DNA of 64,000 nucleotides, taken from NCBI GenBank assembly GCA_017934275.1, contig JAGBJT010000042.1, forward strand, positions 1-64,000, in the 5' to 3' direction. This DNA comes from Cardiobacteriaceae bacterium. GTDB taxonomy: Bacteria; Pseudomonadota; Gammaproteobacteria; Cardiobacteriales; Cardiobacteriaceae. Below, piece after piece: positions 1 through 64,000 of the stretch (within the stretch, counting starts at the first letter, position 1; each line of letters starts with the position of its first letter). The notes beneath the pieces are model-generated. The model ran no database searches, had not been told where the DNA came from, and saw only the letters and a list, made by a program, of their open reading frames with translations. A program made the translations under genes and the position numbers.

Positions 1-377
1 TAAAATATCGGGACAAAAATTTCAAAGAGTATCATTAGTCGCGGCTTTACAAGATGATAAAATAATCGCTCCAATGAATTATAAAGGCACGATGACAAGT
101 GAATTTTTCGAAAAATGGTTTGTCGAATTCTTGATGAAAGAACTAAAACCGAATTCGGTTATTGTTCTCGATAATGCATCATTTCATAAAATCGAAAATT
201 TGCGCGAATACGCGAAAAAATATGGTCATACAGTGTTGAATTTACCGCCTTATTCCCCAGAATTAAATCCAATAGAGAAAACTTGGGCAAATCTTAAAAA
301 TATATACGAAGTGTGATTCATAATTACAATACAATTGAAGAGACAATAATGAGCTATTTTGTTGTAGAATGACTATA
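1..377 (+). mobile_element. Right end of an IS630-family insertion sequence
   Basis: The window opens inside an IS element. The transposase C-terminus runs to 372 and a probable terminal inverted repeat ends at 377 with GAATGACTATA, on the TA that IS630/Tc1-mariner elements use as target. Read inward from 377, the end matches 17 of 22 positions of the ends of the four miniature elements found elsewhere in the window. The left end lies outside the window. It abuts the 3' end of the capsule export operon. Confidence 0.75.
2..372 (+). pseudogene. IS630-family DDE transposase, C-terminal part, frameshifted
   Basis: The open frame enters from the left edge (there is no start in the window). It carries the typical C-terminal catalytic half: VIVLDNASFHK with the second Asp, then LPPYSPELNPIEKTWANLK with the catalytic Glu. 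The frame stops at 314-316 after NIYEV. In the -1 frame, entered at the A5 run 296-300, it continues as KYIRSVIHNYNTIEE and on to a TGA at 370-372, which is the expected family C-terminus. So either one A has been lost from an A6 run (pseudogene), or the product depends on -1 ribosomal frameshifting at AAAAAT. I cannot tell which from one copy. Confidence 0.8.
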
Positions 378-416
378 TTTAGAAGATTGTTTAAATTTTT
401 AGATGCGCTCAAATAT

Positions 417-1064
417 TCAATGCGCAGTATGGAACTTATAAGCTTCATCAATACTCGGAAAATGATGCAATTTTCCGTTGTATAAAACTGTTGCTTTATC
501 ACAGTATTCTTTTATAGCCGCGAGGGAATGCGAAATCAAAATTAAAGAACGGTCTTTGCGTTTTTCAAATAACTCATATTTACACTTATCTGAAAAGCGT
601 TTATCACCCACCGCAATAACCTCATCAATTAAGTAGCAGTCAAATTCCACCGAAAGAGAAATCGCAAAAGCAAGGCGCGCTTTCATTCCAGAGGAGTAAT
701 TTTTAATCGGTTCGTAAAGGTATTCTCCAAGCTCGGAAAATTCCAGAGCAAATTGATGCGCACGGTCAATATCTATCCCATAAACACGACAAACAAAACG
801 CAAATTATCCAGCCCCGTGAGCGAAGCTTGGAATGCGCCAGAAAAAGCAAGCGGCCAAGAAATACTCATTTGCCTATCAATAATCCCCGAAGTCGGCTGC
901 TCAACACCAGATAGCAGTCGCACCAAAGTAGATTTACCCGCACCGTTCTTGCCAAAAATACCGATTTTTTCACCCTTTTGAATAGTAAAACTAATATCTT
1001 CAAATACTTGCTGCCAACCCTTTTTAGTGCGGTATCTTTTGCTAACTTCTACTACTCTTATCAT
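417..1064 (-). CDS. ctrD: Capsular polysaccharide export ATPase (CtrD/BexA/KpsT family)
   Basis: This is the nucleotide-binding subunit of an ABC-2 exporter that moves a lipid-linked capsular polysaccharide across the inner membrane. The 215-residue protein has a Walker A motif GKNGAGKST near residue 39, the ABC signature YSSGMKAR near 143, Walker B CYLIDEV and a switch histidine in ISHS, all normal for the KpsT/BexA/CtrD family. It is the last gene of the four-gene export operon, 102 bp after the permease gene. An IS630-type end lies 40 bp beyond its stop, so the rest of the capsule locus may have been rearranged. Confidence 0.93.
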
Positions 1065-1166
1065 TTTATTTTTACCATCTAATTCTTTTTTTTATTAACA
1101 TTTAGCGAAATATTATAAGAATATCTTCCAAATTTTAATACTTTTTGTAATCTATGTAAGTTATAT

Positions 1167-1961
1167 TTATTTCGGCTCAATACCTTTACTAATCTTGCGA
1201 ATTTCACTCATACCGAAAAGCAACATCGCCAAGTCAAAGATAATCAAATAACCAATCCGTTCGTGAGTAATTACCGTATTACCGAAATAACCGTGACGGA
1301 ACATTTCCGTGCCCGAAACCATCGGAATCCACAAAAAGAATTCCTGCGCTTTGGCAGGCAAACTATGCACATAAAAAAACGCACCAGAAAGCGGCATCAT
1401 CAAAAAGCTAGCAATCCCCCAAATTTTGCCAAACCGATCAAAACGGTAAGCTATCGCGCAAATAATTGTGCCTAATCCCAAAGCAAAAAAAGCCATTAAA
1501 GTCCAAGCAGCGAGCATATAAAATAAATCCGCTGGCATATCAATCATACCGATAAAAATGAGCAATCCAACTAATCCGATTTGTGCCACCGTCGCACCGA
1601 TTACTTCCAATAAAACGCGGCTAAATAAAGTATCAAAAACTCGCACATTACGGTGATACATCAAACTCAAATTTGCTTTTACCGCACCAATAGCACGGTT
1701 TGATGCATTTCGCCACATTAAAATCATCGGATATCCTGTCAAAATAAAGGCGACATCCATACCAAGTATGGAATTCATTTTTATCGCTTGACGGACAAAA
1801 ACAATCATTAGAGTGAATAATAACGGTTCGATAAATAACCATAAAAAGCCAATATTTCCTCTACCGTAACGAGTAAGAATTTCCCTCATTAGCAGTGCAA
1901 AAATAACCCTTCCCTGTATTTTTAACGCAGCTATCAGCGATGTTTTTTGACCGTATTCCAT
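1167..1961 (-). CDS. ctrC: Capsular polysaccharide export permease (CtrC/BexB/KpsM family)
   Basis: This is the ABC-2 type inner-membrane permease partner of the downstream ATPase. The 264-residue protein starts with a cytoplasmic segment (ALLMREILTRYGRGNIGFLW) that is characteristic of the KpsM/BexB family, followed by about six hydrophobic membrane segments. The family works as a dimer with two ATPase subunits. It begins 35 bp after the co-polymerase gene in the same direction, consistent with one transcript. The start is an ATG at 1961. Confidence 0.92.
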   Translation of the reverse strand: MEYGQKTSLIAALKIQGRVIFALLMREILTRYGRGNIGFLWLFIEPLLFTLMIVFVRQAIKMNSILGMDVAFILTGYPMILMWRNASNRAIGAVKANLSLMYHRNVRVFDTLFSRVLLEVIGATVAQIGLVGLLIFIGMIDMPADLFYMLAAWTLMAFFALGLGTIICAIAYRFDRFGKIWGIASFLMMPLSGAFFYVHSLPAKAQEFFLWIPMVSGTEMFRHGYFGNTVITHERIGYLIIFDLAMLLFGMSEIRKISKGIEPK

Positions 1962-1996
1962 TTAATTATCCGTTTATTTTGATAATTTTCAGAGCT

Positions 1997-3847
1997 TTAA
2001 TTATTATGTTCGCGGATTGCTGCAATGAATAAATTAAGCACTCCGTAGATAATTAAACTAATTAGAAATATTGCTACCGTGTTATAAACTCGACGAGGCT
2101 CTGCCGCCCAGTCAGGCAATGATGGCGGATTGATTACTTCAAGATAAAGTTGATGCTGCTCAACCGCTTGTTTTGCACTATGCAAAGCCGAAATCGCTGC
2201 GGTTAATTCCTTGCCCGCAAGCTCATAATCTAAAACCAAGCGCTGATATTCACCCGACTGCGCAGCCAAGGAATTATCCGAACCCGCAAGCTCTTTCGAT
2301 TGCGCCGCCAATTCACGGTTTAGCTTGTTTTGCCGACTTCTTAAAGCCTTGATTTGCGGATTATCGGGAGCAATCGCTTGCAGTTGCTCAATTTGCGTTT
2401 CGATAGTGATAATTTCCTGCTTCAAGGTTGAAATTAAATTAAGTTGCACGCTTGAAACCGCAGGTAAATCAAATAATTTATTTTCAATCCGATAATTTGT
2501 CAGCTCTTCGGAAGATTTTTGCACCCTCTCCTCTGCATCTTTTACCGCTATTTGCGCATAAGTTAAGGTATCTTTTCTAGCTCTTTCATTCAATTTATTT
2601 ATCAATTCTTCTGCTTGTTTTAACAGTTGTTGATTTATTTTTTGCCCATCTTCGGCATTAAATGCACGGATAAATAAAGTTGAAATTCCCGAAATACTGT
2701 CAAAATTTATGCTAATTTTTTTACGAAAATATTGATAAAAAGCCTCATTTGAATTATTTAATCCAAAACCATTAAAACGCGCAAGAGTATCTCCTTTATC
2801 ACTATAAAAATTCCGTATCGGTAATTTCTTTTCTAATACACTTAAAGCCGCTTGCGACTGCATAAATTCTTGCACGGTATATGAATCATCTTGTGCTCGA
2901 CCGATACCAGTAGTTTGCAACAAAGCTCCAACCTGACCGATACCTTGATTACCATTCGGTGTCCTCACTACAAAACTTGATTCGGAGATATAAATTTCGC
3001 TAGCGAATAGCGCGTAATAAATAGCAGCAAAAAAAGTCGGGATAACTACGATTAACCAAAATAAAGGACGAAATTTCCGCTTGATACTTTGCTCATATTC
3101 TGCTTTAACTTTGTGTGCTTCTTCGCGGCGTTGTTCTTCATCGAGGAGTTTTTGTTTTTCTGCTTCTATTTTGTTTTTTTCATCGAGAGTTTTTTTCGCT
3201 GCTTCTGTTTGTTTTTTTACCTCTTCTTCCGCTTTTTTGAGTTTTTCATCAACCGCTTTCTTTTCTGCCGCTAATTTATCTTTCTCGTCCAAAGCTTTCT
3301 TTGCCGCATCAGCTTGTTTTTTAGCCTCATCTTCCGCTTTTTTTAGCCTCTCTTCGGTTTGTTTTTTCGCTGCCTCTTCCTGTTTTTTCTTCTCTTCTGC
3401 CTCTTTTTTAGCCTTCTCTTCGGCTGCTTTTTTCGCAGCTTCTTCCTGCTTTTTCTTCTCTTCCGCTTCCTTTTTAGCCTTCTCTTCGGCTGCTTTTTTC
3501 GCTGCTTCCTGCTTTTTCTTCTCTTCTGCTTCTTTTTTAGCCTTATCTTCGGCTGCTTTTTTCGCCGCTTCTTCTTGCTTTTTCTTCTCTTCCGCTTCCT
3601 TTTTAGCCTTATCTTCAGCTGCTTTTTTCGCTGCTTCTTCTTGCTTTTTCTTCTCTTCCGCTTCTTTTTTAGCCTTATCTTCAGCTGCTTTTTTCGCTGC
3701 TTCTTCCTGTTTTTTCTTCTCTTCGGCTAATTTTTTAGCAAGCTCCTCCTTGCTAACTTCTATAACTTCTACCTTTGCATTATCCAGAGATTTATCGGCA
3801 GAATTATTTTCTACCGCTTTATCGTCTTTTTTAATTTCATCTGTCAT
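1997..3847 (-). CDS. ctrB: Capsule export inner-membrane protein (CtrB/BexC/KpsE family) with long N-terminal charged repeats
   Basis: The C-terminal ~360 residues are a standard CtrB/BexC/KpsE polysaccharide co-polymerase. A membrane segment lies at about 257-280 (FWLIVVIPTFFAAIYYALF), then a periplasmic region with coiled coil, then a second membrane segment at about 586-608. The family links the ABC exporter to the outer-membrane channel. The unusual part is the first ~250 residues, absent from the usual ~380-residue family members. They form a Lys/Glu/Ala-rich helical region with five 22-residue TolA-like repeats at residues 41-149 plus degenerate copies. This region precedes the first membrane segment, so it should be cytoplasmic. 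The gene lies between the OM lipoprotein and the permease. Confidence 0.9.
   Translation of the reverse strand: MTDEIKKDDKAVENNSADKSLDNAKVEVIEVSKEELAKKLAEEKKKQEEAAKKAAEDKAKKEAEEKKKQEEAAKKAAEDKAKKEAEEKKKQEEAAKKAAEDKAKKEAEEKKKQEAAKKAAEEKAKKEAEEKKKQEEAAKKAAEEKAKKEAEEKKKQEEAAKKQTEERLKKAEDEAKKQADAAKKALDEKDKLAAEKKAVDEKLKKAEEEVKKQTEAAKKTLDEKNKIEAEKQKLLDEEQRREEAHKVKAEYEQSIKRKFRPLFWLIVVIPTFFAAIYYALFASEIYISESSFVVRTPNGNQGIGQVGALLQTTGIGRAQDDSYTVQEFMQSQAALSVLEKKLPIRNFYSDKGDTLARFNGFGLNNSNEAFYQYFRKKISINFDSISGISTLFIRAFNAEDGQKINQQLLKQAEELINKLNERARKDTLTYAQIAVKDAEERVQKSSEELTNYRIENKLFDLPAVSSVQLNLISTLKQEIITIETQIEQLQAIAPDNPQIKALRSRQNKLNRELAAQSKELAGSDNSLAAQSGEYQRLVLDYELAGKELTAAISALHSAKQAVEQHQLYLEVINPPSLPDWAAEPRRVYNTVAIFLISLIIYGVLNLFIAAIREHNN
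3338..3727 (-). repeat. In-frame tandem repeats (66-bp period) in ctrB
   Basis: Five tandem units plus a degenerate sixth encode AEEKKKQEEAAKKAAEDKAKKE-like 21-22-residue blocks (residues 41-170 of ctrB). Units 1-3 are almost identical (KAAED type), unit 4 lacks one Glu codon, and units 4-5 are of the KAAEE type. Near-identity at DNA level suggests copy-number change by recombination or slippage. Each step keeps the reading frame. Confidence 0.9.
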
Positions 3848-3860
3848 AGATTATTTCTCT

Positions 3861-5012
3861 TTATAAATCGTCAATCTTGCTAACCGTTCCAATACCTTGT
3901 GAGGTCATTGAAAAAATCATAGAAAGGAATTTTTGGAATTCAGCCAACGGTGCATTTGAAACATAAATAACATCTTTATCTTCAATCGGGAATTTTTGGA
4001 TTAAAAATAAAGTCTGCGGATTTAATAAATCAACTCGATAAACCGTCGGAACATCTAAACCTTCCGCATAACCGCGTGCTTTCCACTGTTCTTTTTCCTC
4101 TTTCGGCAAGCGATAAAACGGAGTTTGACGAAAAATAAACACGCCACGCGCATCTGAACGACTATCAATCAAACCACCCATTTGCGCAATTGCTTCTGCA
4201 AGATTTATCCCTTTGGTTGAAAAACGCACCTCTTTGGTGCTTTTTACTGCCCCCATACCCGTAAAACTATAAGGATTATGGATTAAAGTTATAACATCAC
4301 CTGAATTCAAAAGAATATTTTCTCTTGCATCGCTGATTAAAGTATCAAGAGATATTTTTTTCACCTCATTACCGCGAGTAAGCTGCACCGCCATCTCATT
4401 AGTTTCAGCATTACCGCCTCCCACTGCTGCCACTGCATCGAGCACTTTTTCTCGATTCACCGTTAGCGGCATTTTCATACTTTTTCCTTGACGAATAATC
4501 GTAACCGTTTGAGCGTTATTATTACTTATACTGACTAAAACTTGCGGTTGATTGGCTTTATTTGCCAAAGCTTGACGGATATATTTTTGCACCTGTTCGG
4601 TAGTTTTTTCCGCAACTTTTATATCCCCCACAAAAGGCACGCTAACCATACCTGAACTATTCACTGTTTGGATTGGTAAATCAGACTTTCCAGCACCTGA
4701 ATTAGCCGAAAGCCCCCCGCCAAACAAAACAGCAGGCGGTGCTTCCCAAATTTTTATTTCGATATTGTCGCCAACACGAATTGTTTCACCATAAGCAGAT
4801 TTATTTTTGAATGCTGAAAAGCGTTCTTCTTGTTTAGAATTCATAATTGCTTGCACAACTTCAGCATTAACATCTACTATTTTGACTTTATTTTGTAAGT
4901 CTTTATCTTCTTGTAATTTCAAAATTTTGCTATGATTTGGTCCCGAACCTGGCAACCAACTACAAGCACATAAAAATAAGCTGAAAAATAAAACAATTCG
5001 AGGAATATTAGT
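3861..5012 (-). CDS. ctrA: Capsule export outer-membrane lipoprotein (CtrA/BexD/Wza family)
   Basis: This is an OM polysaccharide export channel of the OPX family, 383 residues from the chosen start, close to CtrA/BexD (~390). The signal peptide runs from MTNIPRIVLFFSLF to the lipobox LCAC. A polysaccharide export domain follows (VGDNIEIKIWEAPP, then SGMVSVPFVGDIKVAEKT), then two SLBB-like segments (VTIIRQGKSMKMPL and LAEAIAQMGGLI). The frame is open further upstream to 5102, but a promoter with its -10 at 5047-5052 lies inside that extension, so ATG 5012 is the likely start. It is the first gene of the capsule export operon and diverges from kdsA. Confidence 0.92.
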   Translation of the reverse strand, partial: TNIPRIVLFFSLFLCACSWLPGSGPNHSKILKLQEDKDLQNKVKIVDVNAEVVQAIMNSKQEERFSAFKNKSAYGETIRVGDNIEIKIWEAPPAVLFGGGLSANSGAGKSDLPIQTVNSSGMVSVPFVGDIKVAEKTTEQVQKYIRQALANKANQPQVLVSISNNNAQTVTIIRQGKSMKMPLTVNREKVLDAVAAVGGGNAETNEMAVQLTRGNEVKKISLDTLISDARENILLNSGDVITLIHNPYSFTGMGAVKSTKEVRFSTKGINLAEAIAQMGGLIDSRSDARGVFIFRQTPFYRLPKEEKEQWKARGYAEGLDVPTVYRVDLLNPQTLFLIQKFPIEDKDVIYVSNAPLAEFQKFLSMIFSMTSQGIGTVSKIDDL

Positions 5013-5046
5013 CATAAAAATAAAATTCTTTTTAATTAAAGGCCGC

Positions 5047-5075
5047 ATCATAAAAATATTTACAATACTTGTCAA
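5047..5075 (-). promoter_or_regulatory. Sigma70-type promoter of the capsule export operon
   Basis: Read on the minus strand there is TTGACA (complement of 5070-5075), a 17-bp spacer, and TATGAT (complement of 5047-5052). This is 11 of 12 consensus positions at ideal spacing. It fires toward ctrA and fixes ATG 5012, about 30 bp downstream, as the start. Confidence 0.75.
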
Positions 5076-5089
5076 GTATTCTTTATAAT
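5059..5089 (+). promoter_or_regulatory. Probable kdsA promoter overlapping the capsule promoter
   Basis: A perfect TATAAT at 5084-5089 is preceded by TTTACA at 5059-5064 with a long 19-bp spacer. The region overlaps the divergent capsule promoter (5047-5075), so polymerase can hardly occupy both at once. A Shine-Dalgarno-like AGGAAA lies just before the kdsA ATG. Confidence 0.5.
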
Positions 5090-5107
5090 TTATTCTTTGC
5101 AATTTGA

Positions 5108-5965
<858 letters not shown>

Positions 5966-5980
5966 ATAATTACGGCAATA

Positions 5981-6010
5981 AAAAACGGGATATTAAAAAT
6001 CCCGTTTTTT
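5981..6010. terminator. Bidirectional terminator between kdsA and the Sel1 gene
   Basis: An inverted repeat (AAAAACGGGAT at 5981-5991 and ATCCCGTTTTT at 5999-6009) has A and T runs on both sides, so it can serve kdsA on the plus strand and the convergent Sel1 gene on the minus strand. Confidence 0.85.
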
Positions 6011-6036
6011 ATTTTGATTTATAACTTTATGTATAA

Positions 6037-6501
6037 CTAACCAGCAATAGCATCATTAGCAGGTAATTCAAATTGTTTTAAGGCTAATTTTGCAGTCTCA
6101 TCACCCTGATTTGCCGCTTTTTCATACCACTTTTGCGCTTCCAATTTATCTGCTTTTACCCCTAAACCTTGTTTATACATATTTGCAATGCTAATTTGTG
6201 CTGATAAATACCCCTGTTTAGCCGCTTTTTGATACCAAATAAAGGCTTCAAAAGCACTATTTGCCTGCATTAAATAATTTGCATAGTGATATTGCGCTTC
6301 GATATGTTCAGATTTCGCGGCTAATTCAAACCATTGCAATGCCGATTTAGTATCCAAGTCATCTCTATGTCTTTTATGATAAAAGTAGCCCAACTTGAAT
6401 CTTGCTTCGACATTACCGTAAATAGCGAGTTTCTCTAATTCTAAAAACTCTTCACGAGTAACTTTATGGCTAGCGGATAAGATTTCAATAATATTTTTCA
6501 T
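6037..6501 (-). CDS. Small Sel1-repeat protein
   Basis: The 154-residue protein is built of about three Sel1-like helical repeats: ARFKLGYFYHKRH...ALQWFELAAKSEHIEAQY, then EAFIWYQKAAKQGYLSAQ, then GLGVKADKLEAQKWYEKAANQGD. There is no signal peptide or membrane segment, so it is probably cytoplasmic. Sel1 repeats are protein-protein interaction scaffolds; the partner is not evident. It lies downstream of corC on the same strand with a 69-bp gap and ends facing kdsA across a shared terminator. Confidence 0.8.
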   Translation of the reverse strand: MKNIIEILSASHKVTREEFLELEKLAIYGNVEARFKLGYFYHKRHRDDLDTKSALQWFELAAKSEHIEAQYHYANYLMQANSAFEAFIWYQKAAKQGYLSAQISIANMYKQGLGVKADKLEAQKWYEKAANQGDETAKLALKQFELPANDAIAG

Positions 6502-6570
6502 AATTACTAATTACCTACAAGTTATGTTTAAGAAAATAAAAATACCGCTTTCGCGATATCTCCAAGAAAA

Positions 6571-7578
6571 CTAAATTTGCCCTTCCAGCTCATTTTTTTT
6601 CGCATTTAACATTGCAAATTGTGCACTATCAGCATTTATTTTTTCTACCATTTGACTAGATTTTTCGTCCTGTTCGCTATTTTCATCAATATTTTTTATC
6701 TGCAATTTAAGAGTAAAAATCCTTCTTTGATTAGCTTTTGCCACCGTTATTTTTATTCTCTCTGATATATCTAAACTTTCACCATTAACAGGCATTCTCC
6801 CTAACTGCTGCAAGACATAGCCGCCAATCGTATCCGCATCTTCATCGGGCAATTCACAATTAAAGTATTGATTAAATTCCTCGATTGGCATTAAAGCTTT
6901 AACCCAAAAAATTCTGGAATTTAACTTGCGAACTTGTGTTTCAGGAGTTGTATCGTGTTCATCATCAATTTCACCGACAATTTCCTCGATTGCATCTTCA
7001 ATAGTCAATAATCCAGAAACCGCACCGTATTCATCAATAACTATTGCCATATGATGCCTCTTAACCTTAAATTCTCGCAGCATCGCGTCAATAGTTTTAC
7101 TCTCTGGCACCAAAGTTACAGGTCGAAGTATGCTTTTCAAATCTATTTCGGAGTTATATTTATCCGCAAGTAACGGTAATAAATCCTTGGTTATTAAAAT
7201 ACCGATAACTTCTTCTTTTTCCTCATTAAAAACAGGGTAGCGAGAATGATGCGATTCAAGAATAACCGAAAGAATTTTTTCCAAATTCCAGTTTTCCTTG
7301 ATTATCGTCATCTGCGCGCGAGGAATCATAATATCCCGCACCTGCGTTTTGCCGATTTCCAACAATGCTTCCATCATTGAAGCGGTATCTTCATTTAGCA
7401 AATTACGCTCACAAAATTGCTTAATTTTCTTTGTAAATTCACGGCGAGAAGCTTCTTCTTCACCGTGTTTTTGCTGCATTAAAGGTATTGAGGTTGATAA
7501 ATTTTTCAGCTTTTCATAAGTTATTTTTAACAAATTGCTTATTTGTTTCTGTCGCCTCGACCCTTCAATATCATTCAT
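6571..7578 (-). CDS. corC: CorC/HlyC-type CBS-domain protein
   Basis: The 335-residue cytoplasmic protein has the CorC layout. An N-terminal helical segment (IKQFCERNLLNEDTASMMEALLEIGKTQVRDIMIPRAQM) leads into two CBS domains (about residues 80-205, e.g. YPVFNEEKEEVIGILITKD and HHMAIVIDEYGAVSGLLT with EDAIEEIVGEIDDEHD). A C-terminal transporter-associated domain follows (about 220-300). The family is linked to Mg2+/Co2+ efflux or tolerance. The last ~35 residues are a variable acidic tail. It follows greA by 38 bp and may be cotranscribed with it. Confidence 0.9.
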   Translation of the reverse strand: MNDIEGSRRQKQISNLLKITYEKLKNLSTSIPLMQQKHGEEEASRREFTKKIKQFCERNLLNEDTASMMEALLEIGKTQVRDIMIPRAQMTIIKENWNLEKILSVILESHHSRYPVFNEEKEEVIGILITKDLLPLLADKYNSEIDLKSILRPVTLVPESKTIDAMLREFKVKRHHMAIVIDEYGAVSGLLTIEDAIEEIVGEIDDEHDTTPETQVRKLNSRIFWVKALMPIEEFNQYFNCELPDEDADTIGGYVLQQLGRMPVNGESLDISERIKITVAKANQRRIFTLKLQIKNIDENSEQDEKSSQMVEKINADSAQFAMLNAKKNELEGQI

Positions 7579-7616
7579 TATTAAATTCCTACTTAATTTA
7601 TAATCTAAAAACTATA

Positions 7617-8099
7617 TTACTCTACATAATGAACAGCCATTATTTCCAACGACTTCTTACCATCTGGAACGATTAAATCAACCACATCTCCTTCTTCTTT
7701 ACCCATTAAAGCACGGGCAATTGGAGAAGTATTGGAAATTAACGATTGATTTATATCTGCCTCATCTTCGCCGACGATTTTATAAGTCATTTGTTCGCCG
7801 CTATCGACATCTTCCAACTCAACGGTAGTTCCAAAAATAACTCTGCCGTCATTTTTCATCTGGGTTACATCGATAATTTGCATATTTCCGAGTTTATATT
7901 CAATATCTTGAATTCTGCCTTCAATAAAACCCTGTTGTTCGCGTGCGGCGTGATATTCAGCATTTTCTTTCAAATCGCCGTGTTCGCGCGCTTCGGCAAT
8001 TGCCGCAATCACAGCAGGACGCTTATTTGACTTTAAGTCTTCTAATTCAAGTCTTAAAGCTTCCGCACCTTTTTTGGTCATTGGAATTTTTTTAGTCAT
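7617..8099 (-). CDS. greA: Transcription elongation factor GreA
   Basis: The 160-residue protein stimulates transcript cleavage by backtracked RNA polymerase. The N-terminal coiled coil carries the conserved tip region ([24 protein letters not shown]) with the acidic tip residues, followed by the FKBP-like C-terminal domain ([25 protein letters not shown] and [14 protein letters not shown]). Length and all conserved blocks are normal. The ATG at 8099 is used; a second ATG at codon 7 also exists. It lies 29 bp after ppa. Confidence 0.97.
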
Positions 8100-8128
8100 T
8101 ACTCTTTTACCTTAAAAATTATACTCTT

Positions 8129-8659
8129 TTATTTATTTTTCCATCTTGTTTGTGATTCTTTTATCACCTGTTTAGCTTCTTCTATCTCACCCCATTTTTC
8201 TACCTTGGTAGTTCCTGCTTTTTTCAAATCTTTGTAATGATTGAAATGAAATTCTATTTGTTTAATCAATTGTTCTCCTAAATCGGATAATGATTTAATT
8301 TTATTGCCAGTATTTCTATCATCTTCTGGCACTACAACGATTTTATCATCAACTTCACCGTCATCAACAAATTTCATTACTCCAATAACTCTTGCGGATA
8401 AATAAACACCTGTTGGCAGAGGTTCTTCGGTAATAATTAAGGCATCTAATTCATCACCGTCTTCATCTAATGTTTGTGGAATAAAGCCGTAATTAGTCGG
8501 TTTTGCAAATATTTTCGGTTCAACTCTATCGAGTTTCATTAAAGCTAATTTTCTATCCCATTCGATTTTATTATTTGAACCTTGTGGAATTTCTACTACA
8601 ACATTGACAATTCCATTATCAACATCGCCAGCATCAAGCACTTGATTGTAGTCTGTCAT
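8129..8659 (-). CDS. ppa: Inorganic pyrophosphatase
   Basis: This family I soluble pyrophosphatase hydrolyses PPi to phosphate and pulls biosynthetic reactions forward. The 176 residues include the conserved active-site segments: IEWDRKLALMKLDRV, TNYGFIPQTLDEDGDELDALI with the DxDxxD metal ligands, IGVMKFVDDGEVDDKIVVVPEDDR, and HFNHYKDLK. All key acidic residues appear present. It lies upstream of greA on the same strand with a 29-bp gap. Confidence 0.97.
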   Translation of the reverse strand: MTDYNQVLDAGDVDNGIVNVVVEIPQGSNNKIEWDRKLALMKLDRVEPKIFAKPTNYGFIPQTLDEDGDELDALIITEEPLPTGVYLSARVIGVMKFVDDGEVDDKIVVVPEDDRNTGNKIKSLSDLGEQLIKQIEFHFNHYKDLKKAGTTKVEKWGEIEEAKQVIKESQTRWKNK

Positions 8660-8716
8660 TGATTTTTCTCCATAAATTAAAGATATTAAAAAGCATATTC
8701 TACTTAAAAAATTTCT

Positions 8717-9244
8717 TCACTCTGTGAGTATTTTTTTCCAGTTGTTATCTGTATTTACTTGCATTATTCCCGTCATTTCAAGCCTTTTGGCAATTATGGA
8801 AATTTCTTCACCGTTAATGCTAATTTCAGAGTCTATTTCCATTAGTGGAACAATGACAAAATTCCTCTCTTTTATATATTTATGCGGAATAATTAAATCT
8901 GCACTGTTAATGCTAATTTCAGCATTATTTCCGAATAATAAAATATCCAAATCAATGGTTCTCGGAGCATTCTTAAAAGGTCTTTCTCGCCCTTGTTTTG
9001 CCTCTAATAACTGACATATTTCGAGTATTTTTTCTACCCTCAAATCTGTTTTATATCGCACTACCGCATTAAAAAAATCAGGCTGTTCGGTATATCCCCA
9101 AGCAGCTGTTTGATAAACATTTGATGCTTTTTCTTCGATTAAACCGCAGGAGCGCAAATTGTCTCTTGCCGTTTTGAGCTGTTCGAGCGGATTATTCATA
9201 TTAGAACCGAAAGCAATCCACACTCGCTGCAATTTATTCTCCAT
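8717..9244 (-). CDS. folK: 2-amino-4-hydroxy-6-hydroxymethyldihydropteridine pyrophosphokinase
   Basis: HPPK of folate synthesis transfers pyrophosphate from ATP to 6-hydroxymethyl-dihydropterin. The 175-residue protein shows WIAFGSNMNNPLEQL, YQTAAWGYTEQPDFFNAVVRY, the catalytic/Mg segment APRTIDLDILLFGN and the HKYIKERNFVIVPLMEI block. It starts 7 bp after the pcnB stop. The pcnB-folK pair is a common proteobacterial arrangement, so one transcript is likely. Confidence 0.96.
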   Translation of the reverse strand: MENKLQRVWIAFGSNMNNPLEQLKTARDNLRSCGLIEEKASNVYQTAAWGYTEQPDFFNAVVRYKTDLRVEKILEICQLLEAKQGRERPFKNAPRTIDLDILLFGNNAEISINSADLIIPHKYIKERNFVIVPLMEIDSEISINGEEISIIAKRLEMTGIMQVNTDNNWKKILTE

Positions 9245-9251
9245 TTTGAGC

Positions 9252-10634
9252 CTATTTTCTGCGTCTGCGACGACGGGGTTTGCGCATTTCTATTGTTTTT
9301 GATTTTTTATCTATTGGCAGAACTTGCTCTAATTCGTCTGTTGGTTGATTTTCTCCCAACTCATCAACATTTTCTAAAAAATCATGCCACCAATTCACAA
9401 GTTCTTCGGCTTTTTCTTCTCCTGCTTGCTGGCGCAGTTCTAAAAAGTCCATTGCCGCGCTAAACCGTTGTTGATAAAGCAAGGAATTTGCTTTTTTCGG
9501 TCGATTTTGTCCGATTTCTAAATGCGCTTGCAACACCCAAATATCGCGAATCATTGAGCGCAGTTGCACTGGGATACTGATAGTCTCCAATAAAGCCAGC
9601 ATCACGATATCGACTGATTCGTGCATTGCGCTATGCCAGTTAGCGTTATTTTTAGCCACACCCGTATATTGCAATTGATAGACACTCCAATAAAAAGCGG
9701 CTAAAACAAAGGCAATTGTTACGGGAAGACCTTCTTGCACCCGTTCATCGCTATTTATCAACGCTGAACAAATAAGCTTTTCGGCATATAGAGCTAACTG
9801 CTGGTTCGGGTGATGAAAAATCCGTTCAACATCAGGAAATAGCTCGGCAAACAAGCCGTATTTACGAAGCGCAATAAATGACTTTTCCCCGTAACCGCTC
9901 AAAAACAATTTTTCAATTTCAAAAAGCAGACGCGCTCTGGATACGGATTGCAATTGCTTTAAGGAAGATTTGATGGCATTTTCGGTATCTTTATCGAGTT
10001 CCATTCCTAATTTCGCAGCAATTCTTGCGGCTCGAAGCATTCTGACGGGATCTTCTTCGCAACGCTTTTCGGCTTGCCCGATAAAACGGATTATTCCCTG
10101 TTTCAAATCTGATACTGCATCTAAACAATCGATAAGTTCTTCGGTTTCTGGGTCGTAATAGAGTGAATTGATGGTGAAATCGCGGCGCAAAACATCATCT
10201 TCGAATGTGCCGTAATCGTTATCGCGAACTAATTGTCCCGTTTGGGTTACCACTCGCGAATTGTTTTTATACAGCTCTTTTTTTTCTAACCAGCTTATTC
10301 CGCTTGCCTGCATTTCGATGTTGCCATCGCGGCGGAAGGTTACGACTTCGAATAATTCGCGCCCCATAGTGATATGCACAATTTTGAAACGCTTACCGAT
10401 GATGCGACCGCTACGAAAAACCTTAACAATTTCCTCTGGTGTTGCATTGGTAACGATATCGACATCTTTTGGTTTTTCGCTGAAGAGACAATCGCGCAGG
10501 CAACCACCGACAAAATATGCTTGATAGCCGTACTGATGAAGTTTTTCGCAGATTTTTACCGCATTGTTACTGAAATTTGCGCGGTCAATGCCGTGTTCTT
10601 CTAATGAATAAATCCGTTTTTGCACAGTTTTCAA
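9252..10634 (-). CDS. pcnB: Poly(A) polymerase I
   Basis: This is an RNA 3'-polyadenylating nucleotidyltransferase (class II NTase), which tags RNAs for decay. The nucleotidyltransferase head is GYQAYFVGGCLRDCL followed by the catalytic DVDIVTNATPEE (DxD). The helical domain has RRDFTINSLYYD and EDPVRMLRAARIAAKLGM. The highly basic C-terminus (RKPRRRRRRK) is typical for PcnB and separates it from the CCA enzyme at 30221. The 460-residue length is normal. The frame begins with TTG (10634) or GTG (10625); there is no ATG near, so the exact start is uncertain. Confidence 0.93.
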   Translation of the reverse strand: MKTVQKRIYSLEEHGIDRANFSNNAVKICEKLHQYGYQAYFVGGCLRDCLFSEKPKDVDIVTNATPEEIVKVFRSGRIIGKRFKIVHITMGRELFEVVTFRRDGNIEMQASGISWLEKKELYKNNSRVVTQTGQLVRDNDYGTFEDDVLRRDFTINSLYYDPETEELIDCLDAVSDLKQGIIRFIGQAEKRCEEDPVRMLRAARIAAKLGMELDKDTENAIKSSLKQLQSVSRARLLFEIEKLFLSGYGEKSFIALRKYGLFAELFPDVERIFHHPNQQLALYAEKLICSALINSDERVQEGLPVTIAFVLAAFYWSVYQLQYTGVAKNNANWHSAMHESVDIVMLALLETISIPVQLRSMIRDIWVLQAHLEIGQNRPKKANSLLYQQRFSAAMDFLELRQQAGEEKAEELVNWWHDFLENVDELGENQPTDELEQVLPIDKKSKTIEMRKPRRRRRRK

Positions 10635-10716
10635 GTCCGTCGGACTCTCCTAAATACGAAATACGAGCATTTTTGTGAGCGGAATATTGGTTTTTCAACT
10701 TTTACATACAAAACTT

Positions 10717-12465
10717 TCAATAAACATCGCGGAGAAATCTTTTTTCGTTTTTGAGTTTTTCGAGATATTGCGCAGCTTGTTGCCCGTTCATTTGACCCTG
10801 TTCTTCGATGATTGATAAAAGTGCTGCTTCGACATCTTTTGCCATTTTGCTGGCATCACCGCAGATGTAGAAATACGCGCCTTGTTCGAGTTCGGTAAAT
10901 ATTTCAGAACCGCAAGTTTTTAATTTGTCCTGCACATAAATTTTTTCTGCTTGATCGCGAGAGAATGCAAGTTCTAAACGGTTTAGCACTCCGTTTTTCT
11001 GCCAATTTTCGAGTTCTTTCTGATAGATAAAGTCGTCTTCGCGTGTGCGGTCGCCGAAAAATAGCCAATTTTTTCCCGTATCGCCGCGCGCTTCCCGTTC
11101 TTGCATAAAACCGCGAAACGGTGCAATTCCCGTTCCTGGCCCAACCATAATCGCAGTTGCGGCTTGATTTTCAGGAATTTTGAAGTTCGGGTTATGCGAG
11201 AAAAACACGGGAATTTCCGCGCCAACTTCAATTTCAGCGAGCCAATTTGAAGCTACACCGTATTTTTTTTCACCGTCAATTCCATAAATAACCCGTCCGA
11301 CGGTAAGACTTACCAGATTTGGGCTAACTAAACCCGATGAAGAAATCGAATAAGCGCGGAATTTCAGCTCTGGCAAAACTGCGAGCAATTTATCGGCGGT
11401 AAAGGAAATATCGGCGAATTCGCGAATGAAATCGGCAGTTTCTTTACCGTAGATATATTTTTTCCAAGCATCAGATTTCGGTTTGGATTGCAGGCGTAGG
11501 AAGTTACCGTCTTCGGTGTTCTCTGCGATGTAGTCAAAAAATTCCTTTGACGGCGTTCTAATTTCGAATTTTTCCGCAAACAACTCGCCGATTTTTCGCT
11601 TCTCACCGTCAAATTCGACTTCTGTCTCCGCGCTGATTTTTGCCGCCTGACAGATTTTTTCGACCGCCGCGAGAGAATTTCGCGCTTTGATATTGAGTAT
11701 GTCGCCAGCGCGGTATTCCTCGTCGATGCCCGTTACATCAATATCAAGATGGATTATTTCCTTACTAGAACGCGCGCCCGACAAGCGAATACGGTTTTTG
11801 AGTTTTGCCGTAAATGGTTTATTTGCGCTGTATTTGTCATCATCTGCGGCAGTTTCGCTATCCGTCAAAGTTTTGATACCGCTTCCCGCGATTTTTTGCG
11901 CCTCAGGCAGGATTTTTCTTATCCATTCGGCGGAGATTTTTCGGCTGTCCCCGTCGATTTCCGTGCGTTCGAGAATTTTGTTTGCGCCTAATTCCGAGAG
12001 TTTTTCGTCGATGAGTTTTCCTGCGCGGCAGAAATGCGGATATTCGCGGTCGCCGAGCGCGAGCACTGCGTAATGCAAATTGCCGAGTTTTTCCGCTGAT
12101 TTTTCGATTTTTTTCCAGAAATAGTGGGCGTTATCGGGAAATTCTCCGTCGCCGTAAGTTGAAGTTACAACGAGCAGGCGGTCAATTTGCGAGAGTTTTT
12201 CGATTTTGGCGGAATTCATCGGCAAAACTTCTGCATAAAAACCGATTTTTTCCGCTTCCTGCGCAAGTTTTTTCGCGATTTTTTCGCTCGTACCCATTTG
12301 TGAGCCGTAAATGATGCTGATTGATTTTTTCTCTGCTTTATCCGCCGTCTGATTTTTTTCTTTATCACTAACCGTTTCGGATGCAGCAGCAATTCCAGCT
12401 TGATATCCAGAGAGCCAAATTTCCTGTTCTGCTGAAAAGAGCTTATTTTTTTCCTGTTGCGACAT
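10717..12465 (-). CDS. cysJ: CysJ-type NADPH diflavin reductase
   Basis: The 582-residue protein has the CysJ/cytochrome P450 reductase layout. An N-terminal leader typical of CysJ (AEQEIWLSGYQAGIAAAS) precedes an FMN flavodoxin domain (SIIYGSQMGTSEKIA near residue 50, then TSTYGDGEFPDNA and LALGDREYPHFCRAG). A connecting/FAD domain follows (RAYSISSS near 367, then GVASNWLA), then an NADPH domain (VGPGTGIAPFRGFMQER near 440, FFGDRTREDDFIY, YICGDASKMAKDVE) ending in an aromatic Tyr. CysJ normally feeds electrons to the sulfite reductase hemoprotein CysI, but no cysI is in this window. Instead the gene starts 15 bp after the gltB-like gene with its own AAGGA site, so it may serve that enzyme. 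Confidence 0.88.
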   Translation of the reverse strand: MSQQEKNKLFSAEQEIWLSGYQAGIAAASETVSDKEKNQTADKAEKKSISIIYGSQMGTSEKIAKKLAQEAEKIGFYAEVLPMNSAKIEKLSQIDRLLVVTSTYGDGEFPDNAHYFWKKIEKSAEKLGNLHYAVLALGDREYPHFCRAGKLIDEKLSELGANKILERTEIDGDSRKISAEWIRKILPEAQKIAGSGIKTLTDSETAADDDKYSANKPFTAKLKNRIRLSGARSSKEIIHLDIDVTGIDEEYRAGDILNIKARNSLAAVEKICQAAKISAETEVEFDGEKRKIGELFAEKFEIRTPSKEFFDYIAENTEDGNFLRLQSKPKSDAWKKYIYGKETADFIREFADISFTADKLLAVLPELKFRAYSISSSGLVSPNLVSLTVGRVIYGIDGEKKYGVASNWLAEIEVGAEIPVFFSHNPNFKIPENQAATAIMVGPGTGIAPFRGFMQEREARGDTGKNWLFFGDRTREDDFIYQKELENWQKNGVLNRLELAFSRDQAEKIYVQDKLKTCGSEIFTELEQGAYFYICGDASKMAKDVEAALLSIIEEQGQMNGQQAAQYLEKLKNEKRFLRDVY

Positions 12466-12480
12466 AACTTTTTCCTTGAC

Positions 12481-15400
12481 TTAAATCCTTTGCAAATAAC
12501 GAGACATTTTTCGAGCAAGCAGCCGTTCGATTGTTGGGAAATTTTTCCGTTCTTTTTCACAGATTGCTGCTGCAAACATTATCCAAGCGGCAGTTGCTTG
12601 CTCGCGGCGGTCGAAGTTTTCGCGCAAAACCAGGCTACGGCGAAAATCGTTTAGGCGTTGAAATGCGGCGATAGTGGCGAGTTCGCGTTCTTGATACTGT
12701 TCTAAAACAACTTCTATTTCATCTTGCAGCAAACGCAAAATTTCGCGGTCATCGTTCATAAAAATCTTTTGTAGCGCATTTTCTATTCGGTCTGCTCCGC
12801 GATTTTTGAGCACTTTTATCGCCATTTCACGGACAGCTGCACTGATGATGATTTTGTCGGCAAGCAAACTTGGAAACTCGTCTGGCACTGCACCTTCCGC
12901 CAAAAATTCACCTACCAATTGCCTGCGCATTTGCCGCATTAAATGAGCTGCAAAGGCGGCGGCAATTTCCGTTTTAAGCTCTGTCGTGTCGCTGATTTCA
13001 GCGATTTTCTGCGGTAGATGCCGTGCAATCCAAGCTTTTGGAATTAAGCAATAGAAGTTTTCTTTTTCTTCGGCGAAGTTTTCGATGATTTTTATTGCTT
13101 TGTCTGAATGCGTGTAGCGCGCGTGGCGCAGAAGTATTTCCCGTAAAACTTCCGACATTGCCGCATCAAGTTCGTTTTTACCGTCCAAGCGGATTTTTTC
13201 GAGTTCTTTGGCGACGGTTATTTCTTCTTTTGCGTATTGAAAAGCGACACCGCCTGTCATTCCCGCGCCGAAGTTTTTACCGTATCCCCCAAGATTTACG
13301 ACACAACCTGCGGTCATATATTCGCAAGCAAAATCGCCGACACCTTCCACAATCGCAACTAATCCGCTATTTCGTACGGCAAAACGGTCGCCAGCAGCAC
13401 CCGCAATAAACATTTCACCGCCAGTTGCGCCAAATCCCGCGAAATTACCGACTAGCACACGCTCTGCAATGTCATCGTCTATAAAAATCGCGATTTTTCC
13501 GCCGCAGATTGATTTCCCGACACCATCATTAGCAACCCCCGTGTGCTCCAAAAACATTCCTGAATTGCAAAACGCACCGTAGCTCTGCCCTGCACTGCCG
13601 CTGGTTGTTATTTTTATTGCGTCTTCGTTGAGCACAAATCGAAAATCGCCTTTCTGCCCAGTTCTAGCTACTTTTAACACTTGCGCACTGCGGTGATGTT
13701 TTTCGTAATTCAAAAATTTTTCTAATTTGACCGCAATCCGTCCGCCGAAACTCTTCACACGGTTATCTATTTTTCCTGCCTCAAATTGAAAATTTTTCCC
13801 TTGCGAGCAAGCAATTAAAAACTGATCCCAGATTTTTTCGTCCAAGCTGTAATCGGCATTAAGAGTTTGTGCGCAATAGTTTTTGCTAACGGAAAAATCA
13901 CTCAAAAATTCCGCAAGACGGAAATTTCCCCGCAAATTTCGATGCTTGATGAGATGCAACAAATCCGCTCTACCGCGAATTTCTCGCAAACTACGAAAAC
14001 CAAGCGCGGCAAGAATTTCTCGCACTTCACAAGCTAAATTCAAAAAATAATGAGCAAGTGCCCGCGGATCGCCGTCAAAAGCTTCGTGTGGTGTGGTAAT
14101 TCCGACGGGGCATTTCAGATTGCAGTTCTTTGCCATCACGCATTTGAGCATCATCAAAGCGGTTGTTCCAAACTCGAATTCATCTGCGCCAAGCATTGCG
14201 GTTTTGATGATGTCAGATGCGGTTTGATGTGCATTGGAAGCACGAATGCGCACCTTTTCGCGCAAATTGTTTTTCACTAATGCTTGATGCACTTCACTAA
14301 TCGCTAGTTCCGCGGCGCGTCCTGCATATTTCAAACTTGTTACCGCGGCAGCTCCCGTGCCGCCAGTATTTCCCGCGATATTTACCGTATCCGCTCCCGC
14401 TTTCACTACTCCCACCGCGATTGTGCCGATACCTACCGTAGAAACCAATTTCACCGCAACCCGTTTTCCTGCTGCTTTGCAGTCATGGATAAGTTGCGCT
14501 AAATCTTCGATTGAATAAGTGTCGTGATGCGGTGGCGGTGAAACTAGTTCTATACCTGGTGTTGCACCGCGAGCGGCGGCTATTTCTACCGTAACTTTGC
14601 CAGCTGGCAGCTGTCCGCCCTCACCAGGTTTTGCGCCCTGTGCGATTTTGATTTCTAATTCTTCCAAGTTCGGATCGGCGAGATAAGCCGCCCATACACC
14701 AAATCGACCAGAGGCAATTTGCTTAATTTTGCTTGCCCGAATAGTTCCAAAGCGGCGCGAACTTTCCCCGCCCTCACCGCAATTTGAAAGCCCGCCGACC
14801 ATATTTATTCCCATCGCCACCGCAATATGAGCTTTTTCTAACAGTGCGCCTTGGCTCATCGCGCCAGTTGCGAATTTTTTCGTGATTTCTGATGCTCCTT
14901 CCACTTGATTTATCGGTAGAGAGGCAGGAGCCGCGCGCAAATTACGGCAGAAATTACGGGCTATTTCATCTTGCGGATTGATGCGAATTTCTCCGTGCTG
15001 CGATTTTTCGATTTCTAGCGCGAATTTTTCCTGCAATGCCGCAATCAAATTTTCCACTTGCAATACATCTGCAAGCTGTAAATAAACCGCGTCCTCACAA
15101 TGTTTAACGCTCAATCCGCGCACAAAAATTGCTTTATCCGTCGGTAGATAAATTCGATTAAGAACAGTGAGAAATTCATCTCTGCCGCGGCAGGAAGAAA
15201 AATCGAAGGGAAAAGAGAGCAAATCACGCAGAGCTGACGGTTTTTCCGCGCGAATTTCTGCCATTTCCGCGCTGAATTTGCGGTAAGCCGCGGATATTTG
15301 ATGTTTATTGATGATTTCCGCTGATTTCGGCTGAAAAGAATCTTGTAAATATTCATCATCCTGCGGCAGCAGATGCAGGATTTCCGCTTCATCTGAAAGA

Positions 15401-17799
15401 TTTTGTTTATCAACTTCACGGGTCATCGCCGCAAAATTGGCAACTGCCACTGCACCAAAACTGTGCGCGATTTTTGTCTCCCTGCGCTCTTTGAATAATC
15501 CAAGATTGGCAAGTTCCGTGTGTTTATCCGTCCAACTTTCGCGATGAATACGCGCAATTTCCACAAAATCCACACCGCCAATGGCAGAGCGGATATTCGG
15601 GAAAATTTTGGCAAGCATTTCATCTTCGGTATCTAAAAAATTCGCTTCAAAAAATTCACCACCGATGTAGCTTGCAAGCGTGCAAACACCAAACTTCGCC
15701 ATTGTTTTGAGCAGCATTTTTTCCAGTGCTCGACGGTAATTTGCTAAATATTTCTGATATTTACCGATATCCCCATCCGCCAACTCGCGCGCTCTGTGCA
15801 TCACCGAATAAGGAAGAATTGCACTAGCACCAAGTGATAAAAGCAGCGCAAAATCTTGACTACTCACGGCTTCCGTTGTTGCCGCAATCAGCGAACATTT
15901 CTCCCGCAAGCCATTTCGAATTAAGGCTTGATTTAGCGCAGCAATTACTAATACGGGAGAAATTCGCGCCTGATCGTGTGCTTGCGTCGATGTTTTAGAA
16001 ATTTCCAAATCATCAAAAATCACAATCTCCGCGCCAGATTTGACCGCATTAACCGCTTTATCCGCGATGTCGTCGAGTGCTTGGCGCAAGTTTTCGGCAT
16101 TGATTTCATCATTCTTATCAACGGTAAAAACGCTCTCGAAACAAGCAATTTTTGTTTTTCCTTGCGCTGCACGCTCTTTTATTTGCTCGAATGCACGCTG
16201 AAACAGAAGCGGTGATTGAAGACGAATTAAGGGATAAACCGCGTCAAACTTCGCACCGAGCCAACCCGTCAAACTCATCGCCTGTCCTTCTCTGATGCTA
16301 TCTAGCGGTGGATTGGTAACTTGCGCGAATTTCTGACTGAAATAGCGCGACATTCCCGCCTCATCTGGATTTAAGGGATTGATTGCCGCACCGTATCCCA
16401 TTGCCGACAATCGCTCCGCGGCGCATTCCAACATCGGATCAAGAAAAAAGCGCAAACTATCCGCATTCAGTCTCGCACGAGATAAGGAAATATCCGCGGT
16501 AAAGATGCGCTCTTCGGAGAAATTTTTCAGTTCATAACTTTGTTCGGCAAGCTTTAAGGCGAAGTTTTCACGCTCTGCCGCACGCGCAAGCACTTCTGCA
16601 TTAGTTGTAATCCGCCCCGTTTCACGGTCGAAAACAATCATTTCACCTGCCGCAATCCGTCCTAATTTGCGCAGCTTTTCAGCTTGAAAATCGCTTTGTC
16701 CGCTTTCCGAAAACACCGCAAAAAAATTGTCGGTTTCAACCGTGCGAAGCGGGCGAAGACCAAGTCGGTCAAGGCGCGCGGCAATTTTTTTACCGTCAGA
16801 AAAAATCACTGCCGCAGGACCGTCGTTTTTTTCTGAGTATTGCTCGTTGTAGTTAAGAAAAGCGCGCGCAACATCGGATAAATCCGAAGAATGCTCAAAT
16901 GCTGGCGGCATCAGGGCAAGAACTATTTCTTCTATCGTTTTTTCAGCACGAAATACCTTTTCCTGCAAGAGTTTTTGCGCAAGAGAAAAATCAAAACGCG
17001 CGGAATCCGACATCTCCGCTGGAAAAGTTAAGTTTTCTCCACGGGAGCAGCTTTGTGCAATTTCAGCAAGACGATTTTTTCTATCGGTATTTATTTCACC
17101 GTTATGCGCCAAAAAGCGAAACGGTTGGGCATAGAAAGGATTAGGCTCGGTATTAGTCGAAAAACGAGTGTGAAAATAAAAAAGCGAAACAGCGAAATGC
17201 GGGTCGGCAAAATCGCTGAAATACGGCAAAACTTCCCAGGAATTCAAACGACCTTTAAGCACCATCTTGCGCGCACAAAACGATAAACAATAAATATCCT
17301 TGCACTGCAAGCGGTCAAATTGCAAAACTATTGAAGTAAGCAGTTCTTCAAACTCCGCCTCGTTTTGAATCTGCTTCGGACGACGCACAAAAAATTGCCA
17401 AATCGGCAGTTGTGCCGCACAAGACGCTTGATTCAAAACCGTTTCATCAGTTGGCACAAGGCGCTCAAAAAATATCGCTAAATCTGATGCAGAAAGAAAA
17501 TCACGGATAAATTGCAAAGCCGCATCTTGTTTGCTTACATCTTGCGGAATAAAAAAATTACCGACGGCAAATTCGCCCAAATTCAAGCTCTCGCCCGTAA
17601 TTTCCGAAAAAAACGCAAGCGGTAAATCAACACAAACTCCCGCACCATCGCCTGTGCCTTCTGCATTAAATCCACCGCGGTGCGGCACACGCTCCAACGC
17701 TTCTTTCCCGTAATCCAGAATTTTTCGTCCCTGTCGCGAATGTTTTTCAACGATAAAACCAACACCGCAACTGGATTTTTCTTCTGCCTGCAAATTCAT
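12481..17799 (-). CDS. gltB: Long glutamate synthase-type protein (GltB-like, 1772 residues)
   Basis: This is a GltB-like large subunit. A type II glutaminase domain has its nucleophile Cys11 after a short propeptide (SSCGVGF) and the motifs RFSTNTEPNPFYAQPFRFLAHNGEINT. A central domain follows, then an FMN synthase domain from about residue 958 (ATGAMSQGALLEKAH, GAKPGEGGQLPAGKV, SPPPHHDTYSIEDLAQL). The iron-sulfur motif is C1220-x5-C1226-x3-C1230, one residue shorter in the second gap than the usual x4. A GXGXG beta-helix domain follows to about 1530. Ordinary GltB is ~1500 residues; this one carries about 180 extra helical residues at the end. No gltD follows; a CysJ-type diflavin reductase does. 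Glutamate synthesis is likely, but the variant motif, extension and partner leave its true reaction open. Confidence 0.85.
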   Translation of the reverse strand: MNLQAEEKSSCGVGFIVEKHSRQGRKILDYGKEALERVPHRGGFNAEGTGDGAGVCVDLPLAFFSEITGESLNLGEFAVGNFFIPQDVSKQDAALQFIRDFLSASDLAIFFERLVPTDETVLNQASCAAQLPIWQFFVRRPKQIQNEAEFEELLTSIVLQFDRLQCKDIYCLSFCARKMVLKGRLNSWEVLPYFSDFADPHFAVSLFYFHTRFSTNTEPNPFYAQPFRFLAHNGEINTDRKNRLAEIAQSCSRGENLTFPAEMSDSARFDFSLAQKLLQEKVFRAEKTIEEIVLALMPPAFEHSSDLSDVARAFLNYNEQYSEKNDGPAAVIFSDGKKIAARLDRLGLRPLRTVETDNFFAVFSESGQSDFQAEKLRKLGRIAAGEMIVFDRETGRITTNAEVLARAAERENFALKLAEQSYELKNFSEERIFTADISLSRARLNADSLRFFLDPMLECAAERLSAMGYGAAINPLNPDEAGMSRYFSQKFAQVTNPPLDSIREGQAMSLTGWLGAKFDAVYPLIRLQSPLLFQRAFEQIKERAAQGKTKIACFESVFTVDKNDEINAENLRQALDDIADKAVNAVKSGAEIVIFDDLEISKTSTQAHDQARISPVLVIAALNQALIRNGLREKCSLIAATTEAVSSQDFALLLSLGASAILPYSVMHRARELADGDIGKYQKYLANYRRALEKMLLKTMAKFGVCTLASYIGGEFFEANFLDTEDEMLAKIFPNIRSAIGGVDFVEIARIHRESWTDKHTELANLGLFKERRETKIAHSFGAVAVANFAAMTREVDKQNLSDEAEILHLLPQDDEYLQDSFQPKSAEIINKHQISAAYRKFSAEMAEIRAEKPSALRDLLSFPFDFSSCRGRDEFLTVLNRIYLPTDKAIFVRGLSVKHCEDAVYLQLADVLQVENLIAALQEKFALEIEKSQHGEIRINPQDEIARNFCRNLRAAPASLPINQVEGASEITKKFATGAMSQGALLEKAHIAVAMGINMVGGLSNCGEGGESSRRFGTIRASKIKQIASGRFGVWAAYLADPNLEELEIKIAQGAKPGEGGQLPAGKVTVEIAAARGATPGIELVSPPPHHDTYSIEDLAQLIHDCKAAGKRVAVKLVSTVGIGTIAVGVVKAGADTVNIAGNTGGTGAAAVTSLKYAGRAAELAISEVHQALVKNNLREKVRIRASNAHQTASDIIKTAMLGADEFEFGTTALMMLKCVMAKNCNLKCPVGITTPHEAFDGDPRALAHYFLNLACEVREILAALGFRSLREIRGRADLLHLIKHRNLRGNFRLAEFLSDFSVSKNYCAQTLNADYSLDEKIWDQFLIACSQGKNFQFEAGKIDNRVKSFGGRIAVKLEKFLNYEKHHRSAQVLKVARTGQKGDFRFVLNEDAIKITTSGSAGQSYGAFCNSGMFLEHTGVANDGVGKSICGGKIAIFIDDDIAERVLVGNFAGFGATGGEMFIAGAAGDRFAVRNSGLVAIVEGVGDFACEYMTAGCVVNLGGYGKNFGAGMTGGVAFQYAKEEITVAKELEKIRLDGKNELDAAMSEVLREILLRHARYTHSDKAIKIIENFAEEKENFYCLIPKAWIARHLPQKIAEISDTTELKTEIAAAFAAHLMRQMRRQLVGEFLAEGAVPDEFPSLLADKIIISAAVREMAIKVLKNRGADRIENALQKIFMNDDREILRLLQDEIEVVLEQYQERELATIAAFQRLNDFRRSLVLRENFDRREQATAAWIMFAAAICEKERKNFPTIERLLARKMSRYLQRI

Positions 17800-17849
17800 A
17801 TCTACTCCTTAAATCGATAACACGCGCCCAAAAACGAGCAAGGAGCAGA

Positions 17850-17878
17850 TTTATATGCACATAAAAGGCGCAAGTTAA
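17850..17878 (-). promoter_or_regulatory. Probable gltB promoter
   Basis: On the minus strand TTAACT (complement of 17873-17878), a 17-bp spacer and TATAAA (complement of 17850-17855) form a plausible sigma70 promoter, with 4 of 6 and 5 of 6 consensus positions. It lies about 50 bp before the gltB start. Confidence 0.5.
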
Positions 17879-18032
17879 GCAAGAGGAATAGAAAAAAACG
17901 CCCAAATTGGCGCAAAGCTGCACCGTTTGAAGGCAGTTGAACTTAGTTTTTCGAAATGGCTACTAGATGTATGAAGAACAAATACAGTTGAACGACAAAA
18001 CTCTGTTTTTTAGTGGTAAAAATTAACTTTTT

Positions 18033-18047
18033 TGATAATTATTCCCG
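18033..18047 (+). promoter_or_regulatory. Possible Fur-box-like site before the iron-uptake operon
   Basis: TGATAAT, one base, then ATTCCCG matches the 7-1-7 Fur pattern (TGATAAT-n-ATTATCA) perfectly on the left half and at 4 of 7 on the right. It lies 60-75 bp before the binding-protein ATG, a plausible operator position for an iron-repressed TonB operon. The right half is poor, so this is weak evidence. Confidence 0.3.
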
Positions 18048-18108
18048 TCTCCAAATAAGAAATATTATTATTAAGAATATTTTTATCCATCTAATTAGGA
18101 ACATTTCT

Positions 18109-19029
18109 ATGCGTTTATCAGCTTTATTTCTTGGAATTTTCACCGCTTTTACCGTATTCAACGCCGCTGCATTCGAAGTTCAAACCAAAAAAGGTGCAGT
18201 GGAAATTAAAGAAACTCCCAAAAAAGCAGCCGTTCTTGATGTCGGTGTTTTAGATAACCTCGCCGCACTTGAAGTCGAAGCCGCAGCTACTCCAGACAAA
18301 CTTCGCCCTGATTTCGTAGCCAGCGCGCATAAAAACGCTAAAACCTTCGGCTCAATGCGCGAAATTGATTTTGCAAAAATCGCTAATGTCGAACCAGATC
18401 TCATCATCGTCTCTGGAAGAAGCGCACAAAATTTCGATGAAGCCGCAAAAATCGCGCAAACCATCGATTTATCAATAGAAGGCGACAGCTTCGATGCAAC
18501 CTTAAACCGCCTTGCTACTCTCGGAAAAATCTTCGGTAAAGAAGATAAAGCCACGGAAATCACCGCCCACATCAATAAGTTGTTTGATGAAACCAAAACC
18601 GCCGCCCAAGGCAAAACTGGCAAAGCTTTAATCATTCTTGCTAACGACGGAAAACTCTCACTCTTCGGCAAAGAATCGCGTCTTGGCTGGATAGAAAAAC
18701 TCGGATTTGAACTAATCGACAAAGAAGCAGACAAAACCGCAGACGGCAAACCAGCTCGCAATCACGGCGGAACTAAATCAATCGATGCGGAATTTATTAA
18801 AAACGCTGATGCCGACTGGATTTTCGTTGTCGATAGAGCAAAAGCTATCGGTCAAAAAGACGCAAGCAGCGCCGAAGACACTCTCGCCAAAGCTGGAATT
18901 GCTGAAACAAAAGCCGCAAAAAATAATCGCCTGATTTACCTCTCTCCCGCTGAAATTTATATCGACTTCGGCGGAATAATCGCACTCGAACACACCTTAA
19001 ATGAACTTAAAGAAGCCTTTTCAAAATAA
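18109..19029 (+). CDS. Periplasmic iron-siderophore (catecholate-type) binding protein
   Basis: From ATG 18109 (AGGA site at 18097-18100) the 306-residue product has a signal peptide MRLSALFLGIFTAFTVFNAAA. A class III periplasmic binding fold follows, similar to CeuE/FatB/FetB-type proteins: ETPKKAAVLDVGVLDNLAALEVE, FGSMREIDFAKIANVEPDLIIVSGR, GWIEKLGFELIDKEAD, IKNADADWIFVVDRAKAIG and IYLSPAEIYIDFGG. It should deliver a ferric chelate or heme to an inner-membrane ABC transporter, but no permease or ATPase is next to it. It heads a cluster with exbB, exbD and tonB, which supports iron uptake. The exact ligand is unknown. Confidence 0.85.
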   Translation: MRLSALFLGIFTAFTVFNAAAFEVQTKKGAVEIKETPKKAAVLDVGVLDNLAALEVEAAATPDKLRPDFVASAHKNAKTFGSMREIDFAKIANVEPDLIIVSGRSAQNFDEAAKIAQTIDLSIEGDSFDATLNRLATLGKIFGKEDKATEITAHINKLFDETKTAAQGKTGKALIILANDGKLSLFGKESRLGWIEKLGFELIDKEADKTADGKPARNHGGTKSIDAEFIKNADADWIFVVDRAKAIGQKDASSAEDTLAKAGIAETKAAKNNRLIYLSPAEIYIDFGGIIALEHTLNELKEAFSK

Positions 19030-19095
19030 CTGGTAAGCAATAAAAACAAAGCAGCTAACAACCACCAAACTATTGATTTTTTAAGGAAATATCCA

Positions 19096-19674
19096 ATGAT
19101 TGATTTTTTAAGACAACATCTTGACAACATTATTTTCATCGTGCTCGGAATTATGAGTTTCATAATGATTTGGAAAACCATTGAACGCTCTTGGTTTTAT
19201 TCGCAAATCGACCTCGAACTTTATCCCGATATTCATCAGCTTGACAACGCCCTAGAACGCGGACTAACTCCGATTTACACCATCGGTTCAAATGCACCGT
19301 ATGTCGGACTACTCGGCACAGTTATCGGCGTTTTGATTACTTTCTACGACATCGGTCAGCAAGGCGGTCAAATCGAAATCGGCAAAATTATGGTCGGTCT
19401 CGCTCTCGCCCTCAAAGCAACCGCGCTCGGCATTTTGATTGCGATACCGTCGATTATTTCTTACAACTTACTTACCAATTCCGCCAACATCCGCCGCCGC
19501 AAATGGCATTCGCAACACGGAAATAAAACCGCAAACGCCGCAAATTCCCTACGCGAAGAAAGCGTTTTTTCGACGGATAAAAGAGTGAAATTTCGCAATT
19601 TGAGCGAAGAAAACGAAGCAAACGACGATGAAGTTTGGGCAGGTCGCAGAAACTATGAAGGCGGCGAATTATGA
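19096..19674 (+). CDS. exbB: TonB-system energizer ExbB
   Basis: This is the proton-channel subunit of the TonB complex in the inner membrane. The 192-residue protein has an N-terminal membrane segment (IIFIVLGIMSFIMIWKTI). A typical MotA/TolQ/ExbB core follows, with APYVGLLGTVIGVLITFYDIG and GKIMVGLALALKATALGILIAIPSII, and then a ~60-residue hydrophilic tail after the last helix. It is shorter than E. coli ExbB (244) and of the short ExbB type. A good AAGGA site precedes the ATG, and the stop overlaps the exbD start by 4 bp. Confidence 0.93.
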   Translation: MIDFLRQHLDNIIFIVLGIMSFIMIWKTIERSWFYSQIDLELYPDIHQLDNALERGLTPIYTIGSNAPYVGLLGTVIGVLITFYDIGQQGGQIEIGKIMVGLALALKATALGILIAIPSIISYNLLTNSANIRRRKWHSQHGNKTANAANSLREESVFSTDKRVKFRNLSEENEANDDEVWAGRRNYEGGEL

Positions 19675-20057
19675 AAAAGTTCGACCAGATAAATGTCATA
19701 CCGTTCATCGACATAATGCTGGTGCTGCTTGCCATCACGCTGCTTACCGCAAGTTTTACTCATAACGGCAAAATCGATGTATCGCTACCTGCCGCCGATA
19801 ACGCCGATCCCGTCGAAAGCGAAAAGTTACCGAAAGTCATCACCGTCGATAAAGAACAGCACTACTACCTCGACAACTCCTCCGAACAAACCACTCTCCA
19901 ACAAATCGAAGAGGAAATGAAATCTTGGGAAAAATCCCAGCCGATTTTGCTCAAACTCGACCGTGAAGCACCGTTTGAAACCTTCGTATCGCTCTCCGAA
20001 CTACTCAAAACTTATCAACTCAAAAATATTTCCGTGCTCACCACGCCGAAGTCATAA
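19671..20057 (+). CDS. exbD: TonB-system protein ExbD
   Basis: The 128-residue protein has a single N-terminal membrane helix, carrying the essential Asp in INVIPFIDIMLVLLAITLLTA (FIDIML), and a small periplasmic domain. It forms the proton-driven motor with ExbB and transfers energy to TonB. ATGA overlap with exbB indicates translational coupling, and tonB starts 11 bp later. Confidence 0.94.
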   Translation: MKKFDQINVIPFIDIMLVLLAITLLTASFTHNGKIDVSLPAADNADPVESEKLPKVITVDKEQHYYLDNSSEQTTLQQIEEEMKSWEKSQPILLKLDREAPFETFVSLSELLKTYQLKNISVLTTPKS

Positions 20058-20068
20058 GGAATAAAACT

Positions 20069-20989
20069 ATGCACACGCATCACAAATATCAGGAATATTC
20101 CTCATTCACCATCACGGCGGCAGTTCACGCAGCTGTCGTGCTGGGAATAATGTTTCTTCTCAACAAAACACCAATCCCCAATTCAGAAGCAACCAGCATC
20201 GATTGGGAACAAATAACTCAACTGCAATTAACCGAAACCGACACGCTTGCCGAACATCAGGAAGCAGAACGGCAAGCAGCAGAAGAAGCAGCACGGCAAG
20301 AAGCGGAAAAACAAGCAGCAGAAGAAGCCGCAAGACAAGCTGCTGAAGCAGCGCGGCAAGAAGAAATAAAACAACAGGAAATTGCAAAACAAAAAGTTAT
20401 TGAAGAAAAAAGAATCGCTGAACAGCGCGAGAAAAAGCGTAAAGAACAAGAAAAACAACGGGAAAAACAAAAAGAAATCAAACGCGAACAAGCCGAAAAA
20501 CAACGGCAAGAAAAAGAAAAACTCCGCCGCGAGCAAGCCGAAAGAGATGCAAGAGAAGCAGAAAGACAAGCCCGCGCCGAAGCACAAGCTCGCGCACAAG
20601 CAGAAGCAAATGCAAGAGCCGCAGCCGAAGCTAATGCCAGAGCACAAGCTGCTCGCGCAGCCGCTGCAAAAGCACAAGCCGCTCGCGCCGCGGCATCAGC
20701 TGGTAACGACAAAAACTACAAACAAGGGCTTTATGCCGCAATTCAGCGCAATAAACGCTATCCGCACCGCGAACAACAACAAGGCATAACGGGAACGCCA
20801 GTCATCGCATTTACCGTGCTTCCCGACGGAACAATTAGCAATGTCCGCATTGCTCGCTCATCGGGAAATAGCGCACTCGATCAAGCCGCACTCGATGCCG
20901 TGCGCCGTGTTGGTCATTACAAACCGACTCCAAGCTCTACGGCAATGAACACTTCCGTTGGATTGGAATTCGTTATTGGTAGAAGATAA
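20069..20989 (+). CDS. tonB: TonB with a TolA-like charged helical spanner
   Basis: This energy transducer couples ExbBD to outer-membrane iron/heme receptors. The 306-residue protein has a cytoplasmic start, a membrane helix (FTITAAVHAAVVLGIMFLL), and a TonB C-terminal domain at about 225-306 (YAAIQRNKRYPHREQQQGI, then TVLPDGTISNVRIARSSG and LDQAALDAV). Between them there is no Pro-rich EP/KP region. Instead there is a ~150-residue Ala/Glu/Lys/Arg/Gln-rich segment (about 70-220), as in TolA, which should be a long helix. The exbB-exbD context supports TonB over TolA. Confidence 0.9.
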   Translation: MHTHHKYQEYSSFTITAAVHAAVVLGIMFLLNKTPIPNSEATSIDWEQITQLQLTETDTLAEHQEAERQAAEEAARQEAEKQAAEEAARQAAEAARQEEIKQQEIAKQKVIEEKRIAEQREKKRKEQEKQREKQKEIKREQAEKQRQEKEKLRREQAERDAREAERQARAEAQARAQAEANARAAAEANARAQAARAAAAKAQAARAAASAGNDKNYKQGLYAAIQRNKRYPHREQQQGITGTPVIAFTVLPDGTISNVRIARSSGNSALDQAALDAVRRVGHYKPTPSSTAMNTSVGLEFVIGRR

Positions 20990-21011
20990 ACATAAACAGC
21001 AATAAATAATT

Positions 21012-21050
21012 AAACCTGCACTTAACATCGGAATTTAAGCGCAGGTTTTA
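21012..21050 (+). terminator. Terminator after tonB
   Basis: Arms AAACCTGC and GCAGGTTT flank an inner CTTAA/TTAAG extension, followed by TTTTAT. The miniature element begins directly at its T-run (21049), so the insertion kept the terminator intact. Confidence 0.7.
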
Positions 21051-21153
21051 TAGTCGTTTCAGTTCAAAATAAAACAAGAAATCGAGCCAAAGACAGTATC
21101 TAGAATATGGCGAGGCGAAGAGAACGCTATTATTTTGAAATGGAACGACTATA
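21049..21153 (+). mobile_element. Correia-like miniature inverted-repeat element, copy 1
   Basis: A 105-bp element bounded by TA. Terminal inverted repeats of ~24 bp start TATAGTCGTT and end AACGACTATA. The inner part contains GAGCC-AAAGACAGTAT and GGCGAGGCGAAG. There is no reading frame. It sits between the tonB terminator and hemS. Its right end with the flanking bases forms TATAAT (21150-21155), a possible -10 element 64 bp before the hemS start. Confidence 0.85.
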
Positions 21154-21218
21154 ATTTACACATCATCATTAAAGGCATAAATCATCATTTTTGTATTCAA
21201 TACGGAGACACAAACAAA

Positions 21219-22343
21219 ATGCAACGAAGAAGATTTATCCAAAGTGCCAGTTTTTTGACATTCGCAAGCTCATCTCTAAGCCTTTTTGCACAAGATAAAA
21301 AGGAAAACTACTGGCAAAAATATCTCGAACTCAAAGCGGACAAACCGCATTTCTATCCTTATCAAGCGGCAGAACAATTTGGCATCAGCGAATGCGAATT
21401 GCTGCTTTCCAATCCGAATGCCACATTTTTAGGCGAAGGATTTGAAGTTGTCCGCGATTTAATCACCCTGCGACTTGAAAATTTAGGCAAAGTTATGTCT
21501 ATCGTGCGTAACGAAAACGCAGTGCACGAAAAAAACGGCATCTACGAAAAAGTCAAATTAAGCGAAAAAATCGGGCTCGCCATAAATATCAAAGGACTAA
21601 ATTTGCGAATGTTTCCAAGCAAATGGAAATATGTTTTGGCGGTAAAAGACACAAGCCGCAAAATCGCCTCGCATTCAATCCAGTTCTACGACGATTGCGG
21701 TCAAGCGGTGCAAAAAGTTTATTTAACCGAAACCGACAAAATCGCCGAATGGGAAAAAATCACCCAGGAATTCAAGCAAAAGAAACCGTCTCTTGCTTTC
21801 AATAAAAAAGCAATTCCAGAGCGGCAAATCAAAACACTCTCCGCGGAAGAAAAAGCAAAATTTCATCAGGAATGGTTGGAATTAAAAGATATTCATCAAT
21901 TCGGCGGAATAATTAAACGCTACGGAATTGACCGTATTTGTGCTTATGAACAAGCTCCAGAAAATTGTGCATTCAAGCTTTCAGGACAAGCGTTCGAAAA
22001 TGCCTTCAACTTAATAAAAGAAGCTGGAATTGAAGTGATGATTTTTGTCGGAAATTCTGGGCTCGTGCAAATTCATACCGCCAAAATCCACAATGTCAAA
22101 AGAATGGGCGATTGGCTCAATATCTTGGATCACAAAGAAGAAGACTTCAATCTACATCTGCAAGACAAAAACATTACAGAGGCTTGGGTTGTGCGCCGTC
22201 CAACCGTTGATGGCTATATTTCCTGCCTCGAAGGTTTTGATAAATACGGTCAAACCGTGCTGCAAATCTTCGGTCGCCGTCAAGAAGGTGAAAAAGAAAT
22301 CGAAAAATGGACGGAAATTACCGATAAGTTAATCGTCGGTTAA
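21219..22343 (+). CDS. hemS: HemS/HmuS-type heme-degrading protein with a Tat-like signal peptide
   Basis: The 374-residue protein has the two-repeat HemS/ChuS fold. Repeat 1 includes ECELLLSNPNATFLGEGFEVV and FPSKWKYVLAV. Repeat 2 includes WLELKDIHQFGGIIKRYG, whose His aligns with the heme ligand of HemS/ChuS, then IMIFVGNSGLVQIHTAKIHNV and TEAWVVRRPTVDG. HemS proteins release iron from heme in the cytoplasm. Here the N-terminus is MQRRRFIQSASFLTFASSSL followed by SLFAQ, a twin-arginine-like signal with AxA-like cleavage, which implies export. ATG 21219 has a GGAG-type site; the upstream frame extension runs into the miniature element and is not coding. It follows the TonB operon. Confidence 0.85.
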   Translation: MQRRRFIQSASFLTFASSSLSLFAQDKKENYWQKYLELKADKPHFYPYQAAEQFGISECELLLSNPNATFLGEGFEVVRDLITLRLENLGKVMSIVRNENAVHEKNGIYEKVKLSEKIGLAINIKGLNLRMFPSKWKYVLAVKDTSRKIASHSIQFYDDCGQAVQKVYLTETDKIAEWEKITQEFKQKKPSLAFNKKAIPERQIKTLSAEEKAKFHQEWLELKDIHQFGGIIKRYGIDRICAYEQAPENCAFKLSGQAFENAFNLIKEAGIEVMIFVGNSGLVQIHTAKIHNVKRMGDWLNILDHKEEDFNLHLQDKNITEAWVVRRPTVDGYISCLEGFDKYGQTVLQIFGRRQEGEKEIEKWTEITDKLIVG

Positions 22344-22364
22344 GTCCGTAAAAAAAACTTCAAG

Positions 22365-22471
22365 TATAGTCGTTTCAGTTCAAAATAAGACAAGGCAGCG
22401 AGCCGAAGACAGTATCTAGAATACGGCGAGGCGAAGCTAACGCAGTATTATTTTGAAATGGAACGACCATA
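22365..22471 (+). mobile_element. Correia-like miniature inverted-repeat element, copy 2
   Basis: A 107-bp element in the same orientation as copy 1, with one base changed in the right end (ACCATA instead of ACTATA). It sits between the hemS stop and a terminator at 22475, so it probably inserted between the gene and its terminator. With copy 1 it brackets hemS. Confidence 0.85.
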
Positions 22472-22474
22472 GAT

Positions 22475-22506
22475 AAAAGGCGGAGAAATTCGCCTTTATT
22501 TTTTTA
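22475..22506 (+). terminator. Terminator downstream of hemS
   Basis: Stem AAAGGCG (22476-22482), loop of 8, CGCCTTT (22491-22497), then a T-rich run. It lies beyond miniature element copy 2. Confidence 0.8.
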
Positions 22507-22615
22507 TGTTTTTTATAGAAAACAACAGTTAATTTGAAATATTCAATCAGTCCGTAAATTGAGGACTTTCTAACTATACTCTTTATCTTCATTCATCAAG
22601 AGTAATAAAAGAACA

Positions 22616-23239
22616 ATGCGTAGAACCAAAGAAGATGTCGAAGAGACCAAAAATTTAATCATCGAAACCGCCATTAAATTATTCGACAAAAAAGGCTATA
22701 AATACACCAAAATGTCGCATATCGCAGTGGAATCAAATATGACAAGAGGGGCGGTTTATTGGCACTTCAAAAATAAACAAGAAATTCTCTCTGCTTTATG
22801 CCAGCAGTATCTAAAAAACGATATTGATGAATTAAAAAAACTATTAAACGGTCATTATTCTTGGCAGCAAACAGCGGAAGTTTTTGCCACTTTTGTTGCA
22901 GAATTGCCCAAATTTGCAATTAGATTACATTTTGCAAGAATATTTTTTATCCGCCAAGAACAACTTCTTAATCAGGAATTAGCAGAAATCAATTCCTTAT
23001 TTTCTCAATACCGCTTAATTATCCGTCAAGAGCTGATTCGCCTCATCGAGCAAAATATTAAAAACGGCGAAATATCTAATAAATACAGCGTCGATTTAGT
23101 GCATTCATATCTACAAAGCGTATTAACAGGTGTTATTTGCTCACTCACCGATCCATTCACACAAGAGACTATTAAAAGCCAAGTAAGAGAACTTATTATG
23201 CTTGCTTTTGAATCGTTTAGCACTACAAGTTTTAAGTAA
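22616..23239 (+). CDS. TetR/AcrR-family transcriptional regulator
   Basis: The 207-residue protein has an N-terminal TetR helix-turn-helix domain (LIIETAIKLFDKKGYKYTKMSHIAVESNMTRGAVYWHFKNKQEIL, about residues 14-57) and an alpha-helical ligand domain. The region most resembles AcrR/MtrR-type efflux repressors (TRGAVYWHFKNK). No pump gene is adjacent. Upstream, AGTCC at 22549-22553 and GGACT at 22563-22567 form an imperfect palindrome near a TATACT box (22574-22579), which could be an autoregulatory operator. The target genes are unknown. Confidence 0.88.
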   Translation: MRRTKEDVEETKNLIIETAIKLFDKKGYKYTKMSHIAVESNMTRGAVYWHFKNKQEILSALCQQYLKNDIDELKKLLNGHYSWQQTAEVFATFVAELPKFAIRLHFARIFFIRQEQLLNQELAEINSLFSQYRLIIRQELIRLIEQNIKNGEISNKYSVDLVHSYLQSVLTGVICSLTDPFTQETIKSQVRELIMLAFESFSTTSFK

Positions 23240-23261
23240 ATTAAACCATAAAAACAAGCAA

Positions 23262-24209
23262 ATGACTGAAAAAATAAACTTCTCTGGGGTGCAATATTTA
23301 ACCGTAGATAAGAATAATATTGGGCAAAGAGTAGATAATTTTCTCATCAACAGGTTAAAAAATCTACCGAAAAGCAAAATATATAAAATTTTGCGCAAGG
23401 GTGAAGTTCGAGTTAATCGAAAAAGAATTAAAGCCGAATATAAATTGCAATTAAATGATGAAATAAGAATTCCACCGCTTTATTTAGAAGAGAAAAAAGA
23501 AATCTTTATCCCCGATTATTTCCTCGATTTAATCCAAAAGAGGGTAATTTTTGAAGACGAAAATTTTCTGATTTTCAATAAACCAGCTGGAATATCCGTG
23601 CATTCTGGTAGTCAAACGGAATACGGCTTAATCGATGTTGTAAAAAAAATCTGGGGCGAAAATTACGCGTATCTTGCTCACCGCATCGACCGCGATACCA
23701 CAGGAGTGCTGGTGCTGGCTAAAAACCGCCCTGCTCTCAACGCTTTTCAACAAGCCTCCAAAGACGGTCGCATTACAAAAAAATACATATTTCTTACAAA
23801 CGACTGGCGAGAAAATTGCCGTGAAGTCCAAATTTATCTAAAAAAAACAGAAATAAACGGCGAAGAAAAAATGCTCATCTGCAAAAAAGATGAGCCCAAT
23901 AGCAAATTAGCCATAACTCAATTTGCAATACGGCAGAAATTCCAAAATGCAAAACTCGTCGCAGCCAAACTTTTAAGCGGCAGAACGCATCAAATCCGCG
24001 TTTCGGTTAAATCGCAAGGTTTCGGTATCGCAGGAGATAAAAAATACGGCGACTTTCAATTCAACCGCAAAATCGAAAATCTCGGTTACAAATCGATGTT
24101 CCTGCACGCGGAATTTATCGAATTTGCATATCAAAACAAGAAAATTTCCGTCCGAGCTGAATTAGCTGAAGATGAAAAAAAACTGCTTAACAAAATCTCA
24201 CGAGCATAA
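23262..24209 (+). CDS. rluC: 23S rRNA pseudouridine synthase RluC
   Basis: RluC converts 23S rRNA uridines 955/2504/2580 (E. coli numbering) to pseudouridine. The 315-residue protein has an N-terminal S4 RNA-binding domain (GQRVDNFLINRLKNLPKSKIYKILRKGEVRVNRKR) and the RluA-type catalytic domain with the active Asp in AHRIDRDTTGVLVLAKN. RTHQIRVSVKSQGFGIAGDKKYG follows. The start is taken at ATG 23262, which gives the normal family N-terminus; the open frame upstream overlaps the tetR gene and is not conserved-looking. Confidence 0.92.
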   Translation: MTEKINFSGVQYLTVDKNNIGQRVDNFLINRLKNLPKSKIYKILRKGEVRVNRKRIKAEYKLQLNDEIRIPPLYLEEKKEIFIPDYFLDLIQKRVIFEDENFLIFNKPAGISVHSGSQTEYGLIDVVKKIWGENYAYLAHRIDRDTTGVLVLAKNRPALNAFQQASKDGRITKKYIFLTNDWRENCREVQIYLKKTEINGEEKMLICKKDEPNSKLAITQFAIRQKFQNAKLVAAKLLSGRTHQIRVSVKSQGFGIAGDKKYGDFQFNRKIENLGYKSMFLHAEFIEFAYQNKKISVRAELAEDEKKLLNKISRA

Positions 24210-24232
24210 AAAAGCGGCATTTGCAGCCGCTT
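24205..24232 (-). terminator. Terminator after hisB (shared with rluC)
   Basis: Stem AAGCGGC (24212-24218) and GCCGCTT (24226-24232). Read on the minus strand it is followed by a run of T, so it is strongest for hisB; on the plus strand it is a weaker terminator for rluC. Confidence 0.7.
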
Positions 24233-24247
24233 CTACCGTAAAAACTC

Positions 24248-24835
24248 TTACAAACTTCCTTTAGTTGATGCAATTTGATCAGGATTTCTTTTATCAATCC
24301 GCACCGCTTGCCGCAAAGCACGACCGAATGCCTTAAAAATACTTTCAATAATGTGGTGATTATTTATTCCGTGCAAGTTATCGATATGAATAGTCGCTAG
24401 CGCGTGATTAGCAAAACCTTGGAAAAATTCCGAAAAAGTTTCCGTATCAATATTGCCGATTTTGTCGCGGGAAAAATTCGCTCGAAAATGCAAACTCGGT
24501 CTGCCTGAAAAATCAATCACCACCCGCGATAGAGCCTCATCTAACGGCACATAACTATGACCAAAACGGCTAATTCCGCGCTTTTCACCGAGTGCTTGTT
24601 TAACCGTTTCACCGAGCGTAATGCCAACATCTTCCACCGTGTGATGGCAATCAATATGCAAATCGCCCTGCGCTTCCAAAGAAATATCAATCAGCCCGTG
24701 TCTTGCGGTTTGATCGAGCATATGGTCAAGAAAACCAAGCCCAGTATTGATACTGCTTACTCCCGTGCCGTCCAAATTAACACTGGCGGAAATCCGCGTT
24801 TCTTTGGTATGACGATTAAAACTTGCTGTGCGCAT
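24248..24835 (-). CDS. hisB: Imidazoleglycerol-phosphate dehydratase
   Basis: This is the sixth step of histidine biosynthesis. The 195-residue monofunctional enzyme lacks the phosphatase domain of the E. coli fusion. The metal-binding His/Glu signatures are present: [28 protein letters not shown] and [25 protein letters not shown] 24835 is preceded by GGAG at good distance and gives [15 protein letters not shown], the usual start; an in-frame TTG upstream (24859) is less likely. No other his gene is nearby. Confidence 0.95.
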
Positions 24836-24929
24836 TTTGTGCTCCGTTATTTCTTTCAAAAAATACTGTGAAGTTTCATTTTTTCTGGTGTATCAAAAAA
24901 TTGAAATTTAGCGAGAAAAATTCAAAATT

Positions 24930-24959
24930 AAAAAGCGGGGAGTGGGGCTGCCGCCCCAC
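24930..24959 (-). terminator. GC-rich hairpin between pilY1 and hisB
   Basis: GTGGGGC and GCCCCAC with loop TGCC (24942-24959) form a very stable stem in an otherwise AT-rich gap. On the minus strand it is followed by TCCCCGC and TTTTTAATTTT, as in a terminator. It could be a second terminator behind pilY1, a leader attenuator before hisB, or a single copy of a REP-like repeat. Confidence 0.45.
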
Positions 24960-25031
24960 CGCGTCCCCCTCTATTTTTTTCGAAGAAAGTAAAAAATGAA
25001 TTTTTAGATGTGCCCTTTCGTTATTGATTAA

Positions 25032-25064
25032 GAACAAAAAAGCGAGATTTCTCCCGCTTTTTTG
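25032..25064 (-). terminator. Terminator after pilY1
   Basis: Arms AAAAAGCG-AGA and TCT-CGCTTTTT-like (AAAAAAGCGAGA / CTCCCGCTTTTTT) lie 35-65 bp beyond the pilY1 stop with a T run on the minus strand. Confidence 0.75.
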
Positions 25065-25097
25065 CTCATTAAAAACAATCAAACAATGCAAAAATCA

Positions 25098-28000
25098 CTA
25101 TTCAATCATTTTAATTTCCCGAATCGATGTTCTAACAAACGCACTAGAGCATTCATTAGCATCTAAACCAACTCCCGCCTTGCCAGCACTAGACAAGTTC
25201 GTGAATGCACCGTAGGTGTTTTTCTTCACACAACGGTTATTTTTCACGCTAATCGCGCTATATGGTTTTGAACCGTCGAGAGTTGAGTCATAAACACCGC
25301 CGAGAGTTTGCTGCAAACCGTTACCGATATTGCCGTTTTCATCAACTGCATCGAGAACGCTGTCATTTGATGAGAAGTCAATAATCGTGAGCGCAGAGGC
25401 AATATTCTTGTTGTTATTGTCTTTTTCGCTCTTATTGGTTGTGCCTGCGTGGTCATCGGTACTTTCTGCCGCATCTTCAAGAGCAGCGTCTAATTCAAAT
25501 CCGACAATCGTTTCCATTCCCTCTTTGGCTTTATTCAAAGACTTGCCAGATACTGGGTCATACTCGGTCATAAACTGGAAGCGAGCTTGGTCAAGCGTTC
25601 CGCCTGTGAGCACATTAAGCCCGATAATCCAAGAAGTTCCCAAACCGACATTCGCTGCCTCAACCGTTTCTTCTTGGCTACAAGTTTCTGGCTTATCAGC
25701 GTTATTTTTTCCAACTCCCGATAAATCGAGCTCACCGTCGCCGACGATATAACTGCGAGTTGTGTAGAACACTGAATTCAAGAGAAGTTGCGGACGGCTA
25801 ACAACTCGTTCGCTGGAATATTCCAGAATTCCCTTATCGCTACCGACATCATCGCTAGTTAAATCAGACGGTCTGCGCGGCAGCAAATCTACATACCAGC
25901 CTTGTTTTGTTCCCGTGTAGCAATCCAGATTTGCATTCAAAGGCTGCGTAACTCTTCCGTCAAAATCACAAGCTTCGTTTGCATCCACACGGCGGAATTG
26001 CGGTTCTTGTCCAGCATTAAATCCAGTGGTGAATTTGTATTCGCCGTTTGTTACCGTCAGTTCGCGTTTTAACAAATCGCTATCAGATTTCGCTTTACCT
26101 GCAACGGCCAAGTCGTCATAAATACCGTAAATCCGTTGCAAATCATTAGCACCGCCGCCTTCTTCGTCCGATAAATCTTTCGGATAAATATCGCTACCTG
26201 TGCCGAAAGTTACGACATATTGCAAATTATTTACGCCGTTTATCCGATAAACCGCAGGAGCAGAGGTAATCGGACGAGTTGTCTCACCGCTGAAAATTTT
26301 GTATGCCTGCCAGTTTTTATCGTCATAGCGCAAATCAAAGCGATACATCGAACCTGCAAAATCACCTGCATAAACCACATCGACAATACCGTCGCCATCA
26401 GAATCAAGCGGAGTTGGAGAAGCCAAAGCCATAATTCCATCACGACCAGCAGTTGCATTGCCAATTTGCACCACTTTAATCAATTTACCAGCAGCATCGC
26501 CAGTTTTCTTCGCCAGAGAAATTGCGTTTTTATCCGCATCTTCGCCCGTTTTTCCGTTGCCGATTTCATATCCCAATGCTTCGAAAACATACAAAGTCGG
26601 CGCAGCATCGTGATTGTCGTTATCGCCAGTCGGATAACCGTTTGCAACAAAGCCTACTAAACGGACATTTTGGTTTGCACAAGCAACCGCGCGAGTTACA
26701 TCAGTTTCGTATTCCTTACCAGAACATTTCGTAATGTTTTTGGTTTTATCCGCATCCTTATTCGCTTCATCATTCGGATTAACAATGCCAGAGGCTGGAT
26801 TTGCCCATTTATATGCAAGTTGGGCAAAAACAGGAGTTCCCACGGTATAGCCAATTCTTACACCTTCATTACCGTTTTTGATTTGATACATCGGAACATT
26901 TGCGGTGTAGTTGCCTGCATCGATACCGACAGCTTTTTTCGTTGCCGAAGTCGCATCATTACCGCCAACTTTGAGCGCGAAAGCACCGCGTCCGCCCTGC
27001 CCCATATTGGCAAGCAATAAAGTTTCTTGGAAGCGTCCAGGAAGAGTAGAAGTTGTGGTGTAAGCAAGTCCGCCATTAACACCGTAAATATGCGGCAAAC
27101 CGCCCGTTGCTTCTACCGTGGTTTCTTGCTCGTTTTGTCCTGTGCCAGCATTAACCGTATCGGTAGTTTCCGTGGTGATTTTCTTGTATTCCTTACCGTA
27201 ACCAGTTTCCGCCGTAGTTGGCAAAATCTTGCCAAGGGTGAAATTTTTCTCGCGCGGCATATCCACAGGAAGGTAGTTCAAGACGAATTTATACGGCGCG
27301 AATTTGTCAGCTTGAGTTGAAGCGTCTTTTTCTGCCCGTTGGAAGATGTAGAGCATTCCGTCATTGCTACCCATAATCAAATAACGGGCACGGTCGATGA
27401 GTTCGTCTTTTTTATCGCCTTGAAGTTCAGGATCGTTCAAATCAACGGTAGTGTCTTGGATTGCAATCGGTGAAGAATCAATTACATCACCCATCATCCG
27501 CTGCATTTTTGCTTTTTCATCATCACCGCCCATTGAAACCGTTGTCGAAACATTTGTTGTTCCGTCATTAGTTTCATCTTCCGATGAAGAGCCTTTGCTA
27601 CGGTCGCGGTATTTCGCGATTTTTCTCGGCGACAAAGTTTCAACCGCTTTTTCAATCTCCGCATCTGCCGAAAGACTTGCGCCGCCTTTGCGTGATAACC
27701 ACGGGAAGAAACCTTTGGCATATTCATCTGCAAAGCTTTCAAATCCGAACAAAGCTGCGTGAGTTGAGCTATCGGTTAATTTTTCAAAACCGCTACCGTT
27801 CGGAATAATGATGGTGCGTTCGCTTTCATATTTCGGGTGATAGGTTTTGCCGTCTTTTTCTTCTTCCAGAGTTTTGCTATCAAATTGCGAGAAAGATAAA
27901 GTCGAAGACCAGTTACCCGTGCGCACATCAAGTGCCGCAACCCAAGTCTTATATCTTTCATCTGAATCCGAACCAGTTTGAATATTTCCCGCGGAAACAT

Positions 28001-29342
28001 TGACTGGTGCGGCAACCGAAGTTTGAATGATATCGGCATTCATAGTTTGCGCGCTATCCGACACCGCAGCCGAGAAGATTTTTGAAAAAGCTTCTTTCAA
28101 CTCATCTTTTTCAACTGCACTATATGTTCCAGGTATGCCGAGTTCCGACGCGTTATTGGCAAGACCTTCTTTACTCGCTGCCTTCAAATAAGGCCACGCT
28201 GCTCCTGTTGTTCCGTCAGAACCAACATCAGCACCAAATCCGATTGCGTAAGTTTGAATATTTTGCTTACCTTCAAACGGATTTCCCTCGGCATCTAAAT
28301 CAGTATCAGATTTGAGATCCGCTTCTCCAGCGTTAAACAGCTGTTTGGAAAAATAAGCAATACCAGCATCCATTCCGTCGCCAGAATAGTTATTGTCCCA
28401 ACGGTAGTGATAAGAACCATCATTCGGAGCGATGTAGTTATCGCCAAGAATTGCTTTAATCGGTGAGTTATATGAACGGTTGGTTGTTTCCACTACGGTA
28501 TTGTGTTTCGCACCTTCTTGACCGTTACCGTCATTGTTAGTTTCACCATCGGAAAGCACGATGATGTAGTTTTTCTGGCAAGCGTATTTGATGTTGTTAT
28601 ACATCTCATCAGCAGCAGAAACATAAGCCGCCGTAGTCGGAGTGGAACCTGAAACCGCCAACTTGGCAAATTCAGTCATAAACTCCGCACCAGTAACAAA
28701 TTCTGAAAGAACAGCTTTGCTAGTGATGCTGTTTATGACACCATTCGGATCGCCACCTTCTTTTGGCCAAATTGGTAAGTAATTAAACTTGATTTTGTCG
28801 TTATATTCAGCACCTGTTCCAATCAATTCATTCAAGACTGAATACAAAATACCAATCCGCGCTTCTTTACAAGCATCACTACCAGCGATTGCAGTCCCCC
28901 AATCCCAGCCTTTACAACCAACTGGCGCACCAGTGTTGTAGTTATTACCACGCGGATAAAAACTCATCGAACCAGAGTTATCAATCAAAAGCATCACCCG
29001 CGGACGAACGGTTGGATATGAAAGCGATGCGGATTGTTCAACATCTAAATAAGCAGGAATTACCGAAAACGGAGATTTTTCTTCATTTTGTGCGGCAGAA
29101 TTTGAAATACCTGTTTCAGGTTTTTCACAATCAGAAACGGTGGCACTATCAGGATCTTGGTTTTCACAATTGCCAGAATTTCCAGTTGCAGCACTTGTCG
29201 TTGGTTGAGAGCCTGCTTGCACAACGGGATCGGTATTTGGATCATTCGGATCATTACTTCCAGCAGCAAAACTAACTGCTGCTGCGACCGCAGTGCTAAT
29301 TGCAAGCGTGATAGCTGCAGGATTAAATTTTTTCGTAATCAT
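25098..29342 (-). CDS. pilY1: Type IV pilus tip/biogenesis protein PilY1/PilC family
   Basis: The 1414-residue exported protein starts with a signal peptide (PAAITLAISTAVAAAVSFAAG). It has a von Willebrand A domain with the MIDAS motif LLIDNSGSMS near residue 117 and YIIVLSDGETNND. The C-terminal half is a PilC-type beta-propeller with a Ca-binding loop LDSDGDGIVD near 980 followed by YAGDFAGSMYRFDL. The family acts at the pilus tip in adhesion and controls pilus extension. ATG 29342 follows a GGAG site; a TTG five codons upstream overlaps that site and is unlikely. It stands alone, without minor pilin genes, as Neisseria pilC genes do. Length is above the usual 1000-1200. Confidence 0.93.
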   Translation of the reverse strand: MITKKFNPAAITLAISTAVAAAVSFAAGSNDPNDPNTDPVVQAGSQPTTSAATGNSGNCENQDPDSATVSDCEKPETGISNSAAQNEEKSPFSVIPAYLDVEQSASLSYPTVRPRVMLLIDNSGSMSFYPRGNNYNTGAPVGCKGWDWGTAIAGSDACKEARIGILYSVLNELIGTGAEYNDKIKFNYLPIWPKEGGDPNGVINSITSKAVLSEFVTGAEFMTEFAKLAVSGSTPTTAAYVSAADEMYNNIKYACQKNYIIVLSDGETNNDGNGQEGAKHNTVVETTNRSYNSPIKAILGDNYIAPNDGSYHYRWDNNYSGDGMDAGIAYFSKQLFNAGEADLKSDTDLDAEGNPFEGKQNIQTYAIGFGADVGSDGTTGAAWPYLKAASKEGLANNASELGIPGTYSAVEKDELKEAFSKIFSAAVSDSAQTMNADIIQTSVAAPVNVSAGNIQTGSDSDERYKTWVAALDVRTGNWSSTLSFSQFDSKTLEEEKDGKTYHPKYESERTIIIPNGSGFEKLTDSSTHAALFGFESFADEYAKGFFPWLSRKGGASLSADAEIEKAVETLSPRKIAKYRDRSKGSSSEDETNDGTTNVSTTVSMGGDDEKAKMQRMMGDVIDSSPIAIQDTTVDLNDPELQGDKKDELIDRARYLIMGSNDGMLYIFQRAEKDASTQADKFAPYKFVLNYLPVDMPREKNFTLGKILPTTAETGYGKEYKKITTETTDTVNAGTGQNEQETTVEATGGLPHIYGVNGGLAYTTTSTLPGRFQETLLLANMGQGGRGAFALKVGGNDATSATKKAVGIDAGNYTANVPMYQIKNGNEGVRIGYTVGTPVFAQLAYKWANPASGIVNPNDEANKDADKTKNITKCSGKEYETDVTRAVACANQNVRLVGFVANGYPTGDNDNHDAAPTLYVFEALGYEIGNGKTGEDADKNAISLAKKTGDAAGKLIKVVQIGNATAGRDGIMALASPTPLDSDGDGIVDVVYAGDFAGSMYRFDLRYDDKNWQAYKIFSGETTRPITSAPAVYRINGVNNLQYVVTFGTGSDIYPKDLSDEEGGGANDLQRIYGIYDDLAVAGKAKSDSDLLKRELTVTNGEYKFTTGFNAGQEPQFRRVDANEACDFDGRVTQPLNANLDCYTGTKQGWYVDLLPRRPSDLTSDDVGSDKGILEYSSERVVSRPQLLLNSVFYTTRSYIVGDGELDLSGVGKNNADKPETCSQEETVEAANVGLGTSWIIGLNVLTGGTLDQARFQFMTEYDPVSGKSLNKAKEGMETIVGFELDAALEDAAESTDDHAGTTNKSEKDNNNKNIASALTIIDFSSNDSVLDAVDENGNIGNGLQQTLGGVYDSTLDGSKPYSAISVKNNRCVKKNTYGAFTNLSSAGKAGVGLDANECSSAFVRTSIREIKMIE

Positions 29343-29607
29343 TAGTTTGGTCTCCAAAAAAATATGTATTTATTTGCAAACATTTGCAAATACGACCAAA
29401 CCTTATTGCTCTTTTTTTGCCTAATATTGAAATATTAACTATTGTTACAATTTTTTGTTGTATGTGAAAAACATTATTTTTATATTTGTTTCGCATTTGA
29501 AATAAATACATTTAACCGTGTTTTGTATTTAATATACATTGCTTATTGTTTATTTATTTTTACATTCATCGCTTGATTGATTTACAAATAACGACATCTC
29601 TTTTTCG

Positions 29608-30174
29608 CTATTTTTTTTGATTTTCTGCTTGACTTTTATTTTGAAACGGCAGCAACTTGGGATATTTCGCGCGGCGTTTTTGGACATATCGCCAAACGGA
29701 AAATCTCCACAGCAAATTGATAATCGAATACCCCAGAGCAGCGACCACAATCCCGACAAACACCGAACCGCCGAACAACGGAAACAAAATCGCTCCTTTC
29801 ATTTCCAGCAAATTTTGGTTGGAAAAATCGACATTGAATAGCGGTAGAAAAAACAATTTGTCGAAAAACCACTGTCCGACGCGGTAATTCATATAAAAAA
29901 CAATCGGAAAGGTGAATGGATTTGACCAGAGAGTAAAAAACGCCGCCAAGAGAACATTTGCCCGCAAAACTCCCGCCGCAAACACCGCACAGGGAATTTG
30001 TCCCACCATCGGCAACGCTCCGAAAAACAAACCGCAAGCCGCCGCCATCGACACGGTGTAACGATTGACTTGCCAAATTTGCGAACGGTCGATTTTTTTC
30101 AGAATATTTTTGAGTGCCTTGGAGCTAAAAACTTTGTCTGGCTTGGGCAAAATTTTTTTGAAAAAGAATTTCAC
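29608..30174 (-). CDS. DUF2062 membrane protein
   Basis: The 188-residue inner-membrane protein has about three to four hydrophobic segments. It shows the DUF2062 pattern: MAAACGLFFGALPMVGQIPCAVFAAGVLRANVLLAAFFTLWSNPFTFPIVFYMNYRVGQW. Function of the family is not established. It lies between cca and pilY1 on the same strand, 46 bp after the cca stop region, and may be cotranscribed with cca. Confidence 0.85.
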   Translation of the reverse strand: MKFFFKKILPKPDKVFSSKALKNILKKIDRSQIWQVNRYTVSMAAACGLFFGALPMVGQIPCAVFAAGVLRANVLLAAFFTLWSNPFTFPIVFYMNYRVGQWFFDKLFFLPLFNVDFSNQNLLEMKGAILFPLFGGSVFVGIVVAALGYSIINLLWRFSVWRYVQKRRAKYPKLLPFQNKSQAENQKK

Positions 30175-30220
30175 GCGTTTTTTCCATTTATTTCATCTTT
30201 TATTGCTGGCTGATATTCCG

Positions 30221-31315
30221 TCAGATTTTTTCTTTACAAATTACTGCCGATATCGCGGCAATTTGCGCTTTCTTGATTTCTTCGCCGAGTTCTGCTCCTT
30301 TATATTGGCTAAATTCTGGATTATTCGCGCGGATTTCACTTGCCACCTGAATTTCTGCACGGATTTGTTCGCGGATTTTTTCATCGATACCGAGCAAGCT
30401 CAAAATTTCAAACACCGCCGTATCTTTTTTGAAACTACCGAGTTTGTGCAAAACACTGAATTTCTCTTTCGCGCTGATATTTCGCCAATTTTGTAAAGCA
30501 TCAGCTGAATCATTAAAACGAGATATCGCCTGCACAAACAAATTCGGCAAATGCAAATTGCGTTTTAAGCTCTCAAACACACCGTCTTCTTTCCACTGCC
30601 AAATTGCAAGCCGCCAATGAGCATCAGAGCTATTTTTTTTGTATTGCGTAAGACGGTTATTCATCGCCTCTAAATTGAAATGAGAAGTTTCAGGAAGAAT
30701 GACAGATAAAGCTCCAACCGCGTTCAATCCTTCGAAATATTTCTCTGGCGCATCGGTTAGCAGTGCTCTTACGGTTTCATTCCAAACTCGTTCGCGAGTT
30801 AATTCCTTGATTTCACCGCTTGCGACAATTTCACGGCAAATATGCAGAGTCTCGGGCGCAATCGAAAATCCAAAAGAAAAAAACCGCGCCCAAAAGCGCA
30901 TCAAGCGCAAAACACGCAACGGATCTTCGGCAAAAGCTGGCGAAATATGCCGTAAAACACGGTTTTCTAAATCTTCGATACCGCCGTAAGGATCGATGAG
31001 ATTGCCGTGCTCATCTTCGGCAATTGCATTTATCGTCAAATCGCGACGGATTAAATCTTCTTCCAAAGTGGTGGCGGCAGAAAACTCAAAACTAAATCCG
31101 CGATGCCCGCGCCCTTGTTTGCGCTCCTGTCTGGCGAGCGCGTATTCCTCTTTCGTTTCAGGATGCAAAAATACGGGAAAATCGCGCCCAACCTGCATAA
31201 ATCCCCGTGCAAGCATTTCTTCTACCGTTGCACCGACGACCACAAAATCACGATCTTTGACTTCTACACCGAGCAATTTGTCGCGAACCGCACCGCCGAC
31301 GAGATAAATCTGCAT
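30221..31315 (-). CDS. cca: CCA-adding tRNA nucleotidyltransferase
   Basis: This enzyme adds or repairs the 3'-CCA end of tRNAs. The 364-residue class II nucleotidyltransferase has [14 protein letters not shown] and the catalytic DRDFVVVG at the N-terminus, then [23 protein letters not shown] and [18 protein letters not shown]. It lacks the C-terminal HD phosphodiesterase domain of E. coli Cca (412 residues), so it is the short form. The very early GGAVRD motif and lack of a basic tail separate it from pcnB in this window. Confidence 0.93.
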
Positions 31316-31340
31316 TTTTCACTCCCTAAATCAAGATAAA

Positions 31341-31366
31341 TAAAAAGCAGGATTGAAATCCTGCTC
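31341..31366 (-). terminator. Terminator of prmB
   Basis: Stem AGCAGGATT (31346-31354) and AATCCTGCT (31357-31365); on the minus strand it is followed by TTTTTATTTA. Miniature element copy 3 lies between this terminator and the prmB stop. Confidence 0.8.
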
Positions 31367-31368
31367 TT

Positions 31369-31466
31369 TATAGTCGTTTCAGTTCAAAATAAGACAAGGA
31401 AGCGAGCTTAAAGACTGTATCAGAATACGGCGAAGCGAAGAGAACGCTATTATTTTGAAATGGAAC
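31369..31466 (+). mobile_element. Correia-like miniature inverted-repeat element, copy 3
   Basis: A 98-bp copy in the same orientation as copies 1 and 2, with several internal differences and a right end reading ACAACTATA. It is inserted between prmB (minus strand, stop at 31493) and the prmB terminator at 31341-31366. Confidence 0.82.
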
Positions 31467-31492
31467 AACTATATTTCAATAACTTATTTCAC

Positions 31493-32416
31493 TTACATTG
31501 AAGGCAATACCGCGTTTAATAATCCGCTTTCGCGCCAAGCTTTGAGTTCATCGCAACTTACAACAAATATTCCCTCACCACCGCGCTCTAATTCTGCCCA
31601 TTCAAAACCGATTTCTGGATAAGCATTTTCTAAATTCACCCAATTCGCTCCGACTTCGACAACTAATAAACCGTCATCACTTAAATAATCGCAAGCTTCG
31701 AGCAAAATCCGACGGACTAAATCCAAGCCGTCTTCACCAGAAACCAAAGCGTGGCGCGGTTCGTGGCGGAATTCTTCGACAATTAAGGACATTTCAGCCG
31801 CTTCAACATAAGGCGGATTGCACAAAATCCAGTCGAATTTACCTTCCAGATGTTCGAATAAATCACCGTGGCAAATGTCGATGTTGTAGCCTTCCATACC
31901 GCACTTGGCGATATTTTTCTCCGCAACTTTCAGAGCATCGCTATCGTCATCGGCGAGCACAACTTCGGCTTGTGGATAACGGTATTTCGCGACAATTCCA
32001 ATTGCACCGCTTCCTGCGCATAAATCCAAAATTCGCTCTGGCGCGCGGTCGCCTGTCCAATATGGAGAAAGTCCTTTTTCAACTAGTTCGGCAATCGGTG
32101 AGCGCGGAATTAAAGCCCGCTCGTCGATGTATAACTCGTAACCTGCATACATTGTGCGATGAGTGATATACGGAACAGGAACTCGTTCATCAATTCTGGC
32201 CCTCAAAGAATTGATGATTTGCAATTTTTCAGGTTCGGTGAGATTGGTTTGCAAATAGTGAATATCTAATCCAAACGGCAATTGCAATACCCCGATAACT
32301 AACGAAGCTGCCTCATCAAGTGCATTGTCGGTTCCGTGTCCGTAATAAAGTTCAGCACGCGACATTTCACTAGCGGAATAACGGATATAGTCAATTATCG
32401 TGGTGAGATTTTTCAT
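31493..32416 (-). CDS. prmB: Ribosomal protein L3 N5-glutamine methyltransferase
   Basis: This SAM-dependent enzyme methylates a glutamine of ribosomal protein L3. The 307-residue protein has an N-terminal helical domain (YYGHGTDNALDEAASLVIGVLQLPF is typical for PrmB). A Rossmann methyltransferase follows with ILDLCAGSGAIGIVAKYRYP, VLADDDSDALKVAEKN and the Gln-binding WILCNPPYVEAAEM. The HGTDNALDEA block distinguishes it from PrmC. It starts divergently from the perM-like gene. Confidence 0.95.
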   Translation of the reverse strand: MKNLTTIIDYIRYSASEMSRAELYYGHGTDNALDEAASLVIGVLQLPFGLDIHYLQTNLTEPEKLQIINSLRARIDERVPVPYITHRTMYAGYELYIDERALIPRSPIAELVEKGLSPYWTGDRAPERILDLCAGSGAIGIVAKYRYPQAEVVLADDDSDALKVAEKNIAKCGMEGYNIDICHGDLFEHLEGKFDWILCNPPYVEAAEMSLIVEEFRHEPRHALVSGEDGLDLVRRILLEACDYLSDDGLLVVEVGANWVNLENAYPEIGFEWAELERGGEGIFVVSCDELKAWRESGLLNAVLPSM

Positions 32417-32542
32417 CTGTTTATCCTTCTTTTCGTTTATCAGAGAATGCGCGAAAAGTATAAATTATTTACACTCTTCTATATTTTTTTAACCATCTTT
32501 ATTTCTAAAAAATTAAATTATTTCGAATATTTCGGAGGTTTT

Positions 32543-33673
32543 GTGAATTCATTTTCAGGTCGCTTCTTTTGGCTATTTTTTTTCATCTTTTGCGGTTTTT
32601 TATTTTACCTCTTACGCCCAATTTTAACCCCTTTTCTCTGCGGAGCATTTCTGGCTTATTTAGGCGACCCTCTTGCCGATAAATTAGAAAGATTAAACTT
32701 TTCCCGTAACGGGGCTGTTATCACAGTTTTTGTCTCCTTTACGATATTGATGTTGGTAGTGGTGCTGTTTTTAATTCCTACTATTAACTCGCAAATTTCC
32801 AACCTTATGCTCAAAATGCCCGAATATTTAGAATGGATTAAAAGCCATACTGGCGACAATCTTCTGCGTTTTATCGGCATTGAAAACGGTGAATTAAATA
32901 GCGAAAATATCCAAGCTCTTCTGAAAAATAATTTAGGGGATAGTTCAAAAATAGCTAGCTTCTTTGTCGGTTCAATTCAGGGCTCTTTTAATATTTTATT
33001 CACCATCATCATCTATATTTTTCTTATCCCTGTGGTTACTTTTTACCTCCTTCGCGACTGGGATATTCTCATTGCCAAAATCAATTCTCTAATTCCGAAA
33101 AAGCATCTCAACACCGTCCGCACACTTGTCATACAAAGCGACAAAGTGCTGGCAGGATTTATGCGCGGGCAGTTTGCCGTAATGATGGCTTTGGGGATTA
33201 TTTATTCCGTTGGACTTTCGATTGTCGGTTTAGATATGGCAATTGCTATCGGTATGTTTGCGGGAATGGTGAGTTTTGTGCCGTATCTCGGTTTAATTAT
33301 CGGGATTTGTTTAGCGGGAATTATGGCTTTATTGCAATTTCAAGATTGGTTGCATCTAGTTGAAGTTGTCGTGGTTTTCGGTATTGCACAAATTATGGAA
33401 ACCGTCATTCTCACGCCAAAATTTATCGGAGATAAAACTGGTTTGCACCCTGTTGCGGTTTTATTTGCGGTAATGGCTGGCGGACAACTTTTCGGCTTTA
33501 CGGGGATACTTATCGGACTTCCTGCCGCTGCGGTAATAAATGTATTTCTTCTTTACTTCAAAGATAAGTATCTGGCAAGCGATATTTATAACCAGCAAGA
33601 AATAACAACACCAGCAAAATCGGCGAATAAAACAACTAATAAAGCTAATAAAAAGCCGCGCAATAAACAATAA
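32543..33673 (+). CDS. AI-2E/PerM-family membrane permease
   Basis: The 376-residue protein begins at GTG 32543, chosen because GGAGG lies at 32534-32538. The frame is open further upstream but overlaps prmB. It has about seven to eight membrane segments in the PerM/YhhT/YdiK pattern: FFIFCGFLFYLLRPILTPFLCGAFLAYLGDPL, a central soluble segment, then VTFYLLRDWD, MGQF-like MRGQFAVMMALGIIYSVGL and LHPVAVLFAVMAGGQLFGFTGILIGLPAAAVI. Members export small molecules or act as Na+/H+ antiporters; the substrate here is unknown. The C-terminal tail is Lys/Asn/Thr-rich. Confidence 0.88.
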   Translation: MNSFSGRFFWLFFFIFCGFLFYLLRPILTPFLCGAFLAYLGDPLADKLERLNFSRNGAVITVFVSFTILMLVVVLFLIPTINSQISNLMLKMPEYLEWIKSHTGDNLLRFIGIENGELNSENIQALLKNNLGDSSKIASFFVGSIQGSFNILFTIIIYIFLIPVVTFYLLRDWDILIAKINSLIPKKHLNTVRTLVIQSDKVLAGFMRGQFAVMMALGIIYSVGLSIVGLDMAIAIGMFAGMVSFVPYLGLIIGICLAGIMALLQFQDWLHLVEVVVVFGIAQIMETVILTPKFIGDKTGLHPVAVLFAVMAGGQLFGFTGILIGLPAAAVINVFLLYFKDKYLASDIYNQQEITTPAKSANKTTNKANKKPRNKQ

Positions 33674-33730
33674 ATACGGTCTTATAAAATTCCACGCATT
33701 TTTTGCATCAGCATCACACGGAAATTTTCA

Positions 33731-34846
33731 ATGAAAAAAACTTGCAATTTTTTACTTCTAACCGCCCTTTTTATTTTGACTGCCTGCACTAGTGCAATCG
33801 ATGAAAAAGGCTATACCAAAGATTCCTTGGAAGGTTTTAACCGCAAAGTTTTTGCATTCAATGAAATTGTTGATAAAACCGCATTCAAACCAGTTGCTCG
33901 TGCTTATGAAGTCGCCGTTCCACAATTTATGCGCACGGGAATTCATAACTTTTTCGGTAATTTGAGTGATGTCGGTTCATTTGCTAATGCCGCCTTACAA
34001 CTCGACGGTCCTGCAACGGCAAAAATCGGTGCTCGTGTAGTTAGCAATACGGTTATCGGCATTGGCGGTTTAATTGATGTTGCAACGCCGATGGGTAACG
34101 AAAAAATCAACCGTGATTTCGGCTCAACTTTGGCTCGCTACGGAGTGCAATCTGGACCATTCGTAATGCTGCCGTTTTTTGGTCCAAGCACACTGCGAGA
34201 TGCGGCGGGAAAAATTCCTGGTGCTTATCTCAATCCTGTTTCTTATATCGACGACGACACAACTCGCTGGTCTTTAATCGCTCTTAACGCGGTGGATACA
34301 CGGGCGAGTTTTCTACCTTTGGAGCGACAAATGGAAGGCGCAACAACGGATAAATACGCCGCAATCCGCGATGCTTGGTTACAACACCGTTGGGGACAGC
34401 TTGGCACTCCTGTAAATCAAATGCAGTCTGATGATATTGATGCACTTTTTGCGGGAAATAGTGCTAGTCCAGCGACAACGGATACGACGGCTAATAACAA
34501 TGCGGTAAATCCAGCTCCAATACCTGCTAATCCGACGACTACCGCTCCAACTTCTACCGTTACAGTAAATCCTCAAAGCTCAACTACCACACCGTCTTCA
34601 ACGCTTAGCATAAATCCAGCAACTACTCCAAATTCTGCTACTGCGCTTGCGGATAACACGGTTGAATATGCAGAAAATCCAAATTACACGGGCAATTTAT
34701 CCGCGCCAAATCTTCCATCGGTTACAGAAACTCAAATTGAAGAAGCTATTCCCAGCACCGCGCCAGACTACTTAAACAGCGCGCCAAATAATTACGAAAA
34801 CGCAGCTCCGACATATTTCAACGAACCAGCACCGTTTTTGTTCTAA
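33731..34846 (+). CDS. mlaA: MlaA (VacJ) outer-membrane lipoprotein with Thr/Pro/Asn-rich tail
   Basis: This is the outer-membrane component of the Mla pathway, which removes misplaced phospholipids from the outer leaflet. The signal peptide ends in the lipobox LTAC (Cys19). The MlaA core (to about residue 240) shows DSLEGFNRKVFAFNEIVDK, NFFGNLSDVGSFANAALQ, IGIGGLIDVATPMG and FGSTLARYGVQSGPFVMLPFFGPSTLRDA. The last ~130 residues are low complexity, rich in Thr, Pro, Asn and Ala, and absent from ordinary MlaA (~250 residues). No mlaBCDEF genes are adjacent. Confidence 0.93.
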   Translation: MKKTCNFLLLTALFILTACTSAIDEKGYTKDSLEGFNRKVFAFNEIVDKTAFKPVARAYEVAVPQFMRTGIHNFFGNLSDVGSFANAALQLDGPATAKIGARVVSNTVIGIGGLIDVATPMGNEKINRDFGSTLARYGVQSGPFVMLPFFGPSTLRDAAGKIPGAYLNPVSYIDDDTTRWSLIALNAVDTRASFLPLERQMEGATTDKYAAIRDAWLQHRWGQLGTPVNQMQSDDIDALFAGNSASPATTDTTANNNAVNPAPIPANPTTTAPTSTVTVNPQSSTTTPSSTLSINPATTPNSATALADNTVEYAENPNYTGNLSAPNLPSVTETQIEEAIPSTAPDYLNSAPNNYENAAPTYFNEPAPFLF

Positions 34847-34858
34847 TTTCAAACATTG

Positions 34859-34884
34859 TGAGGGGCTAGTTCCCCTCATTTTTA
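34859..34884 (+). terminator. Terminator after mlaA
   Basis: Stem TGAGGGG (34859-34865), loop CTAGTT, CCCCTCA (34872-34878), then TTTTTA. Confidence 0.85.
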
Positions 34885-34893
34885 TCTAATCCG

Positions 34894-35850
34894 ATGCCGA
34901 AAATAACTAAACAGCAGCAAAGAAGAATTGCTGAAAACAAAATCCGCGAAAGCAAAAGAGACGACCTAATTGCAGCGATTGTGAGTGCGCATTTCGGTTA
35001 TGAAGTGCTGGTGGAAGTGAAAGACGGAGGCGGCATTCGGCAAATTTCCTGCGACTGGCGACAAAATCTTGGCAATATTGCTGTCGGCGACCGCGTGCAA
35101 ATTGCGATGCAGGGCGAAAAGGCGGTAATCGAACACATTGCCGAACGGTCAAAAAATACGCTCTACAAACGCCAAGGGCGCAAAAATAAACCAATTGCCG
35201 CCAATGTCGAGCAGCTGCTCATCGTCGCCTGTGTAGAGCCCGCCTGCCAATTTAATTTAATCGACCGTTATCTAATTGCCGCTGAAATTGCGGGGATACG
35301 CGCGGCGGTTGTTTGTAATAAATCTGACATCGGAACTCTGAATTTATCCGCATATCAGAGTTTTCCGCTTTTTACTTGCTCAACGCTAAACGGCGAGGGT
35401 ATTGAGGAAATTTCCAATTTTTGCCGCGACAAGGAAACGCTCATCTGCGGTCAATCGGGCGTAGGCAAATCCAGCTTAATTTCCGCGCTTATCCCCAATC
35501 TCGCTATTCAAATTCAGGAAATTAGCGCGGTTACTCGCCTCGGCAAACACACTACCACCAATTGCCGACGCTACCTGCTTCCAAATGGAGGCGCGATTGT
35601 TGATACACCTGGGGTGCGCGGTTATTCGTTTCCTGACAACACTCCACAAGATGCGCTTATGCAGGCGATGAAAATAGTTTTTAGTGATATTTTTGTCGCA
35701 ATCAGCAACTGCCGTTTTAGCGACTGCAAACATCAAACTGAACCAAATTGCGCAGTAAAACAAGCAATTGCAAACGGCACAATCACAGAAAACCGCTGGG
35801 AAAGCTTTCAGTCAATTCAGCAGGCAATTGAAGAGAAAAATTTCGGTTGA
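34894..35850 (+). CDS. rsgA: Ribosome small-subunit GTPase RsgA
   Basis: This circularly permuted GTPase acts in late 30S maturation. The 318-residue protein has an N-terminal OB domain (VLVEVKDGGGIRQISCDWR, then VGDRVQI). The permuted G motifs are in order NKSD (G4), GQSGVGKSSLI (P-loop), TTTNCR and DTPGVRGY (G3). A C-terminal zinc knuckle (NCRFSDCKHQTEPNCAV) is complete. It is the first of a run of plus-strand genes after the mlaA terminator. Confidence 0.96.
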   Translation: MPKITKQQQRRIAENKIRESKRDDLIAAIVSAHFGYEVLVEVKDGGGIRQISCDWRQNLGNIAVGDRVQIAMQGEKAVIEHIAERSKNTLYKRQGRKNKPIAANVEQLLIVACVEPACQFNLIDRYLIAAEIAGIRAAVVCNKSDIGTLNLSAYQSFPLFTCSTLNGEGIEEISNFCRDKETLICGQSGVGKSSLISALIPNLAIQIQEISAVTRLGKHTTTNCRRYLLPNGGAIVDTPGVRGYSFPDNTPQDALMQAMKIVFSDIFVAISNCRFSDCKHQTEPNCAVKQAIANGTITENRWESFQSIQQAIEEKNFG

Positions 35851-35907
35851 AAAAGGCGTTTTTGCCGCAATTTTTTTCCGCCTTTCAACGGCAAATGAGC
35901 AAGAAAA

Positions 35908-36189
35908 ATGAACCAGCAAAACGATTTATTAAGCGCACCAGAAGAACGGGAAAATTCCAACAAAAGCGCAAATCTCAAAAATTATGAAAAAAATTTGCAA
36001 CGATTAGAAGAAATCTTGCGCAAACTCGAAACAGGTGAAGTTTCACTCGAAATTGCATTAAAAGAATATGAAAAAGGAGTAAAAATCATCTCCGAATGCC
36101 GCAGCGCATTAGAACAAGCAGAGCAAAAGGTGCAAATTTTAATGCAAAACGGTGCAAAAGAAGAACTACAAGAGTTTAAATCTGAATAA
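35908..36189 (+). CDS. xseB: Exodeoxyribonuclease VII small subunit
   Basis: The 93-residue protein has the XseB two-helix core: NYEKNLQRLEEILRKLETGEVSLEIALKEYEKGVKIISECRSALEQAEQKVQIL. It binds several-fold to XseA to form the single-strand-specific exonuclease VII. The N-terminal ~25 residues are variable. Unlike in many proteobacteria, ispA does not follow; a symporter gene does. Confidence 0.92.
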   Translation: MNQQNDLLSAPEERENSNKSANLKNYEKNLQRLEEILRKLETGEVSLEIALKEYEKGVKIISECRSALEQAEQKVQILMQNGAKEELQEFKSE

Positions 36190-36243
36190 ATAACAGTGTA
36201 AAAAAAATCTAATTATTTATAAAAAAATCATCAAGGAGCAAAT

Positions 36244-37617
36244 ATGGCTTTATTCATCCTGTCAATTTATAGCCTAGTGCTAATTTATATCGCCTATTTA
36301 GATTTTCGCAAAAAACAAGACTTAAACCATTTTTTAGTTGCAAATCGCACATCAGGTGCTTTTCAAACAGGATTTTCAATCACCGCATCTTGCATCGGAG
36401 GAACGGCAACTATCGGACTTGTTGCCGATGTAGCAAAAAACGGTTTTCCCGCAATTTGGTATCTTCTATCAGGCGCAATTGGACTGATGATTTTGGCTTT
36501 ATTTTTTGCCAAAATTGTGCGCCGAACAGAAGCTTTAACCTTGCCGCAAATAATGGAAAAATATATTTCCAAAAAAGCCGCAACTCTTGCTGCCATCATC
36601 ATTTCACTTGCTTGGACGGCAATTTTGGCAGCGCAATTTTCCGCCGCTGCATCAATACTTGAAGTATTCGGTATAAGCAATATCAGCGCACTCATTTCCG
36701 CCGTATTTCTCATCGCAATTTACACCGCATTAGGCGGTCAAATGAGCGTAATTAAAAGCGATGTTTATCAATATTTAATATTGCTTTTAAGTTTTATTTT
36801 ATCCCTAATTTTCCTCTTCTCAAAAACCGATTTTAACTATCTTACCAGCATTGATTGGCACTTAACTAATAGTAATTTTGGCATCAACAGTATCTTTTAT
36901 TATTTAATTTTTGTCGGTATTAGTTACATCATCGACCCAATGTTATTTTCCCGAATTTTATCCGCAAGAGATGAAAAAACTGCCGTCAAGGGGGCAGTTT
37001 TAGGGGCGGCATTTATCGCATTATCGGCATTTCTGATTGTGTTAATCGCATTCCTGACAATAAATATTTCAAGTTCAGAAATCAATCCCAATAGCTTATT
37101 AACGCACACTCTTTTTTATGAATTACCGCCAATTCTAGGAATAATTTTGCTACTTGGACTTTTAAGCGCAATTATTTCTTCTGCTGATACGGTTTTAATT
37201 ACTTCAACAAGTGTATTCGCACACGACATAATTAAAACCAACAACCTAATTTTTTACCGCATATCCACCATATTTTTTGCCGCAATAGCCCTATTTTTAG
37301 CAACAAAGGGAAAGGCAATTTTGGATTATTTCTTCGCCGCCAACGATTTATTTGTCGGAGGAGTGGCAATACCGCTATTTTTCGCGCTCATTTGTCAAGG
37401 CAAAATCAACAAAACTTGCGTACTACTTGCGATGATTGCTGGTTCTGGCTTGGGAGCGTTAAGCGCGTTAGGTGCAATTTTAGATGCAGGCGGAATATTT
37501 GATAAAAAAATCTATTCCACTTTCGGAATAGTTTTAGCTGTTTTATTCTGCATAATCGGAAAATTATTATTCCATTTAACTAGGAAAAATAGCAATTTAA
37601 TTGCCGAAAAGGTGTAA
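36244..37617 (+). CDS. Sodium/solute symporter (SSS family)
   Basis: The 457-residue protein has about 12-13 membrane segments and the SSS-family core: TGFSITASCIGGTATIGLVADVAKNGFPAIWYLLSGAIGL, then TLPQIMEKYISKKAATLAAI, LGGQMSVIKSDVYQYLILL and LLGLLSAIISSADTVLITSTSVFAHDI. These hold the LeuT-fold Na+ site helices. The substrate cannot be read from sequence. It has an AAGGAG site, and its stop lies 4 bp before the anmK ATG, so it is an operon partner of anhydro-MurNAc kinase and could import a cell-wall sugar. Confidence 0.85.
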   Translation: MALFILSIYSLVLIYIAYLDFRKKQDLNHFLVANRTSGAFQTGFSITASCIGGTATIGLVADVAKNGFPAIWYLLSGAIGLMILALFFAKIVRRTEALTLPQIMEKYISKKAATLAAIIISLAWTAILAAQFSAAASILEVFGISNISALISAVFLIAIYTALGGQMSVIKSDVYQYLILLLSFILSLIFLFSKTDFNYLTSIDWHLTNSNFGINSIFYYLIFVGISYIIDPMLFSRILSARDEKTAVKGAVLGAAFIALSAFLIVLIAFLTINISSSEINPNSLLTHTLFYELPPILGIILLLGLLSAIISSADTVLITSTSVFAHDIIKTNNLIFYRISTIFFAAIALFLATKGKAILDYFFAANDLFVGGVAIPLFFALICQGKINKTCVLLAMIAGSGLGALSALGAILDAGGIFDKKIYSTFGIVLAVLFCIIGKLLFHLTRKNSNLIAEKV

Positions 37618-37621
37618 AAAT

Positions 37622-38755
37622 ATGCCAGAACAGTTAAATAATCTTTATATCGGCGTAATGTCAGGCACTAGCCTTGACGGAGTCGATGTCGCGATTTGCA
37701 ATTTTGCAGAAAAATGGCAAATCATCGCGCAGGAAAGTTTTGATTTTCCAGAAAAACTTCGCTCCGATATTCTCGATATTGCAAATAACAAAGCAATGCC
37801 AATCTCAAAAATTGCTCAAATCGACCAAGAACTCGGCGAAATTTATGCGCAAAGTATCAACAAAACAATTACAAAAGCTGACATTTCAGCGACAAATATC
37901 CACGCTATCGGCTTACACGGTCAGACGGTGTATCACAAAATCGAGACAAATACTCGCTGTTCAGTGCAACTTGGCAATCCCAATATCGTTGCCGTGCAAA
38001 CTCAAATCCCCGTCGTAGCCGACTTTCGCCGTAAAGATATCGCCTTTGGCGGGCAAGGTGCACCGCTTGTGCCGCGTTTTCATCAGGAGCTTTATCAGCA
38101 CTCAAATTATTCCACAACGTTAGTATTAAATATCGGCGGAATTGCCAATATTTCGGTTATCCAAAAAAATCAAGCAACAATCGGCTACGACATTTGCGTC
38201 GGCAATCTCCTGCTGGATTATTTAGCCGAAAAAAATCTCGGGCAGAAATTCGACCACGACGGCAATTTTGCTAAATCTGGAAAAATTATTCCCGAACTGC
38301 TTGACATTTTTCTGCACGATGAATTTATTTTGCAAAAACCGCCGAAAAGCACGGGAAGAGAATATTTCAACCCCGTTTGGCTTGCGGAAAAACTCAATAA
38401 AATCAAAGAGATAGCAAACATCAGCGATTTAGAACAAGATGCAAATGTTGCCTGCACATTAGTTGAAATGCTCGCAATTGTCTTACAAAAAGAAGTCGCA
38501 AAATTTCCACAAGGCGCACTAAAAGTGGCTGGTGGTGGTGCAAAAAATAAGTTTTTAATGGAAAGGATTCGCGCAAATCTCCCCGATTGGCAAGTCTCCG
38601 ATATTGAAATTGACGGCTACAACAGCCAATTTTTCGAAGCATTTTGCTTTGCTTGGCTTGCTTGGCGAAGAATGACAGAACAAGATGCAAACCTTCCAAC
38701 GGTTACAGGTGCAGAACAAAAATGCAGTCTTGGCGGAGTATATTTGCCAAATTAA
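37622..38755 (+). CDS. anmK: Anhydro-N-acetylmuramic acid kinase
   Basis: AnmK phosphorylates and opens 1,6-anhydro-MurNAc from recycled peptidoglycan, giving MurNAc-6-P. The 377-residue protein has the family signatures YIGVMSGTSLDGVDVAI, IGLHGQTVYH, VVADFRRKDIAFGGQGAPLVP, LNIGGIANISVI, the catalytic Asp region VGNLLLDYLAEKN, STGREYFN and GGGAKNKFLMERI. ATG 37622 gives the normal N-terminus. It is tightly coupled to the upstream symporter gene. Confidence 0.95.
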   Translation: MPEQLNNLYIGVMSGTSLDGVDVAICNFAEKWQIIAQESFDFPEKLRSDILDIANNKAMPISKIAQIDQELGEIYAQSINKTITKADISATNIHAIGLHGQTVYHKIETNTRCSVQLGNPNIVAVQTQIPVVADFRRKDIAFGGQGAPLVPRFHQELYQHSNYSTTLVLNIGGIANISVIQKNQATIGYDICVGNLLLDYLAEKNLGQKFDHDGNFAKSGKIIPELLDIFLHDEFILQKPPKSTGREYFNPVWLAEKLNKIKEIANISDLEQDANVACTLVEMLAIVLQKEVAKFPQGALKVAGGGAKNKFLMERIRANLPDWQVSDIEIDGYNSQFFEAFCFAWLAWRRMTEQDANLPTVTGAEQKCSLGGVYLPN

Positions 38756-38796
38756 AATAACTCAAATTGAATAAAATAAATATGGATTAGCCTAAA

Positions 38797-39306
38797 ATGC
38801 AGAAAGTAGAAAAAATTTATATCGATTTAGACGGAGTGCTCGCCGATTTTGATGGGGGAGTGTTAAAATTTTGCGGTTATAAATTGCCTGATTATAACTT
38901 ACCGCGAGAAAAAGTTTTTAATGAAAAATTATGGCAAGATTTAAGCCAAGTACCTAATTTTTACCGCAAACTAGAGCTAATTTTAGGTGCAAAAGAGTTA
39001 TTTAATTTCGCAGTGGAAAAATTCGGAAATAAAGTAGAAATTTTATCGGCAATTCCTAGGCCAGAAAAGAATATTTTGAATGCAACAGAAGATAAAATCG
39101 CTTGGTGCAGAGAATATTTATCCGCCGATATCAAGGTAAATCTTTGCTACCGTGAAGAAAAACAAGCATTTTGCCTTGGAAAAGAATATTTTCTCATCGA
39201 TGATCTAAAAAGAAATATCCAAGAGTGGGAAAATTCTGGCGGAACAGGAATATTATTTATAAATCCAGAACAAACTATTTCGCAATTAAAAAACTTGCTT
39301 ATTTAA
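38797..39306 (+). CDS. HAD-type 5'(3')-deoxyribonucleotidase-like protein
   Basis: The 169-residue protein has the HAD nucleophile motif IYIDLDGVLADFDGG at the start and a late acidic motif YFLIDDLKRNIQEWENSGG, followed by GILF. This is the pattern of the NT5C/deoxyribonucleotidase family. It probably dephosphorylates deoxynucleoside monophosphates in the cytoplasm, but bacterial members are poorly characterised. It lies 41 bp after anmK on the same strand and ends at a bidirectional terminator. Confidence 0.78.
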   Translation: MQKVEKIYIDLDGVLADFDGGVLKFCGYKLPDYNLPREKVFNEKLWQDLSQVPNFYRKLELILGAKELFNFAVEKFGNKVEILSAIPRPEKNILNATEDKIAWCREYLSADIKVNLCYREEKQAFCLGKEYFLIDDLKRNIQEWENSGGTGILFINPEQTISQLKNLLI

Positions 39307-39330
39307 GCAAAACAGTATAAAAAATTCAAA

Positions 39331-39358
39331 AGAACGGAGTAAAAAACACTCCGTTTAT
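39331..39358. terminator. Bidirectional terminator between the nucleotidase and GDSL esterase genes
   Basis: Stem AACGGAGT (39333-39340) and ACTCCGTT (39348-39355) with T-rich sequence on either side for both convergent genes. Confidence 0.8.
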
Positions 39359-39359
39359 T

Positions 39360-40004
39360 TCAAATAATTGAATTATCTTTCAGAAAACTTGCAACTTTTT
39401 CGGCAAATAAGCGGTAACCTTGATCATTTGCGTGAATTTGATCCGATTTCAATCTTTCATTAGCTAAAATTTCTGCCCAAGCTCCTTTTAGTAAGGCAAT
39501 GTTATATTTTTGTGCTAATTCATCATACAATTTATGCTCTTGCAACATACCAAAAGCCGCCGACATCGAAATATACGGCACGGCAATCATCATAATTGGA
39601 ATATTCTCTTGCTGCGATTTTTCAATAATCGCCGAAATATTGCGCCGTGTTTCAGTTTCAGGAATTTTGCGCAAAAAATCATTGCCACCGATACACAAAA
39701 TTATTAAGTCTGGTTTATCGCTAATTAAGGAAGATAAACGCGATAAAGCCTGTTCGCTAGTATCACCGCTCACACCGCCATTTACCACTCTTATACCTGT
39801 AATTTCTGATAGTTGCGCGGGATAATCCGCCCCCTTGGATGCACCATAACCTTCGGTCAGAGAGTCTCCCAATGCTAAAATAGTTGCACTGTTTGATAGT
39901 TTTGGATAATAAGTATTAGCTTTATTTTTACCGCAAGATAGTAAAAAAACAAGCGAGAAGATTAAAATATAAATTACACCGTTATAATATTTCTTTAACA
40001 CCAT
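39360..40004 (-). CDS. GDSL-family esterase lipoprotein (TesA/EstA-like)
   Basis: The 214-residue protein has an SGNH-hydrolase core: ILALGDSLTEGYGA (catalytic Ser), NGGVSGDTS, CIGGNDFLR and the Asp-x-x-His pair in SDQIHANDQGYRL. The N-terminal hydrophobic segment ends in LLSC, a lipobox. This suggests a lipoprotein, whereas E. coli TesA is a soluble periplasmic thioesterase/lysophospholipase. Substrate is not evident. It is the last gene of a minus-strand run after tadA (6-bp gap). Confidence 0.88.
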   Translation of the reverse strand: MVLKKYYNGVIYILIFSLVFLLSCGKNKANTYYPKLSNSATILALGDSLTEGYGASKGADYPAQLSEITGIRVVNGGVSGDTSEQALSRLSSLISDKPDLIILCIGGNDFLRKIPETETRRNISAIIEKSQQENIPIMMIAVPYISMSAAFGMLQEHKLYDELAQKYNIALLKGAWAEILANERLKSDQIHANDQGYRLFAEKVASFLKDNSII

Positions 40005-40010
40005 TTTGCA

Positions 40011-40487
40011 TTATCTCCTTCTATTTTGAAAAAAAATCTGCATTAAATTTCTACACTCTTCTTCCATAATTCCTGATTTTACCGAATATAAGCTATGATT
40101 TAATTCTTTATTACGGTATAAATCAAAACAAGTCCCCCCTGCTCCACCTTTTAAGTTATTTGCACCGAAATATAAATTTTGCACTCTTGCCTGCATTATT
40201 GCTCCGATACACATAATACAAGGTTCAATCGTTACAAATATGGAACATTCGTTTAGACGGTAATTTCCAATTTTTTTTGCTGCCGTTTGCAAAGCCAAAA
40301 TTTCTGCGTGCGCGGTAGGGTCGCAATTGCTAATTGTCGAGTTAAATGCGCTTGCAATCAGCTCTCCGTCTTTATTTACAACCACTGCACCGATAGGAAT
40401 TTCGCCTAAATCAAAGGCTTGTTTGGCTGCTTTTAATGCCTCCTGCATAAAAAACTTTTCTTGCTCTAATGAGTTTATTTTCAGCAT
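40011..40487 (-). CDS. tadA: tRNA-specific adenosine deaminase
   Basis: This enzyme forms inosine at the wobble position of tRNA-Arg(ACG). The 158-residue deaminase has the zinc and catalytic motifs PTAHAEILAL (HAE) and EPCIMCIGAIMQARV (PCxxC), plus FGANNLKGGAGGTCFDLY typical of TadA. Its ATG overlaps the stop of the preceding membrane-protein gene by one base (TAATG), which implies translational coupling. Confidence 0.95.
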   Translation of the reverse strand: MLKINSLEQEKFFMQEALKAAKQAFDLGEIPIGAVVVNKDGELIASAFNSTISNCDPTAHAEILALQTAAKKIGNYRLNECSIFVTIEPCIMCIGAIMQARVQNLYFGANNLKGGAGGTCFDLYRNKELNHSLYSVKSGIMEEECRNLMQIFFQNRRR

Positions 40488-40918
40488 TATGAGTTTCCGC
40501 TATCGCCACTCTTAGCGTTATTTTCAATATTATTATTTTTACTATCTTCACTATTTTTCGCAGCAAAAATTTGATTAAAAATTTTATAGCTCCCCACGCA
40601 AATAAAGCTAATCAAAATAAAGAAAAAAGCGACTTCACAAACTAAAACAACAGGCTTTAATATTCCCGCAATGATATTTATCGGTTCATTAGCGCAAAGC
40701 AAAATATTATGTTTTTCTTCTATATTTTGCCGCAGAAGTAAGGCAAAAACTCCTGCAATTAAATAAACAAATAAAATTCCAATCCAGTAATAAGCTGATT
40801 TATCTTTCTTAATTAGCAAAATATTGAAAAAAATATTTACCGCAATAACGGCAATAATCAAAAATAGAGCAAAATAAGCACTAAACCCCACTTCGGAAAT
40901 ACCAAGACATTCTTTCAT
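40487..40918 (-). CDS. Small membrane protein of unknown function
   Basis: I do not recognise this 143-residue protein. It has about three to four hydrophobic segments: AYFALFLIIAVIAVNIFFNILLI, YYWIGILFVYLIAGVFALLL and VVLVCEVAFFFILISFICVG. The C-terminal tail is hydrophilic and Asn/Ser/Lys-rich. There are two Cys in the central part. It is coupled to tadA by a 1-bp stop/start overlap and follows the next gene by 33 bp, so it belongs to a small operon. Confidence 0.65.
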   Translation of the reverse strand: MKECLGISEVGFSAYFALFLIIAVIAVNIFFNILLIKKDKSAYYWIGILFVYLIAGVFALLLRQNIEEKHNILLCANEPINIIAGILKPVVLVCEVAFFFILISFICVGSYKIFNQIFAAKNSEDSKNNNIENNAKSGDSGNS

Positions 40919-40951
40919 AAAACACCTTTATATAAAACTTTTAATATTCAT

Positions 40952-41407
40952 TTATAGTAATACTTTCCACTCTTTATTGATGTATTGCATTTTTATTACC
41001 TCTTTTTGCTCACGAATTGCATCGTTATGCTCTAATTCTATTTTTACTGGCACGCTGACGGTAATTCCAAAATCCTTGGATTTTGCCTTTTTACTTTGAA
41101 TTTTTTGCACTTTATAGCCTTGCAAAATCCCAGTACGAAATTCCTGCAATTTTGCGATTTTCTGAGCTTTATTCAATCCCTCCAAGGCATTAGGAGATAG
41201 TTTATTTAATGTTTCATCAGGAGTACCTTGCAAAAGACTATTCATAAATTTCGCCGCAGCTTTACTCGGTAGATTATCCGAACGGAGTAAATGCGCAGAA
41301 ATAGTAAATAATAATAAAATTGCAATACTCAAAGCCAACCATAGACTTGATTTTTTCTTACTAAATGACTTTATTTTTTGCACTATTGCTGCTTTTTTAT
41401 CGCTCAT
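40952..41407 (-). CDS. Membrane-anchored protein of unknown function, NTF2/DUF4878-like
   Basis: The 151-residue protein has a basic N-terminus, one membrane helix (SLWLALSIAILLLFTISAHLL, about residues 21-41) and a ~100-residue extracytoplasmic domain. That domain (KAAAKFMNSLLQGTPDETLNKLSPNAL... ending in KMQYINKEWKVLL) resembles NTF2-like/DUF4878 lipoprotein domains, which end in a similar Trp-containing strand. This is pattern recognition only. It lies between purU and the small membrane protein on the same strand. Confidence 0.6.
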   Translation of the reverse strand: MSDKKAAIVQKIKSFSKKKSSLWLALSIAILLLFTISAHLLRSDNLPSKAAAKFMNSLLQGTPDETLNKLSPNALEGLNKAQKIAKLQEFRTGILQGYKVQKIQSKKAKSKDFGITVSVPVKIELEHNDAIREQKEVIKMQYINKEWKVLL

Positions 41408-41453
41408 ATTTATTCCTCCAATAATTTTATTTCACTTAAAAAATAACCTATAA

Positions 41454-42317
41454 TCAATTAAAAACAACCGTTTTATTTCCGTTAATTATCACTCGATGTT
41501 CGGCGTGCCAGCGCAATGCTCTTGACAAAACAATCCGTTCAATATCATTGCCGATGCTAGTTAATTCTTCCACCGTTTTATCGTGCCGAACCCTTGCTAC
41601 ATCTTGCTCGATAATCGGACCTTCATCTAAATCGGTGCTCACATAATGCGCAGTCGCACCGATGAGTTTCACACCTCTTGCGTGTGCTTGATAATATGGT
41701 TTTGCCCCCTTAAAACTCGGTAAAAATGAGTGATGAATGTTAATTGCCCGACCTTCTAAAAAAGCACATAATTGCGGAGAAAGTATCTGCATATATCTTG
41801 CTAATACAACGGTATCGATATTTAATTCCTCTACCGCGCTAATTAATTTCCCCTCTTGCTGCACTTTATTTGCATCATTTTTACCATTTAAAGCCCAATA
41901 ATAAAAAGGTATTTGGTAAAAATCAGCATATGGTTTTAGGATTTCGTGATTTCCCGCAACCGCGACAACTTCTATCGGCAAACGCCCTTCTGCGGCTTGG
42001 AATAGCAAATCATTCAAACAATGTCCCTCCTTGGACACCATTATCAGCACTCTTGCTTTCTTTTCAGCATCGAACCACTGTGATTGCATTCGCCATTTCT
42101 GTGCAATTTCCGTCCATTTTGCTTCGATTTCGGGTAGTTCCTGCTTATGAAGCTCGCTACTAACTTCAACGCGCATAAAGAATTTTCCCGATTCGCGGTC
42201 AAAATATTGCGCCGAAGAGAGAATATTTATTTCCAATTTGCTTAAAAATCCCGATACCGCGCAAACTATCCCTGTTCGGTCAGGACAAGATAAGTTTAAG
42301 ATGTATTTATATGCCAT
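41454..42317 (-). CDS. purU: Formyltetrahydrofolate deformylase
   Basis: PurU hydrolyses 10-formyl-THF to formate and THF, balancing the one-carbon pool. The 287-residue protein has an N-terminal ACT domain (YILNLSCPDRTGIVCAVSGFLSKLEINI) and a formyltransferase domain with INIHHSFLPSFKGAKPYYQAHARGVKLIGATAHYVSTDLDEGPIIEQDV, which contains the catalytic Asn/His/Asp. An AGAGGA site precedes ATG 42317. Miniature element copy 4 lies only 19 bp upstream, so it forms part of the leader or supplies promoter sequence. Confidence 0.95.
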   Translation of the reverse strand: MAYKYILNLSCPDRTGIVCAVSGFLSKLEINILSSAQYFDRESGKFFMRVEVSSELHKQELPEIEAKWTEIAQKWRMQSQWFDAEKKARVLIMVSKEGHCLNDLLFQAAEGRLPIEVVAVAGNHEILKPYADFYQIPFYYWALNGKNDANKVQQEGKLISAVEELNIDTVVLARYMQILSPQLCAFLEGRAINIHHSFLPSFKGAKPYYQAHARGVKLIGATAHYVSTDLDEGPIIEQDVARVRHDKTVEELTSIGNDIERIVLSRALRWHAEHRVIINGNKTVVFN

Positions 42318-42335
42318 AAATTATTCCTCTTTATT

Positions 42336-42443
42336 TATAGTCGTTCCATTTCAAAATAACACTTCGTTAGCTTCGCCTCGCCGTATTCTATATACAGTCT
42401 TTAAGCTCGCTGCCTTGTCTTATTTTGAACTGAAACGACTATA
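42336..42443 (-). mobile_element. Correia-like miniature inverted-repeat element, copy 4 (inverted)
   Basis: A 108-bp copy in the opposite orientation to copies 1-3, flanked by TA. It lies between the mscS-type gene and purU. Read toward purU, its end and the flank form TATAAA, a possible -10 element, although no good -35 is present. Confidence 0.85.
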
Positions 42444-42539
42444 TCAATAGCTATTTCTAACAAAGCTAAATTTCCGCTTTTTTATTGCAAAGCATTTTTC
42501 TACCATCTTCGCGTGTATTTTTTATACCGTTATAAATAT

Positions 42540-45455
42540 TTATAAACCAGAAGGTAGATTAACTTTAATTGCCCCATCTGCGGTTTTTTCGATATTTAAG
42601 CTTGGAGTTTCAGCAAGCGGTGAATTTTGCTCATTTGCCGCAATTTGTCCTTTATTTGTCGTCTTATCTAATACTTGTTGATTTATCAGGGACGGTTTTT
42701 CCGCCGTTTTATCCGCATTTTGCGGAGTGTGTATTGCTTTTGTATTGGTTTTCGCGACAAATATCGGATTTGCTTGCCCCTGTTTATCCGCACCGAAATA
42801 CAAGGTTTGATGCGGATACGGAATTTCAATTCCAGCACGGTCAAAATAAATTTTCAACAGACGGTTATAGGCTCGACCAACCGCCCATTGCTTGCCAGGC
42901 AGAGTTTTTATCCGCACCCGAATATTCACCGCACTATCACCAAATGAAACCACGCCTTGAATATCGATATTGTCCAAAATCATATATTTGCAATCGCCTT
43001 CAATCAGTTCGGCAAAAGCTTCGCCCATCACCGCGATGGCGTGGTCAATATCTTCGTTGTAGCCGATACCGTATTCCTCGGTGTGATAAGCAAAATCGCG
43101 CATATAGTTAGACACAATCGTTACGCTGGAAAACGGTATCAGATGCGAAATCCCGTTGATGTCGCGGATAGTTATCGAGCGAATAGAAATCCGCTCCGCC
43201 CAACCAGAAATCCCATCGACCTTCACATAATCATTGGTGTTTATCGCATTTTCTAGCTGCAAAAAGATCCCCGTAATCACATCTTTCACCAAAGTCTGCG
43301 CCCCGAAACCGATAGCTAAACCGAGCACCCCAGCACCTGCAATCAACGGTCCGAGATTTATTCCGATTTCTGAAAGCACCATCACCAGCACAAATGCAAC
43401 CATAAATATGTCGAATGCGTTGCGTGCCAAGGTTAAAAGCGTATGACGGCGAGCGGCTTGTTGATCTTGCATACCTTCCGTATTAAGCCGTGGCTCGATG
43501 ATGGCGTAAAAAATTAGCCGCACCGCAACTGCCAGCGACAAAATAAAAATAATCCCGTTTAATTTCGCCATCAGCGTGCGACCGCCGAGCCTAAACCAGT
43601 GCATCACATCGGCAACTCCCCAAATTGCAAACAAACTTGCAATCACGGCGGCAATCACGGTAAAACGCAAAAGATGCATCAGAAGCGGAATGTAAGTGTT
43701 AATTTGGGCTGAAAGTAGCGGCATTTTGCGGATAGAGAATTTTTTATGAATTACCGTCGAAGCCGTGCTGGTCAGCAAATAGCCCGCAATCAGCACCAAA
43801 AACGAGAAAAATGTTCCGCGCAAAACCAGAGCCAATGCTTGTTTCTGACTAGTTTGCAAGGTGATGTACAGCAGCATCACAAAATACAAAAGCGCGGCAT
43901 AAAGCCAAAAATACGCCACAAAGCGTAAGAAAAACCGCGTCATTCGATACGGGCTTTGATTTGCCATCTTCAAAATAGCCTGCCGCACCTTGCGCTGACG
44001 GGCAATCACCATTCTTACCGCATAAATAAATGTGCCAAGCGCAAGCAAGGACGATACCGCTTGCGATAAGGAATAACTGAAATGAAATTCCACCAAGGGC
44101 ACAACAAATAAAAAGCCGTAAGTAACCAGACTCACCACTACCGCGAACCAGTCATACCAATATGCCGCGATTTTGTTTTCCGTCGGTAAGAGGCGCAGTC
44201 CGCTGTAATCGTGGCGTAGCAAAGCTCCCGCACAAACTTTGAGCATTGCAACAATGATGAAAGAATTCAAAAACAAAGCTGCTTGGGAGGTAAATTCCTG
44301 CTTGGGATCGGGCATATAAAGCGTGAGTGTGTAACCCGCAACCGATGCCAGAGCAATATTGACTAAATCTAGTGATACCGCGCAGCAAATAGCCAAAACT
44401 CGGCGCAATAAAGGCGGCAATTTTGCGCCTTCACGCGACCAGTTATCCAACTTCACAAAAAGCTTGCGCATCAATCGATTGACAAGTTTGAAGGCAAAAA
44501 CAGTAGTAAAAATCACCGCCAACACATATCCCAAAGCCTGCCAAATATCCGACCATTGCAGAGATTTGATGCGGTAATCCTTGCCCGTAAAAATGCGAGT
44601 AATCGCCTGCCAACTTGCTTGCAGACGCTGCCAAATAGTGCCGCCGACTTTGCTCGCCAATGCCACAATTTTTTTCGGCACGGTCGCAGCGTGGCTAATT
44701 GCGACTTTGGTGTTTTCCGCAACTTTCTCGGTTACTTTTTCCAAGGGAGGCGGCACGGCAACGGCGGTGTTTTCTGTGTTTTCTGCCTTTTCTTCCTCTG
44801 ATTTTTCTTCTTCCGCCTTATCCGTTTTTTCTTGTTGTTCTGCCTTCTGTTCTACTTTTTCCTGCGGTTTCTGTTCTTCTACTTTTTTCTGATTTTCTTG
44901 TTTCTTGTTCTGTGCTTTGTTATCAGTTTTCGGCTCTTGTTTTTCGTTATTTTTTACCGTCTCATCTTTTGCGTGATTTTGCTTTTCATCTTCTGGACGG
45001 ATACGCGGTGGCGGAACATCTTCGCCGCGAGCACGAGCTTCATCAAGCGCAGCTTTTTCTTTTTCGCGTGATTTTTCCTGCAATTGCTCTAATGAGTTGA
45101 AATGCTTAGTTTCCGTTTCTGGATTAGTTACCGTCTCGTTTTTAGTCTCATTCGTAGCTGTTTTATCCGCGGTTTTATCGGTTTTTTCCGTGCTTTTTGC
45201 TGCGGTTTTATCCGTATTTTTCTTCGTATCCGCTTGCTTTTTATCTTTATCTTCTGTGCTTTCTAAATTTCTCAGTTGCTTAACCAAAGCCGCACGCTGT
45301 TTGGGATTTTCTAAAACATCGGCAAATTTCGACAAAGCCTGCTGTTCTTCCTTGCTCAAATTGTCGGCAAAGGAAAAATTAAAAATCAACAAGCAGGAGA
45401 AGAAAGCAAGGAGAAAACTAAAAAATTTCGCAACTAATTTGTTATTTCTACGCAT
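42540..45455 (-). CDS. Large MscS-family mechanosensitive channel with charged periplasmic domain
   Basis: The 971-residue protein has a signal peptide (FFSFLLAFFSCLLIFNFSFA). A ~230-residue hydrophilic region, very rich in Lys, Glu, Thr and Gln (about 40-270), follows. After it come about ten membrane segments. The MscS pore and beta-domain are at about 690-860: LAIGFGAQTLVKDVITGIFLQLENAI and YVKVDGISGWAERISIRSITIRD. The C-terminal alpha/beta domain is GIEIPYPHQTLYFG. The layout is closest to YbiO/large MscS paralogs. It is followed by a ~100-residue polar tail. ATG 45455 or an ATG four codons upstream can serve as start. The charged region is low-complexity and unusual. Confidence 0.88.
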   Translation of the reverse strand: MRRNNKLVAKFFSFLLAFFSCLLIFNFSFADNLSKEEQQALSKFADVLENPKQRAALVKQLRNLESTEDKDKKQADTKKNTDKTAAKSTEKTDKTADKTATNETKNETVTNPETETKHFNSLEQLQEKSREKEKAALDEARARGEDVPPPRIRPEDEKQNHAKDETVKNNEKQEPKTDNKAQNKKQENQKKVEEQKPQEKVEQKAEQQEKTDKAEEEKSEEEKAENTENTAVAVPPPLEKVTEKVAENTKVAISHAATVPKKIVALASKVGGTIWQRLQASWQAITRIFTGKDYRIKSLQWSDIWQALGYVLAVIFTTVFAFKLVNRLMRKLFVKLDNWSREGAKLPPLLRRVLAICCAVSLDLVNIALASVAGYTLTLYMPDPKQEFTSQAALFLNSFIIVAMLKVCAGALLRHDYSGLRLLPTENKIAAYWYDWFAVVVSLVTYGFLFVVPLVEFHFSYSLSQAVSSLLALGTFIYAVRMVIARQRKVRQAILKMANQSPYRMTRFFLRFVAYFWLYAALLYFVMLLYITLQTSQKQALALVLRGTFFSFLVLIAGYLLTSTASTVIHKKFSIRKMPLLSAQINTYIPLLMHLLRFTVIAAVIASLFAIWGVADVMHWFRLGGRTLMAKLNGIIFILSLAVAVRLIFYAIIEPRLNTEGMQDQQAARRHTLLTLARNAFDIFMVAFVLVMVLSEIGINLGPLIAGAGVLGLAIGFGAQTLVKDVITGIFLQLENAINTNDYVKVDGISGWAERISIRSITIRDINGISHLIPFSSVTIVSNYMRDFAYHTEEYGIGYNEDIDHAIAVMGEAFAELIEGDCKYMILDNIDIQGVVSFGDSAVNIRVRIKTLPGKQWAVGRAYNRLLKIYFDRAGIEIPYPHQTLYFGADKQGQANPIFVAKTNTKAIHTPQNADKTAEKPSLINQQVLDKTTNKGQIAANEQNSPLAETPSLNIEKTADGAIKVNLPSGL

Positions 45456-45514
45456 AAATAAATACAAAAATTAACCGTTAAAACAAAGCCGACAATTCGG
45501 TCTAAAACTTCAAA

Positions 45515-45556
45515 TAAAAAAGAGAACCGCCGCCGTAAAACAAAATACGGCGGCGA
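45515..45556 (-). terminator. Terminator after ilvD
   Basis: A perfect 10-bp stem CGCCGCCGTA (45529-45538) and TACGGCGGCG (45547-45556), followed on the minus strand by GTTCTCTTTTTTATTT. Confidence 0.85.
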
Positions 45557-45586
45557 TTTTTATCCAATCTCAGAATTTTTTCAAAA

Positions 45587-47434
45587 TCAAAGCAAGCGCG
45601 AAATATCCCGAACCGCACCTTTATCCGCACTCGTTGCCAGCAAGGCATAAGCCTTCAAAGCATTCGAAACTTTACGCGGACGAGAAGCGGCTGGCTTCCA
45701 ACCTTTTTTATCTTGCGCGCTACGGCGTTTTGCCAATTCCTCATCAGAAATAATCAAATTGATTGAACGCGCGGGAATATCAATTTCGATACGGTCGCCG
45801 TTTTCAATTAAACCGATTGCACCGCCTGCCGCGGCTTCTGGTGACGCGTGCCCAATCGAAAGCCCCGAAGTTCCGCCTGAAAAGCGTCCGTCGGTAAGTA
45901 GCGCACATTCTTTACCGAGCCCCATCGATTTCAAATAGCTGGTCGGATAAAGCATTTCCTGCATTCCAGGTCCGCCGCGCGGTCCTTCATAACGGATTAT
46001 TACGACATTTCCCGCCTTAACTTTTCCGCCCAAAATTCCCGTAACCGCATCTTCCTGACTTTCGAAAACTACCGCCTCGCCCGCAAATTTGAGGATTTTT
46101 TCATCGACACCCGCTGTTTTAACTACGCAACCGTCTTCGGCAATGTTTCCGTATAAAACCGCTAAACCGCCCTCTTTCGAATATGCGTGTTCTAATGAGC
46201 GAATGCAGCCCTGCGCGCGGTCGGTATCGTTTTCCTGATAACGGCAAGATTGCGTAAATGCTTCTTTACTAATTTTTCCTGCCGCCGCCGCACGGTAATA
46301 CTCACGGATTTCAGAGGTCGTATTGGGATTGATTAAATCGTATTTTTCTACCGCCTCGCCAAGATTTTTGCTATGAACGGTATGGCAATCGGTATTGAGT
46401 AAATCCGCCCGTGCAAGCTCCGCCAAGATATTCATTATTCCGCCCGCCCGATGCACATCTTCGATATGGAATTTCTGTGTATTCGGCGCAACCTTGCATA
46501 GCTGCGGAACTTTGCGGGAAAGCGCGTCAATATCCTTCATCGTGTAATTCACGCCTGCTTCCTGCGCTACCGCCAGCAAATGCAAAATCGTATTCGTCGA
46601 ACCACCCATCGCAATATCAAGCGACATCGCATTTTCAAAAGCCGCAAAAGTCGCAATTGAACGCGGTAGAACACTTTCATCGCCATCGCGGTAGTAGCGT
46701 TCGGCAATTTCCACAATCGTCCGTGCTGCACGCAAAAATAATTCCCGACGGTCAGTGTGCGTCGCGACCAAAGTTCCGTTACCAGGCAAAGATAATCCCA
46801 AAGCTTCGGTTAAACAATTCATCGAATTCGCCGTAAACATTCCCGAGCAAGAACCGCAAGTCGGACAAGCTGCCCGTTCAAAATCCGCTACAACTTCATC
46901 AGAAATATTCGGATTTGCCGCATAAACCATCGCGTCAATCAAATCGAGTTTATGGTCGGAAGCCGCTGAAACGCCCGCCTCCATCGGTCCTCCTGATACA
47001 AAAACCGCTGGAATATTGAGCCGCATCGCTGCCATCAGCATTCCAGGCGTAACTTTGTCGCAGTTAGAAATACAAATCATCGCGTCAGCACAATGCGCAT
47101 TGACGATATATTCAACGCTATCGGCAATGATGTCGCGGCTTGGCAGCGAATAAAGCATTCCATCGTGCCCCATCGCAATACCGTCATCAACCGCAATCGT
47201 GTTAAATTCTTTCGCAACCCCGCCAGCACGGTCAATTTCACGGCAAACAAGCTGCCCAACTTCCCGTAAATGAATGTGCCCAGGAACGAATTCCACAAAA
47301 CTATTGACTACCGCAATAATCGGTTTTTTGAAGTCTTCGTCGCGCATTCCAGTTGCACGCCACAATGCCCGCGCCCCCGCCATATTCCGTCCCGCAGTCG
47401 AAGTTTGCGAACGAAGAGGAATTTTTCTGCTCAT
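45587..47434 (-). CDS. ilvD: Dihydroxy-acid dehydratase
   Basis: This Fe-S dehydratase is the third step of valine/isoleucine synthesis. The 615-residue protein matches E. coli IlvD in length and blocks: [30 protein letters not shown], the Fe-S Cys region [58 protein letters not shown] and [26 protein letters not shown]. No other ilv gene is adjacent. It diverges from the NodT-type gene at 47580. Confidence 0.97.
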
Positions 47435-47579
47435 TGATGATTTCCTTAAAAAATTGAAGTTATCGAATTAGAAATTTATCGGCTGTAAAAGGATTTTTAC
47501 CGCCGTCTGGAAAAAATATTAGCGATTTATTTTTTTGTAGAAAATAACCGTTCTTATTAGCAATCTTGAATATTCAAAA

Positions 47580-49019
47580 ATGTATAGAAAAATTATTTAC
47601 ACCGCCATTTTTTCTGCCTTATTTTTAACCGCGTGCAGCTCAATAAATCCGCTTGGAAACGCAAAATCAGATGTCGAAAACACTAGCGATATTCCTGCCG
47701 ATTGGCTCAATAAATATGCCGACCGTGCCCAAAAACATAAAAACGATTGGTGGCGCAACTTTGGCAATGCAAAACTAAATTCACTAATCGAAGAAGCTCT
47801 CGCAAATAATCAAGATTTAGCCGCCAGCGCAATCGCTTGGAAAAAAACCCGACTACAAATCGACTCCGCCGAACTCGATCAAAGCGTGAGTTTTAACGGT
47901 TCGATGAGCACCAGCGCATCTCGTAGATTTTCTGGCAACCAAAATTCACACAGCTTCGGTTCAGGACTTTCCGCTTCCTATCAACTCGACTTGTGGAATA
48001 AACTAGAAATTAGCACCCAAAACGCTATCTGGACGGCAAATGCAAGCGCCGAAGATTTGCTGGCAAGCAAACTCTCATTACAAGGCGAAGTCGCAAATGC
48101 CTACATCAAACTCGTCTATATCAACGAAAAATTACGCATCAACACCGAAAACTTAAAAACACAGGAACGGACTTATCAAATTGTCGCAAGCAAAGTGAAA
48201 TACGGTAAAGCCAGCGAAGTCGATAGATTGAACGCCGAACAAAGCTTGGCAAGCCTAAAAAATTCCCGCACCGCACTCATCGCCGAAGAAAAACAAGCTC
48301 AAAACGCTCTCACCGTGCTTTTAGGCGGTGCTCCGAAAAAATTCGCAGTTGGCACGGCAAAACTCAACGATTTCAAAATCCCCAAAATTTCAGCCGAAAT
48401 TCCAGCCGAACTTCTGCGCCAACGACCAGATTTACGCGCCGCGCAATACCGTCTGCAAAACGATTTAGCCACAATCGCTATCAACGAACGGGATTTTTAT
48501 CCAGATTTATCGCTATCGGCATCCCTTTCCGCTGGCGGTTCGCTCTTGCGGGAAATTTTCCAAAATCCCGCCGCATCAATCGGCACATCAATAGCTCTAC
48601 CATTTCTGCAATACCGCGAAAAAAATATCACCCTCAAATCAAGCAAATTGCAGTACGAAGCAGATTTAGCCAAATTCAGAAATACGCTCTACAAAGCATT
48701 CGCCGATGTTGAAGATGCACTTATTTCCCTACACGAACTTCGCCTCGAAACTCCGCAAGTTGAAACACGATTCAAAAATGCCAAGAAACTCGCGCAACTA
48801 TCCGAAATTAGATATAAAGCAGGAAAAGATGCGCTATCAGATTTACTCTCGGCTCAACAAAATTTACGCAGCGTCGAACAGGAAATGCTCGATAACCGTT
48901 ATCAGCACTTGACCCGCTCAATTCAGCTTTACCTCGCACTCGGCGGCGATGCCAAGGAATTACAAAATAATATTTTTGAAATAAATAAAACGGTAAGCGA
49001 GAAAAAATCAGAAAAATAA
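47580..49019 (+). CDS. NodT/OprM-type outer-membrane efflux lipoprotein
   Basis: The 479-residue TolC-superfamily channel has a signal peptide and lipobox LTAC (Cys19). It has two outer-membrane efflux repeats: ANNQDLAASAIAWKKTRLQI, SASYQLDLWNKLE and LLASKLSLQGEVANAYIKLV, then VDRLNAEQSLASLKNSRTALI. The second half has RQRPDLRAAQYRLQ, DFYPDLSLSASLSAGG and RYKAGKDALSDLLSAQQNL. Such proteins form the outer channel of RND or ABC pumps. No pump or adaptor gene is next to it, so the partner is elsewhere. It diverges from ilvD. Confidence 0.92.
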   Translation: MYRKIIYTAIFSALFLTACSSINPLGNAKSDVENTSDIPADWLNKYADRAQKHKNDWWRNFGNAKLNSLIEEALANNQDLAASAIAWKKTRLQIDSAELDQSVSFNGSMSTSASRRFSGNQNSHSFGSGLSASYQLDLWNKLEISTQNAIWTANASAEDLLASKLSLQGEVANAYIKLVYINEKLRINTENLKTQERTYQIVASKVKYGKASEVDRLNAEQSLASLKNSRTALIAEEKQAQNALTVLLGGAPKKFAVGTAKLNDFKIPKISAEIPAELLRQRPDLRAAQYRLQNDLATIAINERDFYPDLSLSASLSAGGSLLREIFQNPAASIGTSIALPFLQYREKNITLKSSKLQYEADLAKFRNTLYKAFADVEDALISLHELRLETPQVETRFKNAKKLAQLSEIRYKAGKDALSDLLSAQQNLRSVEQEMLDNRYQHLTRSIQLYLALGGDAKELQNNIFEINKTVSEKKSEK

Positions 49020-49139
49020 ATTTATGAAGAAATGCAAAAAAACGACAATTTTTTTCCGAACTTTTATCTGGAAAAATAAGGGAAAACATAAAATTCAGAT
49101 AAATCAAAAAAATAAGAAAAATTTCAAGGATAAAGACCT

Positions 49140-49733
49140 ATGCAAAAAATCTTTTTAAGCCTCACAATCGCCACAGCTGCAATATTGCTTAACGGTTGTG
49201 CGCCAGTGGTTATCGGCGGAGCAGCAGCGGGAGTTTCCGTCGCAAATGACCGTCGTAGCGCAGGAACCGTCATCGACGACAAAACACTGCAATTAAATGT
49301 CTCAAACCGCCTACGAAGCGAATTCAATATCAAACAAAATAGTCATATAGTCGTAACCGCATACAACGGCGCAGTTTTACTTACGGGTGAAGCCGCCGAT
49401 ATGAGCGTCAAGCAACAAGCGGAATATGTAGCTGGTTCGGTTAATGGCGTGCGTAGAGTGTTCAATCACATCACCATCGGTCCACGCAGCTCCTTTTCTC
49501 ACCGCGGATATGACACCAAACAAACCGCAAAAGTCAAAACCGCCCTGCTCGATGTCGCAATTCCTGGATTTAATCCACATCGCGTCAAAGTCGTTACCGA
49601 ACACGGGGTTACATATTTAATGGGGATTGTTAGCGAGAATGAAGCAAACGCCGCTGTGTCAGTTGCACAAAAAGTTTCTGGCGTTGTCAGAGTTGTAAGC
49701 TTGTTCGAAATTAACAATTCAATAGGAAATTAG
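49140..49733 (+). CDS. dolP: BON-domain outer-membrane lipoprotein (DolP/YraP-like)
   Basis: The 197-residue protein has a lipobox LNGC (Cys20), then GGAAAGVSVANDRRSAGTVIDDKTLQ, which is typical of DolP (YraP). Two BON domains follow (VSNRLRSEFN...GAVLLTGEAADMSVKQQAEYVAGSVNGVRRVFN and VKTALLDV...VTEHGVTYLMGIVSENEANAAVSVAQKVSGVVRVVSLFE). DolP binds anionic phospholipid at the outer membrane and supports envelope integrity. It starts 120 bp after the efflux lipoprotein gene. Confidence 0.9.
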   Translation: MQKIFLSLTIATAAILLNGCAPVVIGGAAAGVSVANDRRSAGTVIDDKTLQLNVSNRLRSEFNIKQNSHIVVTAYNGAVLLTGEAADMSVKQQAEYVAGSVNGVRRVFNHITIGPRSSFSHRGYDTKQTAKVKTALLDVAIPGFNPHRVKVVTEHGVTYLMGIVSENEANAAVSVAQKVSGVVRVVSLFEINNSIGN

Positions 49734-49799
49734 TGTTTATTACATTTGTTTATAATCGTCAGACTTTATTATCGAACATTTTAAGTTACGGAGAGTTTT

Positions 49800-50165
49800 A
49801 TGGATAACAGTATTATTGTTACTCATCTGAATAATTTGCAAAGACAATTTGGAGAAATCAAAGCCATCAGTCTTTACTATGTAGATGGCGTGCTCATTGC
49901 ATCTACCTTCCCAGATTCTTCACCAATCGATGAAATCGGAGCGGTTTCTTCTGCTTTCGGTGCTATTTCTCGCCGCGCTGGCAAATTATTCGAAGTTGGA
50001 AATATCGGTTACACACAATTATTCACTGACAACGGAGTAATTATAATTGCCGACATAAACAATGAAGCAATAGCAGTTATCCAAGCTGATGCAAAATTGA
50101 ACGCAAATGCATTAAGACCAGAACTTCGTCGTGCTGCACTTGCAATCCTCAATCAATTAGATTAA
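49800..50165 (+). CDS. Roadblock/LC7-domain protein (MglB-like)
   Basis: The 121-residue cytoplasmic protein is a single roadblock/LC7 domain: INNL-type start (LNNLQRQFGEIKAISLYYVDGVLIASTF), GAVSSAFGAISRRAGKLFEVGNI, VIIIADINNEAIAVIQADAKLN and a C-terminal helix. Such domains form dimers that regulate small GTPases (MglB on MglA) or cluster signalling proteins. No MglA-type GTPase is nearby. GGAG precedes the ATG, and TATAAT at 49751-49756 may be its -10. It is the first gene of a three-gene operon with a PAS and a PhnD-like protein. Confidence 0.85.
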   Translation: MDNSIIVTHLNNLQRQFGEIKAISLYYVDGVLIASTFPDSSPIDEIGAVSSAFGAISRRAGKLFEVGNIGYTQLFTDNGVIIIADINNEAIAVIQADAKLNANALRPELRRAALAILNQLD

Positions 50166-50178
50166 GGAGTTCGTTACA

Positions 50179-50691
50179 GTGGAAAATCTTACCGACAACG
50201 ACTTAACAACGAGCTCAATTCCCAACATTAAGCCAGTTGAACATGTCAAATTGACACATTATGACGGGAAATTGCGCGAAGTTTCTGTTATAGACGATGA
50301 ATTCCCATATCCAGAAGGTGAGTTGATTATCTCTCGCACCGATATCAACGGAATTATTACTCACACTAACCGTGCATTTGTAATACTTTCTGGTTATTCC
50401 AAAGAAGAACTTATCGGACAACCGCATTACATTCTCCGCCACCCTTCTATGCCGCGTGCTGCGTTTAAAGATTTATGGGATACGGTTTTGAGCGGTAGAA
50501 AATGGAATGGTTATGTAAAAAATCTGCGTAAAAACGGTCAGTTTTATTGGGTTTATGCAACGATTGTTCCAAATTTCGACCAAAATAAACGAATTAAAGG
50601 CTTTACTTCCGTCCGCCGCCAACCGCCAAGAGAAAAAATCAACTATTGCACCAAGCTGTATAAAGAAATGCTAGCGAAGGAGAAATTATGA
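50179..50691 (+). CDS. Stand-alone Aer-type PAS protein
   Basis: The 170-residue protein begins at GTG 50179 after AAGGAG. An extended N-terminus of about 45 residues is followed by one PAS domain (about 45-155) strongly resembling the FAD-binding PAS of the aerotaxis receptor Aer: GIITHTNRAFVILSGYSKEELIGQPHYILRHPSMPRAAFKDLWDTVLSG, then WNGYVKNLRKNGQFYWVYATIVP and GFTSVRR. The Aer signature RHPDMP appears as RHPSMP. There is no membrane segment, HAMP, methyl-accepting, kinase or GGDEF output domain, so it must signal through a partner protein. Its stop overlaps the next start (ATGA). Confidence 0.88.
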   Translation: MENLTDNDLTTSSIPNIKPVEHVKLTHYDGKLREVSVIDDEFPYPEGELIISRTDINGIITHTNRAFVILSGYSKEELIGQPHYILRHPSMPRAAFKDLWDTVLSGRKWNGYVKNLRKNGQFYWVYATIVPNFDQNKRIKGFTSVRRQPPREKINYCTKLYKEMLAKEKL

Positions 50692-51425
50692 GCGATTACA
50701 ATTTTTTGGTTGCCCCAGATTTTGCTGCTGCGCACATTACTGCTTGGTATCAATTCAATCATTTATTGCAAAAATTGACGGGCGAAGCAATTCATCTGCA
50801 TATTGCTAGTGATTTTGATGATTACTATCAACATTTGACTAAACAACCGTCCTTGGTTTATGCAGGTCCTTTCGATACCGTTCAGTTATATCGCAAATTT
50901 TCTTATCAACCGCTTTTGCGTCCGACTTTCGTATCTGATGAAGTTACGATTTTTGCTAATAAAAACGCGGCTATTTCCCATATAAATCAAGTAGATAGCA
51001 GTTTTACAATTGCTTGTATGCGTGATTATTATGTTGAGAGAATTTCACTTATTTTGATGGAACCGTCAAATTTAGGCAAAAAAGATATCAACTGGAATAG
51101 TCTTGATTATGTACAAACGATAATCCGTCAAGTTTATAACGACCGTTCGGTGCTTGGTTGTATTCGTTCGAATATTTTCAATGAACTTGCTCCTAATCTT
51201 AAAGATCATTTTGAACCGATTATCAAAAGTTCGCTTTATGTTCTTTTCCACACATTACTTTGCTCTCCTGCTTGCGAACAATTGCACGCATCAATTCAAA
51301 GTAAAGTAAACATGCTTAATTCATTTACCGATGTTATAAGTGATTTAGGCGTGCCGCGTGGCTTCAAGGTTATGAACAATGTTCATGCAAATTTCTTCTG
51401 CGATATGATGGATACGCTAAATTAA
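50688..51425 (+). CDS. Cytoplasmic PhnD-like substrate-binding-fold protein
   Basis: The 245-residue protein looks like a type 2 periplasmic binding fold of the phosphate/phosphonate (PhnD) group: NFLVAPDFAAAHITAWYQFNHLLQKLTGEAIHL, the YAGPFDTVQLYRK loop where PhnD proteins have a similar Tyr-Asp ligand loop, FVSDEVTIFANKNAAI, and DRSVLGCIRSNIFNEL. It has no signal peptide or lipobox, so it should stay in the cytoplasm as a sensor. Start ATG 50688 overlaps the PAS stop, with AAGGAG just upstream. The operon ends at a terminator at 51453. The fold call is by pattern and moderately sure. Confidence 0.65.
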   Translation: MSDYNFLVAPDFAAAHITAWYQFNHLLQKLTGEAIHLHIASDFDDYYQHLTKQPSLVYAGPFDTVQLYRKFSYQPLLRPTFVSDEVTIFANKNAAISHINQVDSSFTIACMRDYYVERISLILMEPSNLGKKDINWNSLDYVQTIIRQVYNDRSVLGCIRSNIFNELAPNLKDHFEPIIKSSLYVLFHTLLCSPACEQLHASIQSKVNMLNSFTDVISDLGVPRGFKVMNNVHANFFCDMMDTLN

Positions 51426-51452
51426 AATTTCCGTCCTATTCATATTCAATAG

Positions 51453-51484
51453 AAAAATGCCTGTATATTCTGCAGGCATTTTTT
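51453..51484 (+). terminator. Terminator after the roadblock-PAS-PhnD operon
   Basis: Stem AATGCCTG (within 51456-51463) and CAGGCATT (51473-51480) followed by TTTTTT. Confidence 0.85.
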
Positions 51485-51521
51485 GTAAGCAGTGTTTCAT
51501 AACAATTTCACCACCATTAGT

Positions 51522-51538
51522 ACCTTGAATTATAAGGT
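51522..51538. promoter_or_regulatory. Inverted repeat over the ribosome-binding site of the DUF3990 gene
   Basis: ACCTT (51522-51526) and AAGGT (51534-51538) form an inverted repeat with a 7-bp centre. The right arm contains the AAGGTG Shine-Dalgarno of the DUF3990 gene. It could be an operator or hide the ribosome-binding site in the mRNA. Confidence 0.35.
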
Positions 51539-51544
51539 GTTTTT

Positions 51545-52027
51545 ATGTTTTTATATCACGGCAGTAATGTGGCGGTTAAAAATCCGCAATTACTCAAAAT
51601 CTATCGAGCGTTGGATTTTGGGAGTGGTTTTTATACGACCAGTGATATAAATCAAGCCCAAAAATGGGCGGAACGAACTGCGTTAAGATTACAACAAAAA
51701 CAATCGTTTGTAACGGTTTATGAAGTTGATGAGCAGAAAATGAATGAACTTCGTTTTTTGCAATTTGATACGCCCAATCTCGAATGGTTGCATTTTGTGG
51801 TGCAAAATAGAACAGGGCAATCAAGAGAAGATAAATGGGATATTGTCAAAGGTCCTGTGGCTGATGACCAAACTATTGTCGTGATTGATTTATATATTGA
51901 CGGTATGTTTAGCGAAGAAGACGCAATCAATCGCTTGTTACCGCAAAAATTAAAAGACCAATATACTTTCAAAACGAATAGAGCAATCGATTTACTGTAT
52001 TGCGTTGAGGTACTGTTGTATGAATAA
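51545..52027 (+). CDS. DUF3990 protein, ADP-ribosyltransferase-like, probable toxin
   Basis: The 160-residue protein matches the DUF3990 family: an opening FLYHGSNVAVKNPQLLKIYRALDFGSGFYTTSDINQAQKWAERTALR, in which YHGS and GFYTT resemble the NAD-binding motifs of ART-fold enzymes, then a mid part ending EWLHFVVQNR and DIVKGPVADDQT. I infer an ADP-ribosyltransferase-like activity; this is not shown. It is followed by two small genes with 8-bp and 4-bp overlaps, the layout of a toxin-antitoxin cassette. No secretion signal is present. Confidence 0.75.
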   Translation: MFLYHGSNVAVKNPQLLKIYRALDFGSGFYTTSDINQAQKWAERTALRLQQKQSFVTVYEVDEQKMNELRFLQFDTPNLEWLHFVVQNRTGQSREDKWDIVKGPVADDQTIVVIDLYIDGMFSEEDAINRLLPQKLKDQYTFKTNRAIDLLYCVEVLLYE

Positions 52028-52268
52028 AATATCTCATTTTGTTTTGGATTATTATAATAAGTCGGTCGTGAGCGAAATTATGAAAAAATATGCTATGAAC
52101 GAAATGGAAGCGGCAAATGCGTTTTTAACCTCACAGACTCACGCAATGTTGGAAAATGCGGATATGGCAATGTGGGAATTTTCGGCTTATGCGATTTTGG
52201 ATATTTGGGAAAGTGAACAAATTACAGGCGACCCAAGAAATTCGATACATTTGCGGAGCGAATTATGA
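52020..52268 (+). CDS. Small partner protein in the DUF3990 module
   Basis: This is an 82-residue, Met- and Ala-rich, mainly helical protein (SHFVLDYYNKSVVSEIMKKYAMNEMEAANAFLTSQTHAMLENADMAMWEFSAYAILDIWE). ATG 52020 overlaps the end of the DUF3990 gene by 8 bp. It resembles small DUF3791-like partners found beside DUF3990 genes, with an acidic helix pattern, and is a candidate antitoxin. I am not sure of the family. Confidence 0.6.
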   Translation: MNKISHFVLDYYNKSVVSEIMKKYAMNEMEAANAFLTSQTHAMLENADMAMWEFSAYAILDIWESEQITGDPRNSIHLRSEL

Positions 52269-52480
52269 GTAAAGAAATGGCGTTTTTTTTGTTTTTAATC
52301 GAACGATATGCAGAACAATACAATCGCCCCACTGGTGAAGTGTGGCAAGAATGGACGGAAAAAGGAATTTTGCAAAAAATTTATAACAATTATTTTCAAT
52401 ATCACCAAGAACGCTTGCAAAACGCTTTTGATGATATTAACGCTTTGCTTAAAACAGGAAAACATTTGGTTTATGCATGA
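52265..52480 (+). CDS. DUF3791-like small protein in the DUF3990 module
   Basis: The 71-residue protein has the DUF3791 pattern: KEMAFFLFLIERYAEQYNRPTGEVWQEWTEKGILQKIYNNYFQYHQERLQNAFDDINALL. The start overlaps the stop of the previous gene by 4 bp (ATGA). It is a candidate antitoxin or chaperone for the ART-like protein. It lacks an obvious DNA-binding motif. Confidence 0.65.
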   Translation: MSKEMAFFLFLIERYAEQYNRPTGEVWQEWTEKGILQKIYNNYFQYHQERLQNAFDDINALLKTGKHLVYA

Positions 52481-52614
52481 ATGAATTTTTATAGATTACC
52501 GTATTTTTGCTATCTTGTGTTTCAACTTTAGCTTTGGCGGTTATATAGTTATTACGCATAAAAGTAACAAAATATGGTGCAATATTTTTTTCAACTCAAT
52601 TGGAGCGTAAATTT

Positions 52615-55600
52615 ATGGCATACAATGTTAAATTTAAGGAAAAATCAAGAGCAGCAAGGCTTTCCCCCCCCCTTAATAATAATTATTATCAATTAACCTC
52701 TTTTCATTTGGGCAAGCTAAACCTCCTGCTATCAATAATACTCTTTACTGTTGCAATGCCTGCTAATGCGGAATACACAGAACAAGAACAACAAACAGCC
52801 GATGCACTTCTTTCTAAATTACAAGAATATAATGAAAATGCAAACGCAGGAAGTTTGCTCTATATCATTGACGAACGCTTGCAAAGCGAAGGCTTCTTAA
52901 AAAACGATGAAAATAATTCATATGTCAAGTCAAATGATTTGTTGTGCAAGGAACATAGTGGTTCTTTTAAGTGCGGTCTATGGCAGTCGTTTCCAGCTGG
53001 TAGCAAAAGTTCTGTTGTAGGTATCTCTAACAATATAATTGGTAGTAACTCTGCAGCGGTTGGTTTTGAAAATACTGTAAATGGGCATGAGGCAAGCGCA
53101 TTTGGAAGTAATAATACTGTAAATGGGCATGAGGCAAGCGCATTTGGTATTTATAACACCGCAAAAATACAAAAATCCAGCGCATTTGGTTATGACAACC
53201 GTGCATCACAACAATATTCATCGGCATTTGGAGCAGAAAATAGAGCATCTGGTCAGTTTTCATCAGCGTTTGGTTATGACAACACTACAAAAAACACACA
53301 AGCAAATGCATTTGGTAGCCAAAACACCGCCAAGGGAGAATATTCTGCTGCCGTAGGTTATAACAACACCGCGCATAACAATAGTTCATACGCATTCGGT
53401 GCTAACAATAACACCTATGCTGATAATTCATCCGCATTTGGTTTGCAAAATACTACTAGTGGTTTAACATCAAGTGCTTTTGGTTCTTATAACAACGCCA
53501 AGGGCGAAAGGTCATCTGCATTTGGTTATAGCAATGAAGCAAGTAAAGAAAGCTCATCTGCATTCGGTTATCAAAATACTGCAACTGGGAATAGTGCATC
53601 TGCCTTCGGTTATAAGAACAAAGTATCTTCTGACTACTCATCTGCATTCGGGTATAACAATACGATAGATACTCGTGAAGCAGTAGCAGTTGGTATGGAT
53701 AACACTGCAAGTGCTCGCTATTCATCGGTATTTGGTGTAAATAGCAAAGCTCTTGTTGATTATGGTACTGCCATAGGTTATAAATCCTACGCTGATCGCC
53801 CCGCAGATGTTCGAGGTTATTCACCTGCCAAAGATGATGTCTCAACAGAAAACAATTACATATGGAAAGCAACTTCGGCAGCATTAGCAATCGGCGACAC
53901 TCACGATACAAACAAGATTACTCGTCAAATCACAGGTGTTGCGGCTGGTAGTGAAGATACTGACGCGGTGAATGTGGCACAGTTAAAAGAAGCGGTTAAA
54001 AGTGGTGCTAATTTCTCACCGATTAAGGTTTCAGATGATTCTGGTACTGATTTTACCGTAGATAGTGCAGGCAGCCTGACAATTGCAGGTGGCAGTAATA
54101 TCAACACAACTGCTGATAATAGTAACACATTAACGGTATCGCTAAATAACAATGTTGATTTAGGCAGTTCAGGCAGCTTACAAGTTGGTGATACAACAAT
54201 TAACAACAACGGCAAAATTACAGGCTTAACCGCAGGTTCGGCTGCTGGTGAAGCGGTGGAATATAGTCAACTTTCAGAATTGCAAACGAAGATTGCAACA
54301 CTTAATACAGCAATTCAAAATAACGGTAGTTATTTTCCATTTACCATTAAAGATAATTCAGGCAATGACTTTAAAGTCGCCAGTGGTGGTACGGTGAATA
54401 TTGAAGGTAGTGGCATCATTACAACCAAAGCAGATAATGGTACACTTACCATTAGTGCGGATTTGTCGGATTACGCAACCGAGCAATTTGTAACAGGTCA
54501 AGGCTATCAAACTTCTAATCAAGTTAATACAGCAATTACCAATCGTTTGAACGGTTATGCCACTCAAACATGGGTGCAACAACAAGGTTATCTAACCTCT
54601 ACTGACAAAGCCGATTTACAACAACAAATTGCTGATAATGCAGTAGATTTAACCGATTACGCCAAAACGGCTGATGTGAATAATACGCTTAGACAATACA
54701 GCACAACTTCGCAAACGCAAAAATGGGTGCAAGACCAAGGTTATTTGACGGCTGATGATAGAGCGGAATTAGAAGCCAAAATCAAGGCAGGCAACATCGA
54801 CTTATCCGATTATGCCAAAACCGAAGATGTTGATAACAAACTTACTGAATACACCAAAACTGCCGATTTGGGCAATGTTATTGCCGATGAAACCGCTAAA
54901 TTAGGCTTGGTTAATCAACAAGATTTGGATAATCAACTGAATGATTATGCCACTATCGCCAAAGTGGAAGCCGATTATCTAAAAAAAGCCGAGTTAAGCG
55001 GTGCGATTGAAGATAAAGCCAAAGACATGGAATTAGTGGATCAAACTTCGTTAAATGATCAGTTGAAAAACCTGCAACTACAAAGTGGTAACTATGTTCC
55101 GATTTCGGTGGGCGGTGATACTGGCGAATTTGAAATTCCTAACGGTGGCAGAGCAAATTTTGTTGGCGATGGCACGAATATCAGCACAGTAGCAGACGGT
55201 GATACCGTAACTATTAACTTGAATAAAGATATTCAAATCGATAGTGTGAATGCAGGTGGTACAGTGGTTAATCAAGACGGCGTTGCGTTAAATTCTGGCG
55301 TTGCTCTTACCAATCAAGGTTTGAATAACGGCGGACAAGTGATTAGCAATGTCGCTCCAGGTGTGCGTCCAACTGATGCGGTGAATGTAGGGCAATTGAA
55401 TAGCGCAATGGCTTCTATGAGCGGTCAATTGTCTTCTCGGATTGAGACCGTCGATAAAAACGCCAATGCTGGAACGGCTTCCGCATTAGCAGCCAGCACA
55501 ATGCCCGTTGCAAATGCTCCTGGTGAAGCAATGATGGGATTTACTGGCGGCACTTACCGTGGACAACAAGGTTATGCAATCGGTTATTCACAAAACTCAC

Positions 55601-55692
55601 AAAGCGGTCGCATCGTATTCCGAGCCACTGGTTCAGGTAATTCCAAAGGACATTACGGAGCTTCTGTAGGTGTCGGTGTGAAATTGTGGTAG
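52615..55692 (+). CDS. YadA-type trimeric autotransporter adhesin, phase variable
   Basis: The 1025-residue surface adhesin has a long signal region ending LLLSIILFTVAMPANAEYT. A head of about 17 YadA-like ~14-residue repeats follows (SSAFGYDNRASQQY, SSAFGAENRASGQF and so on, about residues 130-400), then a neck (DAVNVAQLKEAV near 450). Next comes a stalk with repeats of the type YAKTADVNNTLRQY and QGYLTADDRAELEAKI, and a second neck (PTDAVNVGQLNSAM). A C-terminal YadA anchor (last ~90 residues) ends in VGVGVKLW. ATG 52615 has a GGAG site; a TTG at 52600 overlaps it. A C9 tract at codons 17-20 should switch the gene on and off. Confidence 0.93.
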   Translation: MAYNVKFKEKSRAARLSPPLNNNYYQLTSFHLGKLNLLLSIILFTVAMPANAEYTEQEQQTADALLSKLQEYNENANAGSLLYIIDERLQSEGFLKNDENNSYVKSNDLLCKEHSGSFKCGLWQSFPAGSKSSVVGISNNIIGSNSAAVGFENTVNGHEASAFGSNNTVNGHEASAFGIYNTAKIQKSSAFGYDNRASQQYSSAFGAENRASGQFSSAFGYDNTTKNTQANAFGSQNTAKGEYSAAVGYNNTAHNNSSYAFGANNNTYADNSSAFGLQNTTSGLTSSAFGSYNNAKGERSSAFGYSNEASKESSSAFGYQNTATGNSASAFGYKNKVSSDYSSAFGYNNTIDTREAVAVGMDNTASARYSSVFGVNSKALVDYGTAIGYKSYADRPADVRGYSPAKDDVSTENNYIWKATSAALAIGDTHDTNKITRQITGVAAGSEDTDAVNVAQLKEAVKSGANFSPIKVSDDSGTDFTVDSAGSLTIAGGSNINTTADNSNTLTVSLNNNVDLGSSGSLQVGDTTINNNGKITGLTAGSAAGEAVEYSQLSELQTKIATLNTAIQNNGSYFPFTIKDNSGNDFKVASGGTVNIEGSGIITTKADNGTLTISADLSDYATEQFVTGQGYQTSNQVNTAITNRLNGYATQTWVQQQGYLTSTDKADLQQQIADNAVDLTDYAKTADVNNTLRQYSTTSQTQKWVQDQGYLTADDRAELEAKIKAGNIDLSDYAKTEDVDNKLTEYTKTADLGNVIADETAKLGLVNQQDLDNQLNDYATIAKVEADYLKKAELSGAIEDKAKDMELVDQTSLNDQLKNLQLQSGNYVPISVGGDTGEFEIPNGGRANFVGDGTNISTVADGDTVTINLNKDIQIDSVNAGGTVVNQDGVALNSGVALTNQGLNNGGQVISNVAPGVRPTDAVNVGQLNSAMASMSGQLSSRIETVDKNANAGTASALAASTMPVANAPGEAMMGFTGGTYRGQQGYAIGYSQNSQSGRIVFRATGSGNSKGHYGASVGVGVKLW
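52664..52672 (+). repeat. C9 homopolymer at the start of the adhesin gene
   Basis: Nine consecutive C lie inside the codons for Ser-Pro-Pro-Leu, about 50 bp after the start. With C9 the frame is open. With one more C the next codon becomes TAA directly after the tract; with one fewer, translation stops after a few codons. This is the classic layout of slipped-strand phase variation. Confidence 0.88.
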
Positions 55693-55732
55693 AGGATATC
55701 GTATATAATTATTTTTATATTTATATTTACTA

Positions 55733-55764
55733 AAAAAAATCGCCATCTTTTGGCGGTTTTTTTT
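55733..55764 (+). terminator. Terminator after the adhesin gene
   Basis: CGCCA (55741-55745) and TGGCG (55751-55755) flanked by A8 and T8 runs that extend the stem. Confidence 0.85.
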
Positions 55765-55885
55765 ACTGTTATTTTATCCACACCGCGTAATTATTTTTGA
55801 TAGTTCAATATTATTAAAAACGCATAGAAATATAAATATATAAGATACAGTATATTTTTTTCGCAACATTGAAATAGGTTAAAGC

Positions 55886-57322
55886 ATGAAAGAATTAAAA
55901 CGCACAGCAGAAAAAAACAACGGTCGTTACTATACACCGAGCGATATGGTGTGTTTTATTTTAGATACGGCGAATTATTGTGGTAACAATATATTGCAAA
56001 AACACATTATTGATAACAGTTGCGGAGACGGTGCATTTTTATGCGAAATTGTTCGCCGTTATTGTGAAACTGCATTAAAAAAAGGATACAGTACACAACA
56101 ATTAAAAAACGATTTAGAACACTATATTCACGGCATAGAAATTGAAAAAACTGAATATCAAAAATGTATTGATAATTTGAATAAAATTACAGAATTATCA
56201 AGTATTTATAATATTGAATGGGATATAAAAAATAGAGATACCTTAACGGTTCAAGATTATAATGGCAAAATGGATTTTGTGGTTGGAAATCCGCCGTATG
56301 TACGAGTGCATAATTTATTAGATTATTCAGCAGTTAAACAATTTTATTTATCACAACAAGGAATGACTGATTTATATATTGTATTTTATGAAATTGGTAT
56401 CAATATGCTTAATAAAACAGGCGTGTTGTGTTATATCAATCCGTCATCTTTATTTAATAGTTTAGCCGCAAAATTATTAAGAAAAAACCTTATTCAAAAT
56501 CAATTACTCAAAAAAGTCATTGATTTAAAACACAAACAAATATTTAATGCAACCACTTATACTGCTATTATTTTATTAACGCGAGAAAATAATAAATATA
56601 TAGAATATACTAATTTTGAAAATCAACAAACAGAAAAATTAAATTATAATGAATTTTATATTGATGAAAATTTTTATTTTTCTAATAAGAATAACTTAAA
56701 AAAAATAAAAAATATTTTTTTCAGGCAGCCTGAAAAAAATATTATCGATGTTAAAAATGGTTTTGCCACACTATGCGATAACTTTTTTATCGGACAATTT
56801 GATTTTGAAGAATACACTATTCCTGTAATTAAATCTTCAACAGGAACAATGACTAAATGTTTTTATCCGTATGATAAAACAGGCAAATATATTCCATTTG
56901 ATGAACTAATTAAAGTACCAAAAATTAAAAACTATTATTTTGAAAACGAAGAAAGATTAAAATCTCGCAGTTTAGAAAATAAAAACATTTGGCATGTTTT
57001 TGGGCGTTCGCAAGGAATATTGGATACTTGGAAAAATAAATACGCCATAAATGCTTTAATTCGCAATATAGATGATATAAAATTAACTCCCTGCCCAGCA
57101 GGAACAGGCAGTTATAGCGGTTTATATATTTTAACTGAATTATCTTTCAATGAATTAAAACGAATTTTATTTCAACAAGAATTTGTGGATTATATTCAAT
57201 CATTGGGTAAATATAAACAAGGCGGATATTACACATTTTCATCAAAAGACTTGTTAAAATATTTGGATTATAAAATTGTTGGAGACAATAATGGACAATC
57301 AGACCTTTTTGAATGTGCTTAA
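55886..57322 (+). CDS. Type II DNA N6-adenine (gamma-class) methyltransferase
   Basis: The 478-residue protein has the order of gamma-class amino methyltransferases: a start GRYYTPSDMVCFILD, motif I DNSCGDGAFLCEIV near residue 44, motif IV VVGNPPYVRVHNLLD near 130, then GVLCYINPSSLFNS. The C-terminal half is the target-recognition part. It is AT-rich with many Asn, Lys and Ile, unlike flanking housekeeping genes, suggesting transfer. A perfect 33-bp palindrome (56711-56743) lies in frame at about codons 276-286, between the catalytic and recognition parts. It overlaps the endonuclease gene by 32 bp. Confidence 0.9.
   Translation: MKELKRTAEKNNGRYYTPSDMVCFILDTANYCGNNILQKHIIDNSCGDGAFLCEIVRRYCETALKKGYSTQQLKNDLEHYIHGIEIEKTEYQKCIDNLNKITELSSIYNIEWDIKNRDTLTVQDYNGKMDFVVGNPPYVRVHNLLDYSAVKQFYLSQQGMTDLYIVFYEIGINMLNKTGVLCYINPSSLFNSLAAKLLRKNLIQNQLLKKVIDLKHKQIFNATTYTAIILLTRENNKYIEYTNFENQQTEKLNYNEFYIDENFYFSNKNNLKKIKNIFFRQPEKNIIDVKNGFATLCDNFFIGQFDFEEYTIPVIKSSTGTMTKCFYPYDKTGKYIPFDELIKVPKIKNYYFENEERLKSRSLENKNIWHVFGRSQGILDTWKNKYAINALIRNIDDIKLTPCPAGTGSYSGLYILTELSFNELKRILFQQEFVDYIQSLGKYKQGGYYTFSSKDLLKYLDYKIVGDNNGQSDLFECA
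56711..56743. repeat. Perfect 33-bp palindrome with a Kingella-type DNA uptake word
   Basis: Left arm AATATTTTTTTCAGGC (56711-56726), centre A (56727), right arm GCCTGAAAAAAATATT (56728-56743) are perfectly complementary. It contains AGGCAGCCTGAA (56723-56734), which I recall as a Kingella dialect of the Neisseriaceae uptake sequence. The structure resembles paired uptake sequences that serve as terminators, yet it lies inside the methylase coding frame. Confidence 0.85.
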
Positions 57323-58004
57323 ACAATCTTTTTTAACTTATTTACAAACTCATGCTCGTAGCAATGAAAAATTAAAAATATTGCACGGCAAAATTGCACA
57401 GGATATTGATAACAGAATTAAAATATTAAATAAAACAAATTATTCTATATCTGCATTAGGTTTTCAAAATGGGAAAGAAGAAAAAATACAAGGTAGATAT
57501 ATTGAAAAAATGGTTGATATAACCATTAAAAACAACTATCAAGCAATAGCAGGAATAGCGGTTAAATTCGTAATGAGTAATTATTTTCAAAATTCTAATA
57601 ATTATTTTGAAAATATGTTAGGCGAAACTTCAAATATTCGCTGTAATCAAAAATTATATTTTCAAATTTTAATTATTCCTGAAAAATTACCATATTTTGA
57701 TAATAATGGAAAAATAACTAAATGGGAAATAATTGATAAACACCATTTAAAAAAATATATTAAATTATCGCAAGATGATAAAAAACAATTTTTTCATACA
57801 CCTGATAAAACATTACTGTGTATTATCAATATTTCTGAACCCAAAATAGAAATAAAAACCAAACAAGATTATATTAACTATTATTTGCATAATGATTCTT
57901 CCATTCAATTATCAAATAAGCAGTTTAACTTTGATAATGCGGTTATTTTTAATGATTACGAAAAATTTATCAATAAAGTTGTGTTTTCTATATTAAGTAT
58001 TTAA
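57291..58004 (+). CDS. Probable type II restriction endonuclease
   Basis: The 237-residue protein is encoded directly after and overlapping the methyltransferase gene, so it is the likely cognate endonuclease. The region KIQGRYIEKMVDITI...AIAGIAVKFVMSNYFQNSNNYFENMLGETSNIR has an Asp followed ~16 residues later by a hydrophobic strand with Lys (AVKF), as in PD-(D/E)xK nucleases. The NSNNYFENMLGETSNIR block looks like a conserved type II endonuclease segment. I cannot name the recognition site. ATG 57291 is used. Base composition is very AT-rich like its partner. Confidence 0.75.
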   Translation: MDNQTFLNVLKQSFLTYLQTHARSNEKLKILHGKIAQDIDNRIKILNKTNYSISALGFQNGKEEKIQGRYIEKMVDITIKNNYQAIAGIAVKFVMSNYFQNSNNYFENMLGETSNIRCNQKLYFQILIIPEKLPYFDNNGKITKWEIIDKHHLKKYIKLSQDDKKQFFHTPDKTLLCIINISEPKIEIKTKQDYINYYLHNDSSIQLSNKQFNFDNAVIFNDYEKFINKVVFSILSI

Positions 58005-58047
58005 TGTGCAGCATAAATGAACATAGTTTTTTACAACCATTTAGCAC

Positions 58048-59187
58048 TCACAAATCAAAATCTAATCCTTCGACATCAACTTCACTATCAATCTGCCCGA
58101 TTAAATAAGAGCTTAATTCCACTTCTTGCGGAGCAACTTGCACATTATCCGAAGATAGATGCGCATTAATCCAAGGAATTGGATTCTGTGTACTTTTCGG
58201 AAACGGTGGATTTAATCCAACTGCTTGCATTCTTAAATTTGTAATGTACTCAACATATTGACAAAGAATATCTTTATTCAAACCAATTGTCGAACCGTCC
58301 TTGAATAAATATGCTGCCCATTCTTTTTCCTGATTGACCGCAGTTAAAAATATTTGATATGCTTCTTCTTCACACTCTTTAGCGACGATTGCCATTTCTG
58401 GATCATCTTTTCCATCGCGCATAAGGTTAATCATATGCTGTGTTCCAGTTAAATGCAGTTGTTCATCACGGGCAATCAAGCGAATAATTTTTGCATTACC
58501 TTCCATCAATTCCCGTTCCGCAAATGAAAAAGAACATGCAAAAGAAACATAAAATCTAATAGCTTCCAAAACATTAACACACATCAGGCAAAGATAAATT
58601 TTCTTCTTTAATTCATGTTTTATTATAGAAAGCGGTCTACCGTTGCATGTATAATTACCTTCACCGTAGAGTAAATAATGCTGAGAATATTCAATAACAT
58701 CATCATAATAACGAGCAATATCATTAGCACGACGACGGATATATTCATTTTCAACAATATCATCAAAAACAATACCAGGGTCATTGACAATATTACGGAT
58801 TATATGTGTATATGAACGAGAATGAATTGTTTCCGAAAAAGACCATGTTTCAATCCAAGTTTCTAATTCAGGAATAGAAACCAATGGCAAAAACGCTACA
58901 TTCGGACTTCTACCCTGAATTGAATCCAGCAAAGTTTGATATTTCAAATTGCTGATAAAAATATGCTTTTCATGCTCGGGTAAATTAGCAAAATCAATAC
59001 GGTCTTGAGCAATATCAATTTCCTCTGGTCGCCAAAAAAATGACAATTGCTTTTCAATGAGTTTTTCAAAAATCGGATATTTTTGCTGGTCATAACGGGC
59101 AACATTTACGGGTTGTCCCAAAAACATCGGTTCTTTAAGTTGGTTATTTTTAATTTGTGAAAAAGTTGAATAATTTTGCATCGCCAT
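58048..59187 (-). CDS. nrdB: Class Ia ribonucleotide reductase, beta subunit (R2)
   Basis: This carries the diiron-tyrosyl radical cofactor for aerobic deoxynucleotide synthesis. The 379-residue protein is very close to E. coli NrdB throughout. Metal and radical residues are seen: Asp88 in TLLDS, Glu119, His122 and the radical Tyr126 in [12 protein letters not shown], then [41 protein letters not shown] with the further Glu/His ligands. The C-terminal tail ([11 protein letters not shown]) provides NrdA binding. It follows nrdA after an 88-bp gap that holds a hairpin. Confidence 0.97.
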
Positions 59188-59243
59188 TTTTTATACTCCT
59201 GATTTCTAAATAAGAATAATTATTATATAACATAATAAAAGAA

Positions 59244-59266
59244 AAATAAAGCGGGCTAATCCCGCT
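59244..59266 (-). terminator. Hairpin between nrdA and nrdB
   Basis: AGCGGG (59250-59255) and CCCGCT (59261-59266) with a 5-base loop; on the minus strand it is followed by TTATTTTTC. It lies between nrdA and nrdB and may be an attenuator that lowers read-through, or a partial terminator. Confidence 0.55.
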
Positions 59267-59275
59267 CTATTCACA

Positions 59276-61537
59276 TCAAATCTTACAAGCCCCACCAGCA
59301 CAATCATCAGTTTGTGCATCCGTTGCACCATCTCTCGTATTGTGATAGTAAAGAGTTTTAATACCTAGCTTATATGCATAAAGTAGATCCTTCAAAAGTT
59401 GCTGCATCGGCACTTTCGAATTTGCGAATTTCGCAGGATCGTAACTCGTGTTTGCAGAAATCGACTGATCTACGAACTTTTGCATAACCGCAACTAATTC
59501 AAGATAACCTTTATTATCAGGAAAATCCCAGAGTAGTTCATATTGCACTTTACCAAGTTGAGGCACTACTTGCTTCAAAATACCATCTTTTGATGCTTTA
59601 ATTGAGACTAGACCTCTTGGAGGTTCAATTCCGTTGGTGGAGTTAGAAATCTGACTCGAAGTTTCAGATGGCATTAAACTTGTTAAAGTTGAATTTCTCA
59701 GTCCATATTTTTTAATATCCTCTCTAAGCGTTGTCCAGTCATAATGCAATTTTTCAGGACAAATATCATCAACATCTTTCTTATAAGTATCAATCGGTAA
59801 AATTCCCAATGAATATTTAGTCTCATTAAATTTAGGACAGGGGCTAAATTCTCTTGCTAACTTATTACTTGCTTTAAGTGCATAATATTGCAATGCTTCA
59901 AAGGTTTCGTGAGTTAATTTTAGACCCGACCCGTCAGAATATTTACATTTATTTTTAGCTAAATAATAAGCATAATTTATAACTCCAATACCTAAGCTAC
60001 GTCTAGACTTAGCAGAATTCTCAGCAGCTTTAACGGGATAATCTTGATAATCTAAAAGAGCATCTAATGCACGAACTATAAGTTCTACGGGTTCTTCTAG
60101 ATCTTCTAATTTGTTAATTAAGCCTAAATTAACCGCAGATAAAGTGCATAAAGCAATCTCACCTTCTGGATCATTTATATCTTCAAGAGGTTTAGTTGGT
60201 AAAGTAATCTCCATACAGAGATTGGATTGTCTGATTGGTGCAAGTTCCGAAATAAACGGAGAATGCTCATTGCAGTGATCCACATTCTGAATATAGATTC
60301 GACCAGTTCCTGCACGTTCTTGCATCAAAAGTGAAAATAAATCTACCGCAGGAACTGATTTCTTACGGATAGTTTCATCTTGCTCATATTTAAGATATAA
60401 CCGTTCAAATTCTTCCTGATTTGCAAAAAATGCTTCATATAACCCTGGAACATCATTCGGACTAAACAAGGTGATATTTTGCTTTTTAAGAAGTCTTTGA
60501 TACATCAACTTGTTAAGTTGCACCCCGTAGTCAAGATGTCTAACACGGTTATCTTCCACACCGCGATTATTCTTTAAGACTAAAAGATTTTCAACTTCTA
60601 GATGCCAGAACGGATAAAATAATGTGGCAGCCCCACCTCTAACCCCTCCTTGACTGCAACATTTAACCGCAGTTTGGAAGTGTTTATAAAAAGGTATACA
60701 ACCCGTGTGTCTCGCTTCTCCGCCTCGGATTTTTGAACCCTCAGCACGTATTCTTCCAGCATTAACACCGATACCTGCTCTTTGACTTACATATCTAACA
60801 ATTGCTGAGCTAGTTGCATTTATCGAATCTAGACTATCTCCACACTCGATTAAAACGCAAGATGAGAATTGCCGAGACGGTGTTCTCACCCCTGCCATAA
60901 TCGGTGTTGGTAAGGAGATTCTAAATGTCGAAACTGCATCATAAAATCTTCGAACATAATCTAGTCTAGTTTCACTTGGATAATCTGCAAAGAGACACAT
61001 TCCTACTAAAACATACAAAAATTGCGGAGTTTCGTATACTCTTTTAGTGGTTCTATCTTGAACTAAATATTTACCTTCGAGCTGTTTAACCGCTACATAA
61101 CTGAAATTTAAGTCTCGTTCATGGTCGATAAATTTATCAATTAAACCACACTCTTCCTTGGTGTATTTTTGCACTATTTGCTTATCATATTTACCATCTT
61201 GTGTCAGTTTTATCAGATGTTCATACAAAGAAGGAGGATTATATTGACCGTATGCAATTTTTCTTAAATGAAACATTAAAAGTCTTGCTGCCATATACTG
61301 ATAATCGGGACTTTCTTCACTGATTAAATCAGCAGCACTTTTAATCAAAGTTTCCTGAATATCCTCGGTAGATATACCATCATAAAATTGTATATGCGCT
61401 TTAAGTTCAACCTGACTTACTGATACATTATCCAGACCTTCGGCTGCCCAAGTAACAACTTTATGAATTTTATCTAGATTGATGTTTTCTCTACGACCGT
61501 CGCGTTTGGCAACTGCGATTTCTTCCGAACTGACCAT
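59276..61537 (-). CDS. nrdA: Class Ia ribonucleotide reductase, alpha subunit (R1)
   Basis: This is the catalytic subunit that reduces ribonucleoside diphosphates. The 753-residue protein has an N-terminal ATP-cone (VAKRDGRRENINLDKIHKVVTWAAEGL), the active-site Cys in FSSCVLIECGDSLDSINAT, the NxCxE segment RQSNLCMEITLPT, LMPSETSSQISNSTNG, and the C-terminal redox pair DDCAGGACKI. ATG 61537 is preceded by GGAG; an ATG five codons upstream lacks spacing for it. It resembles the enterobacterial enzyme strongly, supporting a gammaproteobacterial-type gene pair. Confidence 0.97.
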   Translation of the reverse strand: MVSSEEIAVAKRDGRRENINLDKIHKVVTWAAEGLDNVSVSQVELKAHIQFYDGISTEDIQETLIKSAADLISEESPDYQYMAARLLMFHLRKIAYGQYNPPSLYEHLIKLTQDGKYDKQIVQKYTKEECGLIDKFIDHERDLNFSYVAVKQLEGKYLVQDRTTKRVYETPQFLYVLVGMCLFADYPSETRLDYVRRFYDAVSTFRISLPTPIMAGVRTPSRQFSSCVLIECGDSLDSINATSSAIVRYVSQRAGIGVNAGRIRAEGSKIRGGEARHTGCIPFYKHFQTAVKCCSQGGVRGGAATLFYPFWHLEVENLLVLKNNRGVEDNRVRHLDYGVQLNKLMYQRLLKKQNITLFSPNDVPGLYEAFFANQEEFERLYLKYEQDETIRKKSVPAVDLFSLLMQERAGTGRIYIQNVDHCNEHSPFISELAPIRQSNLCMEITLPTKPLEDINDPEGEIALCTLSAVNLGLINKLEDLEEPVELIVRALDALLDYQDYPVKAAENSAKSRRSLGIGVINYAYYLAKNKCKYSDGSGLKLTHETFEALQYYALKASNKLAREFSPCPKFNETKYSLGILPIDTYKKDVDDICPEKLHYDWTTLREDIKKYGLRNSTLTSLMPSETSSQISNSTNGIEPPRGLVSIKASKDGILKQVVPQLGKVQYELLWDFPDNKGYLELVAVMQKFVDQSISANTSYDPAKFANSKVPMQQLLKDLLYAYKLGIKTLYYHNTRDGATDAQTDDCAGGACKI

Positions 61538-61682
61538 AACTACTCCGCACAAGCAAAATTATTAAAACAACGACTCGAATAATGATGCTAAAAATCCTAA
61601 TTTCAAGCCTGATACCCTAACATTGCAAGATGATTCAATAATATTTTTTCGATTTTTTCCTAAAATATAACGACAAATAAAT

Positions 61683-62306
61683 TCAACCCTCTACCCATTT
61701 TTTTATAAACCTCTCTGCCCATTTTCGAGCAAGTTCTATTGTAGAAATTTGATAAAATTCAGCCACTTTTACCATCTGCATTCCAACTAATCCACAAGGG
61801 TTAATTCGACTAAACGGTTCTAAATCAAGATTATTATTTATCGCTATACCGTGATATGAATAGCCCCGCGAAATTTTTAACCCTAGTGATGCAATTTTTC
61901 TACCATCTTCTATATAAACTCCTGGGGCATCAGGTCGAGATTTAGCTTTAATACCAAATTCCGCTAGTAATTCAATCGTAGTATTTTCCAGTAAAGAAAC
62001 TAATGGACGAATGCCAATATCACGGCTTTTTATATCCAACAAGAGATAAATTACCGCCTGCCCCTCTCCGTGATAAGTAACCTGCCCTCCTCGGTCAATT
62101 TGAATAACGGGAATATCACCCGTATTTAATAAATGCTCTGCTTTTCCCGCTATCCCTTGAGTAAAAATACTCTTATGCTCCAAAAGCCATAATTCATCCG
62201 CATCAAAAGGAGTTCTATTTTTAACAAAATCCTTCATTTTTTGGAAAATTTCCAAATACTCACAAAGACCAAATTCGCGAATTATTACTTTATTTTTTTC
62301 CGACAT
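61683..62306 (-). CDS. lipB: Octanoyl-ACP:protein octanoyltransferase LipB
   Basis: LipB transfers octanoyl from ACP to apo-lipoyl domains, the first step of lipoate synthesis. The 207-residue protein has LWLLEHKSIFTQGIAGKAEHLL, DRGGQVTYHGEGQAVIYLLLD (RGGxxTYHGxGQ), VYIEDGRKIASLGLKISRGYSYHGIAIN with the catalytic Lys, and NPCGLVGMQMV with the catalytic Cys. It lies 3 bp after ybeD and is part of the dacA-ybeD-lipB operon. No lipA follows inside the window; nrdA is next. Confidence 0.97.
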   Translation of the reverse strand: MSEKNKVIIREFGLCEYLEIFQKMKDFVKNRTPFDADELWLLEHKSIFTQGIAGKAEHLLNTGDIPVIQIDRGGQVTYHGEGQAVIYLLLDIKSRDIGIRPLVSLLENTTIELLAEFGIKAKSRPDAPGVYIEDGRKIASLGLKISRGYSYHGIAINNNLDLEPFSRINPCGLVGMQMVKVAEFYQISTIELARKWAERFIKKWVEG

Positions 62307-62309
62307 TTT

Positions 62310-62582
62310 TTACAGTGCCATTAAAACCGTTTTCGCAGCAGTAATTGCCCGATAAACGCTATCTAATTCTTCTTGATTATTGAAATTTGCGGTAATTGTG
62401 ATTGCCAGATAATTTTGATTACGACTTAACTGCTCGGAATAATCTTTTCTTGCTTTTTCAGGAATGTGCTTATTGATGATTTCCATAATCTCCTGCTGAA
62501 ATTCAATCGTATTTTTACCCGTTATTTTTATCGGAAAATCGCAGGGAAATTCCAACAAACTTTCTCTACTCTCATTCGGCAT
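62310..62582 (-). CDS. ybeD: DUF493 protein YbeD
   Basis: This small 90-residue ACT-like ferredoxin-fold protein is usually encoded between dacA and lipB: LLEFPCDFPIKITGKNTIEFQQEIMEIINKHIPEK and YLAITITANFNNQEELDSVYRAITAAKTVLMAL. The family is widespread, with no firmly established role; a regulatory role is often assumed. It overlaps the dacA end by 11 bp and precedes lipB by 3 bp. Confidence 0.93.
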   Translation of the reverse strand: MPNESRESLLEFPCDFPIKITGKNTIEFQQEIMEIINKHIPEKARKDYSEQLSRNQNYLAITITANFNNQEELDSVYRAITAAKTVLMAL

Positions 62583-63930
62583 TTTTTATATCCTTATCGG
62601 TATTTTTATTATTATTTTCCGCTGAATTATTAGCTTTATTTTCCAGCTCTTTATCTTTATTTTCTACACTATCAGCAGTTTTATTTTTAGCTATTTTCTT
62701 TAAAGCCAGACTGTGTCGCCATCTTTTTATCATTCCTCCTTCTGCTAATTCATTTGCCGTAAAAGCAGGGACTTCGGCATAAATTTTCACCCCATCGCTA
62801 ATTTTGATTAACCCTACTTTGCTATTTTTTTCCAATGGAGCAATAATCGGTTCAGGAATATCAAGCACGATTTTCGATTTATCCGCAATTGCACGGTTTA
62901 AGCGTATCGTTATATCTTCTGCCGCCACAATCCCGATATTATCTTGCTGTGCTTTATATGCTTGCACAACGCCGACCTGCTCGCCTTTTTTCAAAAAAGT
63001 CGTAATTTGAAATTCTTCGAAACCCTCGTCTAATAAATATTGCGCAGCCTGATAACGATTTTCCTCCTGTTCTGCCCCCATCACTACCGCAACCAAGCGT
63101 GAGCCATCGCGTTTTTCGCTCGCCGATAAACAATATCCCGCAGCATCGGTGTAGCCCGTTTTTATTCCATCAATCTGGCTATTTTTCCACAATAAACGGT
63201 TACGATTTGTGCGTTTTTCGCCGTGCCACACAAACTCTTTTTCGCCGTAATATTGGTAAAAATCAGGAAATTCCCGCACAATCGCCGCCGATAACAGGGC
63301 AATATCTTTTGCCGAAGAATAATGTTCTGGGTTCGGCAAACCGTTGCTATTGACAAAATGAGTATTTTTCATTTGCAGTCTTGCTGCTTCATTATTCATC
63401 TCTTCGACGAATTTTTCCACATTACCGCCACCCAAATATTCCGCCAAAGTATAGGCTGAATCATTCCCTGAAAGGATTATAGTTCCCCGTAATAAATCCT
63501 CTAACCGCACTTTTTCACCTTTCTTCAAGCGCATTTTGGAACCTTCTTCCTTCAATGCTCTTTCTGAAATTTGAATTTCCGTATCTAATGAAACTTGATT
63601 AGTTTTTATTTTCTTAAAAGTCAAATATGCGGTCATTAGTTTGGTCAAACTCGCAGGCGGCAGTTTTTCATCGGAGTTATATTCCAGCAAAAGCTGATTT
63701 TTATCCGCATCTAGCAAAACATAAGCTTTTAATTTCGGTAAATTTGAATGAATTTTATCTTCTAGCGTCTGATTTATTTCTCCACCGTTCGGTAAATTTT
63801 CTTCTACCTCTGCGGCTTTATTTTTCACCTCTTCTGCTTGTAGAGAAGATAATTCGATAGCAGAATTTTGCGCAAAAATCGTTTGAGTAAAAATAAAAAA
63901 AGCTACACTGATTAGATGTTTTTTAGACAC
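62572..63930 (-). CDS. dacA: D-alanyl-D-alanine carboxypeptidase (PBP5/6 family)
   Basis: This trims the terminal D-Ala of peptidoglycan stem peptides in the periplasm. The signal peptide is LISVAFFIFTQTIFA. The penicillin-binding motifs are PASLTKLMTA (SxxK), SGNDSAYTLAEYLGG (SxN) and IDGIKTGYTDAAGYCL (KTG). A PBP5 C-terminal beta domain follows (to about 405). The end is an Asn/Lys/Glu-rich polar tail in place of the usual amphipathic membrane-anchoring helix, so membrane attachment may differ. The start is GTG 63930 with AAGG upstream. The 452 residues are longer than the usual ~400. Confidence 0.95.
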   Translation of the reverse strand: MSKKHLISVAFFIFTQTIFAQNSAIELSSLQAEEVKNKAAEVEENLPNGGEINQTLEDKIHSNLPKLKAYVLLDADKNQLLLEYNSDEKLPPASLTKLMTAYLTFKKIKTNQVSLDTEIQISERALKEEGSKMRLKKGEKVRLEDLLRGTIILSGNDSAYTLAEYLGGGNVEKFVEEMNNEAARLQMKNTHFVNSNGLPNPEHYSSAKDIALLSAAIVREFPDFYQYYGEKEFVWHGEKRTNRNRLLWKNSQIDGIKTGYTDAAGYCLSASEKRDGSRLVAVVMGAEQEENRYQAAQYLLDEGFEEFQITTFLKKGEQVGVVQAYKAQQDNIGIVAAEDITIRLNRAIADKSKIVLDIPEPIIAPLEKNSKVGLIKISDGVKIYAEVPAFTANELAEGGMIKRWRHSLALKKIAKNKTADSVENKDKELENKANNSAENNNKNTDKDIKNAE

Positions 63931-63964
63931 TGTATTTATTACCTTATACTTAATAATATGCTTA

Positions 63965-64000
63965 TTATTCCCAATCCTTTTCAGGCACAGGCGGAAGCAT
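63965..64000 (-). CDS. Possible C-terminal end of the gene upstream of dacA
   Basis: A minus-strand frame enters from the right edge and stops at TAA (63965-63967), encoding LPPVPEKDWE at its end. It lies 34 bp before dacA, where many gammaproteobacteria have a same-strand gene. Only 11 codons are visible, so no family can be named and it may be chance. Confidence 0.3.
   Translation of the reverse strand: MLPPVPEKDWE

Follow-up and report, generated by a model that had tools for sequence, protein, structure and literature searches.

The roadblock, PAS and PhnD-fold genes that lie side by side in the window, a stretch of 64,000 nucleotides of a Cardiobacteriaceae bacterium (assembly GCA_017934275.1, contig JAGBJT010000042.1, positions 1 to 64,000), are one conserved end of a larger, unstudied operon found in many beta- and gammaproteobacteria, and comparison of the encoded proteins suggests that this end is the sensory one. 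We lean towards a model in which the two putative sensors act through the roadblock protein on a Group 3 MglA GTPase, with redox and metabolite inputs and type IV pili or transcription as the output.

The component families and the Group 3 MglA systems are known, while the constant pairing of a flavin-type PAS protein with a cytoplasmic PhnD-fold protein and a winged-helix (wHTH)-roadblock protein was not found described. No paper describing a roadblock, PAS and PhnD system came up in the open literature, most subscription journals lying outside the search; the author of an earlier note on this DNA, made from the sequence alone, knew of no described system with the trio. Group 3 MglA GTPases were mapped earlier without known inputs, and the locus offers two candidates, one for redox state and the other for a metabolite, both of which stay with the roadblock protein across several bacterial orders. 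What bacterial Ras-like systems sense thus becomes directly testable with small soluble proteins, and a PhnD-fold sensor in the cytoplasm would, if true, be unusual, as would a roadblock module that runs without a GTPase.

Organization of the locus

The three genes lie on the plus strand and form one operon that ends in a terminator (Table 1). The roadblock and PAS genes are separated by 13 bases, and the PAS and PhnD-fold genes overlap by 4 bases (ATGA). A consensus terminator scan missed the hairpin listed in Table 1; no convincing sigma-70 site was seen, and a consensus promoter scan gave nothing above shuffled sequences. In comparison with a congener that keeps the trio (G001), dN/dS is 0.107 for the roadblock gene, 0.047 for the PAS gene and 0.022 for the PhnD-fold gene, at or below the values of the upstream genes, and all three frames are open.

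Table 1. Features of the three-gene operon at window positions 49800-51425 and of its signals
Feature	Position	Strand	Remarks
Shine-Dalgarno-like GGAG, roadblock gene	49790..49793	+	read from sequence
Roadblock/LC7 (MglB-like) gene	49800..50165	+	121 aa, ATG start
Shine-Dalgarno-like AAGGAG, PAS gene	50164..50169	+	read from sequence
Single-domain FAD-type PAS gene	50179..50691	+	170 aa, GTG start
Shine-Dalgarno-like AAGGAG, PhnD-like gene	50677..50682	+	read from sequence
Cytoplasmic PhnD-fold binding-protein gene	50688..51425	+	245 aa, ATG start
Intrinsic terminator, hairpin and U-run, 3' of the trio	51452..51484	+	MFE -17.1 kcal/mol, z = -4.2

On the 5' side the trio is flanked by a BON lipoprotein gene and NodT-type efflux genes and on the 3' side by candidate defence genes, none of which is among the families that recur beside the trio in other genomes. 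A PADLOC search matched the three genes that follow it (window 51545-52480; DUF3990, an 87-aa protein and DUF3791) to the candidate defence family PDC-M13 and gave nothing for any of the three trio proteins. At window 52600-55692 lies the gene of a 1030-aa protein with many SSAFG-type repeats, by inspection a YadA-like trimeric autotransporter adhesin.

The earlier note had read the trio as a roadblock protein, an Aer-like PAS protein without an output domain and a signal-less PhnD-fold protein, a composition borne out by the family and structure matches given below, among them the fold of the third protein, on which it had let its interpretation depend and for which the AlphaFold model matches PtxB and PhnD. 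Its account of the tight packing, with the 13-bp gap, the ATGA overlap, the Shine-Dalgarno sites and the terminator, likewise held when the open frames and the sequence were read again and the hairpin was folded.

Conservation of the trio and its partner families

Scanning about 85,000 genomes, one per species, with a PhnD-family profile yielded 80 named loci, which are the best 80 of 150 confirmed matches and thus not a random sample. Mapped with profiles (HMMs) made from the window proteins and their relatives, 78 of these best 80 of 150 carry the genes in the order roadblock, PAS, PhnD on one strand, in lineages that include Psychrobacter, Oceanospirillaceae, Methylococcaceae, Xanthomonadales and Comamonadaceae, which rules out chance adjacency of the trio. 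The two exceptions are Rappaport, with the order roadblock-PAS-roadblock-PhnD, and a contig that starts near the PhnD gene; in 4 loci of the same set, more than 400 bases separate the roadblock and PAS genes. A family-mate of the window's genome (G006) has a trio locus identical to that of Rappaport israeli. The layout is looser within the order to which the window belongs, the PAS and PhnD genes being adjacent in two genomes (G002 and G029), and other members having the PhnD gene alone, with the PAS gene and a roadblock operon elsewhere.

Clustering of the neighbouring open reading frames in the best 80 of 150 loci revealed recurring families, designated here C6/C11 (74/80), C3 (76/80) and C7/C17 (66/80), besides a Ras-like GTPase (20/80). 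The gene order is C6-C7-GTPase-C3-roadblock-PAS-PhnD in Methylococcaceae, C6-C7-C3-trio in Oceanospirillaceae, where the operon has no GTPase gene, and roadblock-PAS-PhnD-C11-(C17)-(GTPase)-C3 in Comamonadaceae and Xanthomonadales. Methylomonas and Methylotuvimicrobium carry the complete set of seven side by side.

C3 is modelled as a winged helix plus roadblock protein (pLDDT 92), with an N-terminal winged-helix-like part, judged from secondary structure, and a C-terminal roadblock domain that matches MglB and Ragulator subunits; Robl_LC7 scores are weak, in 20 of 38 C3 members. A search of Cardiobacteriaceae, which retain the trio, did not find this family. Pfam has no family for C6 or C7. 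The C7 profile matched only receiver-type proteins in the PDB, and weakly, and we call C7 a pseudo-receiver because its phosphoacceptor region varies between lineages; its C-terminal part is probably a winged helix, by analogy with the Group 3 partner protein (PMC4316618).

The arrangement recalls the actinobacterial conservons (CvnA-D), which also bring together a roadblock protein, a Ras-like GTPase, a small partner and a sensor in one operon, a likeness in the way of working only. While conservons have the histidine kinase CvnA, no such kinase is among the recurring neighbours of the trio, whose operons have soluble PAS and PhnD-fold sensors instead.

The PAS protein

The PAS protein matches Pfam PAS_3 (E = 3.4e-15), and its closest solved relative is the flavin domain of Aer (PDB 8dik, E = 9.7e-33). 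The residues by which Aer contacts FAD, H53, R57, W70, N85 and R115 (PMC9668731), correspond to H83, R87, W100, N115 and R146 of the window protein and are kept in 91-94 of 95 aligned trio PAS proteins. Aer and the trio proteins therefore share their flavin-contact residues, and the window protein is, as judged by these key contacts, a FAD-type PAS protein.

The two differ in other respects. The trio PAS proteins have a longer N-terminus, with a conserved segment that by inspection is absent from Aer and in which a P-[YF]-P-x-G motif immediately precedes the PAS core; Aer S28 is natively Gly in them. They also lack the HAMP domain, the membrane anchor and the MCP output of Aer; in the 170-aa window protein, Pfam recognizes the PAS domain only and no HAMP or MCP signalling domain. 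Single-PAS paralogues occur in tandem elsewhere (L061 5882-7020; G009:C1 630637-631587), and G009 has two such PAS domains within one 335-aa open frame.

The PhnD-fold protein

The third protein matches the Phosphonate-bd family PF12974 with E = 8.6e-11, and its Rappaport homologue does so with E = 1.5e-27. Used alone as a phmmer query it retrieved no solved relative, and the profile of its family reached PtxB (E = 1.4e-7). An AlphaFold model built from 58 homologues (pLDDT 94.9) gave PtxB as the best Foldseek match (5o2j, E = 7e-14, TM 0.80) and also matched PhnD; by this model, the protein has a PhnD-type fold. The first beta-strand of the model begins at residue 3, and the start codon of the gene shares bases with the stop codon of the PAS gene, leaving no place for a signal peptide. 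The trio protein thus shares its predicted fold with PtxB and PhnD and with the sensor-type relatives AioX, ArrX and XAC2383, whereas all of these are periplasmic and the trio protein has no export signal. AioX and ArrX act as sensors, not as uptake proteins.

P10, D11, W20, P61, E85, E125, H188, D239 and L244 are invariant in the alignment of 58 sequences. The window protein departs at 22 of the 48 positions that are near-invariant in other trio PhnD proteins, so its ligand may differ. One gammaproteobacterial operon (L136 5986-7518) has a tandem pair of PhnD-fold genes behind its PAS gene. Longer PhnD-family proteins occur outside the trio at L163 1495-2328 and L166 1453-2331, where their genes adjoin a ThiF/MoeB-like gene and that of a 128-134-aa protein, and both genomes carry Group 3-like GTPases.

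Roadblock protein and association with Group 3 MglA GTPases

The window roadblock protein belongs to Pfam Robl_LC7 (E = 2.6e-7; 30.7 bits, with a curated cut-off of 23). It is very divergent and sits on a very long branch of the roadblock tree, where its placement is not firm.

A GTPase profile was used to search 369 genomes of the class, 16 of which, including the window's, carry the trio. The GTPase is present in 14 of these 16 and in 65 of the 369 overall (hypergeometric p = 7e-10, a rough value because the trio genomes, though drawn from 12 families, share ancestry). In 13 of the 16 the distance between it and the PhnD gene is 2.0-2.8 kb, and, with the window's genome left aside, trio and GTPase are linked in 13 of 15 sampled trio genomes. 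The usual G4 lysine is missing from the GTPases, whose G5 motif is DAR or a variant of it; absence of the G4 lysine and G5 DAR are features of Group 3 MglA (PMC4316618). Wuichet and Sogaard-Andersen describe Group 3 systems of beta- and gammaproteobacteria as a receiver-wHTH protein with MglA and one or two MglB (PMC4316618). Both these systems and the trio operons therefore comprise an MglA-family GTPase, an MglB-like roadblock protein and a partner with a receiver-like N-terminus, whereas PhnD-fold proteins, C6, the wHTH-roadblock protein C3 and, by text search, PAS proteins are not mentioned in the accessible portion of the Group 3 description (PMC4316618).

The window's genome differs from such systems in that its GTPase is not linked to the trio. 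This Group 3-type GTPase (G000:C21:2817-3353, E = 1.3e-89, G5 DAR) is encoded on another contig, in an operon that also encodes a 343-aa protein and a coupled roadblock protein of its own. A type IV pilin gene (L053 1075-1551, on the same contig) is divergent from that operon. Besides, at E <= 1e-6 no GTPase match was obtained in 7 of the 15 named trio genomes searched whole, one of them the complete genome of Marinobacterium sediminicola, which implies that the roadblock module works without a GTPase there or that a more distant one serves.

The guess of the earlier note that the roadblock protein acts towards an MglA-type GTPase encoded elsewhere thus gains from the linkage in many genomes and from the GTPase-roadblock operon on the other contig, while it loses from the trio genomes that gave no match. 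Its expectation that the trio would extend beyond a single strain was confirmed by the order kept in 78 of the best 80 of 150 loci. As a whole, its interpretation stands as to co-conservation, the PhnD fold and, in part, the GTPase, and it missed the larger system of six or seven genes.

A model and its alternatives

In the model that we favour, and which we consider somewhat probable, the PAS protein would carry FAD and report the redox state of the cell, as its flavin-contact residues suggest, and the PhnD-fold protein, from its predicted structure, would close on a cytosolic metabolite. Both would dock on the roadblock dimer, or on a roadblock/C3 heterodimer, and docking would alter roadblock control of the GTPase nucleotide state; the output would be transcription, by way of the winged-helix proteins, and/or type IV pili. 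The window's genome encodes its GTPase in trans, together with that enzyme's own coupled roadblock protein and the 343-aa protein. Against this model count the 7 of 15 genomes without a GTPase match, the unlinked GTPase of the window's genome, the C3 family that was not found and the divergence of the roadblock protein. An alternative is a GTPase-independent switch, in which the PAS and PhnD-fold proteins would act on a heterodimer of the roadblock protein and C3, and the winged helix of C3 would, together with C7, exert direct control over transcription, the GTPase being optional. In the mapping of the best 80 of 150 loci, C3 (76) and C7/C17 (66) are the constant partners and the GTPase accompanies only 20, the Oceanospirillaceae operon dispenses with it, Marinobacterium sediminicola is among the genomes without a match, and C3 has a modelled winged-helix-like N-terminal part. 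Yet the GTPase linkage in the class-wide sample is strong, C3 was not found in Cardiobacteriaceae though the trio is kept there, and DNA binding by C3 is putative. We therefore regard this switch as possible but rather doubtful, and hold the same of its broader form, a widespread cytoplasmic dual-input device in which flavin and PhnD-fold sensors work on a roadblock/wHTH-roadblock pair and the GTPase is dispensable in some lineages.

The divergent roadblock and PhnD-fold proteins and the C3 family not found in Cardiobacteriaceae could also mean that in the window's genus the trio, its former partners gone, is a remnant, either decaying or put to another use, and is on its way to being lost, which is improbable given the open frames, the low dN/dS of all three genes against the congener and the GTPase operon kept elsewhere in the genome. 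Less probable still is Aer-like energy taxis, in which the PAS protein would signal to a CheA or Pil-Chp chemosensory system. The close resemblance to the PAS domain of Aer and the CheW/CheA genes of many relatives speak for it, but the PAS protein has no MCP, HAMP or membrane segment, and no CheW-family (CheW/CheA) match was found in the window's genome (G000), G001 or G002 (drafts of 73, 86 and 93% completeness), all of which keep the PAS and PhnD proteins, so that PAS probably works outside any Aer-style chemosensory route there. For the window's genome, a role as an Aer chemoreceptor, already disfavoured, is rejected on these grounds. We give the least credence to the PhnD-like protein being an ordinary phosphonate or phosphite uptake protein with accidental neighbours: the PF12974 match and the PtxB/PhnD fold would suit such a role, but the signal peptide is absent, no ABC permease or ATPase recurs among the trio neighbourhoods, and the PAS and roadblock partners are constant. 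Phosphonate transport is accordingly rejected.

Possible outputs

The winged-helix proteins of the operon make transcription one possible output of the favoured model, and type IV pili are another plausible one, as T2SSE-family ATPases that fit PilB, PilT and PilU are encoded in the window's genome and a roadblock phenotype is on record in Snodgrassella. In that Group 3 organism, mutation of the orphan 121-aa roadblock gene mglB-3 changed colony spreading and gut colonisation (PMC11112851). This gene and the window roadblock gene are alike in being unlinked, in encoding 121 aa and in belonging to organisms with a Group 3 MglA (PMC11112851). At 25098-29357 the window also encodes a protein of 1419 aa whose PilY1 beta-propeller domain points to type IV pili in this organism.

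Follow-up and report, generated by a model that had tools for sequence, protein, structure and literature searches.

The adhesin gene and its cytosine tract

The window, by which we mean the whole stretch of 64,000 nucleotides analysed here, carries an open reading frame that runs from ATG 52615, or alternatively from TTG 52600, to 55692. Judging from its domains, the 1,025-aa product is a YadA-type trimeric autotransporter, for which trimer formation and adhesion are predicted: head repeats (PF05658, 82.7 bits) and coiled stalk (PF05662, 70.4 bits) both score above their cut-offs, as does the membrane anchor. The solved structures that it matches are CbpF, Hia, UspA1 and an invasin (1p9h), which we take to be YadA. 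The features of the locus are as follows.

52574..52627, + strand: alternative start codons of frame 1 (ATG 52574, GTG 52577 and ATG 52625), open to the tract and, while the tract is C9, not in the frame of the adhesin
52600..52606, + strand: Shine-Dalgarno-like TTGGAGC, its GGAG nine bases 5' of ATG 52615
52615..55692, + strand: predicted YadA-type trimeric autotransporter adhesin, 1,025 aa (open reading frame; head, stalk and anchor scoring above the Pfam cut-offs)
52615..52770, + strand: probable long signal peptide, codons 1-52 (heuristic, from the translation; cleavage after ANA placed by eye)
52664..52672, + strand: C9 homopolymer in adhesin codons 17-20, proposed slippage switch
52708..52710, + strand: TTG at codon 32, in frame between the tract and the hydrophobic core, perhaps a weak start (from sequence; no ribosome-binding site evident)
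55504..55677, + strand: YadA membrane anchor, aa 964-1021 (PF03895, 43.2 bits against a cut-off of 22.7)
55731..55765, + strand: terminator-like hairpin with T tail, 3' of the adhesin gene (consensus match only)

The hydrophobic core of the signal peptide covers approximately codons 37-48, and the cytosine tract lies upstream of it, inside the long n-region. An identical CAATTGGAGC also stands ahead of the PilY1 starts in loci L063 and L116. The hairpin belongs to a consensus that found 5 matches against 2.9 expected in shuffled sequence, and Rfam has no match in the window or in the two cas9 loci described below. Immediately 5' of the adhesin, at 51545-52027, lies a gene for a DUF3990 protein (166 bits); most of the segment that contains it (51508-52375) has no counterpart at the aligned locus of the sister genome.

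Nine cytosines at 52664-52672 form the sole run of C or G longer than six in the 64-kb window. They take in the second and third bases of codon 17, all of codons 18 and 19 and the first base of codon 20, within the codons for S-P-P-L. Runs of four C occur 53 times in the window, runs of five 11 times and runs of six twice, lengths seven and eight are not represented, and there is one run of nine. The preliminary description had located a nine-C run in adhesin codons 17-20 with the gene in its ON frame, and both statements hold, the intact 1,025-aa reading frame being in frame with the tract. The homopolymer is above the usual slippage length and comes early in the coding sequence, and from the main start an early stop follows in both the +1 and the -1 frame, the start codons of frame 1 calling for caution. 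With one C gained, translation from ATG 52615 would end after 20 aa at a TAA immediately 3' of the tract, as had been claimed; with one C lost, the product from the same start would be 26 aa long. What needs qualification is the simple equation of an added C with OFF, since the frame-1 ATGs may let some adhesin expression through.

Long C and G tracts in the genome and its relatives

The genome from which the window comes (1.40 Mb in 63 contigs, 72.7% complete) contains 13 C/G tracts of at least 8 nt, with lengths of 8-19, where Markov models predict 0.8-3.9; eleven are at least 9 nt long (0.1-0.8 expected) and seven at least 10 nt (0.02-0.15 expected). Run lengths are bimodal: in 232 kb of targeted loci, length seven is missing between the 6 runs of six and the 17 of eight to nineteen, and since these loci partly overlap and were chosen for their tracts, the upper mode is enriched by choice, which does not apply to the gap at seven. 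The C9 tract is thus part of a separate long class of C/G runs. Homopolymers of at least 8 nt are reported to be predominantly variable in resequenced meningococcal genomes (PMC5084427).

Five of the 13 tracts, that of the adhesin included, are located within the first 20 codons of genes for exported proteins (binomial P 2.6e-5 to 7e-4, under the rough assumption of one gene per kb). Apart from the adhesin, the tracts assigned to genes are:

PilY1-family gene (L063): C13, within the first 20 codons
PilY1-family gene (L066): C14, within the first 20 codons, out of frame as assembled
PilY1-family gene (L073): C9, within the first 20 codons, out of frame as assembled
CAP-domain protein (L071): C19, within the first 20 codons
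PilY1 gene (L070): C/G tract deeper within the gene
GT25 glycosyltransferase (L072): C/G tract inside the gene

The other six lie between genes, close to the ends of contigs or in frames left without an assignment. The PilY1 genes are PilY1/PilC-like, matching Pfam T4P_PilY1 and, below the cut-off, NCBIfam T4_PilC_Neiss. In L066 and L073, the tracts are followed by intact open reading frames of 1,685 and 1,576 codons, respectively, and neither frame offers an ATG, a GTG or a TTG 5' of its tract. Such a mixture of in-frame and out-of-frame copies with long intact reading frames suggests a contingency set, allowing for a possible assembly error in any single tract. A mutS match is present in the genome, and no defect of mismatch repair is therefore implied.

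A sister species of the same genus is represented by a genome that we take to be the Cardiobacteriaceae MAG RGIG4814 (JAFUTP010000063.1; G001 below, the window genome being G000), from roe-deer reticulum, and that has 11 C/G tracts of at least 8 nt. Related genes of the two species bear tracts of unequal length, single-base lengths being liable to error in assemblies of the short-read type:

PilY1: C10 in the sister species, C13 in the window genome (82% identical)
CAP-domain protein: C9 and C19 (54% identical)
GT25: G9 and G10 (90% identical)
second PilY1: C12 and C14 (50% identical)

At the adhesin site itself the flanks align at 90% identity, and the adhesin is absent from the sister genome save for a C-terminal stub; its place is taken by other genes, one of which looks by eye like a DNA-cytosine methylase. 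The stub (L106:9279-9563, on contig C33) aligns to the window from 55535 onward and is fused to a SecF-like N-terminus, recognised by eye. The junction is a shared FTGGT-coding stretch, and either a real deletion or an assembly join is possible.

Trimeric autotransporter matches of some kind occur in 17 of 57 genomes, the window genome included. A search for relatives of the adhesin in other genomes gave 19 stretches that fit a pattern, none of which was confirmed, and no C tract was seen in the other trimeric autotransporters of the genus that were read. Runs of eight C are found in all 11 other family genomes, with 2 to 34 in each. We have largely set aside these family-wide tracts as support: their surroundings were read in eight of the 11 genomes (G001-G007 and G009, leaving out G008, G010 and G011), where many of those examined lie in frame inside housekeeping-looking genes, as would be expected of C-rich coding sequence. 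One of them, in another genus of Cardiobacteriaceae (L176, G003:C1:1600349), is a C11 close to the start of a reading frame of 607 codons that resembles a type III DNA methyltransferase by eye (DPPY) and is possibly a phase-variable modification gene.

A/T tracts of the genus and the cas9 gene

The genus also carries long A/T runs. Those of at least 12 nt, which are actually 13-20 nt long, number 39 in the window genome and 27 in the sister genome, against 0-2 in each of ten other family genomes, a contrast confounded by base composition. The figure of 39 was rejected as evidence by itself, being close to the 25-33 that Markov models predict. The lengths are nevertheless bimodal: targeted loci, some of which overlap, contain four runs of 9, one of 10, none of 11-12 and 47 of 13-19. 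Fourteen of the 17 tracts that are reciprocal best hits between the two species are unequal in length, a few of these pairs being only 39-48% identical and perhaps paralogous.

Most of the tracts stand just upstream of genes for exported proteins, such as PilY1 proteins, autotransporters (some others of the genus among them), binding proteins and a TonB-dependent receptor. In the window genome, 34 of the 39 lie within 400 nt of an ATG-initiated reading frame, and 24 of these 34 frames look exported, compared with 12 of 46 in the window (Fisher P 1e-4); in the sister genome the fraction is 15 of 25 (P 0.01). These fractions omit the 5 of 39 and 2 of 27 tracts with no ATG-initiated frame of 90 aa within 400 nt, and the exported calls come from a crude signal-peptide heuristic that also flags surely non-exported proteins (Cas9 and, by eye, an apparent RsmA/KsgA). 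Where two frames flanked one tract, the longer was chosen if it was 1.8 times the other; tract L218 was given a doubtful frame, its real neighbour being an out-of-frame PilY1 gene. Three PilY1 genes apparently have an A/T tract upstream together with a C tract in their first codons (L066 with L218, L073 with L241 and L114 with L245).

One A/T-tract gene in each species is an intact cas9:

L259:2230-2247 (window genome, contig C47): A tract of 18 nt, 79 nt before the cas9 ATG
L259:2327-5887 (window genome, contig C47): cas9, intact, 1,187 aa (TIGR01865, 708 bits, cut-off 100)
L260:7477-7492 (sister genome, contig C32): A tract of 16 nt, 78 nt before the cas9 ATG
L260:3832-7398 (sister genome, contig C32): cas9, intact, 1,189 aa (TIGR01865, 692 bits, cut-off 100)

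Read on the gene strand, the tract is thus A18 in one species and A16 in the other, and cas9 is a candidate phase-variable gene. No CRISPR-like repeat array was found within 11.2 kb (window genome) and 9.5 kb (sister genome) around it, nor were cas1 or cas2 noticed by eye among the reading frames of the same segments.

Probable phase variation, rival readings and known systems

We consider it probable (about 0.8) that the C9 tract serves the adhesin as a contingency switch of the slipped-strand kind, slippage itself being inferred from the genomic context. DNA polymerase would slip on the tract at replication, so that one C is gained or lost. From ATG 52615, just one length class would keep the 1,025-aa adhesin in frame; in the other two, translation would stop before the core of the signal peptide and no adhesin would be exported. 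The population would then be a mix of adhesin-bearing and adhesin-free cells at any time, and sibling tracts would switch the PilY1/PilC pilus-tip proteins and the CAP-domain secreted protein likewise. Phase variation of the adhesin, as originally predicted, draws support from its genomic context, because the 13 long tracts are in excess and form a class of their own, five have a 5' placement, two of the PilY1 genes are out of frame and lengths differ in the sister species. Against the switch stand the single assembly from which the tract is known at C9, the place of C9 among the shortest tracts of the set and the lack of a C tract in the other trimeric autotransporters that were read in the genus.

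Alternative starts could soften the switch, and the reading that survives best beside it, itself a variant of slippage rather than a contradiction of it, has three levels of expression: high from the main ATG at C9, low from the frame-1 ATGs once one C is gained, and fully off in the third frame. Frame 1 reaches the tract without a stop and includes the ATGs 52574 and 52625, which by arithmetic would lead into the adhesin frame if the tract were one C longer; frame 2 offers no start codon ahead of the tract. Alternative starts near variable repeats are also reported to be common in meningococci (19 of 55; PMC5084427). We nevertheless regard such grading as rather unlikely, as no ribosome-binding site is evident by eye before the frame-1 ATGs, and an open frame with a stray ATG is common by chance.

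Less likely still is a tract of little effect, whether a random C run or one bypassed by translation that starts 3' of it at TTG 52708. C9 is short for the set, and a compact classical signal peptide would follow this TTG, from which adhesin expression could leak. Fitted to the window at orders 1-3, however, the Markov models predict only 0.005-0.029 C runs of at least 9 nt per 64 kb, and with the codon usage of the window the chance that S-P-P-L codons make a C9 is approximately 5e-4. Furthermore, ATG 52615 has a good Shine-Dalgarno-like site where none is evident by eye before the TTG, and the same arrangement recurs in four further genes of the genome. Transcriptional or ribosomal slippage, which would give every cell a constant mix of frames and buffer the level of adhesin instead of switching it, is very improbable: RNA polymerase slippage can arise on long homopolymers, but it is better known for A/T runs, and neither form explains the tract-length differences between species or the out-of-frame genomic copies.

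The preliminary description holds that poly-C tracts of this length slip at high frequency in host-adapted bacteria, and its premise of host adaptation fits the origin of the sister genome. Host association of the window species is inferred from that MAG together with surveys of rumen epithelium: Cardiobacteriaceae made up 5% of the epithelium-associated bacteria in one of them (PMC5411454), their status as a core family not being confirmed by a meta-analysis (PMC7915655). The switch would show as a surface phenotype and may be of use in colonising the forestomach wall. Phase variation is known best from human pathogens, and the literature searched, as far as its accessible text goes, yielded no case from Cardiobacteriaceae. 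A phase-variable set of adhesin and pilus-tip proteins would make the lineage a tractable case of adhesion switching by wall-attached commensals. More tentatively, the C tracts in 5' coding positions and the dozens of A/T tracts of 13-20 nt, that of the intact cas9 included, might constitute a two-class phasome peculiar to this ruminant genus. If so, phage immunity, or whatever other role Cas9 has, would itself be phase-variable; it is this wider tract set, with the cas9 tract foremost, that most deserves attention.

The closest known case is Hag/MID of Moraxella catarrhalis, a trimeric autotransporter with a guanine tract near the start of its reading frame, where slippage likewise costs the frame (PMC1931440). 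Hag has about 2,000 residues, whereas the window adhesin has 1,025 and its tract consists of coding-strand cytosines; Moraxella also belongs to a different bacterial order. A similar logic is seen in PilC1 of Neisseria, at the tip of the type IV pilus, where length changes of a coding poly-G truncate a surface adhesin (PMC5231331); the window gene is a trimeric autotransporter and not a PilC, however, so this likeness belongs to the paralogous setting. The adhesin SabA of Helicobacter pylori combines a promoter poly-T (13-19 nt in clones) with a repeat early in its coding sequence (PMC2715451), and the PilY1 genes that seem to have tracts of both classes would by analogy be possible double switches. 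SabA differs in that its coding repeat is CT and it is no trimeric autotransporter, and the window adhesin has no A/T run longer than 8 anywhere near. On/off control of adhesins by slippage is already well known in other host-dwelling bacteria; here it is very probably met, at one of dozens of such tracts, in a little-studied genus.
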